A stretch of 64,000 nt of DNA from Demequina phytophila (GTDB lineage: Bacteria > Actinomycetota > Actinomycetes > Actinomycetales > Demequinaceae): positions 1-64,000 of the forward strand of contig NZ_BBLW01000003.1 in NCBI RefSeq assembly GCF_000971135.1. Direction: 5' to 3'. How positions within the stretch are numbered: the first letter of the stretch is position 1; each line of letters opens with the position of its first letter. This document shows positions 1 to 64,000 of this stretch, one piece after another. The translations under genes and the position numbers were made by a program. The notes under the pieces were generated by a model. It was not told the DNA's origin, made no database searches, and worked only from the letters and a program-made list of their open reading frames with translations.

Positions 1-30
1 GTTCGCGTCGACGGATAGCGCGGGACCGGC

Positions 31-140
31 GACCGGTCTCCACACAGATTCTGCAACCGCACCGGGGCTGGTCGGGCGACGCGGCGTGAGTCGCAGGTGG
101 ATCCGGGTAGGCGCCGGATCCTGTGTGGAACGCGGTCGGG
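31..140. repeat. Intergenic palindromic repeat, copy A
   Basis: Inverted-repeat element whose ends read CTCCACACAGATTCTGC (left) and GGATCCTGTGTGGAACGCG (right). Read on the minus strand it aligns with copy D near 53.5 kb over nearly its full length, including the block CCCGACCAGC and GTGCGGTTGCAGAATC. It lies downstream of the nhaA stop codon, just outside the gene. It looks like a non-autonomous mobile or REP-type element; no coding potential is seen. Confidence 0.7.
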
Positions 141-179
141 AGCGGGGCGCGGGGTCGGGACCCGGGGACGATGCGCTCG

Positions 180-1526
180 CTAGTGCGCCTTGTCCTCCGC
201 GGGCGGCTCCTCGACGCCCACCTCGGCGGGGTCGACGCCCACGGACTTTCCGAGCTCGTGCGGCTTGGCCATCCGGTTCGAGGGCAGCGGCAGCGGAGTC
301 GAGCGCTTCTCGTAGAGCTTGCGGTAGAAGCGATCGCGCGCGAACAGCAGGGATGCGCCCAGGGCGGCCGCGAGCACGGAGGCGGACAGCACCGACAGCT
401 TGACCACCTCGGCGTTCTCGCCGCCGAAGGCGAGGTCGCCGATCAGCAGCGACACGGTGAAGCCGATGCCGGCGAGCATGCCCATGCCTGTGACGTCGAG
501 CCAGGACAGGCCGCGGTCCAGCTGGGCACGGGTGAAGGTCGCCACCAGCCAGGTGGCGAGCACGATGCCGAGGGGCTTGCCGATCACGAGGCCCGCCATC
601 ACGCCATGCGCGACGGGGCTGGACACCAGCTCCGAGATCGCCTCGGAGTTGATGGTGACGCCGGCCGCGAAGAACGCGAACACCGGGACCGCGACGGCGG
701 CGGAGACAGGGCGCCACACGTGCTCCCAGTGCTCCGCGAGCGAGGTGCGCTCGCCCTGCCGGGCGACGGCGGGCACCATCATGCCGAGCGCGACGCCGGC
801 GATGGTGGCGTGGATGCCGGAGGCGTGCATGAACGCCCACGCGGCGAACGCGATCGGGAACAGCAGGTAGGCGTTGCCCCAGCCCTTGCGGATCAGCAGA
901 CCGAACACGACGATCGCCAGCACCGCGGCGCCGAGCCACAGGAAGTTGAGGTCCTCGGAGAAGAACACCGCGATGATGATGATCGCCAACAGGTCGTCGA
1001 CCACCGCGAGGGTGAGCAGGAACGCGCGCAGGGCGTTCGGGAGCCACTTGCCGACGACGGCGAGCACCGCGACCGCGAACGCGATGTCGGTCGCCGTGGG
1101 CACCGCCCAGCCCTGGAGGGAGCCGTCGGGACCCAGGTTGAACAGCATGTAGAGCAGCGCGGGAACGGCCATTCCTCCGACCGCGGCCACGATGGGCACG
1201 ATCGCGGTGGCGGGACGGCGCAGCTCGCCGGCGACGATCTCACGCTTGAGCTCGAGGCCGACCACGAAGAAGAAGATCGCCAGCAGTCCGTCCTTGGCCC
1301 ACGTGGCGATGCTGAGGTCCAGGTGGAGCGCGTGCGGGCCGATCGTGAAGTCGCTGAGGTTCCGGTAGAAGTCCTGGAGACCGGTGTTCGCGAAGATCAG
1401 CGCCGCCGCGGTGCCGATGAGCAGCAGGATCCCGCCGGCCCGCTCCGTGCGCAGCACGTCGACGAGGGTCCGCTCGGTCGACGGCGTCAGCCGCGAGAAG
1501 AGACGGGAGGCGGGGCTCGAGGTCAT
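180..1526 (-). CDS. nhaA: Na+/H+ antiporter NhaA
   Basis: Membrane antiporter that exchanges internal Na+ for external protons, used in pH and salt homeostasis. The 448-aa product has about twelve hydrophobic segments between residues 30 and 400. The ion-binding aspartate pair is intact at D177-D178 in the segment LAVVDDLLA, and the conserved TDIAFA helix lies at 146-151. A charged tail of about 45 residues follows the last membrane segment. The ATG is preceded by AGGAG at 4 nt, and a TAGGAT -10-like box lies about 40 nt upstream, so this gene has a normal leader. It is transcribed away from the glnR stop codon, 48 bp upstream, in the same direction. Confidence 0.95.
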   Translation of the reverse strand: MTSSPASRLFSRLTPSTERTLVDVLRTERAGGILLLIGTAAALIFANTGLQDFYRNLSDFTIGPHALHLDLSIATWAKDGLLAIFFFVVGLELKREIVAGELRRPATAIVPIVAAVGGMAVPALLYMLFNLGPDGSLQGWAVPTATDIAFAVAVLAVVGKWLPNALRAFLLTLAVVDDLLAIIIIAVFFSEDLNFLWLGAAVLAIVVFGLLIRKGWGNAYLLFPIAFAAWAFMHASGIHATIAGVALGMMVPAVARQGERTSLAEHWEHVWRPVSAAVAVPVFAFFAAGVTINSEAISELVSSPVAHGVMAGLVIGKPLGIVLATWLVATFTRAQLDRGLSWLDVTGMGMLAGIGFTVSLLIGDLAFGGENAEVVKLSVLSASVLAAALGASLLFARDRFYRKLYEKRSTPLPLPSNRMAKPHELGKSVGVDPAEVGVEEPPAEDKAH

Positions 1527-1574
1527 GACGCTCCTGGGACGGGTACGGGGGTCGCCGCCATCCTATCGAGAGCG

Positions 1575-2279
1575 TCAGACCGGCTCCTGAACCCCCGTGC
1601 GCTGCGGCTGAGGAGGGTCGAAGCGGTAGCCGACGTTGCGGACGGTGCCGATGAGCTGCTCATGCTCTGCGCCCAGCTTGGCGCGCAGGCGGCGCACATG
1701 GACATCGACGGTGCGGGTGCCGCCGTAGTAGTCGAAGCCCCACACCTCCTGGAGCAGCTGGTCACGCGTGTAGACGCGTCCAGGGTGCTGCATGAGGTAC
1801 TTGAGGAGCTCGAACTCCTTGTACGTGAGGTCGAGCGGCACGCCCTTGAGGCGGGCGGTGTAGCCGCCCACATCGACGGTGAGGTCCCCCGACGAGAACT
1901 CCGCGACGCGGTCGAGCGGGTCGGCGGCGTTGGCCCGGCCGATCAGCAGTCGGATACGTGCCTCGACCTCCGCGGGCGAGGCCTCCGCGAGCACCACATC
2001 GGCGGCGCCCCAGTCGGCGTTGACGATCGACATGCCGCCCTCGCGCAGCACCAGCAGCAGAGGCACCGCGACACCGGTCACCTGGATGAGGTTGCAGTTG
2101 TTGCGCGCCTCCACCAGGTCGGTGCGGGCGTCGACCACCAGGACGTCGGCGTCCATCGCGTCGAGCATCGCGGACGGCTCCGGCGCCACCACACGGGTCC
2201 GGTGGGACAGCAGTGCGAGGGCAGGCAGGACATCGGCCGCGCCGTCTGCCGACGGCGTGAGCACGAGCAGGTCTGCCAT
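1575..2279 (-). CDS. glnR: OmpR-family orphan regulator GlnR (nitrogen control)
   Basis: Transcription regulator of nitrogen assimilation in actinobacteria. The 234-aa protein has a degenerate receiver domain (residues 1-110) with the GlnR-type aspartate at D50 in VVDAR, and a C-terminal winged helix (about 125-225) with the very conserved blocks [27 protein letters not shown] and [14 protein letters not shown]. As in known GlnR proteins the acidic pocket around D50 is incomplete, and no histidine kinase gene is adjacent. I chose the ATG at 2279 rather than a GTG two codons upstream because GGAGG lies 5 nt before it. Divergent from the membrane protein at 2336, with only 56 bp between. Confidence 0.88.
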
Positions 2280-2335
2280 CGCCACCTCCGATTGCGCTTC
2301 ACTTTAGCGGTGCCAGGTCTGAGACACTAACGCCC

Positions 2336-3070
2336 ATGCTTTCGACCACCAGGGCGACCATCAGCGCGTCTGCGGCCGCGCTCGTCGCCGTGGGCGGATT
2401 CCTCGGCGCCACCGCGCTCGCCGCGACTGTCCTCGCGCTCGTCGTGCTGCTCGCGCTCGGGTGGCCCGTGCTGCTGCGCGCCTCGCGCCGCCGCACGGCC
2501 TCGGTGATCCTCATCGGCGGCGGCGCTCTCGCCCTGGTGGCGGTGCTCGCCGGACGCGTCGAGCCGCACCTGCGCCACATGGCGGTCGCGGTCGCCCTCA
2601 TGGTCATCGCCGCGCTCGTGGCGGAGGTGTTCTGGCCCAGCTCGCGCGGCCGGGCCGTCACCTCGGTGGCCGCGACGTGCGGCGGCGCGATCGTGGTGGC
2701 CTCGGGCGCCGCGTGGGTAGCCGCCGCCCGCACGAACGGCGCCGAGGACCTCGTGGTGACCGGCGGGATCGCCCTCGCGGTCGCCGCCGTCACGGGCGTG
2801 ATGACACGCAGCGCCCAGGCGAACTCGCTGATCGCCCTCGCCATGGGCACGCTGTCGGGCGTCGCGACCGGCGCCCTGTTCCCCGAGATCCCGTGGTACG
2901 CCGGCGGCGGCGTGGGCCTGCTGTGCGCGATCATCGTGACGCTGCTCCAGGAGCTCAACCGCCGCGAGCCGCGTCAGCCCGGCTGGCTGCCGGGAATGGC
3001 ATCGGCCCTCGCGCCCGTTCTTGCTGCGGGCGCGCTCGTCTACATCGGCGGCCGCCTGCTCGTCGGCTGA
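2336..3070 (+). CDS. Conserved actinobacterial membrane protein
   Basis: A 244-aa protein made almost wholly of hydrophobic segments (I count about seven to eight), with short arginine-rich loops and no recognised catalytic motif. It begins the redox block: its stop is 18 bp before the membrane-anchored thioredoxin at 3089, so the two are probably co-transcribed. Similar membrane proteins are often found before thioredoxin-DUF4395 pairs in actinobacteria, which suggests but does not prove a role in thiol redox at the membrane. The sequence CACTAACGCCC just before the ATG gives a weak -10-like match and no clear ribosome site. Confidence 0.7.
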   Translation: MLSTTRATISASAAALVAVGGFLGATALAATVLALVVLLALGWPVLLRASRRRTASVILIGGGALALVAVLAGRVEPHLRHMAVAVALMVIAALVAEVFWPSSRGRAVTSVAATCGGAIVVASGAAWVAAARTNGAEDLVVTGGIALAVAAVTGVMTRSAQANSLIALAMGTLSGVATGALFPEIPWYAGGGVGLLCAIIVTLLQELNRREPRQPGWLPGMASALAPVLAAGALVYIGGRLLVG

Positions 3071-3088
3071 GGTCATCCCGGAGGAAAA

Positions 3089-3523
3089 GTGGTCCTGCGC
3101 ATCGTCATCGTCGTCGCGATCCTCGTGCTCGCGACCGCCGTCGCCCTGTGGTGGCAGCGGCGCCAGGGCGTCGCCCGCGAGGTGGAGCGCGCCGGGGCGC
3201 TGTCCTCCACCACGCTCGGCGCCAAGCGCGGCTACCACGCGACCTTCGTCCAGTTCTCGACGCCCATGTGCGCCAAGTGCCCGCCGACCGCCCAGCTGCT
3301 CACCCGCATCGCGGCCGAGGACCCTCGCGTCGCGCACATCGAGATCGACGCCGCCGAGCGGCTCGACCTGGCGCGCGAGCTCGAGATCATGCGCACCCCG
3401 ACCATCCTGCTGCTCGACGGAGACGGCGTGGTGGTGTCGCGCATCTCCGGGGCACCCACCGAGCAGCAGGCCCGTGAGGCCCTCGCCGCCGTGCCGCGCA
3501 CCGGCACGGACTACACCATCTAG
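3089..3523 (+). CDS. Membrane-anchored thioredoxin-like protein
   Basis: Thiol-disulfide protein tethered to the membrane. The 144-aa product has one N-terminal membrane anchor (about residues 2-21) followed by a thioredoxin fold carrying the redox pair C61-AK-C64 and, later, the cis-proline block MRTPTILLLDGDG. CAKC differs from the CGPC of cytosolic thioredoxins. Start is GTG with AGGAA a few bases upstream; an alternative internal start would remove the anchor. Part of the block 2336-4355 with DUF4395 and DsrE-like genes downstream. The partner that it reduces or oxidises cannot be read from the sequence. Confidence 0.85.
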   Translation: MVLRIVIVVAILVLATAVALWWQRRQGVAREVERAGALSSTTLGAKRGYHATFVQFSTPMCAKCPPTAQLLTRIAAEDPRVAHIEIDAAERLDLARELEIMRTPTILLLDGDGVVVSRISGAPTEQQAREALAAVPRTGTDYTI

Positions 3524-3556
3524 CCGTAGACTCCGGCTACCAGCGAGGGGAGCACC

Positions 3557-3994
3557 ATGAAGGACATCCAGATCGACCCGCGCGGGCCACGGTTCGGCGC
3601 GTTCTGGCAGCTCGCGTTCTCCGTGTCCGCGCTCATCGCGGGCGCCAACCCGGTCGGCATCGCGATCATGGCCGTCCTGCTCATCCTGTTCATCCCCGGC
3701 GCGATCATCGGCCCGCAGGCCACGCTGCAGGGCTGGGTGTTCCGCAAGGCGATCCGCCCGCGCCTGGACCCGCCCAAGGAGACGGAGTCCTTCCGCCCGC
3801 CGCGCTTCGCGCAGCAGATGGGTATCACCTTCTGCATCCTCGCCGTCAGCTCGGGCGTCCTCGGCTTCGACACCGGCTTCTACGTCTTCACCGGCTTCGT
3901 GACGTTCGCGTCCTTCCTCAACAGCGTGTTCGACCTCTGCCTCGGCTGCGAGATCTACCTGCTGTTCAAGCGCGCCACCACCCGCGCCGCCTGA
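3557..3994 (+). CDS. DUF4395 membrane protein
   Basis: A 145-aa membrane protein with about four hydrophobic segments that matches the DUF4395 pattern: N-terminal IDPRGPRFGA, GPQATLQGWVF in the middle and the C-terminal cysteine pair C128-LG-C131 in DLCLGCEIY. DUF4395 genes commonly sit beside thioredoxins, as here (33 bp after the stop at 3523), so a role in membrane thiol exchange is likely but unproven. GAGGGGAG lies 5 nt upstream of the ATG. The next gene starts 1 nt after its stop, indicating tight coupling. Confidence 0.88.
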   Translation: MKDIQIDPRGPRFGAFWQLAFSVSALIAGANPVGIAIMAVLLILFIPGAIIGPQATLQGWVFRKAIRPRLDPPKETESFRPPRFAQQMGITFCILAVSSGVLGFDTGFYVFTGFVTFASFLNSVFDLCLGCEIYLLFKRATTRAA

Positions 3995-3995
3995 C

Positions 3996-4355
3996 ATGCC
4001 CACCCTCGTCGTCAAGATCACGTCCGGCCCGGAGCGCGTCGAGACCCTGATGCAGGCGTTCACCGTCGCGTCCACGGGCGCGGCGTCGGGCCTGGACGTC
4101 AGCGTGTGGCTGACCGGCGACGCGACCCTGCACGCCCTCCCCGGCACCGACGAGGTGGTGATCCCCCACTCGCCGCCGCTGTCGCAGCTGCGCGACGCGA
4201 TCCTCGCGTCCGGCGGCAGGCTCACGGTGTGCGCGCAGTGCGCCATGCGACGCGAGATCACCGAGGACGACCTCATCCCCGGCGCCCGGATCGCCGGCGC
4301 CGCCGCGTTCGTCGCGGAGGCCATCGCGCCCGACGCGACCGCGCTGGTGTACTGA
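3996..4355 (+). CDS. DsrE-like sulfur relay family protein
   Basis: A small soluble protein (119 aa) with a DsrE/DsrF-type alpha/beta fold. It begins with the strand MPTLVVKITSG, has the central block GLDVSVWLTGDA, and carries two cysteines as C79-AQ-C82 in LTVCAQCAMRR, near where DsrE proteins carry the sulfur-accepting cysteine. It may move persulfide or report thiol state. Starts 1 nt after the DUF4395 stop. A hairpin that contains one copy of the dispersed 9-mer follows its stop codon. Confidence 0.8.
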   Translation: MPTLVVKITSGPERVETLMQAFTVASTGAASGLDVSVWLTGDATLHALPGTDEVVIPHSPPLSQLRDAILASGGRLTVCAQCAMRREITEDDLIPGARIAGAAAFVAEAIAPDATALVY

Positions 4356-4360
4356 GCCAC

Positions 4361-4381
4361 CGCATCGTCCCCCGCGATGCG
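4361..4381. terminator. Short hairpin after the redox block
   Basis: CGCATCG (4361-4367) pairs with CGATGCG (4375-4381) around a 7-nt loop of TCCCCCG. The left arm and loop together contain the dispersed motif GCATCGTCC. It lies 6 bp after the stop of the DsrE-like gene, so it is a plausible terminator without a T tract. Confidence 0.4.
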
Positions 4382-4419
4382 CGTGGAGCGGGACCTCGGT
4401 CCCGGCATAGACTCGGCGC

Positions 4420-4530
4420 ATGACTGCTCTCGAGGTCACGTTCATCGCGCTCGCCGTCGCCGCCTTCGCCGCCACCGCCTGGGTGGCCGGCGTGGTCGCC
4501 TTCCGTCTGGTGAAGGGCCCGAAGCGGTGA
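4420..4530 (+). CDS. Small single-pass membrane protein (36 aa)
   Basis: Short gene encoding MTALEVTFIALAVAAF followed by more hydrophobic residues and a basic tail ending KGPKR, so one membrane helix with a cytoplasmic basic end. Support: a TAGACT -10 box at 4408-4413 ends exactly 6 nt before the ATG (leaderless pattern), and the stop overlaps the GTG of the nitrobindin gene by 4 nt (GTGA), a coupling used repeatedly in this genome. No homologue recognised; its job may be linked to the haem protein it is coupled to. Confidence 0.6.
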   Translation: MTALEVTFIALAVAAFAATAWVAGVVAFRLVKGPKR

Positions 4531-5114
4531 CGTTCGTCATCCCGTCGGATCTCGCACCCGAGGTCTACCCCCTCGCCTGGGTGGTGGGCACGTGGGAGGG
4601 CCACGGCGTCATCGACTACCCGGGCATCGACGCCGCGGACTTCCGCCAGCGCGTGGTGTTCGACCACGACGGCGGGCCGTACCTCTCCTATACGTCCTCC
4701 ATCACGCTGATGGGCCCCGACGGTGAGGTGGGCCAGGTGTGGTCCGTCGAGTCCGGATTCTGGCGCGTCGCGCCGAGCGCCCCCGAGGGTGTCGAGCTCG
4801 CCGACTTCCAGCACCCGCTGGAGGTGGTCCTCGCGGACGCCTCCGGCCTGCTCACCGCGTACTTCGGCGCCGTCGGCAACGGCCGCATCGACCTCGCGAC
4901 CCGCTTCGCGGCGGCCACCGAGTCGGGCCCCGACGTGCGTGGCGCGACCCGCATGTACGGCAACGTGGGCGGCGAGCTCATGTGGGCGTGGGACATGGCA
5001 GCCTTCGGGCACGAGCTGCAGTCGTACGCGAGCGCCCGCCTCGCCCGCGTCGACGGGCCGTCGGTCCCCGAGGGCGCCGAGACGGTGGGTCCCGACGAGG
5101 CTGAGGAATCCTGA
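4527..5114 (+). CDS. Nitrobindin-family haem-binding protein (peroxynitrite isomerase type)
   Basis: Ten-stranded beta-barrel haem protein of the THAP4/nitrobindin (DUF1794) family, thought to isomerise peroxynitrite. Of 195 aa, residues 16-27 carry the family signature LAWVVGTWEGHG and the C-terminal strand carries the expected haem-ligand histidine in FGHELQSYASARLAR. I start it at GTG 4527, which overlaps the upstream stop, rather than at the longer open frame further upstream that lacks family similarity. The acidic C-terminus (GPDEAEES) is unusual but harmless. It sits between the small membrane protein and ygfZ. Confidence 0.85.
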   Translation: MTFVIPSDLAPEVYPLAWVVGTWEGHGVIDYPGIDAADFRQRVVFDHDGGPYLSYTSSITLMGPDGEVGQVWSVESGFWRVAPSAPEGVELADFQHPLEVVLADASGLLTAYFGAVGNGRIDLATRFAAATESGPDVRGATRMYGNVGGELMWAWDMAAFGHELQSYASARLARVDGPSVPEGAETVGPDEAEES

Positions 5115-5140
5115 GCGGCCCTCCGCTCGTTGACACCGTC

Positions 5141-6277
5141 ATGACCTCCCCCCTTCTCGATCGCCACGGCGCCGTCGCGGGCCTCGGCACCGACGCGAGC
5201 GTGGCGTGGCACTACGGCGACCCGACCGCGGAGCAGCGCGCCCTCGAGGCCGGCCGCGCGGTCGCCGACCAGTCGCACCTGGGCATCGTCACCGTCACCG
5301 GACCCGACCGCCTCACCTGGCTCGACTCGCTGTGCACGCAGCAGGTCGCGGGCCTCGCGCCCGGCGAGTCCGCGGAACTGATGATCCTGTCGCCCCAGGG
5401 CCGCATCGAGCACGTCGCCGGCCTGGTCGACGACGGCACCACCGCCTGGCTGGTCACGGAGACCGCCCCCGCGCTCGCCGCGTTCCTCGACCGCATGCGC
5501 TTCATGCTGCGGGTCGAGGTGGACGATGCCACGGCCGGATGGGCGGCGATCGGCGAGGCGGTCTCGCGTCCCGCGAGCGACGGCGAGCCGGTCACCTGGG
5601 TGGACCCGTGGCCCGGCGTCACCGCCGGCGGCACCTCCTACGCGGCGGACCCGGCGGCGCTGTCCGACGCGGTGCGCCCGTGGCGCCTCGTGCTGGTACC
5701 GCGCGCCACGCTCGCCGCCGAGATCGAGGCGCGCGTCGACGCCGGCTGGACCCTCGCCGGCACGTGGGCGACGGAGGCGATCAGGATCGCCGCGCATCGT
5801 CCCCGCGCGGCCTTCGACGTCGACGACCACTCCCTGCCGCACGAGCTCGACTGGCTGCGGACCGCCGTCCACCTGCACAAGGGCTGCTACCGCGGCCAGG
5901 AGACCGTGGCGAAGGTGCACAACGTGGGCCGGCCGCCGCGGCGCCTCACCATGCTGCTGCTCGACGGGTCGGGCCACTCGCTTCCCGAGCTCGGCGCCGA
6001 CGTGCTCAACGCCGAGGGCGCGACCGTGGGACGCGTGACCTCGGTGGCGCGCCACCACGAGCTGGGCCCCGTCGCCCTCGCGATCCTCAAGCGCTCCGTC
6101 GACCCGTCCTCCGTGCTCACGGTGCCCACCGACGGCGGGCCGGTGTCCGCCGCTCAGGAGCTGATCGTGAACGCGGACGGCTTCTCCGCCGACCGTCCCC
6201 CGAAGCCGGGTCCCACCATGAAGGGCCTGCTCATGGGCAAGGGCTGCGCCGCCGACGGCGGCGACCTGCCCGGCTGA
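5141..6277 (+). CDS. ygfZ: Folate-binding protein YgfZ (Fe-S cluster assembly/repair)
   Basis: Tetrahydrofolate-binding GcvT-like protein that supports synthesis or repair of iron-sulfur enzymes. The 378-aa protein has the signature KGCYRGQE at 247-254 with the essential cysteine C249, and an N-terminal GcvT-like domain with LTWLDSLCTQQV. Length is near that of other actinobacterial YgfZ proteins. Two copies of the dispersed 9-mer lie inside the gene in opposite orientations (5521 and 5794). It begins 26 bp after the nitrobindin stop, same strand. Confidence 0.9.
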   Translation: MTSPLLDRHGAVAGLGTDASVAWHYGDPTAEQRALEAGRAVADQSHLGIVTVTGPDRLTWLDSLCTQQVAGLAPGESAELMILSPQGRIEHVAGLVDDGTTAWLVTETAPALAAFLDRMRFMLRVEVDDATAGWAAIGEAVSRPASDGEPVTWVDPWPGVTAGGTSYAADPAALSDAVRPWRLVLVPRATLAAEIEARVDAGWTLAGTWATEAIRIAAHRPRAAFDVDDHSLPHELDWLRTAVHLHKGCYRGQETVAKVHNVGRPPRRLTMLLLDGSGHSLPELGADVLNAEGATVGRVTSVARHHELGPVALAILKRSVDPSSVLTVPTDGGPVSAAQELIVNADGFSADRPPKPGPTMKGLLMGKGCAADGGDLPG

Positions 6278-6327
6278 TCGCGGCGCCGTTCCCGGCGCTC
6301 GGAGCGCCGCGGGGTTACGGTGGCCCC

Positions 6328-6588
6328 GTGGAGATCCCCGTGAGCGATCTGGCATCGCACCTGGACGATGCCTTGGCCGCCGCCCGCGGCGGCGAGGACG
6401 TGATCCTGACCGAGGGCGGCCTGCCGGTCGCCAGGCTCGGCCCCGTCGAGTCCGCGTCCCTGCTCGAGAGGCTGGCCGAGGAGGGCGTGATCGCCGTGCC
6501 CGCCTCCGACCGCGCCGTGCCGCGGCTGCCGCAGGCCGAGGCGGCCAAGGACGCGCTGTCCAGCCTGCTCGGGCGACTGCGCAGGTAG
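6328..6588 (+). CDS. Phd/YefM-type antitoxin
   Basis: Antitoxin of a type II pair. The 86-aa product from GTG 6328 matches the Phd/YefM pattern: IPVSDLASHLDDALAAARGG, then EDVILTEGGLPVARLGPVE (DNA-binding half), then a C-terminal tail that would wrap the toxin. The start was chosen because the open frame upstream is only the shadow of ygfZ. The PIN toxin begins 2 nt after its stop, the normal order for antitoxin and toxin. Such pairs usually repress their own promoter; no operator was clear to me. Confidence 0.85.
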   Translation: MEIPVSDLASHLDDALAAARGGEDVILTEGGLPVARLGPVESASLLERLAEEGVIAVPASDRAVPRLPQAEAAKDALSSLLGRLRR

Positions 6589-6590
6589 CC

Positions 6591-7022
6591 GTGGCACTCG
6601 TCTACCTCGACACGTCCGCCCTGCTCAAGCTGTGCGTCCTCGAGACGGGCAGCGACCTCGCCGTGTCCCTGTGGAAGGGGGCCGATGCGCTGGTCACCTC
6701 CCGCATCGCCGACGCCGAGGTCCGGTCCGTGCTGGCGTCCGCGGAACGCATCGGGCGCATCGACGCGGCACCGGCGGCGGCCGCGCGCGACCGCTGGAGC
6801 GAGCTGTGGCCCGGGCTGGTCAAGGTCGAGGTGAGCGCCGCCGTATGCGAGCGCGCCGCGGACCTGACCGACCGCCGACCGCTGCGCGCGGGCGACGCCA
6901 TCCATCTCGCGAGCGCGCTCACGCTGGCCGGCGCCTCGCCGGTGTTCGCATGCTGGGACCGGCGCCTCGCGGCAGCCGGGCGCGCGGAGGGACTGCAGGT
7001 CCTGCCCCCTGCGTTAGCGTAG
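6591..7022 (+). CDS. PIN-domain ribonuclease toxin (VapC type)
   Basis: Toxin of the pair with the antitoxin immediately upstream. The 143-aa PIN domain starts with VYLDTSALLK (first catalytic aspartate D7), continues with SRIADAEVRSVLASA (acidic residue of the second motif) and RPLRAGDAIHLASAL (third motif, aspartate before the IH pair). VapC toxins cut tRNA or rRNA; the target here is unknown. Starts at GTG 2 nt after the antitoxin stop. Confidence 0.87.
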   Translation: MALVYLDTSALLKLCVLETGSDLAVSLWKGADALVTSRIADAEVRSVLASAERIGRIDAAPAAAARDRWSELWPGLVKVEVSAAVCERAADLTDRRPLRAGDAIHLASALTLAGASPVFACWDRRLAAAGRAEGLQVLPPALA

Positions 7023-7053
7023 GTACCCGTCGCGCCTACCCGGAGGTACCCCC

Positions 7054-7395
7054 ATGTTCGGCTTCCTGCAGGACACCGTCGTGCTCCTCATCTCGCTCGC
7101 CGCGTTCGCGGGCGCCATCTGGGGGCTGATCGACGCGGCGCGGCGGCCCGAGGGCGCGTTCACCGCCGCCGGCAAGTGGTCCAAGACCATCTGGCTGGTG
7201 ATCCTGGGCGTCGCGACCATCGTCGCGTTCATCTCGCTGCCCTGGCCGCTCGGCACGGGCGGCGGCATCGGAGGCATCCTGGGCATCGCCGCGATCGTCG
7301 CGGTCATCGTGTACCTCGTGGACGTGCGCCCCAAGCTCGGCGGCGGCTACGGTCCCTCCGGCGGCTCGCGCGGGCGCTCCACCGGCGGCTGGTGA
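7054..7395 (+). CDS. DUF2516 small membrane protein
   Basis: A 113-aa protein with three predicted membrane helices and a glycine- and serine-rich C-terminus ([12 protein letters not shown]). The layout and the block [14 protein letters not shown]-like [18 protein letters not shown] match the actinobacterial DUF2516 family, which has no known function. GGAGG lies 6 nt before the ATG and a TAGCGT -10 box lies near 7015, so it has its own promoter with a short leader. The dtd gene follows after 7 bp. Confidence 0.85.
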
Positions 7396-7402
7396 CCCGC
7401 GG

Positions 7403-7828
7403 GTGAAGGCAGTCCTCCAGCGCGCCTCGCGCGCCTCCGTGACCGTCGACGGCGCCGTCACCGCGTCGTTCGACCGCCAGGGGATCGTGGCCCTCGTGGG
7501 CGTCACCCACGGCGACGGCCCCGAGCAGGTGCAGACCATCGCGCGCAAGATCGCGGAGCTGCGGATCCTGTCCGATGAGAAGTCGGTGGCGGACGTCGAC
7601 GCGCCCGTGATCGTGGTCTCCCAGTTCACCCTCTACGCGGACACGCGCAAGGGCCGCCGTCCCTCGTGGAACGGCGCCGCGCCCGGCCCCGTGGCGGAGC
7701 CGCTGGTCGAGGCCGTGGTGACCGCGCTGCGCGCCCGCGGTCTCGACGTCGGGACCGGGGTGTTCGGCGCGCACATGGACGTGTCGCTGGTGAACGACGG
7801 CCCCATCACGATCCTGCTCGAGGCGTAG
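7403..7828 (+). CDS. dtd: D-aminoacyl-tRNA deacylase Dtd
   Basis: Removes D-amino acids (and glycine mischarged on tRNA-Ala) from tRNA, a proofreading step of translation. The 141-aa protein has both active-site blocks: [17 protein letters not shown] and near the C-terminus [10 protein letters not shown], the latter holding the Gly-Pro element that excludes L-amino acids. Start is GTG 7 bp after the DUF2516 stop, so the two are likely one transcript. A strong hairpin follows at 7844. Confidence 0.95.
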
Positions 7829-7843
7829 TCCCCCGGGACGCGA

Positions 7844-7872
7844 CGAGGGGCCGGCCACCGGCCGACCCCTCG
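7844..7872. terminator. Bidirectional terminator between dtd and the ABC permease
   Basis: CGAGGGG pairs with CCCCTCG, then after one mismatch CGGCC pairs with GGCCG around the loop ACC. It lies between the converging 3-prime ends of dtd and the ABC permease and can serve both. Confidence 0.7.
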
Positions 7873-7888
7873 CGTGCGGAGGCTCGCG

Positions 7889-8719
7889 TCAGACGTCTCG
7901 GGAGCGGAGCACCCACAGCGCCGCGAGGTACGGCAGCACCGCCCACGCGAGCAGGACCAGCAGGCCACCCGCCGGCGACAGGCCGATCTCGCCGGGACCG
8001 GGGCCCTGGGCCGCGGTTGCGGCCTCGCCCGCGACGGAGGGCAGCACCCTGCCGACCCAGTTGGCGATCGAGTTGTTCACGGCGAGCAGGATCCCCGGCG
8101 CGATGAGCTGCATCGCGACGATCGTGAAGATGGTGCCCACCGACGACCGCATGAGGACGCCGAGCGCGACCGAGAGCACGGCGATGACCACGTAGGTGAG
8201 CAGCTCGACACCGAGCACCTTGAGCGTGGTCGGATCGGCGAGGTCGATCGACATGCCGGCGTCCGCGAGCGTGCCCTGGGTGGCCAGCCAGGCCGCGACC
8301 GCCCCGACCAGCGCGATCCCCAGCGCGAACAGCGCGGCGATGGTGGACTTGGCCGCCAGCACGGCACCCCGAGCAGGGGTCGCGGTGAACGTGTTGCGCG
8401 CCATGCCCGTGGTGAACTCGGACGTGGTGAACAGCGCGGCGAGCACCGCGACGAGGATGAGCACGAAGATCGAGCCCGAGTAGAGGGTTCCCATCCCCAG
8501 CGCGCTTCCCGTGGTGCCCTCGGGCACGGTCACGGTGCCTCCGCTCGCGCTCAGCAGGGGGATGAGCACGAAGGCAGCGAGCGCGACGAGCACGAGGATC
8601 CACGTCGAGCGCACGGATCGCGCCTTGATCCATTCGGAGCGGACGGCACGCGCGTAGCCGGCGCGGTGCGTGACCACATCCGTGCCGACGGCCCGGTCGG
8701 TCTGAGTCGCGGCGCTCAC
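7889..8719 (-). CDS. ABC-2 type transporter permease
   Basis: Membrane subunit of the ABC transporter encoded with the ATPase upstream. The 276-aa protein has six hydrophobic segments and the N-terminal feature of ABC-2 permeases, a basic amphipathic stretch with RSEWIKARSVRSTW before the first helix. GTG 8719 overlaps the ATPase stop by 4 nt (GTGA) with GGAGG just upstream. The substrate is unknown; similar pairs export antibiotics or lipids. Confidence 0.87.
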   Translation of the reverse strand: MSAATQTDRAVGTDVVTHRAGYARAVRSEWIKARSVRSTWILVLVALAAFVLIPLLSASGGTVTVPEGTTGSALGMGTLYSGSIFVLILVAVLAALFTTSEFTTGMARNTFTATPARGAVLAAKSTIAALFALGIALVGAVAAWLATQGTLADAGMSIDLADPTTLKVLGVELLTYVVIAVLSVALGVLMRSSVGTIFTIVAMQLIAPGILLAVNNSIANWVGRVLPSVAGEAATAAQGPGPGEIGLSPAGGLLVLLAWAVLPYLAALWVLRSRDV

Positions 8720-9663
8720 TTGGAGGCCTCCTTCGCTGCAGCGTCCTGCTCCGTGGGCACTCCGGCCCGGTACTCGGTCTGGTCGGCCGTGAGGTGCATG
8801 TACGCGTCCTCGAGGCTCGTGCTCTCGTCGCGCAGCTCCGCGAGCCACAGGCTGTTGTCGCGCGCGATCCTCCCGATCGCGCGGGCGTCGAGCCCCGTGA
8901 TCGAGATCCGCTCGCGGTGGTCGACGGCCTGGACCGCGCCGCCGGCGGCCGTGACGGCCTCGGCGAGGCGGCCGGCGTCGGGCGACGTCACGAGGACCCC
9001 CTCGCGGGCGTGGGCCTGGACGAACTCGTGCAACGGCGCGTCGGCCAGGATGCGCCCGCGGCCGATGATGATGACGTGGTCGGCGGTCTGCTGAACCTCG
9101 CTCATGAGGTGGCTCGAGAGGAAGACCGTGCGGCCGTTCTCGGCGAGGCGTCGCGCGAGCTGGCGCACCCACAGCACGCCGTCCGGGTCGAGTCCGTTGA
9201 CCGGCTCGTCGAACATGACGATCTTGGGGTCGCCCAGCAGCGCGCCCGCGATGCCGAGGCGCTGTCCCATGCCGAGCGAGAAGTTGCCGGCCTTCTTCTT
9301 GGCGACCTCGGTGAGGCCGGTGAGCTCGAGCACCTCGTCGACGCGGCGGTCGGCGATGCCGTGCGTGGCGGCGAGCGCGCGCAGGTGCGAGCGGGCCGAG
9401 CGGCGGGGGTGCACGCCCTTCGCGTCGATGAGCGCGCCGATCTCCCCGAGCGGGGTCGCGAGCCGCGCGTACGGCTTGCCGTTGACGGTGACCTGGCCGG
9501 CGGTGGGCCGGTCGAGGCCCAGGATCATGCGCATGGTCGTCGACTTCCCGGCGCCGTTGGGGCCGAGGAAGCCCGTGACGACCCCGGGCTGGACGGTGAA
9601 GGTGATGTGGTCGACGGCGGTCTTGCTGCCGTACTTCTTGGTGAGGTCTCTCGCCTCGATCAT
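8716..9663 (-). CDS. ABC transporter ATP-binding protein
   Basis: ATPase of a DrrA-type two-gene ABC-2 exporter. The 315-aa protein has Walker A GPNGAGKS at 34-41, signature FSLGMGQRLGIAG, Walker B PKIVMFDEPVNGLDPD and the switch histidine in FLSSHLMSEV. The roughly 100-residue C-terminal extension is normal for this subclass. GAGGG lies 7 nt before the ATG. The 504-bp gap to clpC contains its promoter region, one tiny open frame (9870) and one dispersed 9-mer. Confidence 0.9.
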   Translation of the reverse strand: MIEARDLTKKYGSKTAVDHITFTVQPGVVTGFLGPNGAGKSTTMRMILGLDRPTAGQVTVNGKPYARLATPLGEIGALIDAKGVHPRRSARSHLRALAATHGIADRRVDEVLELTGLTEVAKKKAGNFSLGMGQRLGIAGALLGDPKIVMFDEPVNGLDPDGVLWVRQLARRLAENGRTVFLSSHLMSEVQQTADHVIIIGRGRILADAPLHEFVQAHAREGVLVTSPDAGRLAEAVTAAGGAVQAVDHRERISITGLDARAIGRIARDNSLWLAELRDESTSLEDAYMHLTADQTEYRAGVPTEQDAAAKEASK

Positions 9664-9869
9664 GTGCTGCGCCCTCCCAGTGGTGCATTGTCGGCCGGTG
9701 CTCGACGAGGACCAAGGTAGCCGCGATATCGCTGCTCCGACCAGACCTCGGTCCCGTCAGGGTTTCGCCCTACTACAGCCGTGGTACCTGGACATATGCT
9801 CAACAGGCGCGCCGCGCATCGTCGCGCCGCCCCTCGCCAGCGGCGGCGTCGCGATGGTATGACGGGGCC

Positions 9870-9953
9870 ATGAACTGGCTCCTCGACGTGCTGTGGAACC
9901 TCGGTGACCTGGTGCGGCGCATCATGCGCGCCGACCGCCAGACACGGCGCTGA
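9870..9953 (+). CDS. Possible 27-aa peptide, amphipathic
   Basis: Very small open frame starting MNWLLDVLWNLGDLVRRIMR, with alternating hydrophobic and charged residues that would form a membrane-surface helix. TATGAC ends 6 nt before the ATG, the same spacing as the leaderless promoters in this genome, but it lacks the final T of TANNNT. It lies in the otherwise empty gap between the ABC ATPase promoter and clpC. No homologue recognised; it may be chance. Confidence 0.3.
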   Translation: MNWLLDVLWNLGDLVRRIMRADRQTRR

Positions 9954-10049
9954 CCCGGCGCCTCCCCAGGCGGCCTCGTGCCCGCCGGACGGCGCCACCC
10001 CACCCGGCCGCCGCATCGTCCCCCCGCATGTTTCGGCGCGGTAACCATC

Positions 10050-10067
10050 GTCACGCCCCTGGCGAAC
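10050..10067. promoter_or_regulatory. Candidate ClgR box upstream of clpC
   Basis: GTCACGCCCCTGGCGAAC resembles the actinobacterial ClgR consensus (CGC-N5-GCG core with flanking A/T), with two mismatches by my count. It is centred about 40 bp upstream of a TAGCCT -10 box at 10096-10101, a position suited to an activator. ClgR activates clp genes in corynebacteria, mycobacteria and streptomycetes. The clgR gene itself is not in the window. Confidence 0.45.
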
Positions 10068-10167
10068 ACGGGCATGAGCGGCGGGGGCCCGCCGTTAGCC
10101 TGGAATCACCCGCGGTGGGCGACCGTCGCGACCCCGGCCCCGGCCGGACGAATCAAGGGAGGCTGAC

Positions 10168-12678
<2,511 letters not shown>

Positions 12679-12700
12679 CCTTCACCTCCCGGTGAGTCCG

Positions 12701-12734
12701 AGGGCCCGATCCCCGTTCGCGGGGGCCGGGCCCT
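12701..12734 (+). terminator. Terminator of clpC
   Basis: AGGGCCCG (12701-12708) pairs with CGGGCCCT (12727-12734), with an inner CCCC/GGGG stem around GTTCGC. It starts 22 bp after the clpC stop. Confidence 0.75.
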
Positions 12735-12760
12735 TCGCATGTCCGGGCCGCGCGTCGAGT

Positions 12761-12854
12761 TCCCATGACGCTTGTGCAGGGAGTGACGCGGATCGACTCG
12801 TGTGGCGGTCACATCCGTCACGCGAGAACACCCTCGTCACAAGCGTCAGTGGGA
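12761..12854. repeat. Long-arm inverted repeat between clpC and the aldo-keto reductase
   Basis: TCCCATGACGCTTGTG (12761-12776) is complementary to CACAAGCGTCAGTGGGA (12838-12854) apart from one extra G. A second partial dyad, GTGACG and CGTCAC, lies inside. It differs in sequence from repeat family A-E. Confidence 0.6.
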
Positions 12855-12900
12855 GTCACCCCGCTGCCAGGAGGAATCACCCCGCGGCACCACCTAGGCT
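12852..12900 (+). promoter_or_regulatory. Leaderless promoter with 21-bp-spaced direct repeats (aldo-keto reductase)
   Basis: GGAGTCACCCCGC (12852-12864) and GGAATCACCCCGC (12873-12885) are direct repeats two helical turns apart. The -10 TAGGCT is at 12895-12900, ending 6 nt before the ATG at 12907. The repeats cover the expected -35 region, a good site for an activator dimer or two repressor units. Confidence 0.55.
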
Positions 12901-12906
12901 GACGTC

Positions 12907-13920
12907 ATGACCCACGATCCGTATGTGGCCGACGCCGCCCGCTACGACACCATGGACTACCGCCGCTCCGGCGAATCGGGGCTGGTGCTGCCCGCGATCA
13001 GCCTGGGCCTGTGGCAGAACTTCGGCGGCCACCACGCCCTCGACAACCAGCGCGCGATCCTGCTCGCCGCGTTCGACATGGGCATCACGCACTTCGACCT
13101 CGCGAACAACTACGGACCGCCGCCGGGCAGCGCCGAGACCAACTTCGGCGGCTTCCTCGCGCGCGACCTCAAGCCGTACCGCGACGAGATCGTCATCTCC
13201 ACCAAGGCCGGCTATCACATGTGGCCCGGGCCCTACGGTGACTGGGGCTCGCGGAAGTACCTGCTCAGCAGCCTCGACCAGTCCCTGACGCGCATGGGCG
13301 TGGACTACGTCGATGTGTTCTACCACCACCGTCCGGACCCGGACACGCCCATCGGCGAGTCGATGATGGCGCTCGACCGTGCCGTCCGCTCGGGCAAGGC
13401 GCTCTACGCCGGCATCTCGAACTACGGTCCCGAGGAGACGCGCGAGGCGGCCGCGATCCTCGCGGACCTGGGCACCCCGCTGCTCATCCACCAGTTCAAG
13501 TACTCGATGTACGAGCGCACCCCCGAGGACGGCCTGCTCGACGCGCTCGAGGACACGGGCACGGGTTCGATCGTGTTCTCGCCCCTCGCGCAGGGCATGC
13601 TCACCGACCGCTACCTCAAGGGCATCCCCGACGGCTCGCGCGTCACGCACTCGCAGTTCCTCAGCGAGGGGCAGATCACGGAGACGTACCTGGAGCGCAC
13701 GCGCGCGCTCAACGCGATCGCGCAGGAGCGCGGCCAGACCCTCGCTCAGCTCGCGTTGCAGTGGGTCCTGCGGGGCCGTCGCGTCACGTCCGCGCTGGTG
13801 GGGGCGTCCTCCGTCGCGCAGCTGCGCGCCAACGTCGAGGCGCTGGGCTTCCCCGACCTCACGGCCGAGGAGATCGCTGCGATCGAGCCGCACGCGGTGC
13901 ACGGCACGTACTACGCGTGA
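12907..13920 (+). CDS. Aldo-keto reductase, YghZ/Gpr type
   Basis: NADPH-dependent aldehyde reductase, closest to the YghZ (L-glyceraldehyde 3-phosphate reductase) group that detoxifies methylglyoxal and related aldehydes. In its 337 aa the catalytic tetrad is visible: D and Y in THFDLANNYGPPPGSAE, K in ISTKAGYHMWPGPYG, H in VDVFYHHRPD. The motif after the tyrosine (PPPGSAE) is typical of YghZ. Probably leaderless, with TAGGCT ending 6 nt before the ATG. It converges with mutY, with a dispersed 9-mer in the 13-bp gap. Confidence 0.9.
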   Translation: MTHDPYVADAARYDTMDYRRSGESGLVLPAISLGLWQNFGGHHALDNQRAILLAAFDMGITHFDLANNYGPPPGSAETNFGGFLARDLKPYRDEIVISTKAGYHMWPGPYGDWGSRKYLLSSLDQSLTRMGVDYVDVFYHHRPDPDTPIGESMMALDRAVRSGKALYAGISNYGPEETREAAAILADLGTPLLIHQFKYSMYERTPEDGLLDALEDTGTGSIVFSPLAQGMLTDRYLKGIPDGSRVTHSQFLSEGQITETYLERTRALNAIAQERGQTLAQLALQWVLRGRRVTSALVGASSVAQLRANVEALGFPDLTAEEIAAIEPHAVHGTYYA

Positions 13921-13933
13921 GGACGATGCGCGG

Positions 13934-14845
13934 CTAGAGCGAGCAGCGACCGGTCGCCTCGTCGCGGGTCACCAGCCCGTCGGAGACCAGCCCGTCGAGG
14001 CACCGGTCGAGCTGCCCCGGCTCGACGTCCGCGAGCGCGGCGTGGCCTGCGATGTTCAGCGGCGCCGCGGCGGCACGCAGCAGCGCCATGATCCGGCCCC
14101 GGACCTGCCGGTCGGTGCCGTGCCACGCCTGGGTGCGGCGCGGCGCCGCCTCCAGGCCCGGGCAGCCGGCGGCGAACCACGCGCACGTCGATGCGAGGGG
14201 GCACTCATCGCACCGCGCGACCCTCGCCGTGCACACGAGCGCGCCCAGCTCCATGGACGCGACGGCCCACTCGGCGGCGCCCGCCGGGTCCGCAGGGATG
14301 AGCGACCGCGCGTGCGTGCGCTCGCCCACGGTCTGGTGCGCGGCCGGCAGGGCGTCCCCGCGCCACGCGCGACCGATCACGCGGCGGACGTTGGTGTCGA
14401 GCACCAGCGCACGGCCGTGGAACGCGAACGAGACCACCGCGGCGGCCGTGTAGTCCCCCACGCCGGGCAACGCCCGCAGCTGGTCGACCGTGGCGGGCAC
14501 CTCGCCGCCGTGACGCTCCACCAGCACGACCGCGCACTCCCACAGGCGCTTCGCACGCCGCGGGTATCCGAGGCGTCCCCACGCGCGGACCGCGTCCGCC
14601 TGGGTGGCGGCCGCAAGCGCCGCCGGGGTGGGCCACCGCTCCATCCACTCGCGCCAGACCGGCTCGACGCGGACCACCGGCGTCTGCTGGAGCATGATCT
14701 CGCTCACCAACACGCCCCAGGGCGTGGTGCGACCACGCCAGGGGAGGTCCCGGCCCGCCTCGGCGAACCATTGGCGCACCGCGTCCACCATGTCCTCGGA
14801 GCGGGTGTCGGGGCGCGCGGCTGCGTTCTGCGGTGCGGTCGGCAT
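13934..14845 (-). CDS. mutY: Adenine DNA glycosylase MutY
   Basis: Removes adenine paired with 8-oxoguanine, preventing G-to-T changes. The 303-aa protein from ATG 14845 has the catalytic glutamate in SEIMLQQTPV, the helix-hairpin-helix LRALPGVGDYTAAAV, the aspartate in VLDTNVRRV, and the Fe-S loop C-x6-C-x2-C-x5-C in CTARVARCDECPLASTC. The long open frame upstream of the ATG is not conserved. It is short because the C-terminal Nudix-like recognition domain is reduced, as in mycobacterial MutY. GATGAT ends 6 nt before the ATG, suggesting a leaderless message. Confidence 0.93.
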   Translation of the reverse strand: MPTAPQNAAARPDTRSEDMVDAVRQWFAEAGRDLPWRGRTTPWGVLVSEIMLQQTPVVRVEPVWREWMERWPTPAALAAATQADAVRAWGRLGYPRRAKRLWECAVVLVERHGGEVPATVDQLRALPGVGDYTAAAVVSFAFHGRALVLDTNVRRVIGRAWRGDALPAAHQTVGERTHARSLIPADPAGAAEWAVASMELGALVCTARVARCDECPLASTCAWFAAGCPGLEAAPRRTQAWHGTDRQVRGRIMALLRAAAAPLNIAGHAALADVEPGQLDRCLDGLVSDGLVTRDEATGRCSL

Positions 14846-14904
14846 GGCTTCATCATCCCAGCGGATCGCACGCCTACCGTGGATGGCGAACGTGGGGAGG
14901 AACC

Positions 14905-15531
14905 ATGAAGGGTCTACGCGCACCTGTGGGGAACCAGCCCTCGGAGGTCTACTGGCGACGCAGGATCGTGCTCCTGGTCGCGCTCGGCGTCGTGGTCGCG
15001 CTCGGATGGCTCATCGTGAGCGCGCTGTCCTCCGACGGCGCGAAGGCCGATCCCTCGGCGAAGCCCGAGGCCGTGAGCTCCTCGAGCACCAGCCCCGAGC
15101 CCACCGAGAGCACCACCGCGACCGCCTCCCACGAGGTCGGCGCGTGCGCGAAGGACGCGATCGAGGTCTCGATGGCCGCCAACCCGGCGAACGTGCCCGC
15201 GGACACCCAGCCCAAGTTCGACGTCACGATCGACCAGAACGGCGACGTGCCCTGCGTGCTCGACGCGACGGGCGACAACACCAGACTGGTGATCACGTCC
15301 GGCGATGACCGCATCTGGAGCTCCGCCGACTGCCCCGCCGAGCAGGCGCTGATCGGCAAGGAGTGGCTGCTCGACGCGGGCGCCTCGAAGGACGTCCAGG
15401 TCGCATGGCCCCGCATCCGCAGCGCCGAGGGCTGCGCCGCGACCGATCAGGCGCCGGGTGCGGGTACCTACTGGGCACAGGTCACCGTCGCCGGGGTGAA
15501 GGCCGACGCGGTCCCGTTCGTGCTCGAGTAG
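14905..15531 (+). CDS. Secreted or membrane-anchored hypothetical protein
   Basis: A 208-aa protein with one membrane segment (about 20-43), then a Ser/Thr/Pro-rich linker (SSSSTSPEPTESTTAT) and an extracytoplasmic domain of about 130 residues with four cysteines that could form two disulfides (ACAKD, VPCVL, ADCPAE, EGCAA). The pattern is common in actinobacteria but I do not know the function. ATG 14905 has GGGGAGG 4-5 nt upstream. It is divergent from mutY and converges with radA, 6 bp from the radA stop. Confidence 0.75.
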   Translation: MKGLRAPVGNQPSEVYWRRRIVLLVALGVVVALGWLIVSALSSDGAKADPSAKPEAVSSSSTSPEPTESTTATASHEVGACAKDAIEVSMAANPANVPADTQPKFDVTIDQNGDVPCVLDATGDNTRLVITSGDDRIWSSADCPAEQALIGKEWLLDAGASKDVQVAWPRIRSAEGCAATDQAPGAGTYWAQVTVAGVKADAVPFVLE

Positions 15532-15537
15532 TGGCCG

Positions 15538-16914
15538 TCAGGATCGGGTGGGGAGCGCGAGGCCGACCGCCTGCCCCACCGATCCGACCGGGTGGACCCG
15601 CACGCTCGCGGCCACCTTGCCCACCTCGACGCCCGCGGGGACGATCACGTCCGTGAAGCCCAGACGAGCGGCCTCCGCGACCCGCTGCGCGACCGCGGAG
15701 ACGGGCCGCACGGCGCCGGACAGCGCGACCTCGCCGACGGCGGCCCATCCCGTCCGCAGCGGCCGGTCCGCGCGCGCCGAGGCGAGCGCGAGCGCGAGCG
15801 CGACGTCCGCGGCGGGCTCGGTGACGCGCGCGCCGCCGACGGTGGACACGTAGACGTCGTCCGCGGCGACGGCGAGTCCCACGCGACGGTGGAGCACCGC
15901 GAGCAGCATGGCCACACGCGGGCCGTCGACGCCGGACGTCGCCCGCCGGGGGTTCGACAGCGCGCTGGGCGCGACGAGCGCCTGGATCTCCGCGGGCAGG
16001 GGGCGTTTGCCGTCGATGGTGATGGTGGGGCAGGTGCCGGGGACGGCCTCGGTCTCGCGCGACAGGAACAGACCCGAAGGGTCGGACACCGACTCGATGC
16101 CCGAGTCGACCAGCTGGAAGCAGCCGACCTCGTCGACCGAGCCGAAGCGGTTCTTGAGCGCGCGCAGCAGCCTCAGCGGGCTGTGCTGGTCGCCCTCGAA
16201 GTGGCACACCACGTCAACGAGGTGCTCGACGATCCGGGGGCCGGCGACCGAGCCCTCCTTGGTGACGTGCCCGACCAGGACCATCGGGATGCCGCGCGTC
16301 TTGGCCGCCTGGATGAGCGCGGAGGAGACCTCGCGCACCTGCCCCACGCCGCCGGGCGTGCCCTCGACCTCGGAGGAGGCGATGGTCTGGATCGAGTCGA
16401 TCATCACGAGCGCGGGCTCCGCGTCCGCGAGATGCGCGAGCACCGCGCCCAGGTCCGTCTCCGCGGCCAGCAGCACGTCGCGTTCGAGCGCGCCGATGCG
16501 CTCGGCACGCAGACGGACCTGCCCCGCGCTCTCCTCGCCCGTCACGTAGAGGACCCGGCCGCCGCCGCGCGCCGTGCGTGCCGCCACGTCGAGCAGCAGG
16601 GTGGACTTCCCCACGCCCGGCTCTCCCGCGAGCAGGATCACGGCGCCGGGGACCAGCCCGCCGCCGAGCACGCGGTCGAACTCGCCGACGCCCGTCGCGG
16701 AGCGCGTCGCGGCGGCGGACGACACGTCGGGGATGGGCGTCGCGGGCGCGGTGACGGCGGTGGCCTTGGTGGCGGGCCCGGCCGGCGCCGCACCCGCCTC
16801 GATCACGGTGCCCCACTCCTGGCACTCGCCGCAGCGACCCACCCACTTCACCGCGGTCCAGCCGCACTCGGTGCAACGGTATCCGGGGGTCGCCTTGCGG
16901 GTGGTGGTGGCCAT
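15538..16914 (-). CDS. radA: DNA repair protein RadA
   Basis: RecA-like ATPase that processes recombination intermediates and loads at branched DNA. The 458-aa protein has the N-terminal zinc finger C14-TE-C17 and C28-GE-C31, Walker A GEPGVGKS at 97-104, the RadA-specific KNRFG motif in LRALKNRFGSVDE, and the C-terminal Lon-protease-like domain ending about residue 450. A TAGCGT -10 box ends 6 nt before the ATG on the minus strand, so it is probably leaderless. Divergent from the proline-rich protein at 17010. Confidence 0.95.
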   Translation of the reverse strand: MATTTRKATPGYRCTECGWTAVKWVGRCGECQEWGTVIEAGAAPAGPATKATAVTAPATPIPDVSSAAATRSATGVGEFDRVLGGGLVPGAVILLAGEPGVGKSTLLLDVAARTARGGGRVLYVTGEESAGQVRLRAERIGALERDVLLAAETDLGAVLAHLADAEPALVMIDSIQTIASSEVEGTPGGVGQVREVSSALIQAAKTRGIPMVLVGHVTKEGSVAGPRIVEHLVDVVCHFEGDQHSPLRLLRALKNRFGSVDEVGCFQLVDSGIESVSDPSGLFLSRETEAVPGTCPTITIDGKRPLPAEIQALVAPSALSNPRRATSGVDGPRVAMLLAVLHRRVGLAVAADDVYVSTVGGARVTEPAADVALALALASARADRPLRTGWAAVGEVALSGAVRPVSAVAQRVAEAARLGFTDVIVPAGVEVGKVAASVRVHPVGSVGQAVGLALPTRS

Positions 16915-17009
16915 GCGCCCACGCTACCGGCGGCCTCCGACAGCCGAGGCGGGCGGACACGCGAGCGCGCTCGGCGGCACCGCCTGACCACGGGCCTAGG
17001 CTGACCCCC

Positions 17010-18218
17010 ATGACGCGCGACGAGACCGGCCTGGGCACGCCCGCGCGCGACGACGCGGAGATGGCCCGCGGGGTGGCGCCGTCGAAGCCGGCGGCACCGC
17101 GCGCCACGCCCGCACCGCTCGCGCCCGTCCCCATCGACCTCGAGAGCGACGCCGACGACGTGGCCTCCCCCCTTCCGGCGCCGCCCGCGGAGGAGGTCAT
17201 GCCGGAGCCGCGCTCCCCGTTCGACCTCGCGGTCGAGGCCGAGTCCGTCGCCGCGCGGCCGAGCACGCCCACCTCGTACGAGCTGCTCGGCGCCGCCGCG
17301 GCACGCAACGCCGCGCTCCACGCCGCTGGCGCGCCCACGCCGCTGGGCGGGGTGCCGCGCGTCACCCCGGCGCAGGCGCCCTCGGATCGGGGATCGGGCG
17401 CCGTCGACGCGCCCGCCGGCCCGACGTACGTGCCCACCGTCCCCGCGCGCGCCGCGGCGCCGGCGGACGCTCCGTCCCCGATCCCGTCCTGGGTGGCGGT
17501 CGCCGAGGACGGCGCCGCGCCGCCGGCGGAGGCCACCGGTCCCGCGCTGTACCGCCCGCGGATGGCGACGGGCGAGACCCCCGCGACCGCAGCATCGTCC
17601 GCCTCCGCACCCGACCGCGACGGAGGCGACGGGGACGCTCCGGCGCCCCCTGCCCCGCCTCGGGGCGGGGACCGCGCGTGGCCGCTGATCCTCATCGGGC
17701 TCGTCATCCTCGTTGCGGTGCTCGCGGGCGCGGCGTGGGCGCTGTTCCGGCCCGCGACGGTGGAGATCCCCGCCCAGCAGGTGGTGGACGTGCCCGCGGC
17801 GCGCGTGGTCGAGCCGATCGTCCCCGAGGACCCGACGCCGTTCCTCGCGGCGATGCCGGTGACGTCGGGCATGTGGTCGCTCACCGAGGTCACCACCCCG
17901 GACCCGGCGAAGGACGCCGCGCTGCCCGAGCGGGTCGCGGAGGTCCAGGTGCTCACGTACGACGACGGCACGGACCAGGTCACGCTCACGGCCCGCCAGC
18001 TCTACACGGAGCAGGACGCCCACGACGCGCTGGTCCGCGCGGCGGGCAGGAAGGCGGCGCTCGAGGACGCGACCGTCGGCTCGACGGTCGTCGGGGAGCG
18101 TGCGGTCAGCGAGAAGGACGGCGTCACCACGGTGAGGTGGACGAACGGCAGCGCGTACTTCGAGGCGACCGGCCCCGCCGGCGGGGTCGAGGGCTTCGTG
18201 GAGACGCTCGGCCTCTGA
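17010..18218 (+). CDS. Proline/alanine-rich single-pass membrane protein
   Basis: A 402-aa protein in three parts: a disordered Pro/Ala/Asp-rich cytoplasmic half (1-220), a single membrane helix (about 224-246, WPLILIGLVILVAVLAG) and an extracytoplasmic domain of about 155 residues (VTSGMWSLTEV to the end). The arrangement resembles actinobacterial envelope or sensor proteins, but I recognise no family. TAGGCT at 16997-17002 ends 7 nt before the ATG (leaderless). Contains one dispersed 9-mer at 17592 in the low-complexity part. Upstream of proC by 55 bp. Confidence 0.7.
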   Translation: MTRDETGLGTPARDDAEMARGVAPSKPAAPRATPAPLAPVPIDLESDADDVASPLPAPPAEEVMPEPRSPFDLAVEAESVAARPSTPTSYELLGAAAARNAALHAAGAPTPLGGVPRVTPAQAPSDRGSGAVDAPAGPTYVPTVPARAAAPADAPSPIPSWVAVAEDGAAPPAEATGPALYRPRMATGETPATAASSASAPDRDGGDGDAPAPPAPPRGGDRAWPLILIGLVILVAVLAGAAWALFRPATVEIPAQQVVDVPAARVVEPIVPEDPTPFLAAMPVTSGMWSLTEVTTPDPAKDAALPERVAEVQVLTYDDGTDQVTLTARQLYTEQDAHDALVRAAGRKAALEDATVGSTVVGERAVSEKDGVTTVRWTNGSAYFEATGPAGGVEGFVETLGL

Positions 18219-18273
18219 GGCACGGCTTCGCCCACCCCGCGAGACGGTCCGAGGACCGCGCTAGGTTGGACGC

Positions 18274-19119
18274 ATGAGCACCGAAGCAGCCGAGAACGCG
18301 TCCGCCCTGCCCTCAGTCGCCGTCGTCGGCGGCGGCGTCATGGGCGGCACCCTCATCGCCGCGATGCGGGTCGCCGGGTGGCCGGGCGCCTCCGTCACGG
18401 TCGCGAACCGCGGCGCCGAGCGCCGCGAGGCTCTCGTCGCGGCGCACGGCATCAACGCCGCCGCGGACGCCGTCGACGCGGTCACCGGCGCGGGGATCGT
18501 GGTCCTCGCCGTGAAGCCGCAGCAGATGGGCGAGGTCCTCGCCACCATCCGCGACGCCGTCGCCCCCGGCGCGCTCGTGATCACGGTCGCGGCCGCCCTG
18601 CCGGCGTCCTTCTACGAGGAGCGCCTGCCCGCCGGCACGCCCGTGGTGCGCGCCATGCCCAACACCCCGTCCGTGGTGGGCCGCGGCGCGACGTCCGTCT
18701 CGCCGGGCGCGCACGCGACCGAGGAGCACCTCGCGCTCGCCGAGCGCATGCTGCGCGCCACCGGCCTGGTGGTGCGCGTGCCCGAGGACCAGATCGACGC
18801 CGTCATCGCCGTCGCCGGATCCGCGCCCGCGTACTTCTACGCGATCACGGAGGCCCTGACCGAGGCCGGCGTGATGCAGGGCCTCGACCGCGACCTCGCG
18901 ACGCTGCTCGCGCAGCAGACCTTCACCGGCGCGGCCCAGCTGCTCGCGGAGTCGGGCGACACCCCGCAGGAGCTGCGCCGCCGTGTCAGCTCGCCCGGCG
19001 GCACCACGCTCGCCGCGCTCGAGGCCATGGAGCACGCCGGCCTGCAGGGCGTCATCTCCGCCGGCGCGAACGCCGCGGTCGCGCGGTCCAAGGAGCTCGG
19101 CGCGCAGCTCGCCGGCTGA
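18274..19119 (+). CDS. proC: Pyrroline-5-carboxylate reductase ProC
   Basis: Last step of proline synthesis, reducing pyrroline-5-carboxylate with NAD(P)H. The 281-aa protein has the nucleotide-binding loop VVGGGVMGGTL near residue 16, the block VVRAMPNTPSVVGRG, and the C-terminal signature around LRRRVSSPGGTTLAALEAME. TAGGTT ends 6 nt before the ATG, so probably leaderless. It converges with the aminotransferase gene; the gap holds a hairpin built from two inverted dispersed 9-mers. Confidence 0.95.
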   Translation: MSTEAAENASALPSVAVVGGGVMGGTLIAAMRVAGWPGASVTVANRGAERREALVAAHGINAAADAVDAVTGAGIVVLAVKPQQMGEVLATIRDAVAPGALVITVAAALPASFYEERLPAGTPVVRAMPNTPSVVGRGATSVSPGAHATEEHLALAERMLRATGLVVRVPEDQIDAVIAVAGSAPAYFYAITEALTEAGVMQGLDRDLATLLAQQTFTGAAQLLAESGDTPQELRRRVSSPGGTTLAALEAMEHAGLQGVISAGANAAVARSKELGAQLAG

Positions 19120-19123
19120 CCGC

Positions 19124-19161
19124 GGGACGATGCCGCGATCGGGTGACCCGCGCATCGTCCC
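19124..19161. terminator. Hairpin built from an inverted pair of the dispersed motif
   Basis: GGGACGATGC (19124-19133) is exactly complementary to GCATCGTCCC (19152-19161). The 18-nt loop contains a further small dyad, CGGGTGACCCG. It lies between the converging 3-prime ends of proC and the aminotransferase and probably terminates both. Confidence 0.65.
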
Positions 19162-19168
19162 CCGCGCG

Positions 19169-20200
19169 TCAGGCGGCCTGGGCGACGCGCATCGCGGAGG
19201 CCGCGGCGTCGACGTCGCGCTCGTCGTTGTAGACGTAGAAGCCGAGCCGCGCACGACCGCCGCGGGAGGCGGCGCGGACGCCCGCGCGGGCCAGGGCGGC
19301 GGCGTCGACGCCATCGACGGAGACGATCGGCGAGGCCCCGGCAGGCAGGCCCAGGCGCGCGCGAAGGTCGTTCGCGAGGCCCACGCTGTGGCGCCCGATC
19401 GCGTCGACACCCTGCGCGGCCAGGAGCTCGAGCGCGATCGCACCGGCCTCGACCAGCTGCCACGGCGGCGAGGTGTCGAGGCGCCGCGCGGCGGAGCTGA
19501 GGCGGACCTCGTGCCCGTAGAGGGAGGTCCACGGGCTGTCCGCGCCGTACCAGCTGGCGTTGACGGGCCTCACCCAGGAGGCCGCGGGGCGCACCGCGGC
19601 CAGCGCGATGCCGCGCGGGGCGCCCAGCCACTTGTACGCGCTGGCGACCACGACGTCGAAGTCGCGGGCCCGCAGCGGCATCCAGCCGGCGGCGTGGCTC
19701 GCATCCACGAGGGTGCGCGCGCCTGTCAGCCGTGCGGCGGTCGCGAGCGCGTCGAGGTCGACCACCGCGCCGTCCGCGGACTGGACCGCGCTCACCGCGA
19801 CCAGATCGGCGCCGCGCATGGTCTCCGCGACGATCCGCGCGAGCGGCACCGCCCGCACGCGCAGGCGCGGGTCGTTCACGAACGGCAGCGGCACGGACGC
19901 GAAGTCGCCCTGGGCGACCAGCACGCGCGCGCCGTCGGGCAGCGACGCCGCGACCATGCCGACCACCTGGGACGTGGAGCCCGCGAGCGCGACGTCGTCG
20001 GGTCGCACGCCCACGAGCGTCGCGTAGGCCGCGCGCAGACGGTCGACCACCGCGTCGAGGCGGCACGGATCGAGGGTCCCGCGCTCCCAGTCGCGGGTCG
20101 CGCGGCGCAGCGCGGCCGCGGTGGCACGGGCGGGCAGGCCGTACGAGGGCGTGTCGATGTACCCCGGAACCCGGCGGAAGGAGGACGCGATCTCGAGCAT
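19169..20200 (-). CDS. Class V aminotransferase / cysteine-desulfurase-like PLP enzyme
   Basis: PLP-dependent enzyme of fold type I. The 343-aa protein has the PLP lysine at K190 in ASAYKWLGAPRG, the ring-stacking region VVDLDALATAARLTG, and TLVDASHAAGW for the aspartate and histidine that hold the cofactor. It lacks the extended loop with the catalytic cysteine of true SufS, so a transaminase or lyase role is more likely; the substrate is unknown. ATG 20198-20200 abuts a perfect 14-bp palindrome. Divergent from a LysR regulator that probably controls it. Confidence 0.8.
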   Translation of the reverse strand: MLEIASSFRRVPGYIDTPSYGLPARATAAALRRATRDWERGTLDPCRLDAVVDRLRAAYATLVGVRPDDVALAGSTSQVVGMVAASLPDGARVLVAQGDFASVPLPFVNDPRLRVRAVPLARIVAETMRGADLVAVSAVQSADGAVVDLDALATAARLTGARTLVDASHAAGWMPLRARDFDVVVASAYKWLGAPRGIALAAVRPAASWVRPVNASWYGADSPWTSLYGHEVRLSSAARRLDTSPPWQLVEAGAIALELLAAQGVDAIGRHSVGLANDLRARLGLPAGASPIVSVDGVDAAALARAGVRAASRGGRARLGFYVYNDERDVDAAASAMRVAQAA

Positions 20201-20225
20201 GCGACCATGGTCGCCACGCGACCAT
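20201..20225. promoter_or_regulatory. Palindrome at the aminotransferase start, candidate LysR site
   Basis: GCGACCATGGTCGC (20201-20214) is a perfect palindrome directly next to the aminotransferase ATG. GCGACCAT recurs at 20218-20225, giving a direct repeat 17 bp apart. It sits in the divergent region shared with the LysR gene, where autoregulatory LysR sites usually lie. Confidence 0.45.
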
Positions 20226-20278
20226 CCCTCGACAAGACCGCATCGACGACATCTAGACCTCGATGAGATGATGGTCCC

Positions 20279-21157
20279 GTGATCGATGTCGAGCGCCTCC
20301 TGATCCTGCGCGAGGTCGCGCGCCACGGCTCCAAGGCCGCCGCCGCGCGGGCGCTGCAGCTCAGCGAGCCCACCGTCGCGCACCACCTGCGTGCGCTCGA
20401 GCGCCGCGCGGGCGTGCCGCTCACGATGCGAGCGGGACGCGTCACGCGCCTCACCCCCACGGGCGAGGCGCTGGTGCAGCACGCGGACGCGATCGCCGCG
20501 AGCCTCGAGGACGCGGAGCGAAGCCTGCACCGGCACGCGGACCTTCAGGTGGGCCAGCTGCGCATCGCGGCGTTCACGTCGTTCTGCGCGACGGTGCTGC
20601 CGCGCCCGCTCGCGCAGTTCGCGCACACCTATCCCGGCGTGGACATCGGGCTCGAGGAGACTGAGACGGATCCCGCGCTCGCCCTGCTGCGGTCCGGAGC
20701 CGCCGACCTGGTGATCGGGTTCTCGGACGCGGCGACGCCGCCGCCGGTCGACGTCCCCACCGTGCCGCTGGGTCGCGACGAGTATCTGGCGATCCTGCCG
20801 GAGACCCACCCGCTCGCGGGGCGGGCCTTCCTCGAGCTGGGCGCCCTCGCGGACGAGCGATGGATCTCCGGCTGCGTGCGCTGCCGCACCCACCTGGTGG
20901 CGCACGCGGACGAGGCCGGATTCGTGCCCCACATCGCCTTCGTGACCGAGGACTACATCGCCGCGCAGCGGCTCATCGCGGAGGGCCTCGGGGTGGCGCT
21001 CCTCACACGCATGGCGCTCGACGCGAGCCCGGCCATCCCCGGCATCGTCGCCATCCCCACCCGCCCGGACACGCATCGCGACATCTTCCTCGCGGTGCCG
21101 CGGGACGCCGCGCCGGCGGCGGAGGCGTTCGCGAGCCTGCTCGTCACGGGGCTGTAG
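20279..21157 (+). CDS. LysR-family transcription regulator
   Basis: The 292-aa protein has the N-terminal winged helix-turn-helix (1-62, with HGSKAAAARALQLSEPTVAHHLRALE) and the two-lobed LysR effector domain (about 88-292). The helix-turn-helix has the usual SxPTVxxHLxxLE pattern. Start is GTG, with GATGAT ending 6 nt upstream. It is divergent from the class V aminotransferase, so regulation of that gene by an amino-acid-like ligand is the natural inference. Followed by a strong terminator. Confidence 0.88.
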   Translation: MIDVERLLILREVARHGSKAAAARALQLSEPTVAHHLRALERRAGVPLTMRAGRVTRLTPTGEALVQHADAIAASLEDAERSLHRHADLQVGQLRIAAFTSFCATVLPRPLAQFAHTYPGVDIGLEETETDPALALLRSGAADLVIGFSDAATPPPVDVPTVPLGRDEYLAILPETHPLAGRAFLELGALADERWISGCVRCRTHLVAHADEAGFVPHIAFVTEDYIAAQRLIAEGLGVALLTRMALDASPAIPGIVAIPTRPDTHRDIFLAVPRDAAPAAEAFASLLVTGL

Positions 21158-21162
21158 ACGAC

Positions 21163-21201
21163 CGCGAGGCTCCCGATGTGGCAGTCACCGGGAGCCTCGC
21201 G
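21163..21201. terminator. Terminator after the LysR gene
   Basis: Perfect 13-bp stem: CGCGAGGCTCCCG (21163-21175) with CGGGAGCCTCGCG (21189-21201), 13-nt loop. It starts 6 bp after the LysR stop. It is symmetrical and could also end a minus-strand transcript coming from 21.43 kb. Confidence 0.8.
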
Positions 21202-21227
21202 CAGTCTCGGGGCGGCGTTGGCAGCCG

Positions 21228-21420
21228 TCGCCCCTGGGAGGGAGCCGAGAGGCGTCCACGGCCTCGCTCCGGTCCGGCCGGGGCCGGTCATCAGGTCCGG
21301 AGCTCACCGGCCGCCGTCCAGTCGGGACCCTCGGGGAGGACGAGGGCCGTCGACGCGGGGTGGACGGCGGGGCCGGCGACCATGGGCGCCTCTCGGCTCA
21401 GAGCCCCTGGGGGGCGGGGG
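21228..21420. repeat. Nested imperfect inverted repeat
   Basis: GAGCCGAGAGGCG (near 21242) is exactly complementary to CGCCTCTCGGCTC (near 21387), with imperfect extension on both outer sides. Inside, CCGCCGTCCA (21311-21320) pairs with TGGACGGCGG (21361-21370), and GGCCGGT pairs with ACCGGCC. The region lies between the LysR terminator and copy E of the palindromic repeat. Confidence 0.5.
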
Positions 21421-21434
21421 CTCCTGGTATTCAT
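21291..21434 (-). CDS. Possible small protein (47 aa, or 30 aa from an internal ATG)
   Basis: Minus-strand open frame with a TATGAAT sequence at its start and, 15 bp upstream, a copy of the CTGAGAG-N4-CTGGGAG direct repeat also found before the response-regulator gene. From the internal ATG at 21383 (GAGAGG 5 nt upstream) nearly every third codon position is G or C, like real genes here, and the peptide ends GPDWTAAGELRT. No homologue recognised. The DNA is also strongly self-complementary, so it could be a structured RNA instead. Confidence 0.3.
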   Translation of the reverse strand: MNTRSPRPPGALSREAPMVAGPAVHPASTALVLPEGPDWTAAGELRT

Positions 21435-21448
21435 ACAATCGCCCGCGC

Positions 21449-21466
21449 CTGAGAGAACGCTGGGAG
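21449..21466. promoter_or_regulatory. Direct repeat CTGAGAG-N4-CTGGGAG
   Basis: Same half-site and spacing as the repeats in the 24.9-25.1 kb divergent promoter region, so a candidate binding site for the neighbouring OmpR-type response regulator. It lies upstream of the minus-strand frame at 21434 and downstream (3-prime side) of the carbohydrate-binding lipoprotein gene. Confidence 0.45.
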
Positions 21467-21520
21467 CCAGGCGAGAGGTGCCCGGGAGTGGCCCCGCGTG
21501 CGCTCATCCACACGGGAGAA

Positions 21521-21604
21521 GCGCTCCTCCACACACCACCCCCGAGGTGAGCGGGCACATGCTCGGCATGGGCCCGATCCGGGGTCACGTGTGTGGAGGA
21601 GCGC
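21521..21604. repeat. Intergenic palindromic repeat, copy E (short, divergent)
   Basis: Perfect 15-bp arms GCGCTCCTCCACACA (21521-21535) and TGTGTGGAGGAGCGC (21590-21604). The arms share the CTCCACAC core with copies A-D but the inner part is shorter and hard to align. Between the converging LysR and lipoprotein genes. Confidence 0.55.
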
Positions 21605-21627
21605 GCGGCAGTGGCCGGAGCCGCGGG

Positions 21628-23472
21628 TCAGTCCGCGGTCACCGTGCCCAGCTCGTCGCCGCCGGTCGCGGCGTCGCCGAGCACCAGCCCGCCGGCCACC
21701 GCGTCGCCCGACACGGTCGCGCCGGTGGTGATGGTGTAGGTCTCGCCCGACGCGATCCCGTCCGAGGACAGCACCAGCGACTGCGAGATCTTGCCGGTGG
21801 TGAACGTCGCCACCTGGCTGCCGTCCGCATCGGTCACGGTGATCGGCGTGCCCGCCGCGATCGCGGACGCGAACGTGATGGTGAGCACGCCCTGACCGTC
21901 GGCGGTCGGGGTCTCGAGCATGCCCGAGGCCCCCGACGCCGCGAGGGTGCCGCCGCTGATGGTGAACTCGCCGTTGACGTCGAGCGCGCCGTTGCCGCTG
22001 CTGGTGGGGCCGTCGACCACCACGGTGCCGCCGGTCATGGTCGCGGTGCCGTTCGAGTCGAGCCCGTCGCCGTCCGCGTCGATGTACCAGGTGCCTCCGG
22101 AGATCTCGAGGTAGCGGCCCTCGACGGCCTGGTCCATGCCGCCCATGCCGCCGCCGGCCACGGTGGTCGCATCCGTGCCGTCCGTCGACCCGTCGGTCGT
22201 GGCGGTGTCGGCAGAGGTCGTGCCGGTGGACGATGCGTCGGTCGCGTACGCCGCCGAGGTCACCGAGGACGTGGTCGAGGTCGCGGTGCCCGAGTCGGTG
22301 GTGGTGTCGGTGGTGGACTCGCCGGGCATCCCGCCGGACGGGCGCTCGCCCATCTCGCCGCCGCCGGGCATCCCTCCGCCCATCTGGCCGCCCATGTCGC
22401 CGCCTCCGGACGAGGTGCCGCCCGAGACGTTGACGCCGTCGTCGCTCGACTTGATGGTCCCGGTGCCGCCGCTGAGCAGGATGACCCCGCCCTCGAGGCC
22501 CTCGACCGACGTCGAGACGTCGATGGTGCCGTCCGAGACGTGCAGCACCCCGTCGGTGGTGATGCCGTCGTCGCCGGCCGCGATCGACAGGTCGCCGCCC
22601 TCGACGGTGACCTGGTTGACCGCGTCGATGCCGTCGACGCCGGAGGCGATGTCGAACGTGCCGCCGGAGATCCACACGACGCCGACCGCGGTCTCCTCGT
22701 CGAGGGCCTCGTTGGTGGACTTCAGCCCGTCGCCCTCGGCGTCGACGGTGATGTCGCCGCCGGAGATCACCAGGTAGTCCTTGCCGCGGATGCCGTCGTC
22801 CGCCGCGGTGACGGAGATCGATCCGGACTCGATGACGAGCCCGTCCTTGGAGGCGATGCCGTCCTCGGCGACCGCGTTCACGCTGAGCGCGCCGTCGCCC
22901 GCGATCCACAGGTCCGCGGTCGAGTACAGGGTGGCGTTCGGCACGTCCGACTCGGAGTCCTCCGCCGCGGTGGCGTCGGCGGCGTCGGACAGGGTGTTGG
23001 TGGAGCCGTCCTCGAGCCAGATCACCACCTCGTCGGCGCCCTCGATGTCGATCGCGGCGGTGTCGGGGGAGGTGATGTCGACGCCGTCGAGGACCAGGGT
23101 GACGTCCTCGTCAGCGGTATCGACCACCACCTGCCCCGCGGAGAGCCTGCCGGAGAGGCGGTAGGTGCCGCCGGCGGTGATGGTGACCGTGTCGCCGTCG
23201 ACGCTCACCCCGTCGCCGCCGGTGGAACCCGAGTCGGAGAGGGTGACGTCGATGGCCCCGTCGAGGTCGGCCGAGGTGTCGAGGTCGTTGACCCCGAGGT
23301 CCTCGTACGCGACCTCGGTGAGGTCCGTCGAGGTCGCGGCGGTGGTCGTCGTGGTGGTCTCCTCCGTCCCGGCCGTGGTGGACGCGGCGTCGGAGCCGGT
23401 GGTGGTGGAGCAGCCCGCGAGGAGCAGGGTGCCGGCGAGGATGCCGGCGAAGACGGTGGTGGGCTTGCGCAT
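21628..23472 (-). CDS. Carbohydrate-binding-domain lipoprotein (Cthe_2159/DUF4353 type)
   Basis: Surface lipoprotein of 614 aa. Lipobox LLAGC with the lipidated C21, a Thr-rich linker, then a long series of parallel beta-helix-type repeats built from phrases such as GDGLKSTN, GVDGIDAVNQ and DDGITTDGVL with many Asp/Gly turns that probably bind calcium. A Gly/Met-rich segment and a Ser/Thr linker (about 355-440) interrupt the repeats. Family members bind acidic polysaccharide such as polygalacturonate. It is the last gene of the cluster with VTC and DUF4956, a combination often seen with CotH; no CotH is present here. Confidence 0.85.
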   Translation of the reverse strand: MRKPTTVFAGILAGTLLLAGCSTTTGSDAASTTAGTEETTTTTTAATSTDLTEVAYEDLGVNDLDTSADLDGAIDVTLSDSGSTGGDGVSVDGDTVTITAGGTYRLSGRLSAGQVVVDTADEDVTLVLDGVDITSPDTAAIDIEGADEVVIWLEDGSTNTLSDAADATAAEDSESDVPNATLYSTADLWIAGDGALSVNAVAEDGIASKDGLVIESGSISVTAADDGIRGKDYLVISGGDITVDAEGDGLKSTNEALDEETAVGVVWISGGTFDIASGVDGIDAVNQVTVEGGDLSIAAGDDGITTDGVLHVSDGTIDVSTSVEGLEGGVILLSGGTGTIKSSDDGVNVSGGTSSGGGDMGGQMGGGMPGGGEMGERPSGGMPGESTTDTTTDSGTATSTTSSVTSAAYATDASSTGTTSADTATTDGSTDGTDATTVAGGGMGGMDQAVEGRYLEISGGTWYIDADGDGLDSNGTATMTGGTVVVDGPTSSGNGALDVNGEFTISGGTLAASGASGMLETPTADGQGVLTITFASAIAAGTPITVTDADGSQVATFTTGKISQSLVLSSDGIASGETYTITTGATVSGDAVAGGLVLGDAATGGDELGTVTAD

Positions 23473-23487
23473 GATCGATCGCCTTTC

Positions 23488-24255
23488 TCAGGCCGCGGTG
23501 GACACGGTGGGGGTCAGGTGGCGGCGCAGGGTGCGGTTCCAGCGGTTCGCCGGAAGCTCGGGCTGCAGCGCGGCCAGGGTGGTGCAGTACTTGGAGACGC
23601 GGGCCGGGCGGACGCCGCGGGCCCAGAGCGCGCGGTCGACGTCGCCGGCCCGCAGGGAGGACTTGGTCTCGAGGATGAGGGCGGCGCCGAAGCCCACGGA
23701 CTCGCCGCCGGCCTCGACCGCGGTCACGTCCTGGTCGATCGTGACGCGGGCGCCGTCCGCGACCAGCGTCGAGCGGCGGTAGCGCGTGGTGAGGATGGGG
23801 CTCAGGGCGTCGACGGCGTCGCCGACCTGCGGGAACGATGCGACGAACGCCCTGGCCTCGCCGTCGAGGGCGGCGCCGCGCGCCACCTCCGCGCCGATCC
23901 ACTCGCGGTGCTTGACCGTCTCGCCCTTGGCGGAGCGCAGCTTCACCTCGATGGCACGACCGCCGGTGTCGAGGTACTCGCGGGTGCGGACCTTGTAGCG
24001 GGCGGGCCGGCGACGCGCGGCGTCGCGGTAGGACTCGAGGTCGGGGGTGTCGAAGTAGACGGACGCGTACCCGAAGGACCGCTCGCCGTCGATCTCGAGC
24101 GCACGTAGCCCGGCCACGGAGTCGAGCACCTCGGTGAGGAGCGCAGGCGACACGATGTACTTGCGGTCCACCCGGGTCAGCAGCGCGGCCTCGACCTCGA
24201 GCTCGGCGAGCGTCACGGCCGGCAGCGACGCGACCCGCTGCTGCCAGCCGCTCAC
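23488..24255 (-). CDS. VTC-domain protein (polyphosphate-polymerase-like)
   Basis: A 255-aa protein with the VTC tunnel fold: TRVDRKYIVS at the start, FGYASVYFDTPDLESYRDA, RPARYKVRTREYLDTGG, AIEVKLRSAKGETVKHRE and LILETKSSLRAGDVDRALW supply the basic and acidic residues that bind nucleotide and phosphate chains. In yeast the domain makes polyphosphate; bacterial cluster members have unknown products. GTG 24255 overlaps the DUF4956 stop by 4 nt. The lipoprotein gene follows after 15 bp. Confidence 0.88.
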   Translation of the reverse strand: MSGWQQRVASLPAVTLAELEVEAALLTRVDRKYIVSPALLTEVLDSVAGLRALEIDGERSFGYASVYFDTPDLESYRDAARRRPARYKVRTREYLDTGGRAIEVKLRSAKGETVKHREWIGAEVARGAALDGEARAFVASFPQVGDAVDALSPILTTRYRRSTLVADGARVTIDQDVTAVEAGGESVGFGAALILETKSSLRAGDVDRALWARGVRPARVSKYCTTLAALQPELPANRWNRTLRRHLTPTVSTAA

Positions 24256-24914
24256 CGGGCCACCTCGGCGGCGGGGACGTCCATCGCGAGGGGTCGCTCG
24301 CTCGCCGCCGGTCGCACCGAGGCGGCCGGACGCTCGGCGGCGACCGGCGCATCGTACGTCGCGGCGCCGGCGGGCGGGAGGGTGTAGCGGACGTCCACCA
24401 TGGTCGACTCGTTGAGCAGGTCGACACGGCGGATCGCGACGCGGTTGATGGTCGCGCCCAGCAGCAGCGCGAGGTGGTTCGCGGCGTCCTCCTCCGTGGT
24501 GAACGCGCGATCGAGCACCATCTGCTGCTGACGGCTGCGCGGGAACAGGCGCGGGTTGTCGCCCACGAGGATGACGCCGAGCAGGACCGCCATGAGCGTG
24601 AAGCTGAGCGACGCGGACAGCGCGGGGAAGCCACCCAGGAGGCCGAGCGCGATCGCGGTGAAGTAGTACGCGATCTCGGCGTGGTCCATCTCGGTCGAGC
24701 GGAGCCTGATGATGGACAGCACCGCGAAGATGCCCATGCCGAAGCCGAGCGAGATGTCCGCGTTGGTCATCGCGTACGTCACCCCCATGACGCCGACGTT
24801 GATCGACAGGAACGCGACGATCAGGTCGCGCCGGCGGTGACGCGGGAAGTAGAGGCCGAAGACGAGGATGGCGATCGCGATCAGGTCCGCGGCGATGAAG
24901 GCGTAGTAGGGCAT
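24252..24914 (-). CDS. DUF4956 membrane protein
   Basis: First gene of the lipoprotein/VTC/DUF4956 cluster. The 220-aa protein has four to five membrane helices (residues 5-120) with the family phrases ADISLGFGMGIFAVLSIIRLRS and EIAYYFTAIALG, then a cytoplasmic domain and a low-complexity Ala/Pro/Arg tail. I chose ATG 24914 over a GTG two codons earlier because GAGAGG lies 5 nt before the ATG. DUF4956 and VTC proteins occur together widely and are thought to act as a pair. Divergent from the response regulator. Confidence 0.88.
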   Translation of the reverse strand: MPYYAFIAADLIAIAILVFGLYFPRHRRRDLIVAFLSINVGVMGVTYAMTNADISLGFGMGIFAVLSIIRLRSTEMDHAEIAYYFTAIALGLLGGFPALSASLSFTLMAVLLGVILVGDNPRLFPRSRQQQMVLDRAFTTEEDAANHLALLLGATINRVAIRRVDLLNESTMVDVRYTLPPAGAATYDAPVAAERPAASVRPAASERPLAMDVPAAEVAR

Positions 24915-24986
24915 GGGCACCTCTCGGGTCTGGGGCGTCGGAGTGGCGCTCCGGGCCGTTGTTCACCTCGAGTTAACCGACGGGAC

Positions 24987-25015
24987 CTGGGAGAACACTG
25001 GGAGGGCCGGGAGAG
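24987..25015. promoter_or_regulatory. Tandem CTGGGAG repeats, candidate response-regulator box
   Basis: CTGGGAG (24987-24993), AACA, CTGGGAG (24998-25004), then a weaker CGGGAG at 25008-25013: three half-sites at 10-11 bp steps, the usual layout for OmpR-family dimers. In the divergent region between the DUF4956 and response-regulator genes. Confidence 0.55.
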
Positions 25016-25042
25016 TTGACCGGGGACGCCTCTCCCCGTCCA

Positions 25043-25060
25043 CGCCCAGCGGCCTCCCAG
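25043..25060. promoter_or_regulatory. Inverted-orientation copy of the CTGGGAG repeat
   Basis: CGCCCAG (25043-25049), four bases, CTCCCAG (25054-25060): the same half-site pair read on the minus strand, about 35 bp before the response-regulator ATG. Confidence 0.45.
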
Positions 25061-25093
25061 CGAATGCTCAGGTTGAGCCGCGATACTGGGGGC

Positions 25094-25777
25094 ATGCCTG
25101 AACGCCGCATCCTCGTGGTCGATGACGAGGACAACCTCCGCACCATGCTCTGCGCCGCCCTCAGATACGCGGGCTACGACGTCTCGGAGGCCAGCGACGG
25201 CCAGGCCGGGCTCAAGGCCGCACGCGAGCAGCGCCCCGACCTCATCGTGCTCGACGTGATGATGCCGGGACTCGACGGCTTCGCTGTGACGCGCCGCCTG
25301 CGCGAATCGGGCGACCGCACCCCGATCATCTTCCTCACCGCGCGCGACAGCTCGCAGGACAAGGTCGAGGGCCTCACGATCGGCGGCGACGACTACCTCG
25401 AGAAGCCGTTCAACCTGGACGAGCTCGTCGCCCGCGTCGAGGCCGTGTCGCGCCGCGTCGAGCGCACCCCGAGCGCCTCTGACGTCTACCGCGTGGCGGA
25501 CCTCGAGCTCGACGACGTCGCGCACCGCGTGACCCGTGCGGGCGAGGACATCCAGCTGTCCCCCACCGAGTACAACCTCCTGCGCCACCTCATGCAGAAC
25601 ACGGGCCGTGTGCTGTCCCGCGGCCAGCTCCTCGAGGGCGTGTGGGGCTACTCGCGCGACGACGACCCGGGCGTGGTCGAGACCTACATCGGCTACGTGC
25701 GCCGCAAGGTCGACACCGTCGACCCCAAGCTGATCCACACGATCCGCGGGGTGGGCTACACGCTGAGGCTGCCGTGA
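25094..25777 (+). CDS. OmpR-family response regulator
   Basis: Two-component regulator of 227 aa. Receiver domain 1-118 with acidic pocket DDED (residues 10-13), phosphorylation site D54 in VLDVMMPG, and K in LEKPF; winged helix 130-227 with the loop RGQLLEGVWGY and IRGVGYTLR. GATACT ends 6 nt before the ATG, so probably leaderless. The kinase gene overlaps its stop by 4 nt. CTGGGAG direct repeats upstream suggest it regulates itself and the divergent DUF4956-VTC-lipoprotein cluster. Confidence 0.93.
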   Translation: MPERRILVVDDEDNLRTMLCAALRYAGYDVSEASDGQAGLKAAREQRPDLIVLDVMMPGLDGFAVTRRLRESGDRTPIIFLTARDSSQDKVEGLTIGGDDYLEKPFNLDELVARVEAVSRRVERTPSASDVYRVADLELDDVAHRVTRAGEDIQLSPTEYNLLRHLMQNTGRVLSRGQLLEGVWGYSRDDDPGVVETYIGYVRRKVDTVDPKLIHTIRGVGYTLRLP

Positions 25778-27192
25778 CCGCTTCCCCGGGCATGAGCCTC
25801 CGCTCGCGCCTGCTGATCGGGCTGGGCGCGATCGCCGCGATCGCGATCGCCGTCGCGATCGCCGTCACCGGCGTCACCCACTCGCACCTGGTCACCCAGA
25901 TCGACGAGCGCCTCGCATCCTTCTCGGGCCCGTTCGACTACGACCACAAGCCCTCGCTCGCGGACCCCGAAGAGATCCAGGGCGAGTACGCACGCCCCTC
26001 GGAGGCGTGGCAGGCGGTGCTCGCGTCCAACGGCGAGGTGGAGGTGCTCTTCGTGCCGAACACCACCGACTCGTCCGGCTCCCGCCCTCTCATCGAGGCC
26101 GCCGAGATGCCCGCGACCGGGAAGTCCTACTTCACCGTCGCATCGTCCGACGGCGAGGGCGAGTGGCGCGTGCTCGCACGCGCCACCACGCTCGGCACCG
26201 ACCTCACCGCGCTGCCCCTCGATTCGGTCGAGGCGACGACGCACCGCCTGATCCTCATCGAGGCGCTCGGCATCGCCTTCATCCTCGCCGCGCTCGCCGT
26301 GGTGGGCTGGTGGGTCATCCGGCTCGGCATCGCGCCCATGCGGCGGATGGTCGACGCGTCGACGCGCATCGCGGAGGGCGACCTGGACGTGCGCCTCGAG
26401 GGCCGGGGCCGCGGCAGCGAGTCCGCCGAGCTCGCGGCCTCGCTCAACACCATGGTCGACACGCTCACCGCCTCGCTCGAGGAGCGCGAGCGGTCCGAGG
26501 CTCGCCTGCGGGAGTTCGTCGCCGACGCCTCCCACGAGCTCCGCACCCCCCTCACCACGGTGCTCGGCTACGCGGAGCTGTACCGTCGCGGCGCCCTCAA
26601 GCGGGACGAGGACGTGGCCGACGCGTGGGCGCGCACCGAGGCCGAGGCGAGCCGCATGCGCCGCCTGGTCGAGGACATGCTCGAGCTCGCCCGCTACGAC
26701 GCCGAGCCGCAGCTGTCCCCCATCGCGCTCGACCTCTCGCACGTGTGCGGCGAGGTGGTGCGCGACGCGACCGCCGCACGCGAGGGCGTCACCTTCACGC
26801 TCGACGCGCCCGAGCCCGTCACCATCGAGGGCGACCCGGACCGCCTCCGCCAGGCGCTCATCAACGTGGTGACCAACGCGGCGGTCCACGGCGGCTCGCA
26901 CGTCACCGTCCGGGTGCGCAGGGACGATGCGGTGGCCCGGGTGGACATCGAGGACGACGGCCCCGGCATGGCGCCCGACGTGGCGGCGCGCGCGACCGAG
27001 AGGTTCGTGCGCGGCGACCACTCGCGCACCCGCGCGACGGGCGGCTCGGGCCTGGGGCTCGCGATCACGGCCGCGATCGTCTCGGTGCACGGCGGGACGC
27101 TCGACGTCGACTCCGCGGAGGGTCGCGGCACCACGGTGAGCCTCGCGTTCCCGGCGGCGGCTCAGACGGTCGCGGACACCGCGCTCTCGTAG
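25774..27192 (+). CDS. Sensor histidine kinase
   Basis: Membrane kinase that pairs with the upstream regulator. Of 472 aa from GTG 25774: helix one (about 10-32), an extracytoplasmic sensor of about 130 residues, helix two (about 160-185), HAMP linker (190-240), phospho-acceptor H254 in DASHELRTPLTT, and the ATPase domain with N box INVVTNAAVHGG, DDGPGM and GGSGLGLAI. GTGA coupling to the regulator; an ATG six codons later is an alternative start. Its last 31 nt overlap the 3-prime end of the convergent TetR gene. Confidence 0.93.
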   Translation: MTASPGMSLRSRLLIGLGAIAAIAIAVAIAVTGVTHSHLVTQIDERLASFSGPFDYDHKPSLADPEEIQGEYARPSEAWQAVLASNGEVEVLFVPNTTDSSGSRPLIEAAEMPATGKSYFTVASSDGEGEWRVLARATTLGTDLTALPLDSVEATTHRLILIEALGIAFILAALAVVGWWVIRLGIAPMRRMVDASTRIAEGDLDVRLEGRGRGSESAELAASLNTMVDTLTASLEERERSEARLREFVADASHELRTPLTTVLGYAELYRRGALKRDEDVADAWARTEAEASRMRRLVEDMLELARYDAEPQLSPIALDLSHVCGEVVRDATAAREGVTFTLDAPEPVTIEGDPDRLRQALINVVTNAAVHGGSHVTVRVRRDDAVARVDIEDDGPGMAPDVAARATERFVRGDHSRTRATGGSGLGLAITAAIVSVHGGTLDVDSAEGRGTTVSLAFPAAAQTVADTALS

Positions 27193-27773
27193 CCCGCGAG
27201 GATCGCCTCGCACTGCGGACCCATCGCGGTGACCAGCAGCTCCGACGCGGCCGGATCCGTGGCGTCGGGCATGCGGAGCGCGAGGAGGATGGTCATGAGC
27301 ATGCCGCGTGAGAAGAACTCGACCGTCTCCTCGGGCGTGAAGCCCGCCTCCTCGCGCACCAGGCGGTAGACGGACAGGAAGCACTCGCGCCCCTCAGGGC
27401 CGAACACCGGATCAGCCCCCAGTCCGAACAGGTGCAGCAGCGCGAGCAGCGTGCCGCGGTCGGAGACGAGCTCCGCGTACGCGACCCCCAGCGCCGACTG
27501 CCGGTCCTGCGACGTCTCCGCACCCGTGAAGGAGGAGATGACCAGGCCGAACCGCTCGCGCAGGCGGCCGGTGGCACGGCGGGCGACCTCGAGGAACAGG
27601 CGCTCCTTGGAACCGAACATGCGCACCACGTAGGCCTGGGAGATCCCGGCCTGCTTCGCGATGGCATCGGTGGTGCCACCCGCGTAGCCCCGCTCACCGA
27701 ACACCACGGTGGCCGCGGCAAGGATCTGCTCGCGCCTGTCGTCGCTGGTCAGACGGGTATCCGCGGTGCTCAT
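27162..27773 (-). CDS. TetR-family repressor
   Basis: A 203-aa regulator with N-terminal helix-turn-helix (12-60; QILAAATVVFGERGYAGGTTDAIAKQAGIS) and a TetR_C-type ligand domain. Divergent from a DHA2-type drug exporter, with two operator-like palindromes between, so it most likely represses that exporter and itself until a drug binds. Converges on and overlaps the histidine kinase gene by 31 nt. Confidence 0.9.
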   Translation of the reverse strand: MSTADTRLTSDDRREQILAAATVVFGERGYAGGTTDAIAKQAGISQAYVVRMFGSKERLFLEVARRATGRLRERFGLVISSFTGAETSQDRQSALGVAYAELVSDRGTLLALLHLFGLGADPVFGPEGRECFLSVYRLVREEAGFTPEETVEFFSRGMLMTILLALRMPDATDPAASELLVTAMGPQCEAILAGYESAVSATV

Positions 27774-27775
27774 GT

Positions 27776-27831
27776 TGACAGGTTATCAAGCGATTACTAG
27801 CGTGTCGAGATGTAGTAATCAATTGATTACT
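27776..27831. promoter_or_regulatory. MFS promoter with two TetR operators
   Basis: Plus-strand promoter TTGACA (27776-27781), 17 bp, TAGCGT (27799-27804). AGTAATCAATTGATTACT (27814-27831) is a perfect 18-bp palindrome just past the start of transcription. A second imperfect copy, TTATCAAGCGATTACT (27783-27798), fills the spacer. Binding would block both divergent genes. Confidence 0.75.
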
Positions 27832-27854
27832 CAGAACCGTTCCGGGGAGGGAAC

Positions 27855-29288
27855 ATGTCCACCACCGCACGCCGGACGCCCGTGGGTCTCGTGATCCTCG
27901 CGGCGTCGATCCCGGCCTTCATGGCGAGCCTCGACAACCTCGTGGTCACCAACGCGCTGCCCGTCCTCGCGACGGACCTCGACGCGACGCTCGAGCAGCT
28001 CCAGTGGTTCATCAACGGCTACTCGCTCGCGTTCGCGAGCATGATCCTCATGGCGGTCGCGCTCGGCGACCGGTTCGGACGCCGCCGGATCTTCGCCGGC
28101 GGGGTGACCCTGTTCACATTCGCGTCGATCCTGTGCGCGCTCGCCCCGACCGCCGAGACCCTCATCGCCGCCCGGGTGCTCCAGGGCGTCGGCGGCGCGG
28201 CGCTCATGCCGCTGTCGCTCGCGATCCTGTCGACCAACGTCTCCGCGCGCATGCGGCCCCTCGCGATCGGCATCTGGGGCGGCGTCGCCGGCCTGGGCGT
28301 CGCCGTGGGCCCGCTGATCGGCGGCGCGGTGGTCGAGGGCCTCACCTGGCACGCGATCTTCTGGCTGAACGTGCCGGTGGGCGTGCTCGCGCTGGTCCTC
28401 ATCCGGGCGTTCCTCACCGAGACCCGCGGCGCAGCGGTGCGGCTCGACCTGGTGGGCCTCGGCCTCGGGATGGCGTCCGTGTTCGGCCTGGTCTTCGGGA
28501 TCGTGCGAGGGAACGATGCCGGGTGGACCTCGCCTCAGGTGCTCGCCGGCCTCGTGGGCGGGGCGGTCCTGCTGGTCGCGTTCCTCGTGTGGGAGCACCG
28601 CCGCCGCGAGGAGGCGCTGCTGCCGCTGCGGCTGTTCCGCGACCGGTCGTTCTCCGTCGCGAACGCGGTGGGCCTCATGTTCTCCGTCGGGATCTTCGGC
28701 GCGGTGTTCATCCTCATCCAGTTCCTGCAGGTGGTGCAGGGCAAGTCCCCGCTCGAGGCGGGCGCGATGACCATGCCGTGGACCATGGCCCCGCTGGTGG
28801 TCGCCCCGCTCACGGGGATCGTCGCGCCGCGCGTCGGCACCCGCGTCCTCGTGACGGCCGGCGTCGCGCTGCAGGCCGCGGGCCTCGCGTGGATCGGCGT
28901 GGTGCTCGACCCCGCCGTCGCGTACGGCACCCTGGTGCCCGGCTTCGTGGCCTGCGGCGTGGGCATGGGGCTGGTGTTCGCGCCGCTCGCGACTGCGGTG
29001 CTCGCGCACATGCGCGACGAGGACCACGCGCGCGCCTCCGGCACCAACGCGACCGTGCGGGAGATCGGGGTCGCGCTCGGCATCGCGGTGCTCACCGCGG
29101 TGTTCACCGGCGTGGGCGGCGAGCTCACCCCCACCGGCTACACGGACGCCGCGCAGACGGCCGTCCTGTGGGGTGCGGCGATCCTCCTGGTCACCACCCT
29201 GGTCGCGACGCTGCTGCCGTCGCGCCGCGCGGAGCTGGGCGGCTCGCCCGTGGCCGCGTCGACCGCGAGCGCGCTCCAGCCGGCCTGA
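27855..29288 (+). CDS. DHA2-family MFS drug exporter (EmrB/QacA type)
   Basis: Proton-driven multidrug exporter. The 477-aa protein has 14 hydrophobic segments and the family motifs DNLVVTNALPVLATDL (motif D1), GDRFGRRR (motif A), and GVGGAALMPLSLAI in motif C. GGGAGGG lies 3-4 nt before the ATG and the leader is about 45 nt with an operator in it. Controlled in all likelihood by the divergent TetR. Confidence 0.92.
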   Translation: MSTTARRTPVGLVILAASIPAFMASLDNLVVTNALPVLATDLDATLEQLQWFINGYSLAFASMILMAVALGDRFGRRRIFAGGVTLFTFASILCALAPTAETLIAARVLQGVGGAALMPLSLAILSTNVSARMRPLAIGIWGGVAGLGVAVGPLIGGAVVEGLTWHAIFWLNVPVGVLALVLIRAFLTETRGAAVRLDLVGLGLGMASVFGLVFGIVRGNDAGWTSPQVLAGLVGGAVLLVAFLVWEHRRREEALLPLRLFRDRSFSVANAVGLMFSVGIFGAVFILIQFLQVVQGKSPLEAGAMTMPWTMAPLVVAPLTGIVAPRVGTRVLVTAGVALQAAGLAWIGVVLDPAVAYGTLVPGFVACGVGMGLVFAPLATAVLAHMRDEDHARASGTNATVREIGVALGIAVLTAVFTGVGGELTPTGYTDAAQTAVLWGAAILLVTTLVATLLPSRRAELGGSPVAASTASALQPA

Positions 29289-29313
29289 GGCGCACCGCAC
29301 CACGCGCACCCAC

Positions 29314-29424
29314 CCCGACCGCGTTCCACACGGTTTCTGCCACTCCCCACCGTCATCTCGGGATTCACGGGGCGAGCGGCATCGAGATCGGCCCAAGGCC
29401 GGCCTCACGTGTGGAGCGCGGTCG
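29314..29424. repeat. Intergenic palindromic repeat, copy B
   Basis: Ends CCGACCGCGTTCCACACGG and CACGTGTGGAGCGCGGTCG, minus orientation relative to copy D. Between the converging MFS and cupin genes. Confidence 0.65.
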
Positions 29425-29444
29425 CGTCGCGCCCGGACGAGCGC

Positions 29445-29873
29445 TCACCACGGCGAGGGGCGGCCCTCGTCGCGCGTAGCGTCGTCCGGCAGGTGCGGCA
29501 GCTCGCCGCCGCCCGCGCGGATGCAGAACCAGCGCATCGGCTCGGGGCTGTCGGGCACGCACCGCCACGTGCGCCACACGCCCTGGCCCACGCGCACCGC
29601 GGTGCCGGGCCCCACGTCCACGATGTCGCCGTCGAGGGCCATCTGGCCGCGGCCCGCGAGGAACACGTAGAGCTCCTCGATGTCGCGATGCGTGTGCCAG
29701 TAGCCCGCCTCCTCGCCCGGCACGAAGGCGTTGGCCGTCATCCCGATGTACTGCATCGCCAGCTCGTGGTCCACCACGCGGCGCCCGTCGCGCTGCGTGT
29801 GCGGCTGGAAACCGCCGTGGTGGTCGCGCCATCCGTCGAGGGCGCCCATCTCCAACACCTGGTAATCGCTCAT
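29445..29873 (-). CDS. Cupin-domain protein
   Basis: A 142-aa single-domain cupin. The metal-binding motif is visible as YWHTHRDIEELYVFLAGRGQMALDG (two histidines and a glutamate) with VGPGTAVRVGQGVWRTWRC as the second motif. Function unknown; possibly an isomerase or sugar-binding protein. ATG 29873. It is divergent from the TetR-ABC operon and shares with it the palindrome at 29911, so it may belong to the same regulon. Confidence 0.85.
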   Translation of the reverse strand: MSDYQVLEMGALDGWRDHHGGFQPHTQRDGRRVVDHELAMQYIGMTANAFVPGEEAGYWHTHRDIEELYVFLAGRGQMALDGDIVDVGPGTAVRVGQGVWRTWRCVPDSPEPMRWFCIRAGGGELPHLPDDATRDEGRPSPW

Positions 29874-29910
29874 CCGGGCACCGTATCGCCCGCACCCCTT
29901 GCGCAATAGA

Positions 29911-29925
29911 TGTTAGTGACTAACA
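29911..29925. promoter_or_regulatory. TetR operator TGTTAGTGACTAACA
   Basis: Perfect 7+1+7 palindrome lying 8 bp before the ATG of the TetR gene at 29934 and 37 bp before the divergent cupin start. AT-rich and isolated in GC-rich DNA; a typical autoregulatory TetR site. Confidence 0.7.
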
Positions 29926-29933
29926 CTTGGGGC

Positions 29934-30524
29934 ATGAGCACCCGCGCCGCGGCCACCAGGGCCCGCCTCCAGTCCGCCGCCCTCGACCTGTTCGAGGCGC
30001 GCGGCTACCGCGCGGTCACCGTCGAGGAGATCGCGGCCGCGGCGGGCGTCAGCCACATGACGTTCTTCCGCCACTTCCCCACCAAGGAGCGGGTCCTCCT
30101 CGACGACCCGTTCGACCCGGTCATCGCCGCCGCGGTGGCCGCCCAGCCGGCGGACCTGCCCGCGATCGAGCGCGTCGCGCGCGGCATGCTCTCGCTCGCC
30201 CCGCTGCTCGACCAGGAGCCCACCGAGTCCGCCCGCCGCGGGCTGCGTATCGCGGCCGGCGTGCCCGAGCTCCAGGCGGGCATGGCGTCCAACACCGCGG
30301 AGACGGAGCGCGCGATCGTCGAGGTCGCCGCGGCGCCCGGACGCGAGCGGGAGACCCGCATCGCCGCCGCCGCCTGCCTCGCCGCGATCACCGCGGCGCT
30401 GCTCGACTGGGCGACCGCCGGCACCGACCGCACCCTGGGCGACCTCCTCACCGAGGCGGTCGTCACCGTCACCCCTCAGCTCGCGGACGCCCCGGTGCCC
30501 GCCTTCCTCGGAGCCACCCCATGA
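29934..30524 (+). CDS. TetR-family regulator of the ABC operon
   Basis: A 196-aa regulator with helix-turn-helix at 8-55 (AALDLFEARGYRAVTVEEIAAAAGVSHMTFFRHFPTKE pattern, FRHF motif at the recognition helix) and an all-helical ligand domain. First gene of an operon: its stop overlaps the ATG of the ABC ATPase (ATGA). Start chosen at ATG 29934, right after the operator palindrome; the longer frame upstream runs through the promoter. Confidence 0.9.
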   Translation: MSTRAAATRARLQSAALDLFEARGYRAVTVEEIAAAAGVSHMTFFRHFPTKERVLLDDPFDPVIAAAVAAQPADLPAIERVARGMLSLAPLLDQEPTESARRGLRIAAGVPELQAGMASNTAETERAIVEVAAAPGRERETRIAAAACLAAITAALLDWATAGTDRTLGDLLTEAVVTVTPQLADAPVPAFLGATP

Positions 30525-31255
30525 CCCTTCTCGAGATCTCGGGCGCCGTGCGCGCCTACGGCGACCTGCGCGCCCTCGACGGGCTCAGCCTCACGGTCGA
30601 GCCCGGACAGATCCACGCCATCGTCGGGCTCAACGGCGCCGGCAAGACCACGGCCATGAAGGCGATGGTGGGACACACCCGGCTCGACGCGGGCGAGGTG
30701 CGGCTGTGCGGCACCCCGCTCGCGCAGGCCGGACCGGCCGTCTTCGCCCGCCTGGGCTTCGCGATCGACCAGCCGTTCGGCTACCCGGAGCTCTCCGTCC
30801 GCGACAACGTGGTCCACGCCGCGCGCCTGCACGGCCTCGACCGAGACGCCGCGGCGGCCGCCGCACGGTCCTGGCTCGCACGGCTGGAGCTCGCCCCGTG
30901 GGCCGGGCGCCGCGCACGCGGCCTGTCGCTCGGCAACCGCCAGCGGCTGGGGCTCGCCTGCGTCGCCGCGCACCGCCCCGACCTCCTCATCCTCGACGAG
31001 CCCACCAACGCTCTCGACCCCGCGGGCATCCTGCTGCTGCGCGACGTCATCCTGGCCGCGGCCGCGCGCGGCGCCGGCGTCCTGGTGTCGAGCCACCACC
31101 TCGACGAGGTCTCACGCATCGCGCACCGCATCACGCTCGTCCACGCCGGACGCGTGATCGGCACCCTCGAGCCCGGCGAGGTGGACCTCGAGCGCCGGTT
31201 CTTCGAGGCGGTGCGTGCCTGGGATGCCGGTCACCGGGTGGAGGTGGCGGCATGA
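30521..31255 (+). CDS. ABC transporter ATP-binding protein
   Basis: ATPase of an ABC-2 exporter, 244 aa. Walker A VGLNGAGKTT near residue 34, signature LSLGNRQRLGLA, Walker B PDLLILDEPTNALDPAG and SSHHLDEVSRIAHR. Overlaps TetR upstream and the permease downstream by 4 nt each (ATGA), so the three proteins are translated together. Likely a drug or bacteriocin exporter switched on by the TetR ligand. Confidence 0.92.
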   Translation: MTLLEISGAVRAYGDLRALDGLSLTVEPGQIHAIVGLNGAGKTTAMKAMVGHTRLDAGEVRLCGTPLAQAGPAVFARLGFAIDQPFGYPELSVRDNVVHAARLHGLDRDAAAAAARSWLARLELAPWAGRRARGLSLGNRQRLGLACVAAHRPDLLILDEPTNALDPAGILLLRDVILAAAARGAGVLVSSHHLDEVSRIAHRITLVHAGRVIGTLEPGEVDLERRFFEAVRAWDAGHRVEVAA

Positions 31256-32022
31256 GCCCCGCGCTCGCGCTGCAGGTCCCGACGTTCTCGCGGTCGCTCA
31301 CCGCGCGCCTCGCGACGGTGCTGCTCACCGCGTTCCCCCCGCTCATGTCCGTCGGCATGGTGCTGGTGGCGCGCGCTGCGGACGCGGCCGGACCCTCAGC
31401 GGCGAAGCTCGCGCCCTACCGGGAGGGCACCGTGGGCGAGGCCGTCGCCGCGCTCGCTGGCCAGGTGGTGTCCGTGGTCGCGCTGATCGGCGTGGGCTTC
31501 GCCGTCGCATGGCTGGTGGGGCGCGAATGGGCGGACGGCACGCTCGGCTCGCTGTTCGCGTTGCCCGTCTCCCGCGCCAGGATCGCCCGCGCCAAACTCA
31601 CGGTGGTGGCGGTCTGGGCCGCCGCGTGCCTCACGCTCGCGATGGCGCTGGTGGTGGGCGGGCTCATGCTCGCCGACGGCGCGTCGCTCACCGGCGCGGT
31701 GGCCGTCCAGCTCGCGCGGGTCTGGGTCGCGGGGCTGCTCATGGCGGCCCTGGCGCTCGGCTTCGGGTGGGTCGCGGTCCGCTCGCGCGGATACCTGGGC
31801 GCCGCGGGGGCGATCATCGCGGTGACGGCGGCGAGCCAGATCCTCGCGATGCTGGGCACGGGCGCCTGGGTGCCATACATCGCCCCGGCGATGTGGGCGG
31901 GTGCCGGCGGACCCGAGGAGGCGGCGGCGATCGGCCCCTGGTCGCTGGTGCTCGCGGCCGCGTTCGCGGCGGCCGGGTGCTGGGCTGCGGTGCGCGCCTT
32001 CGCGCACGCGCGGCTGGACTGA
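31252..32022 (+). CDS. ABC transporter permease
   Basis: A 256-aa membrane subunit with six hydrophobic segments; cytoplasmic segment GREWADGTLGSLFALPVSRARIARAK after helix two is the coupling region typical of ABC-2 permeases. Starts at ATG 31252 inside the ATPase stop. Its stop lies 1 bp from the stop of the convergent SRPBCC gene. Confidence 0.88.
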   Translation: MSPALALQVPTFSRSLTARLATVLLTAFPPLMSVGMVLVARAADAAGPSAAKLAPYREGTVGEAVAALAGQVVSVVALIGVGFAVAWLVGREWADGTLGSLFALPVSRARIARAKLTVVAVWAAACLTLAMALVVGGLMLADGASLTGAVAVQLARVWVAGLLMAALALGFGWVAVRSRGYLGAAGAIIAVTAASQILAMLGTGAWVPYIAPAMWAGAGGPEEAAAIGPWSLVLAAAFAAAGCWAAVRAFAHARLD

Positions 32023-32023
32023 C

Positions 32024-32515
32024 TCAGCCCTCGGCGTGCGCGTAGAGGCGCTGCAGCTCCTCGAAGTGCGCGTCCGAGTCGACCCGCGGAGGCACCTCGC
32101 CCGACAGATGCAGCTCGAGCCGGTCGAGGTGCCAGTGCCACCCCGCCGCGAAGTCGGGATTGTTGGGGTCCGGCGCGACGTGGTCGAAGGTCAGGAGGGT
32201 GCCGTCGTGCAGCTCCGCGATCGCGATCCGCACGTGCCACCGCCCGCCGTAGCCCTCCCACGCGTACTCGAGCGCGTGCGGCTCGTCCCACGCGAGCACC
32301 TCGCCCTCGCCGCTCGAGGACATGATCACGGTGCCGCCCTCGCGCGGCTCGAACTCGGTGCGGAACGCCCACGCCGCGGTGCGGTCGGGATGCGTGAGCG
32401 CCTCCCACACCTCGGCGGGCGGGTGCGCGAGGCGGCGCTCGAAGCGCAGGTAATCGCCGTCATCCGGGGACAGGACGCGCCCCTCGCTGGCAGGGTCGAT
32501 CTGGTCCGGGTCCAT
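32024..32515 (-). CDS. SRPBCC (AHSA1-like) domain protein
   Basis: A 163-aa protein with one START/Bet v1-like ligand-binding fold: FERRLAHPPAEVWEALTHPDRTAAW at the first strand and helix, and AAGWHWHLDRLELHLSG near the C-terminal helix, the usual AHSA1 pattern. Function unknown. ATG 32515. Divergent from the methyltransferase gene with 55 bp between; the plus strand there carries the TAGCGT -10 of the next gene. Confidence 0.85.
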   Translation of the reverse strand: MDPDQIDPASEGRVLSPDDGDYLRFERRLAHPPAEVWEALTHPDRTAAWAFRTEFEPREGGTVIMSSSGEGEVLAWDEPHALEYAWEGYGGRWHVRIAIAELHDGTLLTFDHVAPDPNNPDFAAGWHWHLDRLELHLSGEVPPRVDSDAHFEELQRLYAHAEG

Positions 32516-32570
32516 CCCTCCAGTGTCCACGCTTCCCCTGGATCCGCCACCGGAGCGGTAGCGTGCGAGC

Positions 32571-33335
32571 GTGACGGGGGACGATGCGGCGGCCCGGCTG
32601 CGCGCGGCCGGGAGCGTGTTCGCGGAGGACGAGGCCGCGCTGATCCGCGAGGCGGCGGCGGGCGATCCCGCGCGCCTCGAGGCGATGCTCGTGCGGCGCA
32701 TCGCGGGCGATCCCCTCGAGCAGGTGGTCGGGTGGGTCGACTTCGCGGGGCTGCGGGTCCCGGTGGCGCCGGGGCTGTTCGTGCCGCGGCGGCGCACCGA
32801 GCTGATCGCACGCCTGGCCGCCGCCGCGGCGCCCGAGGACGGCCTGGTGGTGGACCTGTGCTGCGGCGTCGGGGCGATCGCGATCGCCGTCTGCGCGGCA
32901 CGGCCCGACGTCGCCGTGGTGGCGGCGGACGTGGACCCGGCCGCGGTTGCCCTGGCGGCCGCCAGCCTCGCCCCGTACCGCGCATCGTCCCTGGTATCCG
33001 ACGTCGATTCCGCGCTGCGCCACCTGGACGGCACGGTCGACGTGCTCACCGCCTGCCCCCCGTACGTGCCGACCGAGGCGATCCCCCTGATGCCGCGCGA
33101 GGCCCGCGACCACGAGCCGCGCCACGCGCTCGACGGCGGCCCCGACGGGGCGAGGTTGCAGCGCGCGGTGCTCGCGGCATCGTCCCGCCTGCTGCGACCG
33201 GGCGGAACGGTGGTGGTCGAGACGAGCGAGGCCCTCGTCGCGCTCACCGCGGAGGCGGCGGCCGACGAGGGCCTCGAGGTGCGCGTCGAGCGGGATGAGG
33301 AGCTCGGCGCGGTGGCCGTGGCGGGCCGGCGCTAG
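32571..33335 (+). CDS. PrmC-related putative glutamine N5-methyltransferase with CPPY motif
   Basis: AdoMet-dependent methyltransferase close to PrmC/HemK (TIGR03704-type). Of 254 aa, motif I is VVDLCCGVGAIAIAV and the catalytic motif reads C162-PPY instead of NPPY. In PrmC that asparagine binds the target glutamine amide, so the substrate or activity must differ. Starts at GTG, 6 nt after a TAGCGT -10 box (leaderless). Two dispersed 9-mers in opposite directions end the gene, another opens it. Overlaps the convergent SRPBCC gene by 4 nt. Confidence 0.82.
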   Translation: MTGDDAAARLRAAGSVFAEDEAALIREAAAGDPARLEAMLVRRIAGDPLEQVVGWVDFAGLRVPVAPGLFVPRRRTELIARLAAAAAPEDGLVVDLCCGVGAIAIAVCAARPDVAVVAADVDPAAVALAAASLAPYRASSLVSDVDSALRHLDGTVDVLTACPPYVPTEAIPLMPREARDHEPRHALDGGPDGARLQRAVLAASSRLLRPGGTVVVETSEALVALTAEAAADEGLEVRVERDEELGAVAVAGRR

Positions 33336-34324
33336 GCGTCCACCAGCGCGGACTCGAGGCGGGCGTAGCTGGCCTCCATGCCGTCGGTCATGCCCGTCGC
33401 GAGCACGATGTCGCGCAGCTCCGCGCTCGGGTACGTGATGAGGAGGCTGAGCAGCGTGCCGCCCTCCTCGCGGGGCGTGAGGGTGAGCTCGTTGGTGGTG
33501 CCGGGGCCCTCCATGCCGATCATCCGCTCGGTGGTCATCTCGCGGTAGGGCGGCTCGGACTCGAGGAGCTCGCCCTCGAAGCCGAACGGCGGGGCGCCGT
33601 CCGCGGGGCCGCCGGGGACGGGCGCCCACTCGTTGCGGTACGAGTCGCCCACGTGCTGGGCGATGATCGCGGTGGGCATCTCCCACCCGTCGGGGCCCAG
33701 GAGCCAGCGCTTCATCAGCTCGGGCTCGTGGTGGGCGCGCCAGATCTGCTCCGCGGTGCCGCGGATCACGCGGGACACGCGGACCTGGGTGTCGGAGAGG
33801 ATCTGGGAGACCACGCCACGTCCGGCGGCGAAGGCCTCGAGGTCCGCGAGCACGGCGTCGATCTGGCCCATGGCGAGGGTCATGCCCTCCTCCATGCCCA
33901 TGCCGAGCAGCTGCTCGAGCTCCTCGGCGGAGTTGAACCACGTGGTGGTGACCAGGCGTGAGCCGCCCGCGGTCTCCTCGAAGGAGAAGATCATGCGCAT
34001 GTGCGGCATGTCGGTGTTGGGGGTGCCGTCCTCGCGGGCGAAGCCGTCGCGCACCTCGAAGGATCGCGGCGCGTCGACCGCGATGAACTCCCAGTAGCCG
34101 GAGGAGACGTCGCCGTCCGGGCCGTGCATCTCGTAGTGCGAGCGGCCGCCGGCGGCCATGTCGTGGCGGAGGAACGTCGCGGGATAGGTGGGTGGGCCCC
34201 AGAACCGCTCGATCTGGCGGGGGTCCGCGTAGGCGTCCCAGAGGCGCTGGACGGGGACCGCGAAGTCCGCGGTCACCGTCATGGTGAGAGCCTCGGGGTC
34301 CTTGGTGACGGAGGTGATGGGCAT
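33332..34324 (-). CDS. Tandem SRPBCC (AHSA1-like) protein
   Basis: A 330-aa protein with two START-like domains in a row (about 10-160 and 170-330), each beginning with VPVQRLWDAYADPRQIERFWGP or the matching RGTAEQIWRAHHEPELMKRWLLGP. Usual AHSA1 proteins have one domain. It follows an ArsR-type regulator by 3 nt in the same operon, a common pairing in actinobacteria. The ligand is unknown. Confidence 0.87.
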   Translation of the reverse strand: MPITSVTKDPEALTMTVTADFAVPVQRLWDAYADPRQIERFWGPPTYPATFLRHDMAAGGRSHYEMHGPDGDVSSGYWEFIAVDAPRSFEVRDGFAREDGTPNTDMPHMRMIFSFEETAGGSRLVTTTWFNSAEELEQLLGMGMEEGMTLAMGQIDAVLADLEAFAAGRGVVSQILSDTQVRVSRVIRGTAEQIWRAHHEPELMKRWLLGPDGWEMPTAIIAQHVGDSYRNEWAPVPGGPADGAPPFGFEGELLESEPPYREMTTERMIGMEGPGTTNELTLTPREEGGTLLSLLITYPSAELRDIVLATGMTDGMEASYARLESALVDA

Positions 34325-34327
34325 GGC

Positions 34328-34705
34328 CTACTCCTGTTCGGGGACGGGCGTGGTGGCAGGCGGGGTGGAGGGTGGGGCGGCGAGCAGCGCGTCGAGCGCG
34401 TCGATGCGCGCGCGCCACAGCCGCTCGTAGCGGTCCAGCAGGTGCTGGACGCGTCGGATGGTGTCGGGGTTGCCGCGGACCAGCCGTTCGCGGCCGCGGT
34501 GGTGCTTGGTCACGAGTCCCGCCCTCTCGAGCACCGCGACGTGCTTCTGCACGGCCGCGAAGGACATGTCGTAGCGATCCGCGAGAGCGCTGACGGACTG
34601 CTCTCCGGTGAGGACGCGCTCGACGATGTCGCGGCGCGTCGCGTCCGCCAAGGCCCGGAAGATCCGGTCCACCTCGGCGTCCGACAGGTCAATTTCTACA
34701 ACCAT
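34328..34705 (-). CDS. ArsR-family regulator
   Basis: A 125-aa winged-helix repressor: FRALADATRRDIVERVLTGEQSVSALADRYDMSFAAVQKHVAVLERAGLVTKHHRGRERLVRG is the standard pattern without metal-binding cysteines, so a non-metal ArsR. It heads the operon with the tandem SRPBCC gene. TAACGT ends 8 nt before the ATG, and the operator palindrome spans the start codon, so repression would act at or near +1 of a leaderless message. Confidence 0.9.
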   Translation of the reverse strand: MVVEIDLSDAEVDRIFRALADATRRDIVERVLTGEQSVSALADRYDMSFAAVQKHVAVLERAGLVTKHHRGRERLVRGNPDTIRRVQHLLDRYERLWRARIDALDALLAAPPSTPPATTPVPEQE

Positions 34706-34714
34706 TTGGTTGTA
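34697..34714. promoter_or_regulatory. ArsR operator across the start codon
   Basis: TACAACCATTTGGTTGTA: perfect 8-bp arms with a 2-bp centre. It covers the ArsR ATG (34703-34705) and follows the TAACGT -10 on the minus strand. Likely autoregulatory site. Confidence 0.7.
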
Positions 34715-34789
34715 CGTTAACCCCGGATCCGCGGGGGCGCAAGTGCTCGCGCCTCCCCCGGCGCGGGCGGGACGCTCACCGTGCCTTCT

Positions 34790-34838
34790 CGCGCTGCTGC
34801 GCGCCGGGCGGGACAGCCGCCCGGCGCGCGGCAGCGCG
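34790..34838. terminator. Very long hairpin downstream of the FKBP gene
   Basis: 22-bp arms (34790-34811 and 34817-34838) with one mismatch and a 5-nt loop GACAG; arm sequence begins CGCGCTGCTGCGCGCC. It lies 14 bp past the FKBP stop on the minus strand and before the ArsR promoter. Almost certainly the FKBP terminator. Confidence 0.75.
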
Positions 34839-34851
34839 CAAGCGCGGCTGG

Positions 34852-35244
34852 CTAGCGCGCCTCGAGCACGTCCACGGTGAACACCAGCGTCGAGCCCGCC
34901 GGGATCGGACCCATGGGGCGGAAGCCGTAGCCCGACTCCGGCGGCACCACGAGCAGCAGCTTCGAGCCGACCGGCTGGCCGACGATCCCGTCGACCCACC
35001 CGTCGATGAGCGAGCCGTACGCGATCGGGAAGGAGATGGACTCGCCGCGGTCCCACGACGAGTCGAACTTCGCGCCGTCCCACAGCCAGCCGCTGTAGTG
35101 CACGGTGATGTGCTGGCCCTCGGTCACGGCGGGACCGTCGCCGGCCTCGTGGACCTCCACGACGAGCCCCTCGGGCTTCTCCGCACCCGCGAAGTCGATG
35201 CTGGGCGCGCCGTTCGCGTCGCGGGTGATGGTGGGCAGGGTCAT
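34852..35244 (-). CDS. FKBP-type peptidyl-prolyl isomerase
   Basis: Folding helper of 130 aa with one FKBP domain and no signal peptide. Active-site blocks: ITVHYSGWLWDGAKFDSSWDRG, DGWVDGIVGQPVGSK and the aromatic pocket ESGYGFRPMGPIPAGSTLVFTVDVLE. ATG 35244 with AGGAG upstream; the longer open frame beyond is not conserved. Stands alone, divergent from the GNAT-AAA gene. Confidence 0.93.
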   Translation of the reverse strand: MTLPTITRDANGAPSIDFAGAEKPEGLVVEVHEAGDGPAVTEGQHITVHYSGWLWDGAKFDSSWDRGESISFPIAYGSLIDGWVDGIVGQPVGSKLLLVVPPESGYGFRPMGPIPAGSTLVFTVDVLEAR

Positions 35245-35407
35245 GGTCGCTCCTAGAGTCGAGGGCTGTCCCCGCCAGCCTAGGGCGACGGGAACCGACG
35301 GCGCGCGTCGCGGGAGCCGACCGCCTGTCCCGCCCGGAGCACGGAGCGCCCGACAAGCACGGTGAGCGTCCCGCCGCACGTCGGGCCTATGCGAACCCTC
35401 GCCGCCC

Positions 35408-35428
35408 GATACCCCCCTGGGGTACCGT
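35408..35428. promoter_or_regulatory. CsoR-like operator overlapping the promoter of the GNAT-AAA gene
   Basis: GATACCCCCCTGGGGTACC: inverted repeat TACCCC-CCT-GGGGTA (35410-35424) as in operators of CsoR/CstR/RcnR repressors. A TACCGT -10 box (35423-35428) overlaps its right end. No CsoR gene is visible in the window. Confidence 0.5.
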
Positions 35429-35463
35429 CGGAGCCACGTACGTCGAGGTGCGAGGAGGCCCGC

Positions 35464-36738
35464 ATGCCCGCCTGGAGGATCCGAGACGCCCACGCCGAGG
35501 ACCTCGAGGCCGTGGTGCGCCTGTGGGAGCGATCGCGGGCAGCGGGCGTCGAGCCCGTCTACGCGCTCGCCGAGGTGCTGACGTCCGCGACCGAGGACAT
35601 CGCCGTGGTCGCGACAGCGCAGGAGCGGATCGTGGGGGCCGCCGTCGCGCGGCGGGCGCACAACCAGGCGTGGGTGGTGTTCCACGGGGTGGACGATGCC
35701 TGGCACGGCGTGGGCATCGGCCCCGGGCTCCTGCGCGCCGTCGAGACACGGGTCGCCGAGGCGGGCCCGAGCACCCTGTCCGCCCTGGTCCCGGCGGAGC
35801 AGACCCACCTCGACGCGTTCCGCGACGCCGGCTTCGCGGAGAAGAAGGCGGTGCGATACCTCGAGCGCCGCATCCGTGTCCAGCGCGAGGAGATGGTCCT
35901 GCTCGAGGAGCTGGGCGGACGCGTCCTGCCGGGCGGGCTCTGGGACGCCGTCGCGGGGATGCGGCGCGAGAAGGACCTCATCGAGCGGCGCCTGGTGCTG
36001 CCGCTCGCCGAGCCGGCGCTCGCAGACCGGTACGGCGTCGCGCCGCCGCGCGCGGTGGTGATGTTCGGCCCGCCCGGCACCGGCAAGACCACCTTCGCGA
36101 AGGCGATCGCATCGCGCCTGGACTGGTCGTTCGTCGAGGTGTTCCCGTCGAGGCTGGCGGCGGACCCCGCGGGGCTCGCCGGGGCGCTGCGCGACACGTT
36201 CCACCGCATCGCCGAGCTCGAGCATGCCGTGGTCCTCATCGACGAGGTCGAGGAGATCGCCTCCCACCGCCGCGGCGACCCGCCCTCGCCCCTCCAGGGC
36301 GTCACCAACGAGCTCCTCAAGCTCATCCCCGCGTTCCGCGAGCGACCCGACCGGCTGCTGGTGTGCGCGACCAACTTCATCCGCTCGCTCGACAGTGCAT
36401 TCCTTCGCCACGGTCGTTTCGACTACGTCATCCCGATCGGCCTGCCCGACGCGGAGGCGCGTGCCGCGATCTGGAGCCGGTTCCTCCCTCCCGCCGCCGC
36501 ACGGTCCATCGACGTCGACGCGATGGTGGCGGCGAGCGACGGGTTCACGCCCGCCGACATCGAGTTCGCCGCCCGCCGCGCGAACCAGGCGGCGCTCGAG
36601 GCCGCGGTGGACGGCGGCGACGGCGCGGGCCCGTCGACCGCGCACTACCTGGAGGCCGTCGCCGCCACCCGCGCGACGGTGTCCGCGCAGGTGGCGGGTG
36701 AGTTCGCGGAGGACATCGAGACCTTCGGGCGCGTCTGA
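35464..36738 (+). CDS. GNAT acetyltransferase-AAA ATPase fusion
   Basis: Two-domain protein of 424 aa. Residues 1-135 form a GNAT domain (WRIRDAHAEDLEAVVRLWERS; GVGIGPGLLRAVETRV as the acetyl-CoA loop). Residues 170-424 form a classical AAA domain with Walker A GPPGTGKT 202-209, Walker B D260-E261, and the second region of homology CATNFIRSLDSAFLRHGRFD with the arginine finger. Start ATG 35464 has GAGGAGG upstream. The fusion suggests substrate remodelling coupled to acetylation; partner unknown. A CsoR-like operator lies upstream. Confidence 0.82.
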   Translation: MPAWRIRDAHAEDLEAVVRLWERSRAAGVEPVYALAEVLTSATEDIAVVATAQERIVGAAVARRAHNQAWVVFHGVDDAWHGVGIGPGLLRAVETRVAEAGPSTLSALVPAEQTHLDAFRDAGFAEKKAVRYLERRIRVQREEMVLLEELGGRVLPGGLWDAVAGMRREKDLIERRLVLPLAEPALADRYGVAPPRAVVMFGPPGTGKTTFAKAIASRLDWSFVEVFPSRLAADPAGLAGALRDTFHRIAELEHAVVLIDEVEEIASHRRGDPPSPLQGVTNELLKLIPAFRERPDRLLVCATNFIRSLDSAFLRHGRFDYVIPIGLPDAEARAAIWSRFLPPAAARSIDVDAMVAASDGFTPADIEFAARRANQAALEAAVDGGDGAGPSTAHYLEAVAATRATVSAQVAGEFAEDIETFGRV

Positions 36739-36785
36739 CCCGACAGGCTCCGCCGCGCGGGCGCGACGTTGCCTAGGCTGGCGTC

Positions 36786-37256
36786 ATGAGCGACCACCTC
36801 GACCACCTGCGCCGCGCGATCGCCGTCTCGCAGGCCGCACGCGACCACGGCAACCACCCGTTCGGCGCGGTGCTGGTCGACGGCGAGGGGCGCATCGTCC
36901 TCGAGGCCGAGAACACCGTGGTGACCCACCGCGACGCGACCGGCCACGCCGAGACCAACCTGGTGCGCCTCGCCTCGAACCAGCTCGACGCGGACGAGCT
37001 CGCGGCGTGCACCCTGGTGACCAGCTGCGAGCCGTGCGCCATGTGCTCGGGCGCGATCTACTGGTCCGGGATCGGCGCGGTGGTCTACGGCCTCGCGGAG
37101 ACGGGTCTGCTCGCCCTCACCGGCGCCCACGAGGAGAACCCGACCCTGAGCCTGCCGTGCCGTGACGTGCTGGGCGCCGGATCGCGTCGCATCGACGTGA
37201 CCGGCCCGCTGCTCGAGGACGAGGCAGCGGCGCCGCACCAGGGGTTCTGGACATGA
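36786..37256 (+). CDS. Nucleoside deaminase (CDA superfamily)
   Basis: Zinc deaminase of 156 aa. Zinc-site motif H54-A-E56 in TGHAETNLV and P-C84-AM-C87. The pattern resembles guanine deaminase/tRNA adenosine deaminase-like proteins; the C-terminal block SLPCRDVLGAGSRRIDVTGP fits small guanine or nucleoside deaminases better than TadA. TAGGCT ends 6 nt before the ATG (leaderless). It lies between the AAA fusion and the antiporter, each with its own promoter. Confidence 0.87.
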   Translation: MSDHLDHLRRAIAVSQAARDHGNHPFGAVLVDGEGRIVLEAENTVVTHRDATGHAETNLVRLASNQLDADELAACTLVTSCEPCAMCSGAIYWSGIGAVVYGLAETGLLALTGAHEENPTLSLPCRDVLGAGSRRIDVTGPLLEDEAAAPHQGFWT

Positions 37257-37297
37257 CGCTCCCCACGCGGGTGACGCGGCGGCCCTAGGCTCACCCC

Positions 37298-39142
37298 GTG
37301 AACATCGCCGCGTCCGTGGTCCTGGTCCTCGTGGCCGGGCTCGCCTCCCAGCTGCTCGCCGCGCGCGTGCGGATCCCCGCGATCGTGGTGCTCATCGCCG
37401 TGGGTCTCACGCTCGGGCCCTTCACCGGGCTGGTGACGGTGGACCTCGATCCCGACGAGCTGTCGGAGCTGATCGGGCTCGGCGTCGCGGTGATCCTGTT
37501 CGAGGGGGGCATGAGCCTGCGCTTCTCCGAGTTCCGTCGCGTGGGCAAGGGGATCGGCCGCCTCACCATCGCCGGCCCGCCGGTCGCGATGGCCCTCACC
37601 GCGGGCGCCGCGCACTGGGTGGGCGACTTCGACTGGCCCGTCGCGCTGGTGCTCGGCGCGATCCTCGTGGTCACCGGGCCCACCGTGATCGCGCCGCTGC
37701 TGCGTCAGGCGGGCCTGCGGCGCGACTCCGCGGCGCTGCTCAAGTGGGAGGGGATCGTCAACGACCCCATCGGCGTCACCCTGGCCTTCCTCACGTTCCA
37801 GCTGTTCTCCCTCGCGGACGACGGCCCTGTCTCGGTCCTCGGCGGCCTCCTGTTCGCGATCATCGTGGGCGGCGGCATGGGCGCCGCGGTGGGTCTGCTC
37901 ATGGGCGTCTCGTTCCGTCGCGGCTGGGTCCCCGGCCACCTCAAGTCACCGCTGCTGCTCGTCGCGGTCCTGCTCGTGGCCGGACTCGGCAACCGCCTGC
38001 AGGACGAGACCGGCCTGCTCGCCGTCACCGCGATGGGCCTGGTGCTGGGCAACATGCGCCTCGCCGAGCGCGAACAGCTCCTCCACTTCAAGGAGGGGCT
38101 CACCATCGTGCTGGTGAGCTCGCTGTTCATCGTCATCCCGGCCACGCTCACCGCCGAGGACCTGCGCGAGCTCGACCTGCGCATCGTCGCGTTCGTCGTG
38201 GTGCTGATGTTCGTGGTGCGCCCGGTCACGATCGCGCTGGTGACGCTGCGCTCGGACGTGCCCAAGCCGGACCGGATCCTGCTGGGATGGATCGCGCCGC
38301 GCGGGATCGTGGCGGCGGCGACCGCGGGCTCGTTCGGCCCCGCGATGGAGGCCGCGGGCTACCCCGACGGAGCGCAGCTGGTGCCGACCGTCTTCCTGGT
38401 GATCATCGTGACCGTCATCGCCCACGGCTTCACGCTCGCCCCGCTCGCACGCCGCCTCGGGCTGACCATGGGGCCGCGCAACGGGCTGCTGCTGGTGGGC
38501 GCGTCCCGGTTCGGGCTCGAGCTCGCGGAGGCGCTCCGGCGCCTCGGCGTGAGGACCACCGTCGCGGACGGCCGCTACCAGAGCCTGCAGCCCGCCCGCA
38601 TGGCGGGCGTCGACACGTACTTCGGCGAGGTGCTGTCGGAGCACGCCGACGACACCCTCGAGGAGGCGGGCGTCAGCCACGTGCTCGCGGCCACCGACAA
38701 CGACTATTACAACGCCCTCGTCGCCCGCAGCCTCGGCACCGAGTACGGCTTCCACCGGTCCTTCCAGGTCGCGCCGGCGGAGGGCACCGGCGAGCGCCGC
38801 GCCCTCACGTTCGAGCGGCGCGCCTCGTACGCGTTCGACGGCTCCACCGACCTCGCCTCGCTCGACGCCCATGTCGCCGACGGCTGGCGCGTCCACGCCA
38901 CCCACCTCACCCGCGAGTACGGCAGGCGCGAGCTCGCGCAGCGCCTGGGCGGGGACGCCGACATCATCCCGCTCGGCGCCGTCGACCCGGCCGGCGCGCT
39001 GCGGCTCATCTCCCCCGACCAGCGGTTCATCCCGCCCAAGGGGTCGACGGTCCTCTATCTGGGCCCCGGCAAGGCGCGGCCCGCCACGGCCGCGGTGCCG
39101 GTGGTGGACGATGCGGCGATCGACGGCGCCACGACGCCGTAG
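37298..39142 (+). CDS. CPA1-type cation/proton antiporter with TrkA-N domain
   Basis: Exchanger of Na+ or K+ for H+. The 614-aa protein has about 12 membrane helices (1-385) with the ion-binding N155-D156 in VNDPIG and the discontinuous-helix motif VVTGPTVIAPLL. A Rossmann regulatory domain follows (about 394-520; GLLLVGASRFGLELAEAL, and VLAATDNDYYNALVARS), then a C-terminal domain of about 80 residues. Start GTG is 6 nt after TAGGCT (leaderless). NAD(H) or nucleotide probably gates transport. Confidence 0.9.
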   Translation: MNIAASVVLVLVAGLASQLLAARVRIPAIVVLIAVGLTLGPFTGLVTVDLDPDELSELIGLGVAVILFEGGMSLRFSEFRRVGKGIGRLTIAGPPVAMALTAGAAHWVGDFDWPVALVLGAILVVTGPTVIAPLLRQAGLRRDSAALLKWEGIVNDPIGVTLAFLTFQLFSLADDGPVSVLGGLLFAIIVGGGMGAAVGLLMGVSFRRGWVPGHLKSPLLLVAVLLVAGLGNRLQDETGLLAVTAMGLVLGNMRLAEREQLLHFKEGLTIVLVSSLFIVIPATLTAEDLRELDLRIVAFVVVLMFVVRPVTIALVTLRSDVPKPDRILLGWIAPRGIVAAATAGSFGPAMEAAGYPDGAQLVPTVFLVIIVTVIAHGFTLAPLARRLGLTMGPRNGLLLVGASRFGLELAEALRRLGVRTTVADGRYQSLQPARMAGVDTYFGEVLSEHADDTLEEAGVSHVLAATDNDYYNALVARSLGTEYGFHRSFQVAPAEGTGERRALTFERRASYAFDGSTDLASLDAHVADGWRVHATHLTREYGRRELAQRLGGDADIIPLGAVDPAGALRLISPDQRFIPPKGSTVLYLGPGKARPATAAVPVVDDAAIDGATTP

Positions 39143-39173
39143 GGGCGTCGCCGGCGGCGACCACCCGGCGGGC

Positions 39174-40169
39174 TCACTCCCCGCGGAACTCCTCGATCAA
39201 CTCCAGCTCACGCGCGCGGGACAGGCCCGCGAGCCCGGGACGGTCCAGCCCCAGCGACCTCTCCTCGACGAGCACGTCCCGCACGGTCTCGATCAGGGGG
39301 CGCCGCGTGCCCCCGGTCGCGAGGTAGCGCGCGTCCGCGTGGTACCCGATGCGTGCCGGCTCACCGTCGTCGGGGACCCACAGGGGCAGCGACCCGGGTC
39401 CCTTCCACGGGCGCACGCCATGGTCCAGGAGCCACGGCGCGGACGGGCGCACCATGGGGCCGTGCGCGCCGGCGACCTCGCGCATGAGCTCGATGAGTTC
39501 GAGCCCCTCGCGCTGGTCGCCGACCGCGTTGACGGGGCCGGACAGGCCCGCCTCGATCGCGCCCAGCAGCCACGCGACGAGGTCGCGCACATCGATCACC
39601 TGAACCGGGTGGGCAGGGGGCGCGGGCACCAGCATCGGCTCCCCGCCGGCCTGCGCGGCCCGGCGCGGCCAATAGGCGAACCGCTCGGTCGGGTCGCCGG
39701 GACCGACGATCACCCCGGCACGCACCAGCAGCGCGTCCGGATGCGAGGTGGCCGTGTCCAGCTCGCAGCGCACCTTCGCGGCGTCGTAGCGCGAGCCGTC
39801 CACCGCCTCGTCGACTGCCGCGGGCTCGCGCAGCGGCGCGTCCTCGGCGATGAGCTCCCGGCTGGGGGCGTACGCCGCGACGGAGGAGATATAGGTCCAA
39901 TGCAGCGCGCGGCCCGCGAGCGCCTGCGCCGCCTCCCGCACCTGTCGCGGCTGCCAGCTGACCTCGACCACCGCGTCCCAGTCGCGCCGGGCGACGGCCG
40001 CGTAGCAGCCAGCCTGGTCGCGGTCCGCGATCACCAGCTCCGCGCCCGGCGCGACCACACCCGACTCGCCACGCGCGAGGCACGTGACGTCCCAGCCGCG
40101 GGCGATCGCCTGGGTCGCGATCTCGCGTCCCAGCCACGCGGTTCCGCCAAGGACGAGCAAGGAAGGCAT
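39174..40169 (-). CDS. NAD-dependent epimerase/dehydratase (extended SDR)
   Basis: A 331-aa extended SDR. N-terminal nucleotide loop VLGGTAWLGREIA (7-19), second-strand SSVAAYAP, and YDAAK with the catalytic tyrosine and lysine in DGSRYDAAKVRCE. Similar actinobacterial proteins are called reductases or epimerases without known substrate. TAGCCT ends 6 nt before the ATG on the minus strand (leaderless). Converges with the antiporter gene; a small GTCGCC/GGCGAC hairpin lies between at 39147. Confidence 0.87.
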   Translation of the reverse strand: MPSLLVLGGTAWLGREIATQAIARGWDVTCLARGESGVVAPGAELVIADRDQAGCYAAVARRDWDAVVEVSWQPRQVREAAQALAGRALHWTYISSVAAYAPSRELIAEDAPLREPAAVDEAVDGSRYDAAKVRCELDTATSHPDALLVRAGVIVGPGDPTERFAYWPRRAAQAGGEPMLVPAPPAHPVQVIDVRDLVAWLLGAIEAGLSGPVNAVGDQREGLELIELMREVAGAHGPMVRPSAPWLLDHGVRPWKGPGSLPLWVPDDGEPARIGYHADARYLATGGTRRPLIETVRDVLVEERSLGLDRPGLAGLSRARELELIEEFRGE

Positions 40170-40198
40170 GCGGTCAGGCTAGCCGCACGCGGTGACAC

Positions 40199-41812
40199 CT
40201 AGCGGAGCTGCCGGTCGGCGACCGGCTCGCCCGGCCTCACCTCCCACGCGCGGGTCGGCGCGATCGCGTCCACGAACGCGACGTCGTGGCTCACCACCAG
40301 CAACGCGCCGCGGTACCCGTCCAGCGCCTCGACGAGCTGCGCCTGCGAGTCGAGGTCGAGGCTGTTGGTGGGCTCGTCGAGCACCAGCAGCTGCGGCTCC
40401 GGGCGCGCGAGCAGCGCGCACGCGAGGAAGGCGCGGAACCTCTCCCCGCCCGACAGCGTCGCGACCGGCGCGTCCGCGGCGCCCCCGCGGAACCGGAAGC
40501 GTCCCAGCAGGTCGCGGACCTCCTGCGGCTCGGCCCCGGGAGCGCGACGCCGCACGTTGTCGAGCACCGAGGCCCCCTCGTCGAGCCCTACGAGCCGCTG
40601 CGGGAGCACCCCGACGGGCACCCCGATCCGCGCCTCGCCCGCCGCCGCGGGAGCCTCCCCGAGCAGCGTCGCCACCAGCGTGGACTTGCCTGCGCCGTTG
40701 AGCCCGGTGACGTGGATGCGTTCGGGACCGCGCACCAGCGCGTCGAGCGTCGCGCCGGTGCGCGTGACCAGCCCGGAGGCCTCGAGCACCAGACGCCGCT
40801 CGGGCACGGCGGTGCCCGGCAGGTCGACGCGGATGGTCCGGTCGCGCGGCAGCGCGGCGCGGGCCTCCGCGAGCCGCGCGCGGGCGGCGCCGAGCCGGTC
40901 CTGGTGGATCCCGCGAACGCGGGCGTCGGTGCGCTCGGCCTGGTGCTGCCTCGCGTCGGCGGCGAGCCCGACCACGCGCCTGTCCGCGCGCGCCTTCTCC
41001 CCGGCACGGCGTCGCCGGCCCGCCGCGTCGGCGTGCGCGGCGAGCACGCGTGACTGGCGCACCACCTGCGACGAGGCGGCGGAGACGTCGCGCGCCAGCG
41101 CGTCCCGCTCGCCTTCGCGCGCGGACTCGAACGCGTCGAGCGCGCCGCCGAACCCTCGCGCCTGCACGGTGCGGTCGTCGCGCTCGCGCAGCTCGACGAT
41201 CCGGTCGACGCGCGCCAGCAGGTCGCGGTCGTGGCTCACCACCAGCGTCGCGCCGTCGCGCGCGGCGAGCCGGTCCGCGAGCCCGGCACGCGCGGGCGCG
41301 TCGAGGTTGTTGGTGGGCTCGTCGAGGACCAGCAGGTCGGGGCCGTCGAGCAGCGCCGCGGCGATGGTCAGGAGCACCGCCTCGCCGCCGCTGAGCCGTC
41401 CGACGGTGCGGTCCAGATCGCCGGGCAGGCCGAGCGAGGCGAGCATCGCGGTCGCGCGCTCCTCGACAGACCAGTCGTCGGCGAGCGCGTCGAAGTCGAC
41501 GGGGTCGACGGAACCCGCCTCGATGGCGCGAAGCGCCGCGACGCGGGATGCGACGCCCAGCGCGTGCGCGACGCTGGAATCGAGCCCCAGGGTCACGGAC
41601 TGGGGCACGTACGCCCACGAGGGCGGACGCGTCACCGTGCCCGTGTCGGGGGCGAGCTCGCCCACCGCGAGCCGGATCAGGGTCGACTTGCCGATGCCGT
41701 TGCGACCCACGAGCGCCGTGAGCCCGGCGGGCACCGTCAGGTCGAGGTCGGTGAACAGGGCGCGGCCGTCGGGCCACGCGAAGGAGACGTGGGAGAAGGA
41801 GAGGGCATGCAT
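40199..41812 (-). CDS. ABC-F family ATPase
   Basis: Soluble protein with two ABC domains and no membrane part, acting on ribosomes. 537 aa: first Walker A GRNGIGKST 36-44, second GLNGAGKST from 370; signatures RLSGGEAVLL and TLSGGERFRAFL; Walker B LLVLDEPTNNLD and LLVLDEPTNSLD; the linker between (about 235-330) is Arg/Ala-rich and coiled. Some ABC-F proteins protect ribosomes from antibiotics. ATG 41812 was chosen because upstream sequence is non-coding. A hairpin in the leader may control it. Confidence 0.9.
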   Translation of the reverse strand: MHALSFSHVSFAWPDGRALFTDLDLTVPAGLTALVGRNGIGKSTLIRLAVGELAPDTGTVTRPPSWAYVPQSVTLGLDSSVAHALGVASRVAALRAIEAGSVDPVDFDALADDWSVEERATAMLASLGLPGDLDRTVGRLSGGEAVLLTIAAALLDGPDLLVLDEPTNNLDAPARAGLADRLAARDGATLVVSHDRDLLARVDRIVELRERDDRTVQARGFGGALDAFESAREGERDALARDVSAASSQVVRQSRVLAAHADAAGRRRRAGEKARADRRVVGLAADARQHQAERTDARVRGIHQDRLGAARARLAEARAALPRDRTIRVDLPGTAVPERRLVLEASGLVTRTGATLDALVRGPERIHVTGLNGAGKSTLVATLLGEAPAAAGEARIGVPVGVLPQRLVGLDEGASVLDNVRRRAPGAEPQEVRDLLGRFRFRGGAADAPVATLSGGERFRAFLACALLARPEPQLLVLDEPTNSLDLDSQAQLVEALDGYRGALLVVSHDVAFVDAIAPTRAWEVRPGEPVADRQLR

Positions 41813-41828
41813 GGGGAGCTCCGCAGGG

Positions 41829-41860
41829 GTCTGGAAGGTGCAGGTGACCTGTGGCCAGAC
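41829..41860 (-). promoter_or_regulatory. Leader hairpin of the ABC-F gene
   Basis: On the minus strand GTCTGG and CCAGAC enclose a smaller AGGT-C-ACCT dyad, ending 16 nt before the ATG. Possible attenuator. The gap 41813-42176 otherwise holds palindromic repeat copy C, a dispersed 9-mer and the MFS promoter; no gene seen. Confidence 0.35.
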
Positions 41861-41943
41861 GCGTGGTCCGGCGTCCCTAGAGCTCCAACGTTCCTCCTCG
41901 ACGCCGACCCTCGCGGCGCGCTCGTGCCAGGGTACGCGCCTTG

Positions 41944-42053
41944 CCGACCGCGCTCCACACGTTCCTCCGCCTGGGAGCGCTCCCGCGGCGCAGGTCGCAT
42001 CGCATCTCCCGACGAGCGGGCGTGGATGTGCAGATTCCGTGTGGAGCGCGGGC
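41944..42053. repeat. Intergenic palindromic repeat, copy C
   Basis: Ends CCGACCGCGCTCCACACG and CAGATTCCGTGTGGAGCGCG; same orientation as copy D, with shared inner block GCAGGTCGCATCGC. The only copy found between divergent genes. Confidence 0.65.
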
Positions 42054-42176
42054 GGGGGTGGGTACGGGTGGACGATGCGCGGGCCGGGCCCGCCCGCGGG
42101 CGTAGGGTGGCGGAGGCGCCAGTACCGACGCGACGCCGCGGAACAACCGCCCGCGTCAGCCGGTTGAACAGGTGGC

Positions 42177-43517
42177 ATGTCCTCTACCTTCGCCTCGCTG
42201 CGCTTCTTCAACTATCGCCTGTGGTTCGCGGGCGCCCTCGTGTCCAACGTGGGGACCTGGATGCAGCGGGTCGCGCAGGACTGGCTCGTGCTGACGGTGC
42301 TCACCCCCGAGTCGGGCGTCGCCGTCGGCATCACCACCGCGCTGCAGTTCGCGCCGTTCCTCTTCCTGTCCGCGTGGGCGGGGGTGCTCGCCGACCGGGT
42401 GGACCACCGCAAGCTCCTGATCTGGACGCAGGTCGGCCAGGGTGCGATGGGGCTCGGGCTGGGCCTGCTCACGGTGATGGGCCATGTGGAGCTGTGGCAC
42501 GTGTACGCGTTCGCCCTCGGGCTCGGTGTGGTGTCCGCGATCGACGGCCCGGCACGTCAGACGTTCGTGTCCGACCTGGTGCCCAGCGGTTCGCTGCCGA
42601 ACGCCGTCGCGCTCAACAGCGCCTCGTTCAACGCTGCCCGGCTCATCGGGCCTGCCGTCGCGGGCCTGCTCATCGCGGCGGTCGGCACGGGGTGGGTGTT
42701 CCTCATCAACGCCGCGACGTTCGGCGCCACCATCTTCGCGCTCACGGCGATGCGGCTGGGCGAGCTGCACCACCAGGAGCGTGCCGCGCGCGGGCGCGGC
42801 CAGGTGCGCGAGGGCATCCGGTACATCCGCCGCCGCCCGGACATCGTGGTGATCATGGTGGTCGTGGGCGTCGTCGCGGCGCTCGGCCTCAACTTCCAGC
42901 TCACCAGCGCGATGATGGCGGCCACCGAGTTCGGCAGGGGCCCGGGCGAGTACGGGATCCTCGGCTCGATCACCGCGATCGGGTCGCTCACGGGCGCGCT
43001 GCTCGCCGCGAGGCGCAAGCGGCCCCGCCTGCGCCTGGTCGTGGGCGCGGCGTTCGCGTTCGGCGTCGCCGCGGGGCTCATGGCGATCGCCCCCTCGTAC
43101 TGGCTGTACGCCCTCAGCTGCATCCCCGTGGGCTTCACGGCGCTCACCATGATCACGTCCGCGAACGCCGCGGTGCAGACCACCACCACGCCGCTCATGC
43201 GGGGGCGCGTGATGGCGCTCTACATGATGATCTTCCTCGGCGGCACGCCCATCGGCTCCCCGATCGTCGGGTGGATCGGGGAGCACTGGGGTCCGCGCTG
43301 GTCGATCGGGGTGGGCGCGATCGCGGCGCTGGCGGTCTCGCTGGCCGCGGCGGCGTGGGTGGTGCGCGACGCGCGTCTGACGCTCAGCTACCAGCTGTCC
43401 AGGCCGTTCGTCCGGGTGCGCTACCCCACCGCGGTCGAGGAGGAGCGCGAGCGGCGTGCGCAGGCGGCCGAGGACATCCTCGCCCAGCAGCTGGAGGACC
43501 GTTCCGCACAGCCGTGA
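42177..43517 (+). CDS. MFS exporter (EntS-like)
   Basis: Twelve-helix transporter of 446 aa. Begins FASLRFFNYRLWFAGALVSNVGTWMQRVAQDWLVL, the hallmark of the EntS/DUF894 branch of MFS exporters (siderophores, drugs). RVDHRKLL is the loop 2-3 motif, and the charged tail (VEEERERRAQAAED) is cytoplasmic. GGTGG lies just before the ATG. A CAACCG/CGGTTG dyad (42144-42166) just upstream could be an operator or a translation hairpin. An 8-bp hairpin at 43518 follows. Confidence 0.88.
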   Translation: MSSTFASLRFFNYRLWFAGALVSNVGTWMQRVAQDWLVLTVLTPESGVAVGITTALQFAPFLFLSAWAGVLADRVDHRKLLIWTQVGQGAMGLGLGLLTVMGHVELWHVYAFALGLGVVSAIDGPARQTFVSDLVPSGSLPNAVALNSASFNAARLIGPAVAGLLIAAVGTGWVFLINAATFGATIFALTAMRLGELHHQERAARGRGQVREGIRYIRRRPDIVVIMVVVGVVAALGLNFQLTSAMMAATEFGRGPGEYGILGSITAIGSLTGALLAARRKRPRLRLVVGAAFAFGVAAGLMAIAPSYWLYALSCIPVGFTALTMITSANAAVQTTTTPLMRGRVMALYMMIFLGGTPIGSPIVGWIGEHWGPRWSIGVGAIAALAVSLAAAAWVVRDARLTLSYQLSRPFVRVRYPTAVEEERERRAQAAEDILAQQLEDRSAQP

Positions 43518-43552
43518 CCGGTCGCCCGCGAACTCACCCGTGCCGCGACCGG
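43518..43552 (+). terminator. Probable terminator of the MFS gene
   Basis: CCGGTCGC (43518-43525) pairs with GCGACCGG (43545-43552), 19-nt loop, starting right at the stop codon. No T tract. Confidence 0.4.
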
Positions 43553-43588
43553 CGTCCGCCCGCCATACTGGGGCCCAGGAGGTGGACC

Positions 43589-44020
43589 GTGGACCACGTG
43601 AGCGAGTACAGCGGCGACTACATCGACTCCTGCCGGTGGCGCATCGAGGCGGAGGTCGCGGCGTTCGACCTGCTGCGCAGCCAGGCGCCCGGCGACGGCA
43701 CCATGGACTCCGCGATCCAGGACATCGAGGACGAGTACTTCGTGGCGGTCGCGAGCCAGCTCGAGGGCATGTTCACCGACCGCGGCCGCGGCGCCGAGGG
43801 CGCCTCGCCGGGCCCCCTGCAGGAGCTGCGTGCCGTGGTGGCGTCGCTCAACGGCAACGGCGGTCGCTTCGACCCGCCGGAGGGCTCGGGCCTCGACGCC
43901 TCCACGACGGTGCTCGGGCTCGACTCCGGGGACCCGATCCGCCTCGACCGGGAGACGTTCCAGTCCCTCGCCGACGCGTTCTTCGACGCGATCGAGGAGA
44001 CCTACGGCGTCGACTCGTAG
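43589..44020 (+). CDS. Hypothetical acidic protein
   Basis: A soluble acidic protein of 143 aa with several helices (YIDSCRWRIEAEVAAFDLL; MDSAIQDIEDEYFVAVASQLEGMF). No family recognised. Start is GTG 43589, supported by AGGAGG 6 nt upstream; a second GTG lies 9 nt further on. TACTGG about 20 nt upstream may be its -10. Its stop lies 10 bp from the stop of the convergent VOC gene. Confidence 0.7.
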   Translation: MDHVSEYSGDYIDSCRWRIEAEVAAFDLLRSQAPGDGTMDSAIQDIEDEYFVAVASQLEGMFTDRGRGAEGASPGPLQELRAVVASLNGNGGRFDPPEGSGLDASTTVLGLDSGDPIRLDRETFQSLADAFFDAIEETYGVDS

Positions 44021-44029
44021 GCGGGTCGC

Positions 44030-44482
44030 TCAGGCGAGCCCGGTCCCCTCGGTCAGCGGGGCGACCATCATCCAACGGATGCCGTAGCGGTCCTCGAAGG
44101 ACGCGAACAGCTGGCCCCAGAACATGGGGGTGGGTTCCATCTCGATCTCGGCGCCCGCCGACAACCGCGTCCAGATGTCGCGCAACGCGTCCTCGTCATC
44201 GAGCTCGACGTTGATCGAGATCGCGTTGCCGTTGACCAGCACGTGACCCATCGACGGCACGATGTCGGTGCCGTGGATCAGGTGCCCGCCGACGGTCTCG
44301 AGGGCGACGTGCATGACCCGGTTGGCCTCCTCGTCGTTCAGCGCGGGTGCGCCGGGCGGCTGGGGTACCTCGCCGATCCGCTGCAGCGGGGCCGCGTAGT
44401 CGCCGCCGAAGACCTCCTTGTAGAAGGCGAACGCCTCCTCGCAGGTGCCGTCGAAGTTGAGGTAGGTGGAGACGGTCGCCAT
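44030..44482 (-). CDS. VOC-family protein (PhnB/3-demethylubiquinone methyltransferase-like fold)
   Basis: A 150-aa glyoxalase-fold protein: STYLNFDGTCEEAFAFYKEVFGGDY at the N-terminus, then ALETVGGHLIHGTD and the C-terminal MEPTPMFWGQLFASFEDRYGIRWMM, the usual PhnB-like pattern. The enzymatic role of this group is unknown. GGGAGGAACC lies directly before the ATG. It is downstream of the MerR gene but a terminator-like hairpin separates them. Confidence 0.87.
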   Translation of the reverse strand: MATVSTYLNFDGTCEEAFAFYKEVFGGDYAAPLQRIGEVPQPPGAPALNDEEANRVMHVALETVGGHLIHGTDIVPSMGHVLVNGNAISINVELDDEDALRDIWTRLSAGAEIEMEPTPMFWGQLFASFEDRYGIRWMMVAPLTEGTGLA

Positions 44483-44552
44483 GGTTCCTCCCGGGCTCGC
44501 GGCGCGGCCCCCGCGCCACCGGCCAGCGTATGTCCGCGCGGGACGATCCGCG

Positions 44553-44595
44553 CGGGGGACGATGCGCGCCGCGGCGACCGCCGCATCGTCCCCCG
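44553..44595. terminator. Hairpin of inverted dispersed motifs after the MerR gene
   Basis: CGGGGGACGATGCG (44553-44566) is exactly complementary to CGCATCGTCCCCCG (44582-44595), 15-nt loop. It begins 6 bp after the MerR stop on the minus strand. Confidence 0.7.
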
Positions 44596-44600
44596 GGGCG

Positions 44601-45446
44601 TCAGCCGGCCCGGTACGGGAAGGCGACGTCGCAGACCGGGTCGTCCATTCCCGCCGCGAGGACGTCGGTGAAGTAGACCTCGCGGGCCGGCAGCCCGTCG
44701 ATCATCTCGCCGTGCGCGAGCACCCAGCCCGCGACGCCGTCGTAGGCCTCGAGGATCGCGGGGAACTCGATCTGCGCACGCGTGAGCGTCGCGAAGGCCT
44801 CCTCGTGGGCCTGCTCGAGCCGGATCGCGACGCCGGGCACCGGAGGGGCACCGGCCGCGACCACGACGCACACCTCGACCAGGGCGCTCTGGTCGGGGGT
44901 GACGGATCCGTGGTAGATCGCGTAGGTCGGGTCCTCGGGCGTGGTGTCGAGCGGCCGCAGGTCCGGATGGGCGGCGGCGTAGTCGAACAGCCGGGCGAAC
45001 GCGGTCATCACGAACTCCTCGAGCTCGGGCTGATAGACCTCGCGTGCGATGAAGGCGAGCGTGCGCTCGGGCACGACGCGGGTGGCGATGTCCATGGCGG
45101 GTTCCCCCTGGTGATGCAGCTGGTGGCCGATGTACCGGACGAGCCCTCGTCGTTGCTCGTGCCGCCTCTCCTGAGCGATCCACCACGCGTCGAACGCCGG
45201 GGCCGCCTGCGCGGGTGTGGCGTCGAGGAGCTCACGGATCACGGGCAGCGGGACGTCGATGCGACGCATGGCGCCGATCAGGGTCGCGCAGCGGATCTGA
45301 TCGGTCGAGTAGTAGCGGTACGAGCTGACGGGGTCGACCCGCACGGGGGTGAGGAGGCCCTGGTCGTCGTAGTGCCGGAGCGCCTTGACGGACAGGCGGC
45401 TCAGCGCGGCCAGCTGGCCGATGCTGAGAAGCTCTCCCGAGTGCAT
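44601..45446 (-). CDS. MerR-family regulator with GyrI-like effector domain
   Basis: A 281-aa BmrR-like activator. Residues 8-75 form the MerR winged helix (SIGQLAALSRLSVKALRHYDDQGLLTP, YRYYSTDQIRCA), then a dimerising helix, and residues 118-281 a GyrI-like domain for aromatic or cationic ligands. Its own promoter has the long spacer characteristic of MerR targets, so it probably activates itself. -10 GATGCT ends 6 nt before the ATG. No transporter is adjacent; its other targets are unknown. Confidence 0.9.
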   Translation of the reverse strand: MHSGELLSIGQLAALSRLSVKALRHYDDQGLLTPVRVDPVSSYRYYSTDQIRCATLIGAMRRIDVPLPVIRELLDATPAQAAPAFDAWWIAQERRHEQRRGLVRYIGHQLHHQGEPAMDIATRVVPERTLAFIAREVYQPELEEFVMTAFARLFDYAAAHPDLRPLDTTPEDPTYAIYHGSVTPDQSALVEVCVVVAAGAPPVPGVAIRLEQAHEEAFATLTRAQIEFPAILEAYDGVAGWVLAHGEMIDGLPAREVYFTDVLAAGMDDPVCDVAFPYRAG

Positions 45447-45452
45447 GCCGTC

Positions 45453-45483
45453 AGCATCGGCCCTCCCGCTACGGGAGGGTCAA
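45453..45483 (-). promoter_or_regulatory. MerR-type promoter with 19-bp spacer
   Basis: Minus strand: TTGACC, 19-bp spacer containing CCCTCCC-GTAGC-GGGAGGG, then GATGCT. A dyad inside an over-long spacer is the mark of a MerR-activated promoter. It drives the MerR gene itself. Confidence 0.7.
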
Positions 45484-45548
45484 GCGACGCGCCCGATCAC
45501 CTCATCTGCGAGGCGGGACGCGCCGCTCGCCGCGGTGGTCCCGTCGGC

Positions 45549-45776
45549 TCAGCCCTCGACGCGGCGCTGCTGGTCCACGTGCTCGTCGCGCACCTCGGTG
45601 TGCGTGGTGTGGCTGCGCTGGCGGTTGGCGACCAGCGACACGATGAGGGCGATCACGCCCGCCGCGATGCAGATGTAGCCGACCATCGCGAGGTCGACGC
45701 CGTCGATCGCGTCGTCGACCGCGAAGGCCGCGATCGCACCGACGACGATGAGGAAGATCCCGGTACCGAGTGCCAT
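45549..45776 (-). CDS. DUF6458-type small membrane protein
   Basis: A 75-aa protein with two membrane helices: LGTGIFLIVVGAIAAFAVDD, then DLAMVGYICIAAGVIALIVSLV, and a charged tail. The layout and VDxVDLxxVGYI phrase fit the actinobacterial DUF6458 family. ATG 45776; a longer frame upstream is unlikely. A promoter with GTGACA, 17 bp, TAGATC lies about 145 bp upstream on the minus strand (45921-45949), leaving a long leader that contains a dispersed 9-mer. Confidence 0.75.
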   Translation of the reverse strand: MALGTGIFLIVVGAIAAFAVDDAIDGVDLAMVGYICIAAGVIALIVSLVANRQRSHTTHTEVRDEHVDQQRRVEG

Positions 45777-45994
45777 GATGCGTTCCCTGCTCTCCGGCGG
45801 GCCGTTCCGTCGCGCCGGGATCTCCGGCCGAGGGCGTGTGTCGCGATCCCGCCGACGGTGCAACGCCGCTCTGCCAGGGACGATGCCCCGGACCGAGGCC
45901 GCCGGGTCCGCCTTTAGCGTGATCTACCAGGCATGACGCGAATTGTCACAGGTGGGAATAGGCGATCGCGGCGCGCGGTGACGCGCGCCTCGGT

Positions 45995-46450
45995 TCACTC
46001 GTCGTCGAGGCCGCCGATCAGCTCGCACGCGCGTGCGTTGAGCGGCTTCAGCTCGCGGTCGCGCAGCATCACCGACTGCAGCAGCTCTCCGTCCCCGGTG
46101 TCGATCACCAGCTGCGCGCTGGTGGGTCCCTCGCCCGCCGGGCACGTCGGCGCGCCGAGCGGCAGCCGGACGGTGACCTCGCCTCCCGCGGGAAGGGCGG
46201 CGTCCACCCCGACGGCGTCCATGCGCTCGAAGTAGGACGTGAACACGGTGCCGCCCGTCACCACCACGGGACCGTCCCACCGCGACTCGAGGGTGACCTC
46301 GATCGACCGCGTCGCGAACGAGTCGGTGGGCAGCTGCGCCACCGCGGCGGTCGCGAGGACGGGGTACTCGGGGGCGTCCGCGCAGCTCGCGAGCGCGGGC
46401 GCCACGATCGCTGCCGCGACGGCGAGACGGAGCACGGACGGGCGAGGCAT
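45995..46450 (-). CDS. Putative lipoprotein
   Basis: A 151-aa secreted protein: short signal with lipobox ALASC (lipidated C23), then a beta-rich domain with VEVTLESRWDGPVVVTGGT-like strands and two further cysteines (APTCPAG, NARACELIG). No family recognised. ATG 46450; CACAAT ends 6 nt upstream as a possible -10. Adjacent to tRNA-Gly on the other strand. Confidence 0.72.
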   Translation of the reverse strand: MPRPSVLRLAVAAAIVAPALASCADAPEYPVLATAAVAQLPTDSFATRSIEVTLESRWDGPVVVTGGTVFTSYFERMDAVGVDAALPAGGEVTVRLPLGAPTCPAGEGPTSAQLVIDTGDGELLQSVMLRDRELKPLNARACELIGGLDDE

Positions 46451-46567
46451 GGCGCCATTGTGGCGCGTCGTCGCTCCCCCGCGCTGCACGGTGCGGGGCG
46501 CGCCGGGGGCGAGACGCCCGCCGCTACCCCCTAGACTGGGTGCACGCGCCGCCCTCGGACGGCCGTC

Positions 46568-46638
46568 GCGGGTGTAGTTCAATGGCAGAACTTCAGCTTC
46601 CCAAGCTGATAGCGCGGGTTCGATTCCCGTCACCCGCT
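46568..46638 (+). tRNA. tRNA-Gly (anticodon CCC)
   Basis: 71-nt tRNA without encoded CCA. Acceptor GCGGGTG pairs with CACCCGC; anticodon stem TCAGC/GCTGA closes the loop TTCCCAA, so the anticodon is CCC and the tRNA reads GGG. T-loop GGTTCGATTCC is normal. A TAGACT -10 box lies about 30 bp upstream and a strong terminator directly downstream. Confidence 0.93.
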
Positions 46639-46646
46639 CGTTGCTG

Positions 46647-46670
46647 AAGGCCCCTCTCCGGAGGGGCCTT
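46647..46670 (+). terminator. Terminator of tRNA-Gly
   Basis: AAGGCCCCTC (46647-46656) pairs with GAGGGGCCTT (46661-46670), loop TCCG, followed by a T-containing stretch CGTCGTTTCT. Confidence 0.85.
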
Positions 46671-46780
46671 CGTCGTTTCTCGGCGGCGCCGGGGTGCTCC
46701 GTTGATCTGATCGTGCAGAGAAGCTGCCTCGAGTCTGCACCGGTGTATCAGTCCAAGGAGTGCGCTGCTCGCGAGGCGCG

Positions 46781-47950
46781 TCAGCGGCTCGCGCGACGGT
46801 CCCTGCCCACGACGACACCGACCACCAGCTGGAGGGTCGCGAAGCCGAGCAGCAGGAGCAGCGTCGGGGTCCACGAGCCCGTGGACTCGGCGAGCACGCC
46901 CGCGAGAACGGGCCCCGCAGCGGCGAGGAGGTAGCCCACCGACTGCGCCATTCCCGACAGCTGGGTGGTCTCCGAGGGCGTCCTCCCCCGCAGGCTCATG
47001 AGGGACAGCGCCGTGACCAGCGACGCACCCGACCCGAGACCTGCGACGGTGATCCACAGGACCGCCGCGTCGGGGGCGAGGATGAGGCCCGCCGTGCCGC
47101 CGGCGACCAGGACCGTCGCGAGCACCGCCGCGCCCCTCTCGCTGTCCGGTCGCATCGCGAGGGGGATGAGCAACCCTCCGGCGATGCCGACGATCTGGTA
47201 GACGAACAGGTGGATGCCCGCGGTGTGCGCCGAGACCCCGAAGGACGCCTCGATGGTGGGCAACCATGTCACCAGGACGTAGAAGCTGGTCGCCTGCAGC
47301 CCCATGAATCCGGTGACGAGCCACGCGGTGCCGGATCGCCAGACGCTCGCGTGTGCGAGGTCCGCGTCCGCGATGCGGGCCTCCGGATCGTGGCCGACGC
47401 GCGTCCGCAGCCACCACACGCACGCGACGAGCGCGAACGGTGCCGCCCACACCCCGAGGGACAGGCGCCACGTGCCGACCTCGGCCAACGGCACCGCGAC
47501 CGCGGCACCGACGGCGGCCGCGCCGGCGATCACCGCGGAGTACGCCCCCGTCGCGACCGCCACCCGATCGGGGAAGTCGCGCTTGACAATCACCGGGACG
47601 AGGACGTTGCCGATCGCGACGGTGGCTCCGATCGCCGCGGTGCCCACCCACAGTCCCGGCACCCCAGTCCACGACCGTACGACGACACCGACGACGAGTC
47701 CCGCGAGCGCCGCGAGGAGCGTCCCCTCGGCGCCCCACCGCCGCGACAGGCGATGCACCACCGGCGACACGGCCGCGAAGCCAAGGAGCGGGAGCGCGCC
47801 CAGCAGGCCGAGCGCGCCCTCGCCCAGGCCCAGCTCGGAGCCGATGTCGCCCAGCACGGGCCCCACCGAGGTCTGCGCCGGGCGGAGGGTGAGCGCGACC
47901 AGGTAGACCGCGAGCGCGGCGACCAACGCCCCTCTCGAGCGGCGGGTCAC
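46781..47950 (-). CDS. CynX/NimT-type MFS transporter
   Basis: Twelve-helix MFS transporter of 389 aa, last gene of the GGDEF/EAL operon. The pattern LRPAQTSVGPVLGDIGSELGLGEGALGLLGALPLLGFA at the N-terminus marks the CynX/NimT branch (cyanate, nitroimidazole or similar exporters). GTG 47950 overlaps the DUF5317 stop by 4 nt. Substrate unknown. Confidence 0.87.
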   Translation of the reverse strand: MTRRSRGALVAALAVYLVALTLRPAQTSVGPVLGDIGSELGLGEGALGLLGALPLLGFAAVSPVVHRLSRRWGAEGTLLAALAGLVVGVVVRSWTGVPGLWVGTAAIGATVAIGNVLVPVIVKRDFPDRVAVATGAYSAVIAGAAAVGAAVAVPLAEVGTWRLSLGVWAAPFALVACVWWLRTRVGHDPEARIADADLAHASVWRSGTAWLVTGFMGLQATSFYVLVTWLPTIEASFGVSAHTAGIHLFVYQIVGIAGGLLIPLAMRPDSERGAAVLATVLVAGGTAGLILAPDAAVLWITVAGLGSGASLVTALSLMSLRGRTPSETTQLSGMAQSVGYLLAAAGPVLAGVLAESTGSWTPTLLLLLGFATLQLVVGVVVGRDRRASR

Positions 47951-48522
47951 CCTTCCGCGCGGGCGACCGGCGCGTCGTCCCCCGCGCGAGCGTCGCCGGC
48001 GGACCGCAGGGGCCGCGACGACGACCAGGCGACGATGGCGACGCCGACGACGATGAGCACGTCGCCGACGCTGAAGGTGTTCGACAGCGGCAGCGGGTCG
48101 GGCCACGCGAACACGTCGCCCAGCCACGGCAGCACGGGGTCCTCGATCACGGCGGTGTTCGCGAACGCGTGGTCCGGGTCGATGCCGGCCGCGGCCGTCG
48201 CGGCGGCGCTCGCGGGCAGGACCCCGCCGTTGAGCGCGATGGTGACGCCGTTCGAGATCGCACCCGCGGCGACCACGAGGGTGCCGCGCACCTCCCGGTT
48301 GAGCCACAGGAACGCGAACGCGGCCACGTAGGTGCCGACGTGCAGCACCTCGGACAGCGCCCCGGGGAGGTGGACATCGATGATGACGATCTGCAGCACC
48401 AGCGAGGCCCAGATGAGCCACGCCCACCGCCACCGGCGCAGCAGCAGCCCGGCGGGCCAGCGTCCGGCCAGGAGCGGGGAGAGCACCGCGATCACGCAGG
48501 CGGCGAGCACGAGCACGGTCAC
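47947..48522 (-). CDS. DUF5317 membrane protein
   Basis: A 191-aa protein with five hydrophobic segments and the family phrases ISNGVTIALNGGVLPASAAA and NTFSVGDVLIVVGVAIV. DUF5317 genes are often beside c-di-GMP or HD-domain signalling genes, as here. GTG 48522 overlaps the GGDEF/EAL stop and its own stop overlaps the MFS start (GTGA at both ends), so expression is tightly linked. Confidence 0.85.
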   Translation of the reverse strand: MTVLVLAACVIAVLSPLLAGRWPAGLLLRRWRWAWLIWASLVLQIVIIDVHLPGALSEVLHVGTYVAAFAFLWLNREVRGTLVVAAGAISNGVTIALNGGVLPASAAATAAAGIDPDHAFANTAVIEDPVLPWLGDVFAWPDPLPLSNTFSVGDVLIVVGVAIVAWSSSRPLRSAGDARAGDDAPVARAEG

Positions 48523-50603
48523 ACGCTCCGGATGGGGCCGGTGGTCGGCTCGCCGGACTCGGCGGTGGCGACGCCCTGCTCGGTGCCGAACACGCGGTCC
48601 AGCGCCGACGCCTCGACGGGCCGGCCCAGGTGGTAGCCCTGGCCGATCACGTGGCCGAGGCCGCGCAGCGCGGTCACCGTCTCGGCGTCCTCGATGCCCT
48701 CCGCGACCACGCGAAGGTCGAGCGCGAGCGCCAGCGCGATGGTGGACCGCACGATGATGAGGTCGTGGTGGTCCGCGCCGATGTTGCTGACGAAGGACCT
48801 GTCGATCTTGAGCTCGTCGATCTCGAGGCGGCGCAGGTAGCTCAGCGAGGCGTTGCCGGTGCCGTAGTCGTCGATCGCGATCGACACCCCGAGCCGGCGC
48901 AGCGCGTGGAGCACCAGGTCCGCGCGCGCGGGGTCCGAGAGGATCGCGGTCTCCGTCACCTCGAGGACGAGGGACGATGCCGGCACGCCGTGGCGCGTGA
49001 GGGCGGCGGCCACCTGCTGCGGCAGGCCCTGGTCGGACAGGTGTCGCGCCGAGAGGTTGACGGACATGCGGAGGTTCCGCCCCGACGCGTGCCAGCGCGC
49101 CAGCTGGGCGAGCGCCGTCTCGAGGACGAACGCGGTGACCGGGAAGATCAGCCCCGAGTTCTCCGCGAGCGGGATGAACTCGTCGGCACGGACCGGGCCG
49201 CGCTCGGGGTGGCGCCAGCGGACGAGCGCCTCGACGGCGACCGCGCGACCGTCGGTGAGGTCGTACTGCGGCTGGTAGACCACGTGGAGCTCGCCCGTGT
49301 CGAGGGCGGTGCGCAGGTCGGCGAGAAGGCGGAGGCGCTCGACCGTGTTGATGTCGAACTCCTGGGAGAAGGTGCTGATCCGGTCGCGCTCGAGCTTGGC
49401 GTGGTAGAGCGCGATGTCGGCGTTCTTCATGAGGGTCTCGCCGTCGTCTCCGTGCAGCGGCGCGACGGCGACGCCGGCGCTCGCGCGGACGAGCAGCTCG
49501 AGGCTCTCGACGTGGACGGGGGCGTCGAGCGACGCGAGCACGTCGCGAGCCACCTGTCGGGTCTGGGCGAGGTCGCCGCGGACGACGACGGCGAACTCGT
49601 CGCCGCCGAGCCGGTGGACCGAGGCCCCCTCCGGGGCGATCTCGAGCAGGCGCGCGCCCACCTGCCGGAGGATCTCGTCGCCCACGGGGTGGCCGAGAGT
49701 GTCGTTGAAGTCCTTGAAGTGGTCGAGGTCGACCAGCACCAGGCCGGGACCTCCGAGACGAACGGGGCCGGACGAGTCGAACGCATGCTCGAGCTGGTAA
49801 TACAGATGGCCGCGGTTGCCGAGGCCGGTCAGCGAGTCGTGCGTCGCGTCGTGCGCGTGGCGCGCGGCGGAGGCGGTGAACAGGTGCGCCGCGATCACGG
49901 GCGGCACCAGGAGCGCGAGGGTCGCGACGCCGTCGGCCGCGACATCGGCCGCGATGCCACCGATGGTCAGCAGGACGATGTGGGTGACGAAGGCGTGCCA
50001 GGACTCCTCGCGCAGGGCGAGCGACAGGGGCTGCGACGTGGCAAGAGAGACGACGCCCGCCACCAGGAACCAGTTCACGGCGACCATCGCCGTGCCGGCG
50101 ACAAGCAGCGCGCCGATGCTGTCCCCCGGCCCGATGGTCGACACACCGAGGAACGGGATACCGGCCAGCCACGTGTACACGGCGCCAGCGGCGACCACGC
50201 TCAGCGCGTACTGCGAGATGTTGAACAGCGACTTCTGCCAGGGGCGGCGGTGAAGGATGTCGTCGAGAAGGCTCGCGATGACCTGGACGAGCACCGCGGC
50301 GCCCACGCCGGAGACCGCCAGCAAGGCAAGGATGAACGGCGCCGAGGTCGAGAGCGTGCGCTCCTCGCCACCCTCACGGATCAGCCGGATCGGCTTCACC
50401 TCGCCGAAGATCGCCGCGACCGCGAGGAAGACCGCGGACCCGAGCAGCGGCTGGTCGACGACGTCCGACCAGGACGTGCCGGTGAGAACAAAGGCGACTC
50501 CGGCGATGCCGAGCGCGCCGATCACCGTCACATAGACGGCAAGGCGCGAGGGCGGTGCGGGGAGTCGCCTCCCCGCACCGCCCTCGCTCCGAGGTGGGAT
50601 CAC
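48519..50603 (-). CDS. GGDEF-EAL protein (c-di-GMP synthase/phosphodiesterase)
   Basis: Membrane-bound c-di-GMP enzyme of 694 aa. About eight hydrophobic segments form an N-terminal sensor (20-245). The GGDEF domain has an intact GGDEF at 333-337. The EAL domain has E458-A-L and every catalytic residue I could check: N in SVNLSARHL, E in VLEVTETAI, DDYGTGNAS, K in ELKIDRSF, E in VAEGIED and Q in GQGYHLGRP. Both activities are therefore possible. Start GTG 50603 overlaps the stop of the small peptide gene. Confidence 0.92.
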   Translation of the reverse strand: MIPPRSEGGAGRRLPAPPSRLAVYVTVIGALGIAGVAFVLTGTSWSDVVDQPLLGSAVFLAVAAIFGEVKPIRLIREGGEERTLSTSAPFILALLAVSGVGAAVLVQVIASLLDDILHRRPWQKSLFNISQYALSVVAAGAVYTWLAGIPFLGVSTIGPGDSIGALLVAGTAMVAVNWFLVAGVVSLATSQPLSLALREESWHAFVTHIVLLTIGGIAADVAADGVATLALLVPPVIAAHLFTASAARHAHDATHDSLTGLGNRGHLYYQLEHAFDSSGPVRLGGPGLVLVDLDHFKDFNDTLGHPVGDEILRQVGARLLEIAPEGASVHRLGGDEFAVVVRGDLAQTRQVARDVLASLDAPVHVESLELLVRASAGVAVAPLHGDDGETLMKNADIALYHAKLERDRISTFSQEFDINTVERLRLLADLRTALDTGELHVVYQPQYDLTDGRAVAVEALVRWRHPERGPVRADEFIPLAENSGLIFPVTAFVLETALAQLARWHASGRNLRMSVNLSARHLSDQGLPQQVAAALTRHGVPASSLVLEVTETAILSDPARADLVLHALRRLGVSIAIDDYGTGNASLSYLRRLEIDELKIDRSFVSNIGADHHDLIIVRSTIALALALDLRVVAEGIEDAETVTALRGLGHVIGQGYHLGRPVEASALDRVFGTEQGVATAESGEPTTGPIRSV

Positions 50604-50710
50604 GCCCACTTATACCCAGCGCCGACGATCACGGCGATGGCGACGAGCGTGCCGGTGCTCGCGGACGCGCGAACGACGGTGCTCTCCTTGAATGCGTTCC
50701 ACTTGCTCAT
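50600..50710 (-). CDS. 36-aa peptide at the head of the GGDEF/EAL operon
   Basis: Encodes MSKWNAFKESTVVRASASTG followed by a hydrophobic segment and a basic-aromatic end (GAGYKWA). Evidence that it is real: GGGAG 6-7 nt before the ATG and a GTGA overlap with the GGDEF/EAL start, the same coupling used for the next two genes. One membrane span or a signal-like export segment is possible. It could be a pheromone precursor, a regulator of the enzyme or a leader peptide; none is proven. The 190-bp gap upstream (50711-50900) has no other gene I can support. Confidence 0.65.
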   Translation of the reverse strand: MSKWNAFKESTVVRASASTGTLVAIAVIVGAGYKWA

Positions 50711-50900
50711 GGTGTTCTCCCTCTGCTCGAGGACTCCGCCATGGGCGAGGCGACGCCCCGCCTGACCCTCGGGCTCGCTGAAGGGATGAGCCCAAGGAAT
50801 GACATCGTCCTACCTGGTTGTTGGCTGGAGGACCCAACCGAGGCACATTCTTGCGCAACAATCGTCGCCGCACCAGCGTCTATTAGCACTGTCACAACGA

Positions 50901-51461
50901 TCAGCCCTCGGTCGGGCAGGAATCGACCAGGCCCGCGGTCGCGCTGTACGCCGCCGCCGGCGCCTCGCCGCCGTCGTACCCGAGCCTCAGGCACCAGTCG
51001 TAGGCGGTGACGCCCTCGACCGCGACCGAGGGGTGCGCGTCGGCTGGCAGCGTCATCGTCACGGGCGCGCCGTCGACCACGTAGGACGTGCCGTCGACAC
51101 CGACCTCGATCGCCGTCGCGCCAGGATTCGCGGCGTACCAGTCGACCACCGCATTGCCGAGCGTCACCGCATCCACCTGCGCCTGAAGGTCGCGCTCCGC
51201 GGCAGGCGCGTCGGACGAGGTCGCGGCCACGGCGATCACCGCCCATCCGACGGTGCCGACGATCCCGAGCACCAGTCCCGCAAGCGGCCAGCGCCGATGC
51301 GCGGCACGGCCCTGGCGCCAGCGCGACAGCCCGAGCGCGCCGAGGAGGATCGCGACGGGTCCGAGGCCCACGCAACCGGCGACGAAGGCGGAGATGCCCA
51401 GCCCGTCACCACCCTCGCGCGCGAGATCCTCGCGCGGTTGCACCTCGACCGTGTCGACCAT
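50901..51461 (-). CDS. DUF4190-like membrane protein
   Basis: A 186-aa protein. After a short N-terminus, two membrane helices with the DUF4190 pattern (ISAFVAGCVGLGPVAILLGALGLSRWRQGRAAHRRWPLAGLVLGIVG) are followed by an extracytoplasmic domain of about 110 residues with two cysteines (YDWCLRLGY, VDSCPTEG). ATG 51461 was chosen because GGAGG lies 5 nt upstream; an ATG at 51484 is the alternative. Function unknown. Confidence 0.75.
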   Translation of the reverse strand: MVDTVEVQPREDLAREGGDGLGISAFVAGCVGLGPVAILLGALGLSRWRQGRAAHRRWPLAGLVLGIVGTVGWAVIAVAATSSDAPAAERDLQAQVDAVTLGNAVVDWYAANPGATAIEVGVDGTSYVVDGAPVTMTLPADAHPSVAVEGVTAYDWCLRLGYDGGEAPAAAYSATAGLVDSCPTEG

Positions 51462-52102
51462 CGCGCCCTCCAGACCGCCGTGCATCCCGGCAAGTCTCCC
51501 ACGCGGGAGGCGACGGTCCCGCGCGCAGGCGCGTGTCGCATCGTCCCGCGGCGGGGGCACAGCGAAGGCCCCCCGGAATTCGGGTCCGGGGGGCCTTGCT
51601 GTAGCTCGAGAGACCACGGTGGGCGGCGCCCTGACGCGGCGACGACCTCTCGGCCGACCCCCCGGGCCCGTCGTGCCCTGTGCCGTCACCCACAGGTCCG
51701 CCCGCCTCGCAAGGAGGCCGCAGACGCGGACCGCCGTTGTCCGAGGAGTCCGATCAGGCGCGCACGCGCCGGCCATCGCCCCCGTCCCGTGCCGTTCCCG
51801 GCGTCGCAACGGGTCCGACGAACCTCGGAGAACGCTCTCAGCGGCCCCCGATGGCACGCACGCCACCATCTCGCTAGAGGCGTTTCTACTCGCGTCGGCG
51901 GGCGCGCGCAAGGCGTAGCGGCCATCGAACATCCGTCCACCATGTCCCCACATGGTCATCCACATGCCGCGTGCGGAGCCGAACGGTTTTACCCACACCT
52001 GTGGAAGAAATCTGTGGAAACAGCGTCATGCCCATGTTGACGTTGACATCCCGAGCCCTTCGACCTGGCCGCGGCCCTCGCACACCCCCTAGGCTCGGGG
52101 GC
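51462..52102. other. 641-bp gap without a supported gene
   Basis: Holds a dispersed 9-mer (51538), a 12-bp-stem terminator (51565-51597), a CCATGT-CCCC-ACATGG dyad (51940-51955), and a less GC-rich stretch with CTGTGGAA twice 13 bp apart (near 52000). The terminator has no gene in front of it on either strand, so an unrecognised minus-strand RNA ending there is possible. No tRNA, tmRNA, RNase P or SRP RNA pattern was found. Confidence 0.5.
51565..51597. terminator. Strong hairpin with no obvious upstream gene
   Basis: AAGGCCCCCCGG (51565-51576) pairs exactly with CCGGGGGGCCTT (51586-51597), 9-nt loop. Confidence 0.75.
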
Positions 52103-53485
52103 ATGACCGCACCTGGACTCATCGCCGCCCAGGCCAAGATGGCCGCCGCCGGGGTCGACCAGACCGCCATCGACGTCTTCTCCCACTACTTCGGGGAGCT
52201 GGAGGCCGGCGCGACCGGCCTCATCCGTGAGGACACGATCGAGCCGCTGCTGGACCCGCCGTTCCTCGAGGGGATCGAGATCGACGATGACGCGGCGAGG
52301 GACGCGTTCGCGAAGACCGCGATCATCCGCCTCAACGGCGGCCTCGGCACCTCAATGGGGATGGATCGGGCGAAGTCGCTGCTCCCGGTCCGCGACGGGA
52401 GGTCGTTCCTCGACCTCATCGTCGAGCAGGTGCGCCAGGCCCGTGAGGCCACCGGCGCCCGTCTGCCGCTGGTGCTGATGAACAGCTTCCGCACGCAGGA
52501 CGACTCGCTCGAGGCGCTCGCCCCGTACGCGGACCTCGCGGTGGACGGCCTGCCGCTCGACTTCCTGCAGAACGCGGAGCCGAAGCTGCTGGTCGACGGC
52601 CTCATGCCCGCCGAGTGGCCCGCCGACCCCACCCTCGAGTGGTGCCCGCCCGGCCACGGCGACATCTACACGGCCCTGCTGGGCTCGGGGATCCTCGAGC
52701 GGCTCCTCGACGAGGGCTTCCGCTACGCCTCCACCGGCAACTCCGACAACCTCGGCGCGGTGCCGAGCCCCACGATCGCGGGCTGGTTCGCCGCGTCGGG
52801 CGCGCCGTACGCGGCCGAGCTGTGCCGCCGCACCGCCGCCGACCGCAAGGGCGGCCACCTCGCGATCCGTAGGTCCGACGGCCGGCTCATCCTGCGCGAC
52901 ACCGCCCAGACGGCGCCCGAGGAGATGCACTACTTCACGGACGAGCACCACCACCCGTACTTCCACACCAACAACCTGTGGTTCGACCTCGAGAAGCTGT
53001 TCGCGGCGCTCAAGGAGCGCGGCGCGGTGCTGGGCCTGCCCCTCATCCGCAACGTCAAGAACGTCGACCCGACCGACTCGACGTCGCCCGAGGTCTTCCA
53101 GATCGAGACCGCCATGGGCGCCGCGATCGAGGTGTTCGAGGGCGCGACGTCGATCGTGGTGGGCCGCGACCGGTTCCTGCCGGTGAAGACCACCAACGAC
53201 CTGCTGCTGCTGCGCTCGGACGCCTACACGCTCGACACGGACGGCGCGCTGCGCCTCGCGGTCGAGGCGGCCCCGCTGGTCGACCTGGACCCGAAGCACT
53301 TCAAGACCATGTCCACGTTCGAGGCGCGGTTCCCGCATGGGGCGCCGTCGCTGCGCGACGCGACCTCGCTCACCGTGCGCGGCGACTGGACCTTCGGGGC
53401 CGGCGTCGTGGTGCGGGGCGTGGTGACGCTCGAGGACACGGGCAAGGCGGAGGTCGTCCCCGACGGGACCGTGCTCGAGGGCTAG
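52103..53485 (+). CDS. UTP-glucose-1-phosphate uridylyltransferase (UDPGP family)
   Basis: Makes UDP-glucose from UTP and glucose-1-phosphate for cell-wall and glycan synthesis. The 460-aa protein is of the eukaryote-like UDPGP family rather than GalU: IIRLNGGLGTSMGMDRAKSLLPV for nucleotide binding, LEWCPPGHGDIYTALLGSG, STGNSDNLGA, and DPKHFKTMSTFEARFP with a C-terminal left-handed helix domain. TAGGCT at 52090-52095 ends 7 nt before the ATG (leaderless); the longer upstream frame is non-coding. Confidence 0.92.
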   Translation: MTAPGLIAAQAKMAAAGVDQTAIDVFSHYFGELEAGATGLIREDTIEPLLDPPFLEGIEIDDDAARDAFAKTAIIRLNGGLGTSMGMDRAKSLLPVRDGRSFLDLIVEQVRQAREATGARLPLVLMNSFRTQDDSLEALAPYADLAVDGLPLDFLQNAEPKLLVDGLMPAEWPADPTLEWCPPGHGDIYTALLGSGILERLLDEGFRYASTGNSDNLGAVPSPTIAGWFAASGAPYAAELCRRTAADRKGGHLAIRRSDGRLILRDTAQTAPEEMHYFTDEHHHPYFHTNNLWFDLEKLFAALKERGAVLGLPLIRNVKNVDPTDSTSPEVFQIETAMGAAIEVFEGATSIVVGRDRFLPVKTTNDLLLLRSDAYTLDTDGALRLAVEAAPLVDLDPKHFKTMSTFEARFPHGAPSLRDATSLTVRGDWTFGAGVVVRGVVTLEDTGKAEVVPDGTVLEG

Positions 53486-53500
53486 GCGTCCCGGTCGGAC

Positions 53501-53608
53501 CCGACCGGGCTCCACACGGATGCCCGTGCCAGGCCGGATTTCGATGCAGGTCGCGTCGCAACACCCGACCAGCGCGGGTGCGGTTGCAGAATCCGTGTGG
53601 AGAGCGGC
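53501..53608. repeat. Intergenic palindromic repeat, copy D
   Basis: Best-preserved copy: CCGACCGGGCTCCACACGGA at the left and GGTTGCAGAATCCGTGTGGA at the right. Between the converging UDPGP and CopD-CtaG genes; taken as the reference orientation. Confidence 0.7.
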
Positions 53609-53633
53609 GCGAGCAACAGCCGGCCAGCGCGCC

Positions 53634-55484
53634 TCAGCGTTCCTGCTGCGCGTCCTCCTGGGCGGTGCGGGCCAGCATGGCGTTGTAGGCGCGCAGCTCG
53701 GCGTCGTCGTCGCGCTCGGCCTTGCGGTCGAGGCGACGGCTCTCGCGCGTGTCCGCACGACGCCACGCGGCGATGATCCCGATCGCGAGCAGCACCACGG
53801 GGAACTCCCCGATGCCCCACGCGATCTGCCCGCCGTACTGCTGGTCGGTGATCGCGTCGGAACCCCACGTGCGCCCCATCAGCCCGAACCAGGTGGGCGC
53901 GATGAGCACGGTCGACATCATGATCGCGACGCCGAAGAACGCGTGGAAGGCCATGGTCGCGAACAGCAGCACGATCCGCAGCGGGTAGCCGGGCCGCGTG
54001 GGCCCCGGGTCGATGCCCACGAGCGCGTTGACGAACAGGTACCCGACCACAGTGAAGTGCAGGATCATCCACAGGTGGCCCACGTGGTTGCGCAGCGCGA
54101 ACTCGAACAGCGGCGAGTAGTAGAAGACGATGAGGAAGCCCGCGAAGCTCACGGCGGCGACGATCGGATGAGCCCAGAAGCGCATCCACCGTGACTCGAC
54201 CACCGTGCGGATCCACTCGCGCGGCCCCATCGACCCATCCGACCGGGGCGCGAGCGCGCGTAGCGCCAACGTGACCGGTGCGCCGAACGTGAGCGGCACG
54301 GGTACCACCATGACGAGCAGCATGTGCTCCAGCATGTGGCCGCTGAAGGTCACCATGCCGTACACCGTGGGCCCGCCCTGGGTGATCCACACCAGGATCG
54401 CGATGCCCACGAGGAACGATGCCGTGCGGTACCAGGGCCACGCGTCGCCGCGGCGACGCAGCCGCACCACCCACCGCACGTACGTGATCGCGATCGCGGC
54501 GAGCACGAACGCGGTGATGATCTCGAGCCGCCACAGCCCCACCCACGTCGCGAACGAGGGCGCGGGCGGCAGCTCGTAGCCGGTGAGGAAGTAGGCGGGG
54601 CTGGGCTCCTCGACGGGGACGATCGGGATGGGCGGCGCGGTCGACGCGAGGACCGCGGCGACGCCCATGACGGCCATGAGCGCTCCCACGTCGACGAGCA
54701 TGAGCCGCCAGAAGCGCTCGCGCGCCTGCGCCTCGTTGAGACGGGGCAGCGATACGCGCCTGTGCAGCGCCGCGAGGGCGACCGCGACCGCCATGAGGCC
54801 GATCTTGAGCAGCAGCAGACGCCCGTACGTGGTGGTGATCAGCTCCGTGGGGCTCGACAGCCGGATCCAGCCGCTCACGGCGCCCGAGACCACCACGGCG
54901 GCCGCGGCCCAGATCGCGATGCGCGACGCGCGACGCACCGCGTCCTTGGTCCGGTCCCCGAGCGAGCGGCGCAGCAGCAGCATCACGCCGATCACGCCCG
55001 TCCACACCGTCGCGCCGGCCAGGTGGAGGAACATGGCGGACGTCGCGAGGTGATGGTCGGCTGCGCCCGCGGCGTGGCCGGTCTCCGCGAGCCAGCCTAG
55101 CGCCCACGCCACCGGCACCAGCGACCACGCGGCGACCGCGGGCGTCCTCACCAGCGTGCACAGCACGGAGGCCACGAGGCCGGCGGCCAGCACCTGCAGG
55201 TAGGCGATCAGCAGGTCGACCGAGGTCGAGTAGCTCCACCACTCCTCGACGAAGCGCGACGCGTCAGGCAGCGCGCCGCGGATGCTCGCGTACGTCGCGA
55301 GCGAGTGCCCGAACGCGCCGACCACCCAGCCGATCGACCCGATGCGCGCGATCAGCGACGCGCGACCCACCGCGGCGTGCCCGGCGGGCAGCACCGCCGC
55401 GATCACGAGCAGCGCGCCCGCGGTCGCCGCGATCGAGAGGTCCCGCACGGCCGCGAACACCGTCACCAGGGCCTCGACTTGCAT
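53634..55484 (-). CDS. CopD-CtaG fusion (copper handling / cytochrome oxidase assembly)
   Basis: A 616-aa membrane protein. The N-terminal half is a CopD-like copper-uptake domain (about 120-290; MFLHLAGATVWTGVIGVMLL, RRASRIAIWA). The C-terminal half is a caa3-type CtaG domain (about 310-590; FSGHMLEHMLLVMVVPVPLTFGAP, MAFHAFFGVAIMMST). It probably delivers copper to cytochrome c oxidase. TACCCT ends 6 nt before the ATG (leaderless). The fusion is common in actinobacteria. Charged tail of about 40 residues. Confidence 0.92.
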   Translation of the reverse strand: MQVEALVTVFAAVRDLSIAATAGALLVIAAVLPAGHAAVGRASLIARIGSIGWVVGAFGHSLATYASIRGALPDASRFVEEWWSYSTSVDLLIAYLQVLAAGLVASVLCTLVRTPAVAAWSLVPVAWALGWLAETGHAAGAADHHLATSAMFLHLAGATVWTGVIGVMLLLRRSLGDRTKDAVRRASRIAIWAAAAVVVSGAVSGWIRLSSPTELITTTYGRLLLLKIGLMAVAVALAALHRRVSLPRLNEAQARERFWRLMLVDVGALMAVMGVAAVLASTAPPIPIVPVEEPSPAYFLTGYELPPAPSFATWVGLWRLEIITAFVLAAIAITYVRWVVRLRRRGDAWPWYRTASFLVGIAILVWITQGGPTVYGMVTFSGHMLEHMLLVMVVPVPLTFGAPVTLALRALAPRSDGSMGPREWIRTVVESRWMRFWAHPIVAAVSFAGFLIVFYYSPLFEFALRNHVGHLWMILHFTVVGYLFVNALVGIDPGPTRPGYPLRIVLLFATMAFHAFFGVAIMMSTVLIAPTWFGLMGRTWGSDAITDQQYGGQIAWGIGEFPVVLLAIGIIAAWRRADTRESRRLDRKAERDDDAELRAYNAMLARTAQEDAQQER

Positions 55485-55514
55485 GCCTCAAGGGTAGGGC
55501 CGCGCGCGGGTGGG

Positions 55515-56534
55515 TCAGGGCCGGTCGATCCACACCCCGTGCGTGTGCGCGAGGGCCACCGGCGCGGTCTCGCGGGGCCGCAGACCCACGCGCAGGTCCG
55601 CGCCGCCGCCGGGCTGCGGCTCGAACGCGACCCGCACCAGGGGGCGCCGGGCGGCGACGGCGACCACCGCATCGTCCACCGCGTCGAGGGCGTCGTCGGG
55701 CAGCTGGTAGAGCGCGATCGAGTGCCACAGCACGATGGGTCCGGGCGGGAGCGCCTCGGCGACCGCGGGAAGCGTCACCGCCGCGTCGCCCGCGACCATC
55801 GTGATGTCCGCGGAGGCGCGCAGCGCGATCGCGGCGCGCAGGCGCTCGAGGCGGTCCGTCTGCTCGGGCCACACGAGCGCCTCGAGCCACGCGGCCTGCT
55901 CGGGATCCGTCGCGTCGACCGGCGCGAGGTCCAGCCCGGTACGGGTCGCGAACGCCGGGGGCGCCACCGGCAGGTCGAACGCGCCGCGGTTCTCGCAGTC
56001 GAGGGTGAGCGGCGAGGCGCCGATCCGGGTGCCGTCGTAGCGATACGCCACCGTGTCCATGAGGAGCCCGAGCCCCGCGGAGGCGCCCACGTCGATCGCG
56101 TGCACCGGTCCGTCCCAGCCGCGTTCCCCGAGCGCCGCCGCGATGACGGGCATGAGCACGGCGCACCGGCGTACCTCGTTGGTCTGGGTGCGACGGGACC
56201 CGAACGCGAGCACGTCGGCCTCGCGCTCGAGCACGAAGCCGCGGAACGCCTCATACGCGGCGGGCTCCGCGGGGCGCGCGTCCCCGGCGAGCCGTGGATA
56301 CCAGGCGGCGAGCGCATCGTCCCTGCTGAGAAGGCGCTGCACGGCCGCGAACAGGATGTTGATGGGCGGCGAGGAGGGGATGCGCGCAAGGACTCCGAGC
56401 AGCGCGGGATCGTCGGCGATGCGCGTCGCGAACAGCCGGTAGAGCGGCGAGTCCGCCGCGAAGGGCACCCACGCCCGCACCGACGCGGCAACCTGCTCGA
56501 GCGGGACATCCTCGCCCGCGAGCCAGCGCTCCAT
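55515..56534 (-). CDS. DUF2332 protein
   Basis: A 339-aa soluble protein of the DUF2332 family: SPLYRLFATRIADDPALL at the N-terminus, the glycine-rich VHAIDVGASAGLGLLMD resembling a methyltransferase motif I, and IVLWHSIALYQLP. AdoMet binding is suspected but not shown. ATG 56534 chosen over the preceding GTG codon; AGGGGG lies about 6 nt upstream. Two dispersed 9-mers, both in minus orientation, lie within it. Confidence 0.87.
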   Translation of the reverse strand: MERWLAGEDVPLEQVAASVRAWVPFAADSPLYRLFATRIADDPALLGVLARIPSSPPINILFAAVQRLLSRDDALAAWYPRLAGDARPAEPAAYEAFRGFVLEREADVLAFGSRRTQTNEVRRCAVLMPVIAAALGERGWDGPVHAIDVGASAGLGLLMDTVAYRYDGTRIGASPLTLDCENRGAFDLPVAPPAFATRTGLDLAPVDATDPEQAAWLEALVWPEQTDRLERLRAAIALRASADITMVAGDAAVTLPAVAEALPPGPIVLWHSIALYQLPDDALDAVDDAVVAVAARRPLVRVAFEPQPGGGADLRVGLRPRETAPVALAHTHGVWIDRP

Positions 56535-56608
56535 CACGGCCCCCTTGATGCGTACTTTTACGTTTCCTTGACCGAAATCGACGCTACCACCGCGGGTAGC
56601 GTGGCGGC

Positions 56609-57736
56609 ATGGCTGCGCCCCTCTCCGCGATCGACGTGCGACGGCTCCGCCTGCGCGCGCTGCTGCTCGCCGGCGAGCGGGGACGGGCGGGGGACGATGC
56701 GCCGGCCGGGGACGCGGGCGAGGTCGCCCGGGTGGTGGCTCACCTCGGAGCGATGCAGGCCCAGGACGTCGCCTCGGCGCTGTGGTCGCTCGGGCTGCGG
56801 CTGCCGGGCACGACCGAGCTTCACCTGCGCGACGCGCTCGCGCGCGGACAGGCGATCCGCACGTGGCCCATGCGCGGCACCATCCACCTCGTGCCCCCGC
56901 GCGACGCCGCGTGGATGACCGCCCTCATGAGCACTCGGCCCCGTGCGGCCGCGGCGGCGCGGCGTGCCCAGCTGGGACTGGACGACGCGACCGTCGAGCG
57001 CGGCGCGCAGGTCCTGCTGGAGGCCCTCCGGGGACGCCGGCTCACGCGCGCCGCCTGCCTGGCCGCGCTCGAGGATGCAGGCATCCCGACGGACGGTCAG
57101 CGCGGCTACCACGTGATCGTCGACGCGGCCCAGGCCGGCGCCGTGTGCATCGTCGCGCAGGACGGCAAGGAGCAGGTGTTCGCGCGGCTCGACGAGGCCG
57201 CGCCCGATCCGCTCCGGCCCTCACGCGAGGACGCGCTCGCGACCCTCGCGCGCCGCTACGTGCAGTCGCACGGCCCCGTCACCGAGGCGGACCTCGCGCG
57301 CTGGACGGGCCTTCCGTTGCGGGACTGCCGCGCGGGCATCGCGGCCGCGGGCGAGGCGATCACGCGCGTCGACACGGTCGCGGGTCCGATGCTCGCGTCG
57401 CCGCGAGTGCTGGAGGCCGGCGCCCCCGCCGAGCGCGCCGTCCTCGCGGCACCGGGCTTCGACGAGCTGGTGCTGGGCTACGCGGACCGCTCCGCGCAGC
57501 TGCCGCGCGAACGCGAGGCCGCGGTGGTCCCGGGTGGCAACGGCGTGTTCCGTTCCACGTTCGTGCGCGACGGCCTGGTGGTGGGCACGTGGCGGCGCAC
57601 CGTCACGGCGACGGCGGTGCGCGTGGAGGCTCACGACCTCGCGGGGTTGTCTGCCCGCGACCGCGGCCGCTGCGAGGCCGCTCTCGCGCCCTACGGCGCG
57701 TTCCTCGAACGCAAGGTCCGGGCCGCGTGGGCCTAG
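56609..57736 (+). CDS. Winged-helix DNA-binding-domain protein (HTH_42 family)
   Basis: A 375-aa protein of the HTH_42 (DUF1006) family related to interstrand-crosslink glycosylases such as YcaQ/AlkX. Typical blocks: AHLGAMQAQDVASALWSLGLR, IRTWPMRGTIHLVPP with the conserved RGT, and FDELVLGYADRS. Whether it is an active glycosylase is unclear because the QxQ motif of YcaQ reads QAQ here. TAGCGT ends 6 nt before the ATG (leaderless). Confidence 0.85.
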   Translation: MAAPLSAIDVRRLRLRALLLAGERGRAGDDAPAGDAGEVARVVAHLGAMQAQDVASALWSLGLRLPGTTELHLRDALARGQAIRTWPMRGTIHLVPPRDAAWMTALMSTRPRAAAAARRAQLGLDDATVERGAQVLLEALRGRRLTRAACLAALEDAGIPTDGQRGYHVIVDAAQAGAVCIVAQDGKEQVFARLDEAAPDPLRPSREDALATLARRYVQSHGPVTEADLARWTGLPLRDCRAGIAAAGEAITRVDTVAGPMLASPRVLEAGAPAERAVLAAPGFDELVLGYADRSAQLPREREAAVVPGGNGVFRSTFVRDGLVVGTWRRTVTATAVRVEAHDLAGLSARDRGRCEAALAPYGAFLERKVRAAWA

Positions 57737-57749
57737 CGGCCCACCACCA

Positions 57750-58457
57750 TCAGACCTGGTAGCCGAACTCCTCGAGCAGCAGCCACTCGCGCTCCGCGAT
57801 GCGCGCACGGTGCTCGGCGTCCATCCCGACGCGGCCCGACTTCGACGCGTTCGCGCCGGCGTGCGACCGCGCGATCGCCTCGATCTCCTCCCGGGACTTC
57901 GTGATCCCCAGGCGGTCCCGGTGGGCGTCGAGCATGTCGACCACGTCGTCGGCGAGCGACTCCGTGCGCAGCGCGACGTCCCACATCTTGTGCTCGGCGT
58001 GCTGCGCGCGGACGTCCTCGACGGTCTTCATGGTCGCCATGCGGGGGAAGGGCCGGGAGATCGCGAGGCGCAGGTAGCGGAACGTCTGCAGCCCGACGAG
58101 CGGGGCGATGCCGCTGGTGCCCCACCGCCCGGCCACGAGCGCGGTGTTGGCGGGGTCGAGCACCACGTCGAGCCACGTGCCGAAGTCGTCGTACACGGCG
58201 CCGTTGCCGGACTGGCGCAGGTTCTTCGACACTCCTCCGTGACGGTCGACGCCGTAGCGGTACAGCGACAGGTACTGGGCCCACGGGTCACGCACGGAGA
58301 TGCAGTGCAGCAGCGAGGGGTCGTGCTGGTTGATCACGCCGTGACGGTTGCGCATGACCGGCTCCTGGCCGAGGACCTCGATGAGGACCTCCTCGACGTA
58401 GGTCGAACCGGTCTTCTGCGGGTCGAGATAGACGAGCCCCTCGAACACGACGGCCAT
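57750..58457 (-). CDS. Sulfotransferase-like protein
   Basis: A 235-aa protein whose N-terminus VYLDPQKTGSTYVEEVL matches the 5-prime-phosphosulfate loop of PAPS-dependent sulfotransferases, followed by LLHCISVRDPWAQYLSLYRYG, resembling the 3-prime-phosphate motif (RDPxxxxxS). The rest is poorly conserved. It may sulfate a surface glycan. Sulfate-activation genes (cysD, cysQ) lie 4 kb away. ATG 58457, with AAGGGTG upstream. Not part of the E1/E2 operon, though just downstream of it on the same strand. Confidence 0.75.
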   Translation of the reverse strand: MAVVFEGLVYLDPQKTGSTYVEEVLIEVLGQEPVMRNRHGVINQHDPSLLHCISVRDPWAQYLSLYRYGVDRHGGVSKNLRQSGNGAVYDDFGTWLDVVLDPANTALVAGRWGTSGIAPLVGLQTFRYLRLAISRPFPRMATMKTVEDVRAQHAEHKMWDVALRTESLADDVVDMLDAHRDRLGITKSREEIEAIARSHAGANASKSGRVGMDAEHRARIAEREWLLLEEFGYQV

Positions 58458-58524
58458 GCCAGCACCCTTCCCTCTCACGCCCGGACGGGCCTGCGACCCC
58501 GTGACTGTACCGCGACTGCGGGAG

Positions 58525-59946
58525 CTAGCCCCAGACCAGCCCCTGCGACGGATCGCTCATCACGCGGCCCACGTCGGCCAACACGCGCGCGCCGAGCTCG
58601 CCGTCGACCAGGCGGTGGTCGAAGCTGAGCGCGAGCTGCGTGACCCAGCGGATCTTGATCTCGCCCTCGTGCACCCACGGCTGCTCGCGGATCGCGCCGA
58701 ACGCGAGGATCGCGGACTCCCCGGGGTTGAGGATGGGGGTACCCGTGTCGATGCCGAGCGGGCCCACGTTGGTGATCGAGATGGTGCCGCCGGTCAGCGA
58801 GCTCGGGGGCGTGCGGTTCTCGCGCGCGAGGGCGGTGAGCTCGCCGAGCGAGGCCGCGAGCTCGTGCAGCGGCAGCCGGTGCGCGTCCTTGATGTTGGGC
58901 ACCAGCAGGCCGCGCGGCGTCGAGGCCGCGATGCCGAGGTTGACGAAGTGCTTGTAGACGATCTCCTGCGCCTCGTCGTCCCACGACGCGTTGATCTCGG
59001 GGTGGCGGCGCACCGCGAGCAGCAGCGCCTTCGCCACGATCAGCAGCGGCGTCACGCGCACGTCCGCGAACTCGCGGTCCGCCTTGAGCCGCTTCACCAG
59101 CGTCATGGTCTCGGTGACGTCGGCCGTGTGGAACACGGTCACGTGCGGCGCGGTGAACGCCGACTTCACCATCGCCTCGGCGGTCCGCTTGCGCACGGAC
59201 CGGACGGGCACGCGCGTCGAGCGCCCGCCGTCCTTCGAGTAGCCGGACTCGAGCCACGGCTGGTCGTCGCCCGCGTATGTCGCGAGGCTGCGTGCCGAGT
59301 TCGCCTGCGACGCCTGCTCGACGTCCTCACGCGTCACCAGGCCTCCGGGACCCGACGGCGTGACGGTGGTGAGGTCCACGCCCAGGTCGCGCGCGAGCTT
59401 GCGCACCGGCGGCTTCGCGAGCACGGGGTACTCGCTCGCATCCTCGGCACCGCCGATCGGGTCGAGCGCGCCGTCGCGGCGCTCGCGCCGCTGCGCGGAG
59501 CCGGCCCTCACGCCGTACCCGACGAGCACGGCGCCCGAACCCTCCGTCTCCGCGACCGTCGCGGGGGACGATGCCGGGGCCGGCTCGGGCGCGGCCGGCG
59601 CCTGGGCGACGGGCGCGGCCGGAGGCGCGGACCCCTCCACCGCCTCGGTGACCACGGCGTCCTGGGCGACCGGTGCATCGTCCACCGGCGCCTCGCCGCC
59701 GGGGTCCACGTCGAACGTCGCGATCGGGGCGCCCACGTCGACCGTGTCGCCCTCGGCGGCGAGCAGCGCGACCACCACGCCGTCGTACGGGCACGGCAGC
59801 TCGACCAGGGACTTCGCGGTCTCGATCTCGAGCAGCGGCTGGTTCACCTCGACGGTGTCGCCCGGGGCCACGCGCCACGTGACGATGTCCGCCTCGGTCA
59901 GGCCCTCGCCCGCGTCGGGCATGTGGAAGGTCTCGATGGTGGGCAT
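58525..59946 (-). CDS. 2-oxoacid dehydrogenase E2 (dihydrolipoamide acyltransferase)
   Basis: Acyltransferase core of a branched-chain-type 2-oxoacid dehydrogenase. The 473-aa protein has one lipoyl domain (1-80, lipoylated K45 in EIETAKSLVE), an Ala/Pro linker, a subunit-binding domain (about 170-210) and the catalytic domain ending with SFDHRLVDG (H444, D448). Operon E1-alpha, E1-beta, E2; E3 is not here. Substrate could be branched-chain 2-oxoacids or pyruvate; E1 type and the lack of E3 favour the former. Two dispersed 9-mers lie in the linker. Confidence 0.92.
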   Translation of the reverse strand: MPTIETFHMPDAGEGLTEADIVTWRVAPGDTVEVNQPLLEIETAKSLVELPCPYDGVVVALLAAEGDTVDVGAPIATFDVDPGGEAPVDDAPVAQDAVVTEAVEGSAPPAAPVAQAPAAPEPAPASSPATVAETEGSGAVLVGYGVRAGSAQRRERRDGALDPIGGAEDASEYPVLAKPPVRKLARDLGVDLTTVTPSGPGGLVTREDVEQASQANSARSLATYAGDDQPWLESGYSKDGGRSTRVPVRSVRKRTAEAMVKSAFTAPHVTVFHTADVTETMTLVKRLKADREFADVRVTPLLIVAKALLLAVRRHPEINASWDDEAQEIVYKHFVNLGIAASTPRGLLVPNIKDAHRLPLHELAASLGELTALARENRTPPSSLTGGTISITNVGPLGIDTGTPILNPGESAILAFGAIREQPWVHEGEIKIRWVTQLALSFDHRLVDGELGARVLADVGRVMSDPSQGLVWG

Positions 59947-59956
59947 GCGCGGCCTC

Positions 59957-60970
59957 TCAGTGCGTCATCACGCGGTCGACGGCGTCGAGCACGCGATCAA
60001 GGTTGGGAAGGTAGTCGTGCTCCAGCTTCGCCCCAGGGTAGGGCGCGTGGAAGCCGCCCACCCGGAGCACGGGCGCGTGGAGGTGGAAGAACGCCTGCTC
60101 GGCGACGCGCGCGGACAGCTCGGCGCCGGGGCCGTACGTGGTGGGCGCCTCGTGGACGATCACCACGCGGCCCGTGCGCTTCGCGGAGCGCACCACGGTC
60201 TCGGAGTCGAGCGGCGAGATCGAGCGGAGGTCCACCACCTCGATGCTGGTGCCGTCGGCGCCGGCGAGCTCGGCCGCCTGGAGCGCGAGGCGGACCGTGG
60301 GCCCGTACGCGACCAGGGTGACGTCGGTGCCCTGGCGGGCGACGCGGCCGCGCGACATCTCCGCGGTGCCGGCCGAGGCGCCGTCCTCGCCTGACAGCTG
60401 CGCGTCCACGCGGGTCTCGTCGACCTCGCCCTTGTCCCAGTAGCGCGCCTTGGGCTCGAGGAAGATCACCGGGTCCGGCGAGGCGATGGCCTGCTGGATC
60501 ATGTCGAAGGCGTCCTGGGGCGTCGCCGGCGAGATCACGCGGAGGCCGGCCGTGTGCGCGAACAGCGCCTCGGGGCTCTCCGAGTGGTGCTCGAGGCCGC
60601 CGATCCCACCGGCGAACGGCACACGGACCACCACGGGCAGCTGGATGCGGCCCTGCGAGCGGTAGTGCATCTTCGCCAGCTGGGTGGTGATCTGATCGAA
60701 CGCCGGGAAGATGAAGCCGTCGAACTGGATCTCGACCACGGGACGGTAGCCGCGCATGGACATGCCGATCGCGGTGCCGACGATCCCGGACTCCGCGAGC
60801 GGGGTGTCCATGACCCGCTCGGGGCCGAAGTCCTTCCACAGGCCGTCGGTGACGCGGAAGACGCCGCCGAGCTGTCCGATGTCCTCGCCCATGAGCAGGA
60901 CCTTCTCGTCGCGGTCCATCGCCGCGCGCAGGCCGCGGTTGATCGCGCCCGCCAGAGTCATCTGGGTCAC
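59957..60970 (-). CDS. 2-oxoacid dehydrogenase E1 beta subunit
   Basis: Second E1 subunit, 337 aa: transketolase-type fold with VLLMGEDIGQLGGVFRVTDGL, GFIFPAFDQITTQLAKMHYRSQG and the C-terminal half VVIVHEAPTTYGPGAELSARV. Start GTG 60970 overlaps the E1-alpha stop by 4 nt, with GGGGGTG upstream; ATG 60961 is the alternative. Eleven bp separate it from E2. Confidence 0.93.
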   Translation of the reverse strand: MTQMTLAGAINRGLRAAMDRDEKVLLMGEDIGQLGGVFRVTDGLWKDFGPERVMDTPLAESGIVGTAIGMSMRGYRPVVEIQFDGFIFPAFDQITTQLAKMHYRSQGRIQLPVVVRVPFAGGIGGLEHHSESPEALFAHTAGLRVISPATPQDAFDMIQQAIASPDPVIFLEPKARYWDKGEVDETRVDAQLSGEDGASAGTAEMSRGRVARQGTDVTLVAYGPTVRLALQAAELAGADGTSIEVVDLRSISPLDSETVVRSAKRTGRVVIVHEAPTTYGPGAELSARVAEQAFFHLHAPVLRVGGFHAPYPGAKLEHDYLPNLDRVLDAVDRVMTH

Positions 60971-62097
60971 GCGTGCACCCCCTGGTCGGCGAACGAGCGC
61001 TCGTACCGCTCGAACCACGCCCGCTCCGCGGCGACGGTCGCGTGGGGCTCGGCGTACACGTGGTCGAACATCGCGGTGCTGGTGGGCGACTCCCACCCGC
61101 GCACGGTCTCGCGGGTGCGGCGCCCGAGTGCCTTGGCCTCCGCCGCGACGGCCTCGCGGACGTCGTCATCGAGCTCGCCGAGCGCGGTGAGGTACGCGTC
61201 GAGGCGCGCGATCGGGTCGCGGTCCGCCCAGTACGACTCGTCGGCGCGTGTGCGGTACCGGGTCGGGTCGTCGGCGGTCGTGTGGGCGCCCATGCGGTAG
61301 GTGAAGGCCTCGATGAGCACCGGCCCTCCGCCCGACCGCGCGCGCTCGAGCGCCCAGCGCGTCACGGCGTAGCACGCGAGCACGTCGTTGCCGTCGACAC
61401 GCACGGACGGGATGTCGAAGCCGGCGCCGCGCTGCGCGAGCGGCGCGCGCGTCTGACGCGTGACGGGCTCCGAGATCGCGAACTGGTTGTTCTGCACGAA
61501 GAAGACGACCGGCGCGCTGTTGACCGCGGCGAACACCATGGCCTCGCTCACGTCGCCCTGGCTGGTCGCGCCGTCGCCGAAGTAGCAGATCACCGCGCCG
61601 TCCCGCTCGGGGTCGCCGGTCCCCACCATGCCGTCGCGGTCCATCGCCATCGCGTAGCCGGTCGCATGCAGCGAGTGCGCGCCGATCACCAAGGTATAGA
61701 GGTGGAAACGGTGAGCCTCGGGGTCCCATGCGCCGTGCTGCAGACCCCTGAAGATCCGCAGGATCTCGGGCATGTCGACGCCACGGGTCAGCGCGACGCC
61801 GTGCTCGCGGTACGAGGGGAACACGAAGTCGTTGCCGTTCAGCGCGTGCCCGGAGCCGATCTGGGCGGCCTCCTGGCCGAGCGACTGGACCCAGACGCCC
61901 AGCTCGCCCTGACGCTGCAGGCTGGTCGCCTCGTTGTCGAAGGCGCGCACCACCGTCATGTCGCGCCACATCCGCCGCAGCGCCGCGGCGTCGAGGTCCG
62001 CGGCGAAGCCGTCGAAGTCGGGGTGCGCGAGCCGCTCGCCGGTGCGGGTGAGCAGGGTGATGAGGTCCTCGTCGGTGCGCGGTCCGTGTGCCTCCAT
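60967..62097 (-). CDS. 2-oxoacid dehydrogenase E1 alpha subunit
   Basis: Thiamine-diphosphate enzyme, 376 aa, first gene of the operon. TPP motif GDGATSQGDVSEAMVFAAV...QNN, the phosphorylation-loop region RMGAHTTADDPTRYR and FVFPSYREHGVAL are all typical of the branched-chain type. A palindrome-rich promoter region lies upstream and probably binds a regulator of amino-acid catabolism. Divergent from cysQ. Confidence 0.94.
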   Translation of the reverse strand: MEAHGPRTDEDLITLLTRTGERLAHPDFDGFAADLDAAALRRMWRDMTVVRAFDNEATSLQRQGELGVWVQSLGQEAAQIGSGHALNGNDFVFPSYREHGVALTRGVDMPEILRIFRGLQHGAWDPEAHRFHLYTLVIGAHSLHATGYAMAMDRDGMVGTGDPERDGAVICYFGDGATSQGDVSEAMVFAAVNSAPVVFFVQNNQFAISEPVTRQTRAPLAQRGAGFDIPSVRVDGNDVLACYAVTRWALERARSGGGPVLIEAFTYRMGAHTTADDPTRYRTRADESYWADRDPIARLDAYLTALGELDDDVREAVAAEAKALGRRTRETVRGWESPTSTAMFDHVYAEPHATVAAERAWFERYERSFADQGVHA

Positions 62098-62145
62098 GAG
62101 GGGCTCCCTTCCGTTCCACAGGCGGGTCGCGAAGCGGCCCGCCGT

Positions 62146-62186
62146 AACCTACGCCAGCGTAGGCTACGGAACCGTAGGTTATCAAC
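62146..62186. promoter_or_regulatory. CGTAG operator array at the E1-alpha promoter
   Basis: AACCTACG (62146-62153), CGTAGG (62158-62163), CTACGG (62164-62169) and CCGTAGGTT (62172-62180) form overlapping inverted repeats, with the outer AACCTACG/CGTAGGTT exactly complementary. On the minus strand TTGATA, 18 bp, TACGCT reads as a promoter lying across them. Confidence 0.6.
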
Positions 62187-62337
62187 CGGACCCCCGCATC
62201 GTGCCCAGGCGCGCCGCTCCGTGCCCTCACGGACCAAGAACCCACCTTTCCGGTAGGAATTCCCTCTCCGGGCGCCCCGCATGTACCGTGGGGCCGTCGC
62301 GGGGTCCGCCGGGAGCCCGCCTGTCAGGAGGCATTGC

Positions 62338-63105
62338 ATGGGAACGCACGACGGCATCGCCGACGCGGCGCTGGGCGAGCTGCTGGCTCGGGCCGCGGGT
62401 GAGGAGCTGTTGCGGGTGCGCCGCGAGTCGGGCCTCGAGGGCAAGGAGCTGGGCAACGCGGGCGACGCGGCCGCTCAGGCCGTGCTCGCCGCGCTGCTGG
62501 CGGAGCACCGCCCCGACGACGCCGTGCTGTCGGAGGAGGCGAAGGACTCCGCGGCGCGCCTGAGCGCGGACCGCGTGTGGATCATCGACCCGCTCGACGG
62601 CACCCGCGAGTTCTCGGAGGGTCGCGCCGACTGGGCGGTCCATGTCGCGCTGTGGGAGCAGGGCGAGCTCGTGCTCGGAGTCGTGGCGATCCCCGGCGAG
62701 GACCTGGTGCTCAGCTCCGCGACCGTCGCCGCCGCGCCGGAGCCCGCCGACGGTGCGGGCCTCACGCTCGCGGTGTCGCGCTCGCGCCCGCCGGCCGTCA
62801 CCGAGCCCGTGCGCGCCGCTCTCGACGCCGAGCTCACCCCCATGGGATCGGCCGGCGTGAAGATCGCCGCCGTGGTGCGCGGGCAGGTGGACGCGTACGT
62901 CCACGCCGGCGGCCAGTACGAGTGGGACTCGGCCGCCCCGATCGCGATCGCGCGGGCCGCGGGCCTGCACACCTCTCGCGTCGACGGCAGCCCGCTCGTC
63001 TACAATGGCGCGGACCCATACCTGCCGGATCTGGTCGTGTGCCGTCCGGCCCTGGCGCCGCGGATCCTCGCGGCCATCTCGGACTACACCGACGGAGACC
63101 TTTAG
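62338..63105 (+). CDS. cysQ: 3-prime(2-prime),5-prime-bisphosphate nucleotidase CysQ
   Basis: Hydrolyses PAP (and PAPS), the by-product of sulfate assimilation and sulfotransferases. The 255-aa inositol-monophosphatase-fold protein has the acidic pair in LSEEAKD, DPLDGTREF and GQYEWDSAAPIAIARAAG. AGGAGG lies 6-7 nt before ATG 62338. TACCGT near 62284 may be its -10. cysD begins immediately after its stop, so they form one operon. Confidence 0.9.
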   Translation: MGTHDGIADAALGELLARAAGEELLRVRRESGLEGKELGNAGDAAAQAVLAALLAEHRPDDAVLSEEAKDSAARLSADRVWIIDPLDGTREFSEGRADWAVHVALWEQGELVLGVVAIPGEDLVLSSATVAAAPEPADGAGLTLAVSRSRPPAVTEPVRAALDAELTPMGSAGVKIAAVVRGQVDAYVHAGGQYEWDSAAPIAIARAAGLHTSRVDGSPLVYNGADPYLPDLVVCRPALAPRILAAISDYTDGDL

Positions 63106-64000
63106 ATGACGGCTTCTACGTTCAGCCAGCTGGACGCGCTGGAGGCGGAGGCGATTCACATCGTGCGCGAGGTTGTCGCGCAGATGGAGCGTCCGGCTCT
63201 GCTGTTCTCTGGTGGCAAGGACTCGATCGTCCTGCTCCACATCGCGCTCAAGGCGTTCGCGCCGGCGCGGCTGCCGATGCCGCTCGTGCATGTCGACACG
63301 GGCCACAACTTCCCCGAGGTCATCGACTACCGCGACCGCGTGGTCGAGCAGTACGGCCTGAACCTCGTGGTGGGCTCGGTGCAGGAGGCGATCGACAAGG
63401 GCACGGTGCGTGAGGAGCCCAACGGCTCGCGCAACCGCATCCAGACGCCTGTCCTGCTGGACACCATCGAGAAGAACCGGTTCGACGCGTGCATGGGCGG
63501 CGCGCGCCGCGACGAGGAGAAGGCCCGCGCCAAGGAGCGCGTGTTCTCCTTCCGTGACGAGTTCGGCCAGTGGGACCCGCGCAACCAGCGTCCCGAGCTG
63601 TGGAGCCTGTACAACGGCCGCGTCCACATGGGCGAGTCGATCCGGGTGTTCCCGCTGTCGAACTGGACCGAGCTGGACATCTGGGACTACATCAACTCCC
63701 GCGGCATCGAGGTGCCGTCGATCTACATGGCGCACGAGCGTGACGTGTTCCACCGTGACGGCATGTGGATGGCCGCGAACGAGTTCTGCGCCCCGCGTGA
63801 GGGCGAGATGATCGAGCGTCGCACCGTGCGTTACCGCACCGTGGGCGACGCGACGCTGACGGCCGCGGTGCTGTCCGATGCGGACACGATCGACAAGATC
63901 ATCGCCGAGACGGCGGCCACGCGACTGACCGAGCGCGGTGCCACGCGCGGCGACGACCGAGTGTCGGAGGCCGCGATGGAGGACCGCAAGAAGGAAGGGT
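63106..64000 (+). CDS. cysD: Sulfate adenylyltransferase subunit 2 CysD (runs off the right edge)
   Basis: ATP-sulfurylase subunit that makes adenosine phosphosulfate from ATP and sulfate, with CysN expected just outside the window. The 298 residues present show the PP-loop LLFSGGKDSIVLLH, VDTGHNFPEV, GGARRDEEKARAKER and RKKEG at the end, so only the last few residues are missing. It starts directly after the cysQ stop with GGAGACC upstream. Confidence 0.95.
   Translation, partial: MTASTFSQLDALEAEAIHIVREVVAQMERPALLFSGGKDSIVLLHIALKAFAPARLPMPLVHVDTGHNFPEVIDYRDRVVEQYGLNLVVGSVQEAIDKGTVREEPNGSRNRIQTPVLLDTIEKNRFDACMGGARRDEEKARAKERVFSFRDEFGQWDPRNQRPELWSLYNGRVHMGESIRVFPLSNWTELDIWDYINSRGIEVPSIYMAHERDVFHRDGMWMAANEFCAPREGEMIERRTVRYRTVGDATLTAAVLSDADTIDKIIAETAATRLTERGATRGDDRVSEAAMEDRKKEG

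Follow-up and report, generated by a model that had tools for sequence, protein, structure and literature searches.

A family of small hydrophobic peptides encoded 5' of MASE9-type membrane sensors in Actinomycetota

What could a gene of 36 codons contribute to an operon that encodes a membrane enzyme of cyclic di-GMP (c-di-GMP) metabolism? The question is raised by a stretch of 64,000 nucleotides from Demequina phytophila (contig NZ_BBLW01000003.1, positions 1 to 64,000), hereafter the window. The original prediction, made from its letters, described a tiny gene with its own ribosome site that is chained by GTGA overlaps to a c-di-GMP enzyme with an eight-helix sensor, a five-helix DUF5317 protein and an MFS exporter, parts that would together make a complete peptide or small-molecule signalling circuit. 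The features of the locus are as follows.

50711..50864, reverse strand: structured 5' leader RNA before the peptide gene, 154 nt (covariance model R1)
50717..50721, reverse strand: Shine-Dalgarno sequence GGGAG of the peptide gene, 6 nt 5' of the ATG, read from the sequence
50600..50710, reverse strand: gene of the 36-aa peptide MSKWNAFKESTVVRASASTGTLVAIAVIVGAGYKWA (ATG start, homologs, codon-level selection)
50607..50609, reverse strand: conserved enzyme start (GTG) within the peptide codons K34-W35, an 11-nt overlap
50543..50590, reverse strand: perfect hairpin directly 3' of the peptide stop, in the 5' coding region of the enzyme (-52 kcal/mol, z -6.3)
48519..50609, reverse strand: enzyme of 696 aa with MASE9-like sensor, GGDEF and EAL domains (Pfam; motifs GGDEF, EALVRW and other catalytic ones in the sequence)
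49836..50609, reverse strand: membrane sensor part of the enzyme, aa 1-258, predicted S-component fold (AF2 model and structural alignment)
47950..48522, reverse strand: DUF5317 protein with five predicted membrane helices (PF17248, 92 bits against a cut-off of 25)
46781..47953, reverse strand: MFS transporter with a GTGA overlap with DUF5317, accessory (PF07690; not conserved in the genus)

Judged by comparison between genomes, the 36-aa frame is a real gene. The ATG with GGGAG 6 nt upstream bears out the predicted ribosome site, a similar motif stands 5' of the peptide genes of relatives, and a homolog is found in 39 of 47 Demequinaceae genomes, including 38 of the 44 within the genus Demequina, where identity ranges from 49 to 83% and almost all peptides are exactly 36 residues long. 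Eight residues (M1, K3, W4, T21, A31, G32, K34 and W35) are invariant in 35 aligned Demequina peptides, giving the motif M-x-K-W ... G-A-G-x-K-W-x, and position 33 and the last residue differ between species. Third codon positions are free to vary at the invariant residues, and selection is purifying (pN/pS 0.42 over 98 close pairs; by part 0.55 in the N-terminal part, 0.37 in the core and 0.27 in the tail). This selection, together with conservation in 39 genomes, places the gene far beyond chance. Pfam and NCBIfam models gave no match to the peptide above cut-off; among the sub-threshold matches, which include LptM, AftA_N and TrbC were considered as identities and taken as hydrophobic look-alikes, since they concern a minority of the members. 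A conserved cysteine, sought as the ring residue of AgrD-type peptides, is absent from the 35 Demequina peptides. One genome, G120, has the sensor and DUF5317, and its peptide gene is a possible remnant (ARTKWW; L303:3360-3800, reverse strand).

The GTGA overlaps that had been described between the enzyme and DUF5317 (48519-48522) and between DUF5317 and the MFS gene (47950-47953) are present. The junction of peptide and enzyme is built otherwise: the conserved enzyme start is the GTG at 50607-50609, and the alternative GTG at 50603, which would yield a GTGA overlap in the window species, depends on its last peptide codon. The hexamer AAGTGG, encoding K34-W35, occurs in all 33 distinct peptide coding sequences, and its internal GTG matches the reading frame of the enzyme at 14 of 15 directly readable loci, with a few exceptions in a further check. 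The C-terminal KW is not merely the price of this start codon, because [KR]W also ends peptides whose genes do not overlap the next one.

The sensor half of the window enzyme scores 19.3 bits against MASE9 (PF20972), under the cut-off of 24.3 (E 0.0011), and the same model matches 18 of 19 Demequina orthologs (best E 8.7e-9); by sequence, the window sensor probably belongs to MASE9 or near it. Its AF2 model (pLDDT 81, pTM 0.79) has about seven long helices, not the eight first proposed. The best 19 structural matches of the model are all ECF S-components, with Z from 9.6 to 14.7 (NikM/CbiM 14.7 and 12.8, RibU 12.6, FolT/BioY/ThiT/PanT about 9.6-11.4), and the next unrelated chain reaches Z 5.6; Foldseek returned weak E-values (best 2.5e-3). 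The sensor is thus predicted, from a model, to have the fold of an ECF-transporter S-component. This fold is known in other membrane receptors, those of the 5TMR type with GGDEF, EAL or kinase outputs, in an account that does not mention MASE9 (PMC11109136). Some Demequina carry tandem MASE9-GGDEF-EAL paralogs, apparently without peptides of their own (L035, L037, L049).

The conservation of the small frame beside GGDEF-EAL and DUF5317 genes in relatives, which the original prediction had named as its check, was found: the peptide, the sensor half and DUF5317 are found together in 39 of 47 family genomes, and the other eight lack all three. Genes of one operon are lost together, so that this co-occurrence is not independent evidence; the linkage also holds outside the family. 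A search of the rest of the order with the sensor profile A3 found further GGDEF-EAL proteins. Among the 16 sensors with the best scores (E below about 1e-26), 14 have the peptide gene 5' of them, and DUF5317 is often at the same locus; six more distant sensors had neither peptide nor nearby DUF5317. One Kineosporiaceae-like family has an additional peptide gene 5' of DUF5317, away from the sensor.

The pairing extends through the phylum. Among 296 actinomycetotal genomes, DUF5317 is found in 93 and MASE9 in 96 (about a third each), both together in 58 (odds ratio 7.0, the genome of the window being counted as sensor-positive), and of 131 DUF5317 genes, 46 have a MASE9 gene no more than 4 kb away. 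Near 70 MASE9 genes, peptides were sought as frames of 20-42 aa that have a Shine-Dalgarno sequence and a hydrophobic core and end in G-A-x-x-[KR]-[WFY] or nearly so. Under a strict rule (-450 to +30 of the MASE9 gene start; the loci themselves gave a background of 0.010 per 480 bp), a peptide was recognised at 23 of the 70 loci against about 0.7 expected; one or two may be chance. Relaxed criteria and reading by eye raised this to 38 of 70, for example MKARITILLTTLAALLLSGGAHWRW and MKVRLITMASALVALFAVAGANWRY, some in tandem; no peptide was recognised at around half of these loci. The tail at the very C-terminus is G-A-x-x-[KR]-[WFY] across the phylum, its strength there being partly by construction because this motif served as the anchor when the C-terminal positions were tabulated. 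At five loci (L197, L199, L205, L215, L223), two near-identical peptides of 20-26 aa stand in tandem before MASE9 genes and end in GSTVRW or CSTVRW. Inside the phylum loci, which are merely 3-7 kb long, no correlation of peptide with DUF5317 was seen (p 0.58).

From these comparisons, the peptide is a member of an undescribed family of hydrophobic peptides of 20-37 residues, encoded 5' of membrane sensors in many Actinomycetota. Literature searches on MASE9, on DUF5317 and on small peptides with c-di-GMP sensors returned no earlier description; DUF5317 was not mentioned in the literature searched, and the word MASE9 was found just in an unrelated colorectal-cancer paper. The outputs of the 70 sensors are HD (40), the ATPase of histidine kinases (HATPase, 25) and GGDEF/EAL (4), which indicates that the peptide goes with the sensor and not with c-di-GMP synthesis, so that the tie to a c-di-GMP enzyme does not extend to most far relatives. 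Conservation of the small frame, together with peptide-sensor pairs in many distant lineages, gives good support to the view that peptide, membrane sensor and DUF5317 work as a unit. To this extent the proposed circuit stands. Its exporter part is possible but not general: the MFS gene adjoins DUF5317 only in the window and in a small number of close relatives, a clade-specific arrangement.

DUF5317 itself has the five predicted helices that had been proposed. Its invariant residues, counted over the sequences covering each site, are N75, N91, N98, P103, D136, S151, G153 and D154, and its arginine pattern would place the loop 98-151 outside. A model of modest quality (pLDDT 68) gave no significant Foldseek or VIA fold match. 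An LspA-like protease was considered on a motif resemblance and a weak NCBIfam match; it was set aside as a weak candidate, at an hhalign probability of 12% and with no fold match for that same model, whose modest quality limits the comparison. In far relatives, DUF5317 is fused to an MFS domain (MFS_1/MFS_3; L159:3472-5301, L161:5839-7719, L160:6420-8219), and at two of these three loci the fusion gene is divergent from a MASE9 histidine kinase gene.

Two RNA structures flank the peptide gene. The leader contains two covarying helices, in which both partners have changed in 16 of 19 pairs and whose scores are reached by 0 of 500 shuffles. Of the 39 Demequinaceae genomes with the peptide, 38 have a single R1 match at this position, with nothing above noise elsewhere apart from one extra weak match in G009; no Rfam family matches the leader, which is possibly a riboswitch or attenuator. 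Behind the peptide stop, a hairpin of 15-20 bp occurs at 34 of 36 Demequina sites (mean z -5.07 over all 36 against -0.55 at controls), its arms differing between species with the pairing maintained, and it falls in the sequence for the N-terminal end of the enzyme, which is poorly folded. Outside the genus it is found in some lineages (mean z -1.17 against 0.01). Rfam matches around 50540-50591 were below threshold and arise from the hairpin itself. No T run follows the hairpin in the window, which makes a terminator unlikely; protection of the mRNA or reduced coupling is the more likely role, as judged from sequence. Both Demequina sites that lack the hairpin belong to one genome, G037, which has ten tandem peptide genes (L038:5958-7352). 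Seven of these copies are short forms of 22-23 aa, for example MDKWTLTNDKLANVASTGWKWN, with KW at both ends and no hydrophobic core. The hairpin after the peptide gene, together with a ten-gene array in the genome without it, suggests that cells need more peptide than enzyme and that the peptide is made in excess over the enzyme.

How might such a peptide act? Our leading reading, held tentatively and somewhat short of even confidence, is that it is a dedicated regulator or ligand of the MASE9 sensor, forming a module with DUF5317, and that the resting state of the sensor is set by membrane-resident, excess peptide. S-components bind their ligands at the outer face. The basic N-terminus of the peptide, and a tail that follows a core of roughly 17 small hydrophobic residues, point to an N-in, C-out orientation, with the GAGxKW tail at the outer face of the membrane, where it would share a side with the pocket of the S-component fold and the conserved loop of DUF5317. 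Present in excess over the sensor, the peptide would bind the sensor, DUF5317 or both and so set the resting state; an outside stimulus would then change the complex and pass to the output domain, here GGDEF-EAL and elsewhere HD or histidine kinase. In our view the peptide for the most part remains in the membrane and acts within its producer cell. Conservation along its whole length, strongest in the tail, fits an intact binding partner and favours residence in the membrane. Release is favoured by the excess, the tandem copies and the small residues that precede the tail, and a high dosage would also suit a released ligand. The short copies of G037 speak against membrane residence, which would need a core, and the loci where no peptide was recognised, about half of those with MASE9, as well as the tandem Demequina paralogs, speak against a sensor regulator in general. 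Taken together, the sequence data appear to suit a regulator resident in the membrane no less well than a secreted signal.

The secreted signal is a serious possibility to which we nevertheless give clearly less credence. Here the peptide would be a pheromone precursor resembling a signal sequence, cleaved near G-A, perhaps with the help of DUF5317, and its tail of 4-6 residues (GYKWA, HWRW) would be bound outside by the sensor and report cell density. The tail at the very C-terminus throughout the phylum, the variation of position 33 and the last residue between species, the near-identical tandem copies in several genomes, the signs of peptide excess and the fusion of DUF5317 to MFS transporters are all in its favour, as is the binding of small ligands by S-component folds, known for 5TMR receptors (PMC11109136). 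Against it, conservation also covers the remainder of the peptide (invariant K3, W4 and T21), which would be unusual in a signal sequence that is discarded; the tail shows the strongest conservation and is not diversified between species; a positive charge just after a cleavage site is unfavourable; and DUF5317, the candidate processing protease, gave no significant fold match. In its widest form, this would be an undescribed peptide-signalling module of the whole phylum, in which signal-sequence-like precursors of 20-37 residues are made in excess and handled by DUF5317 and a MASE9 receptor senses the x-x-[KR]-W tail, with c-di-GMP, HD or histidine-kinase outputs; we regard it as conceivable but doubtful.

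A structural role is improbable. The sensor would then bind a vitamin- or metal-like ligand with the peptide as its accessory subunit, as CbiN is for CbiM in cobalt transporters. NikM/CbiM transporters employ an additional small membrane protein, and these metal S-components are the best structural matches of the sensor (Z 14.7 and 12.8), yet a subunit in 1:1 stoichiometry would need neither a ten-gene array nor excess expression. It is very unlikely that translation of the frame matters and its product does not, as in a leader peptide that serves coupling or attenuation of the enzyme: the overlap with the enzyme start and the flanking leader RNA and hairpin would suit it, but selection acts on the residues, other lineages have separate, non-overlapping copies 50-200 nt before their sensors, one copy stands before DUF5317, and the gene has been amplified into arrays. 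A chance frame, of which GC-rich DNA holds many (as does the list of open reading frames of the window), can be practically dismissed given its conservation in 39 genomes under purifying selection.

The peptide offers a first concrete handle on what MASE9 sensors detect. If it is their ligand, it would represent a new kind of direct coupling in bacteria between a peptide and both second-messenger enzymes and kinases.

Several known systems share parts of this arrangement. The SHP and PrgQ pheromone precursors are 20-35 aa long, basic at the start and hydrophobic, have their function in the C-terminus and adjoin the receptor gene, and by analogy all these features would match the Demequina peptide; their receptors, however, are the cytoplasmic Rgg and PrgX, whereas the neighbour here is a membrane MASE9-GGDEF-EAL protein, and the Demequina-type tail ends in KW or RW. 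The Agr system joins a peptide, a multi-pass membrane protein and a membrane sensor in a single operon, and the Demequina locus appears to have the same three-part make-up as AgrD-AgrB-AgrC. It differs in that its peptides are without a conserved Cys, DUF5317 is a Pfam family separate from AgrB, and MASE9 outputs include GGDEF-EAL and HD. CbiMN and NikMN also combine a protein of S-component fold with a small partner in the membrane, but they are transporters and not receptors, and CbiN is larger than the Demequina peptide. In the S-component-fold receptors (5TMR histidine kinases), the ECF S-component fold serves for sensing at the membrane, and the outputs are GGDEF, EAL or kinase domains; MASE9 is a Pfam family distinct from theirs, and no peptide partner is described for those receptors (PMC11109136). 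Finally, MgrB, of 47 aa (PMC8404706), offers with PhoQ what may be a likeness in action, a peptide with one helix and a length of tens of residues that acts on a sensor in the membrane. The mgrB gene lies outside the phoQ operon, whereas the Demequina peptide gene lies within that of its sensor, and the putative partner of the Demequina peptide has a predicted S-component fold.
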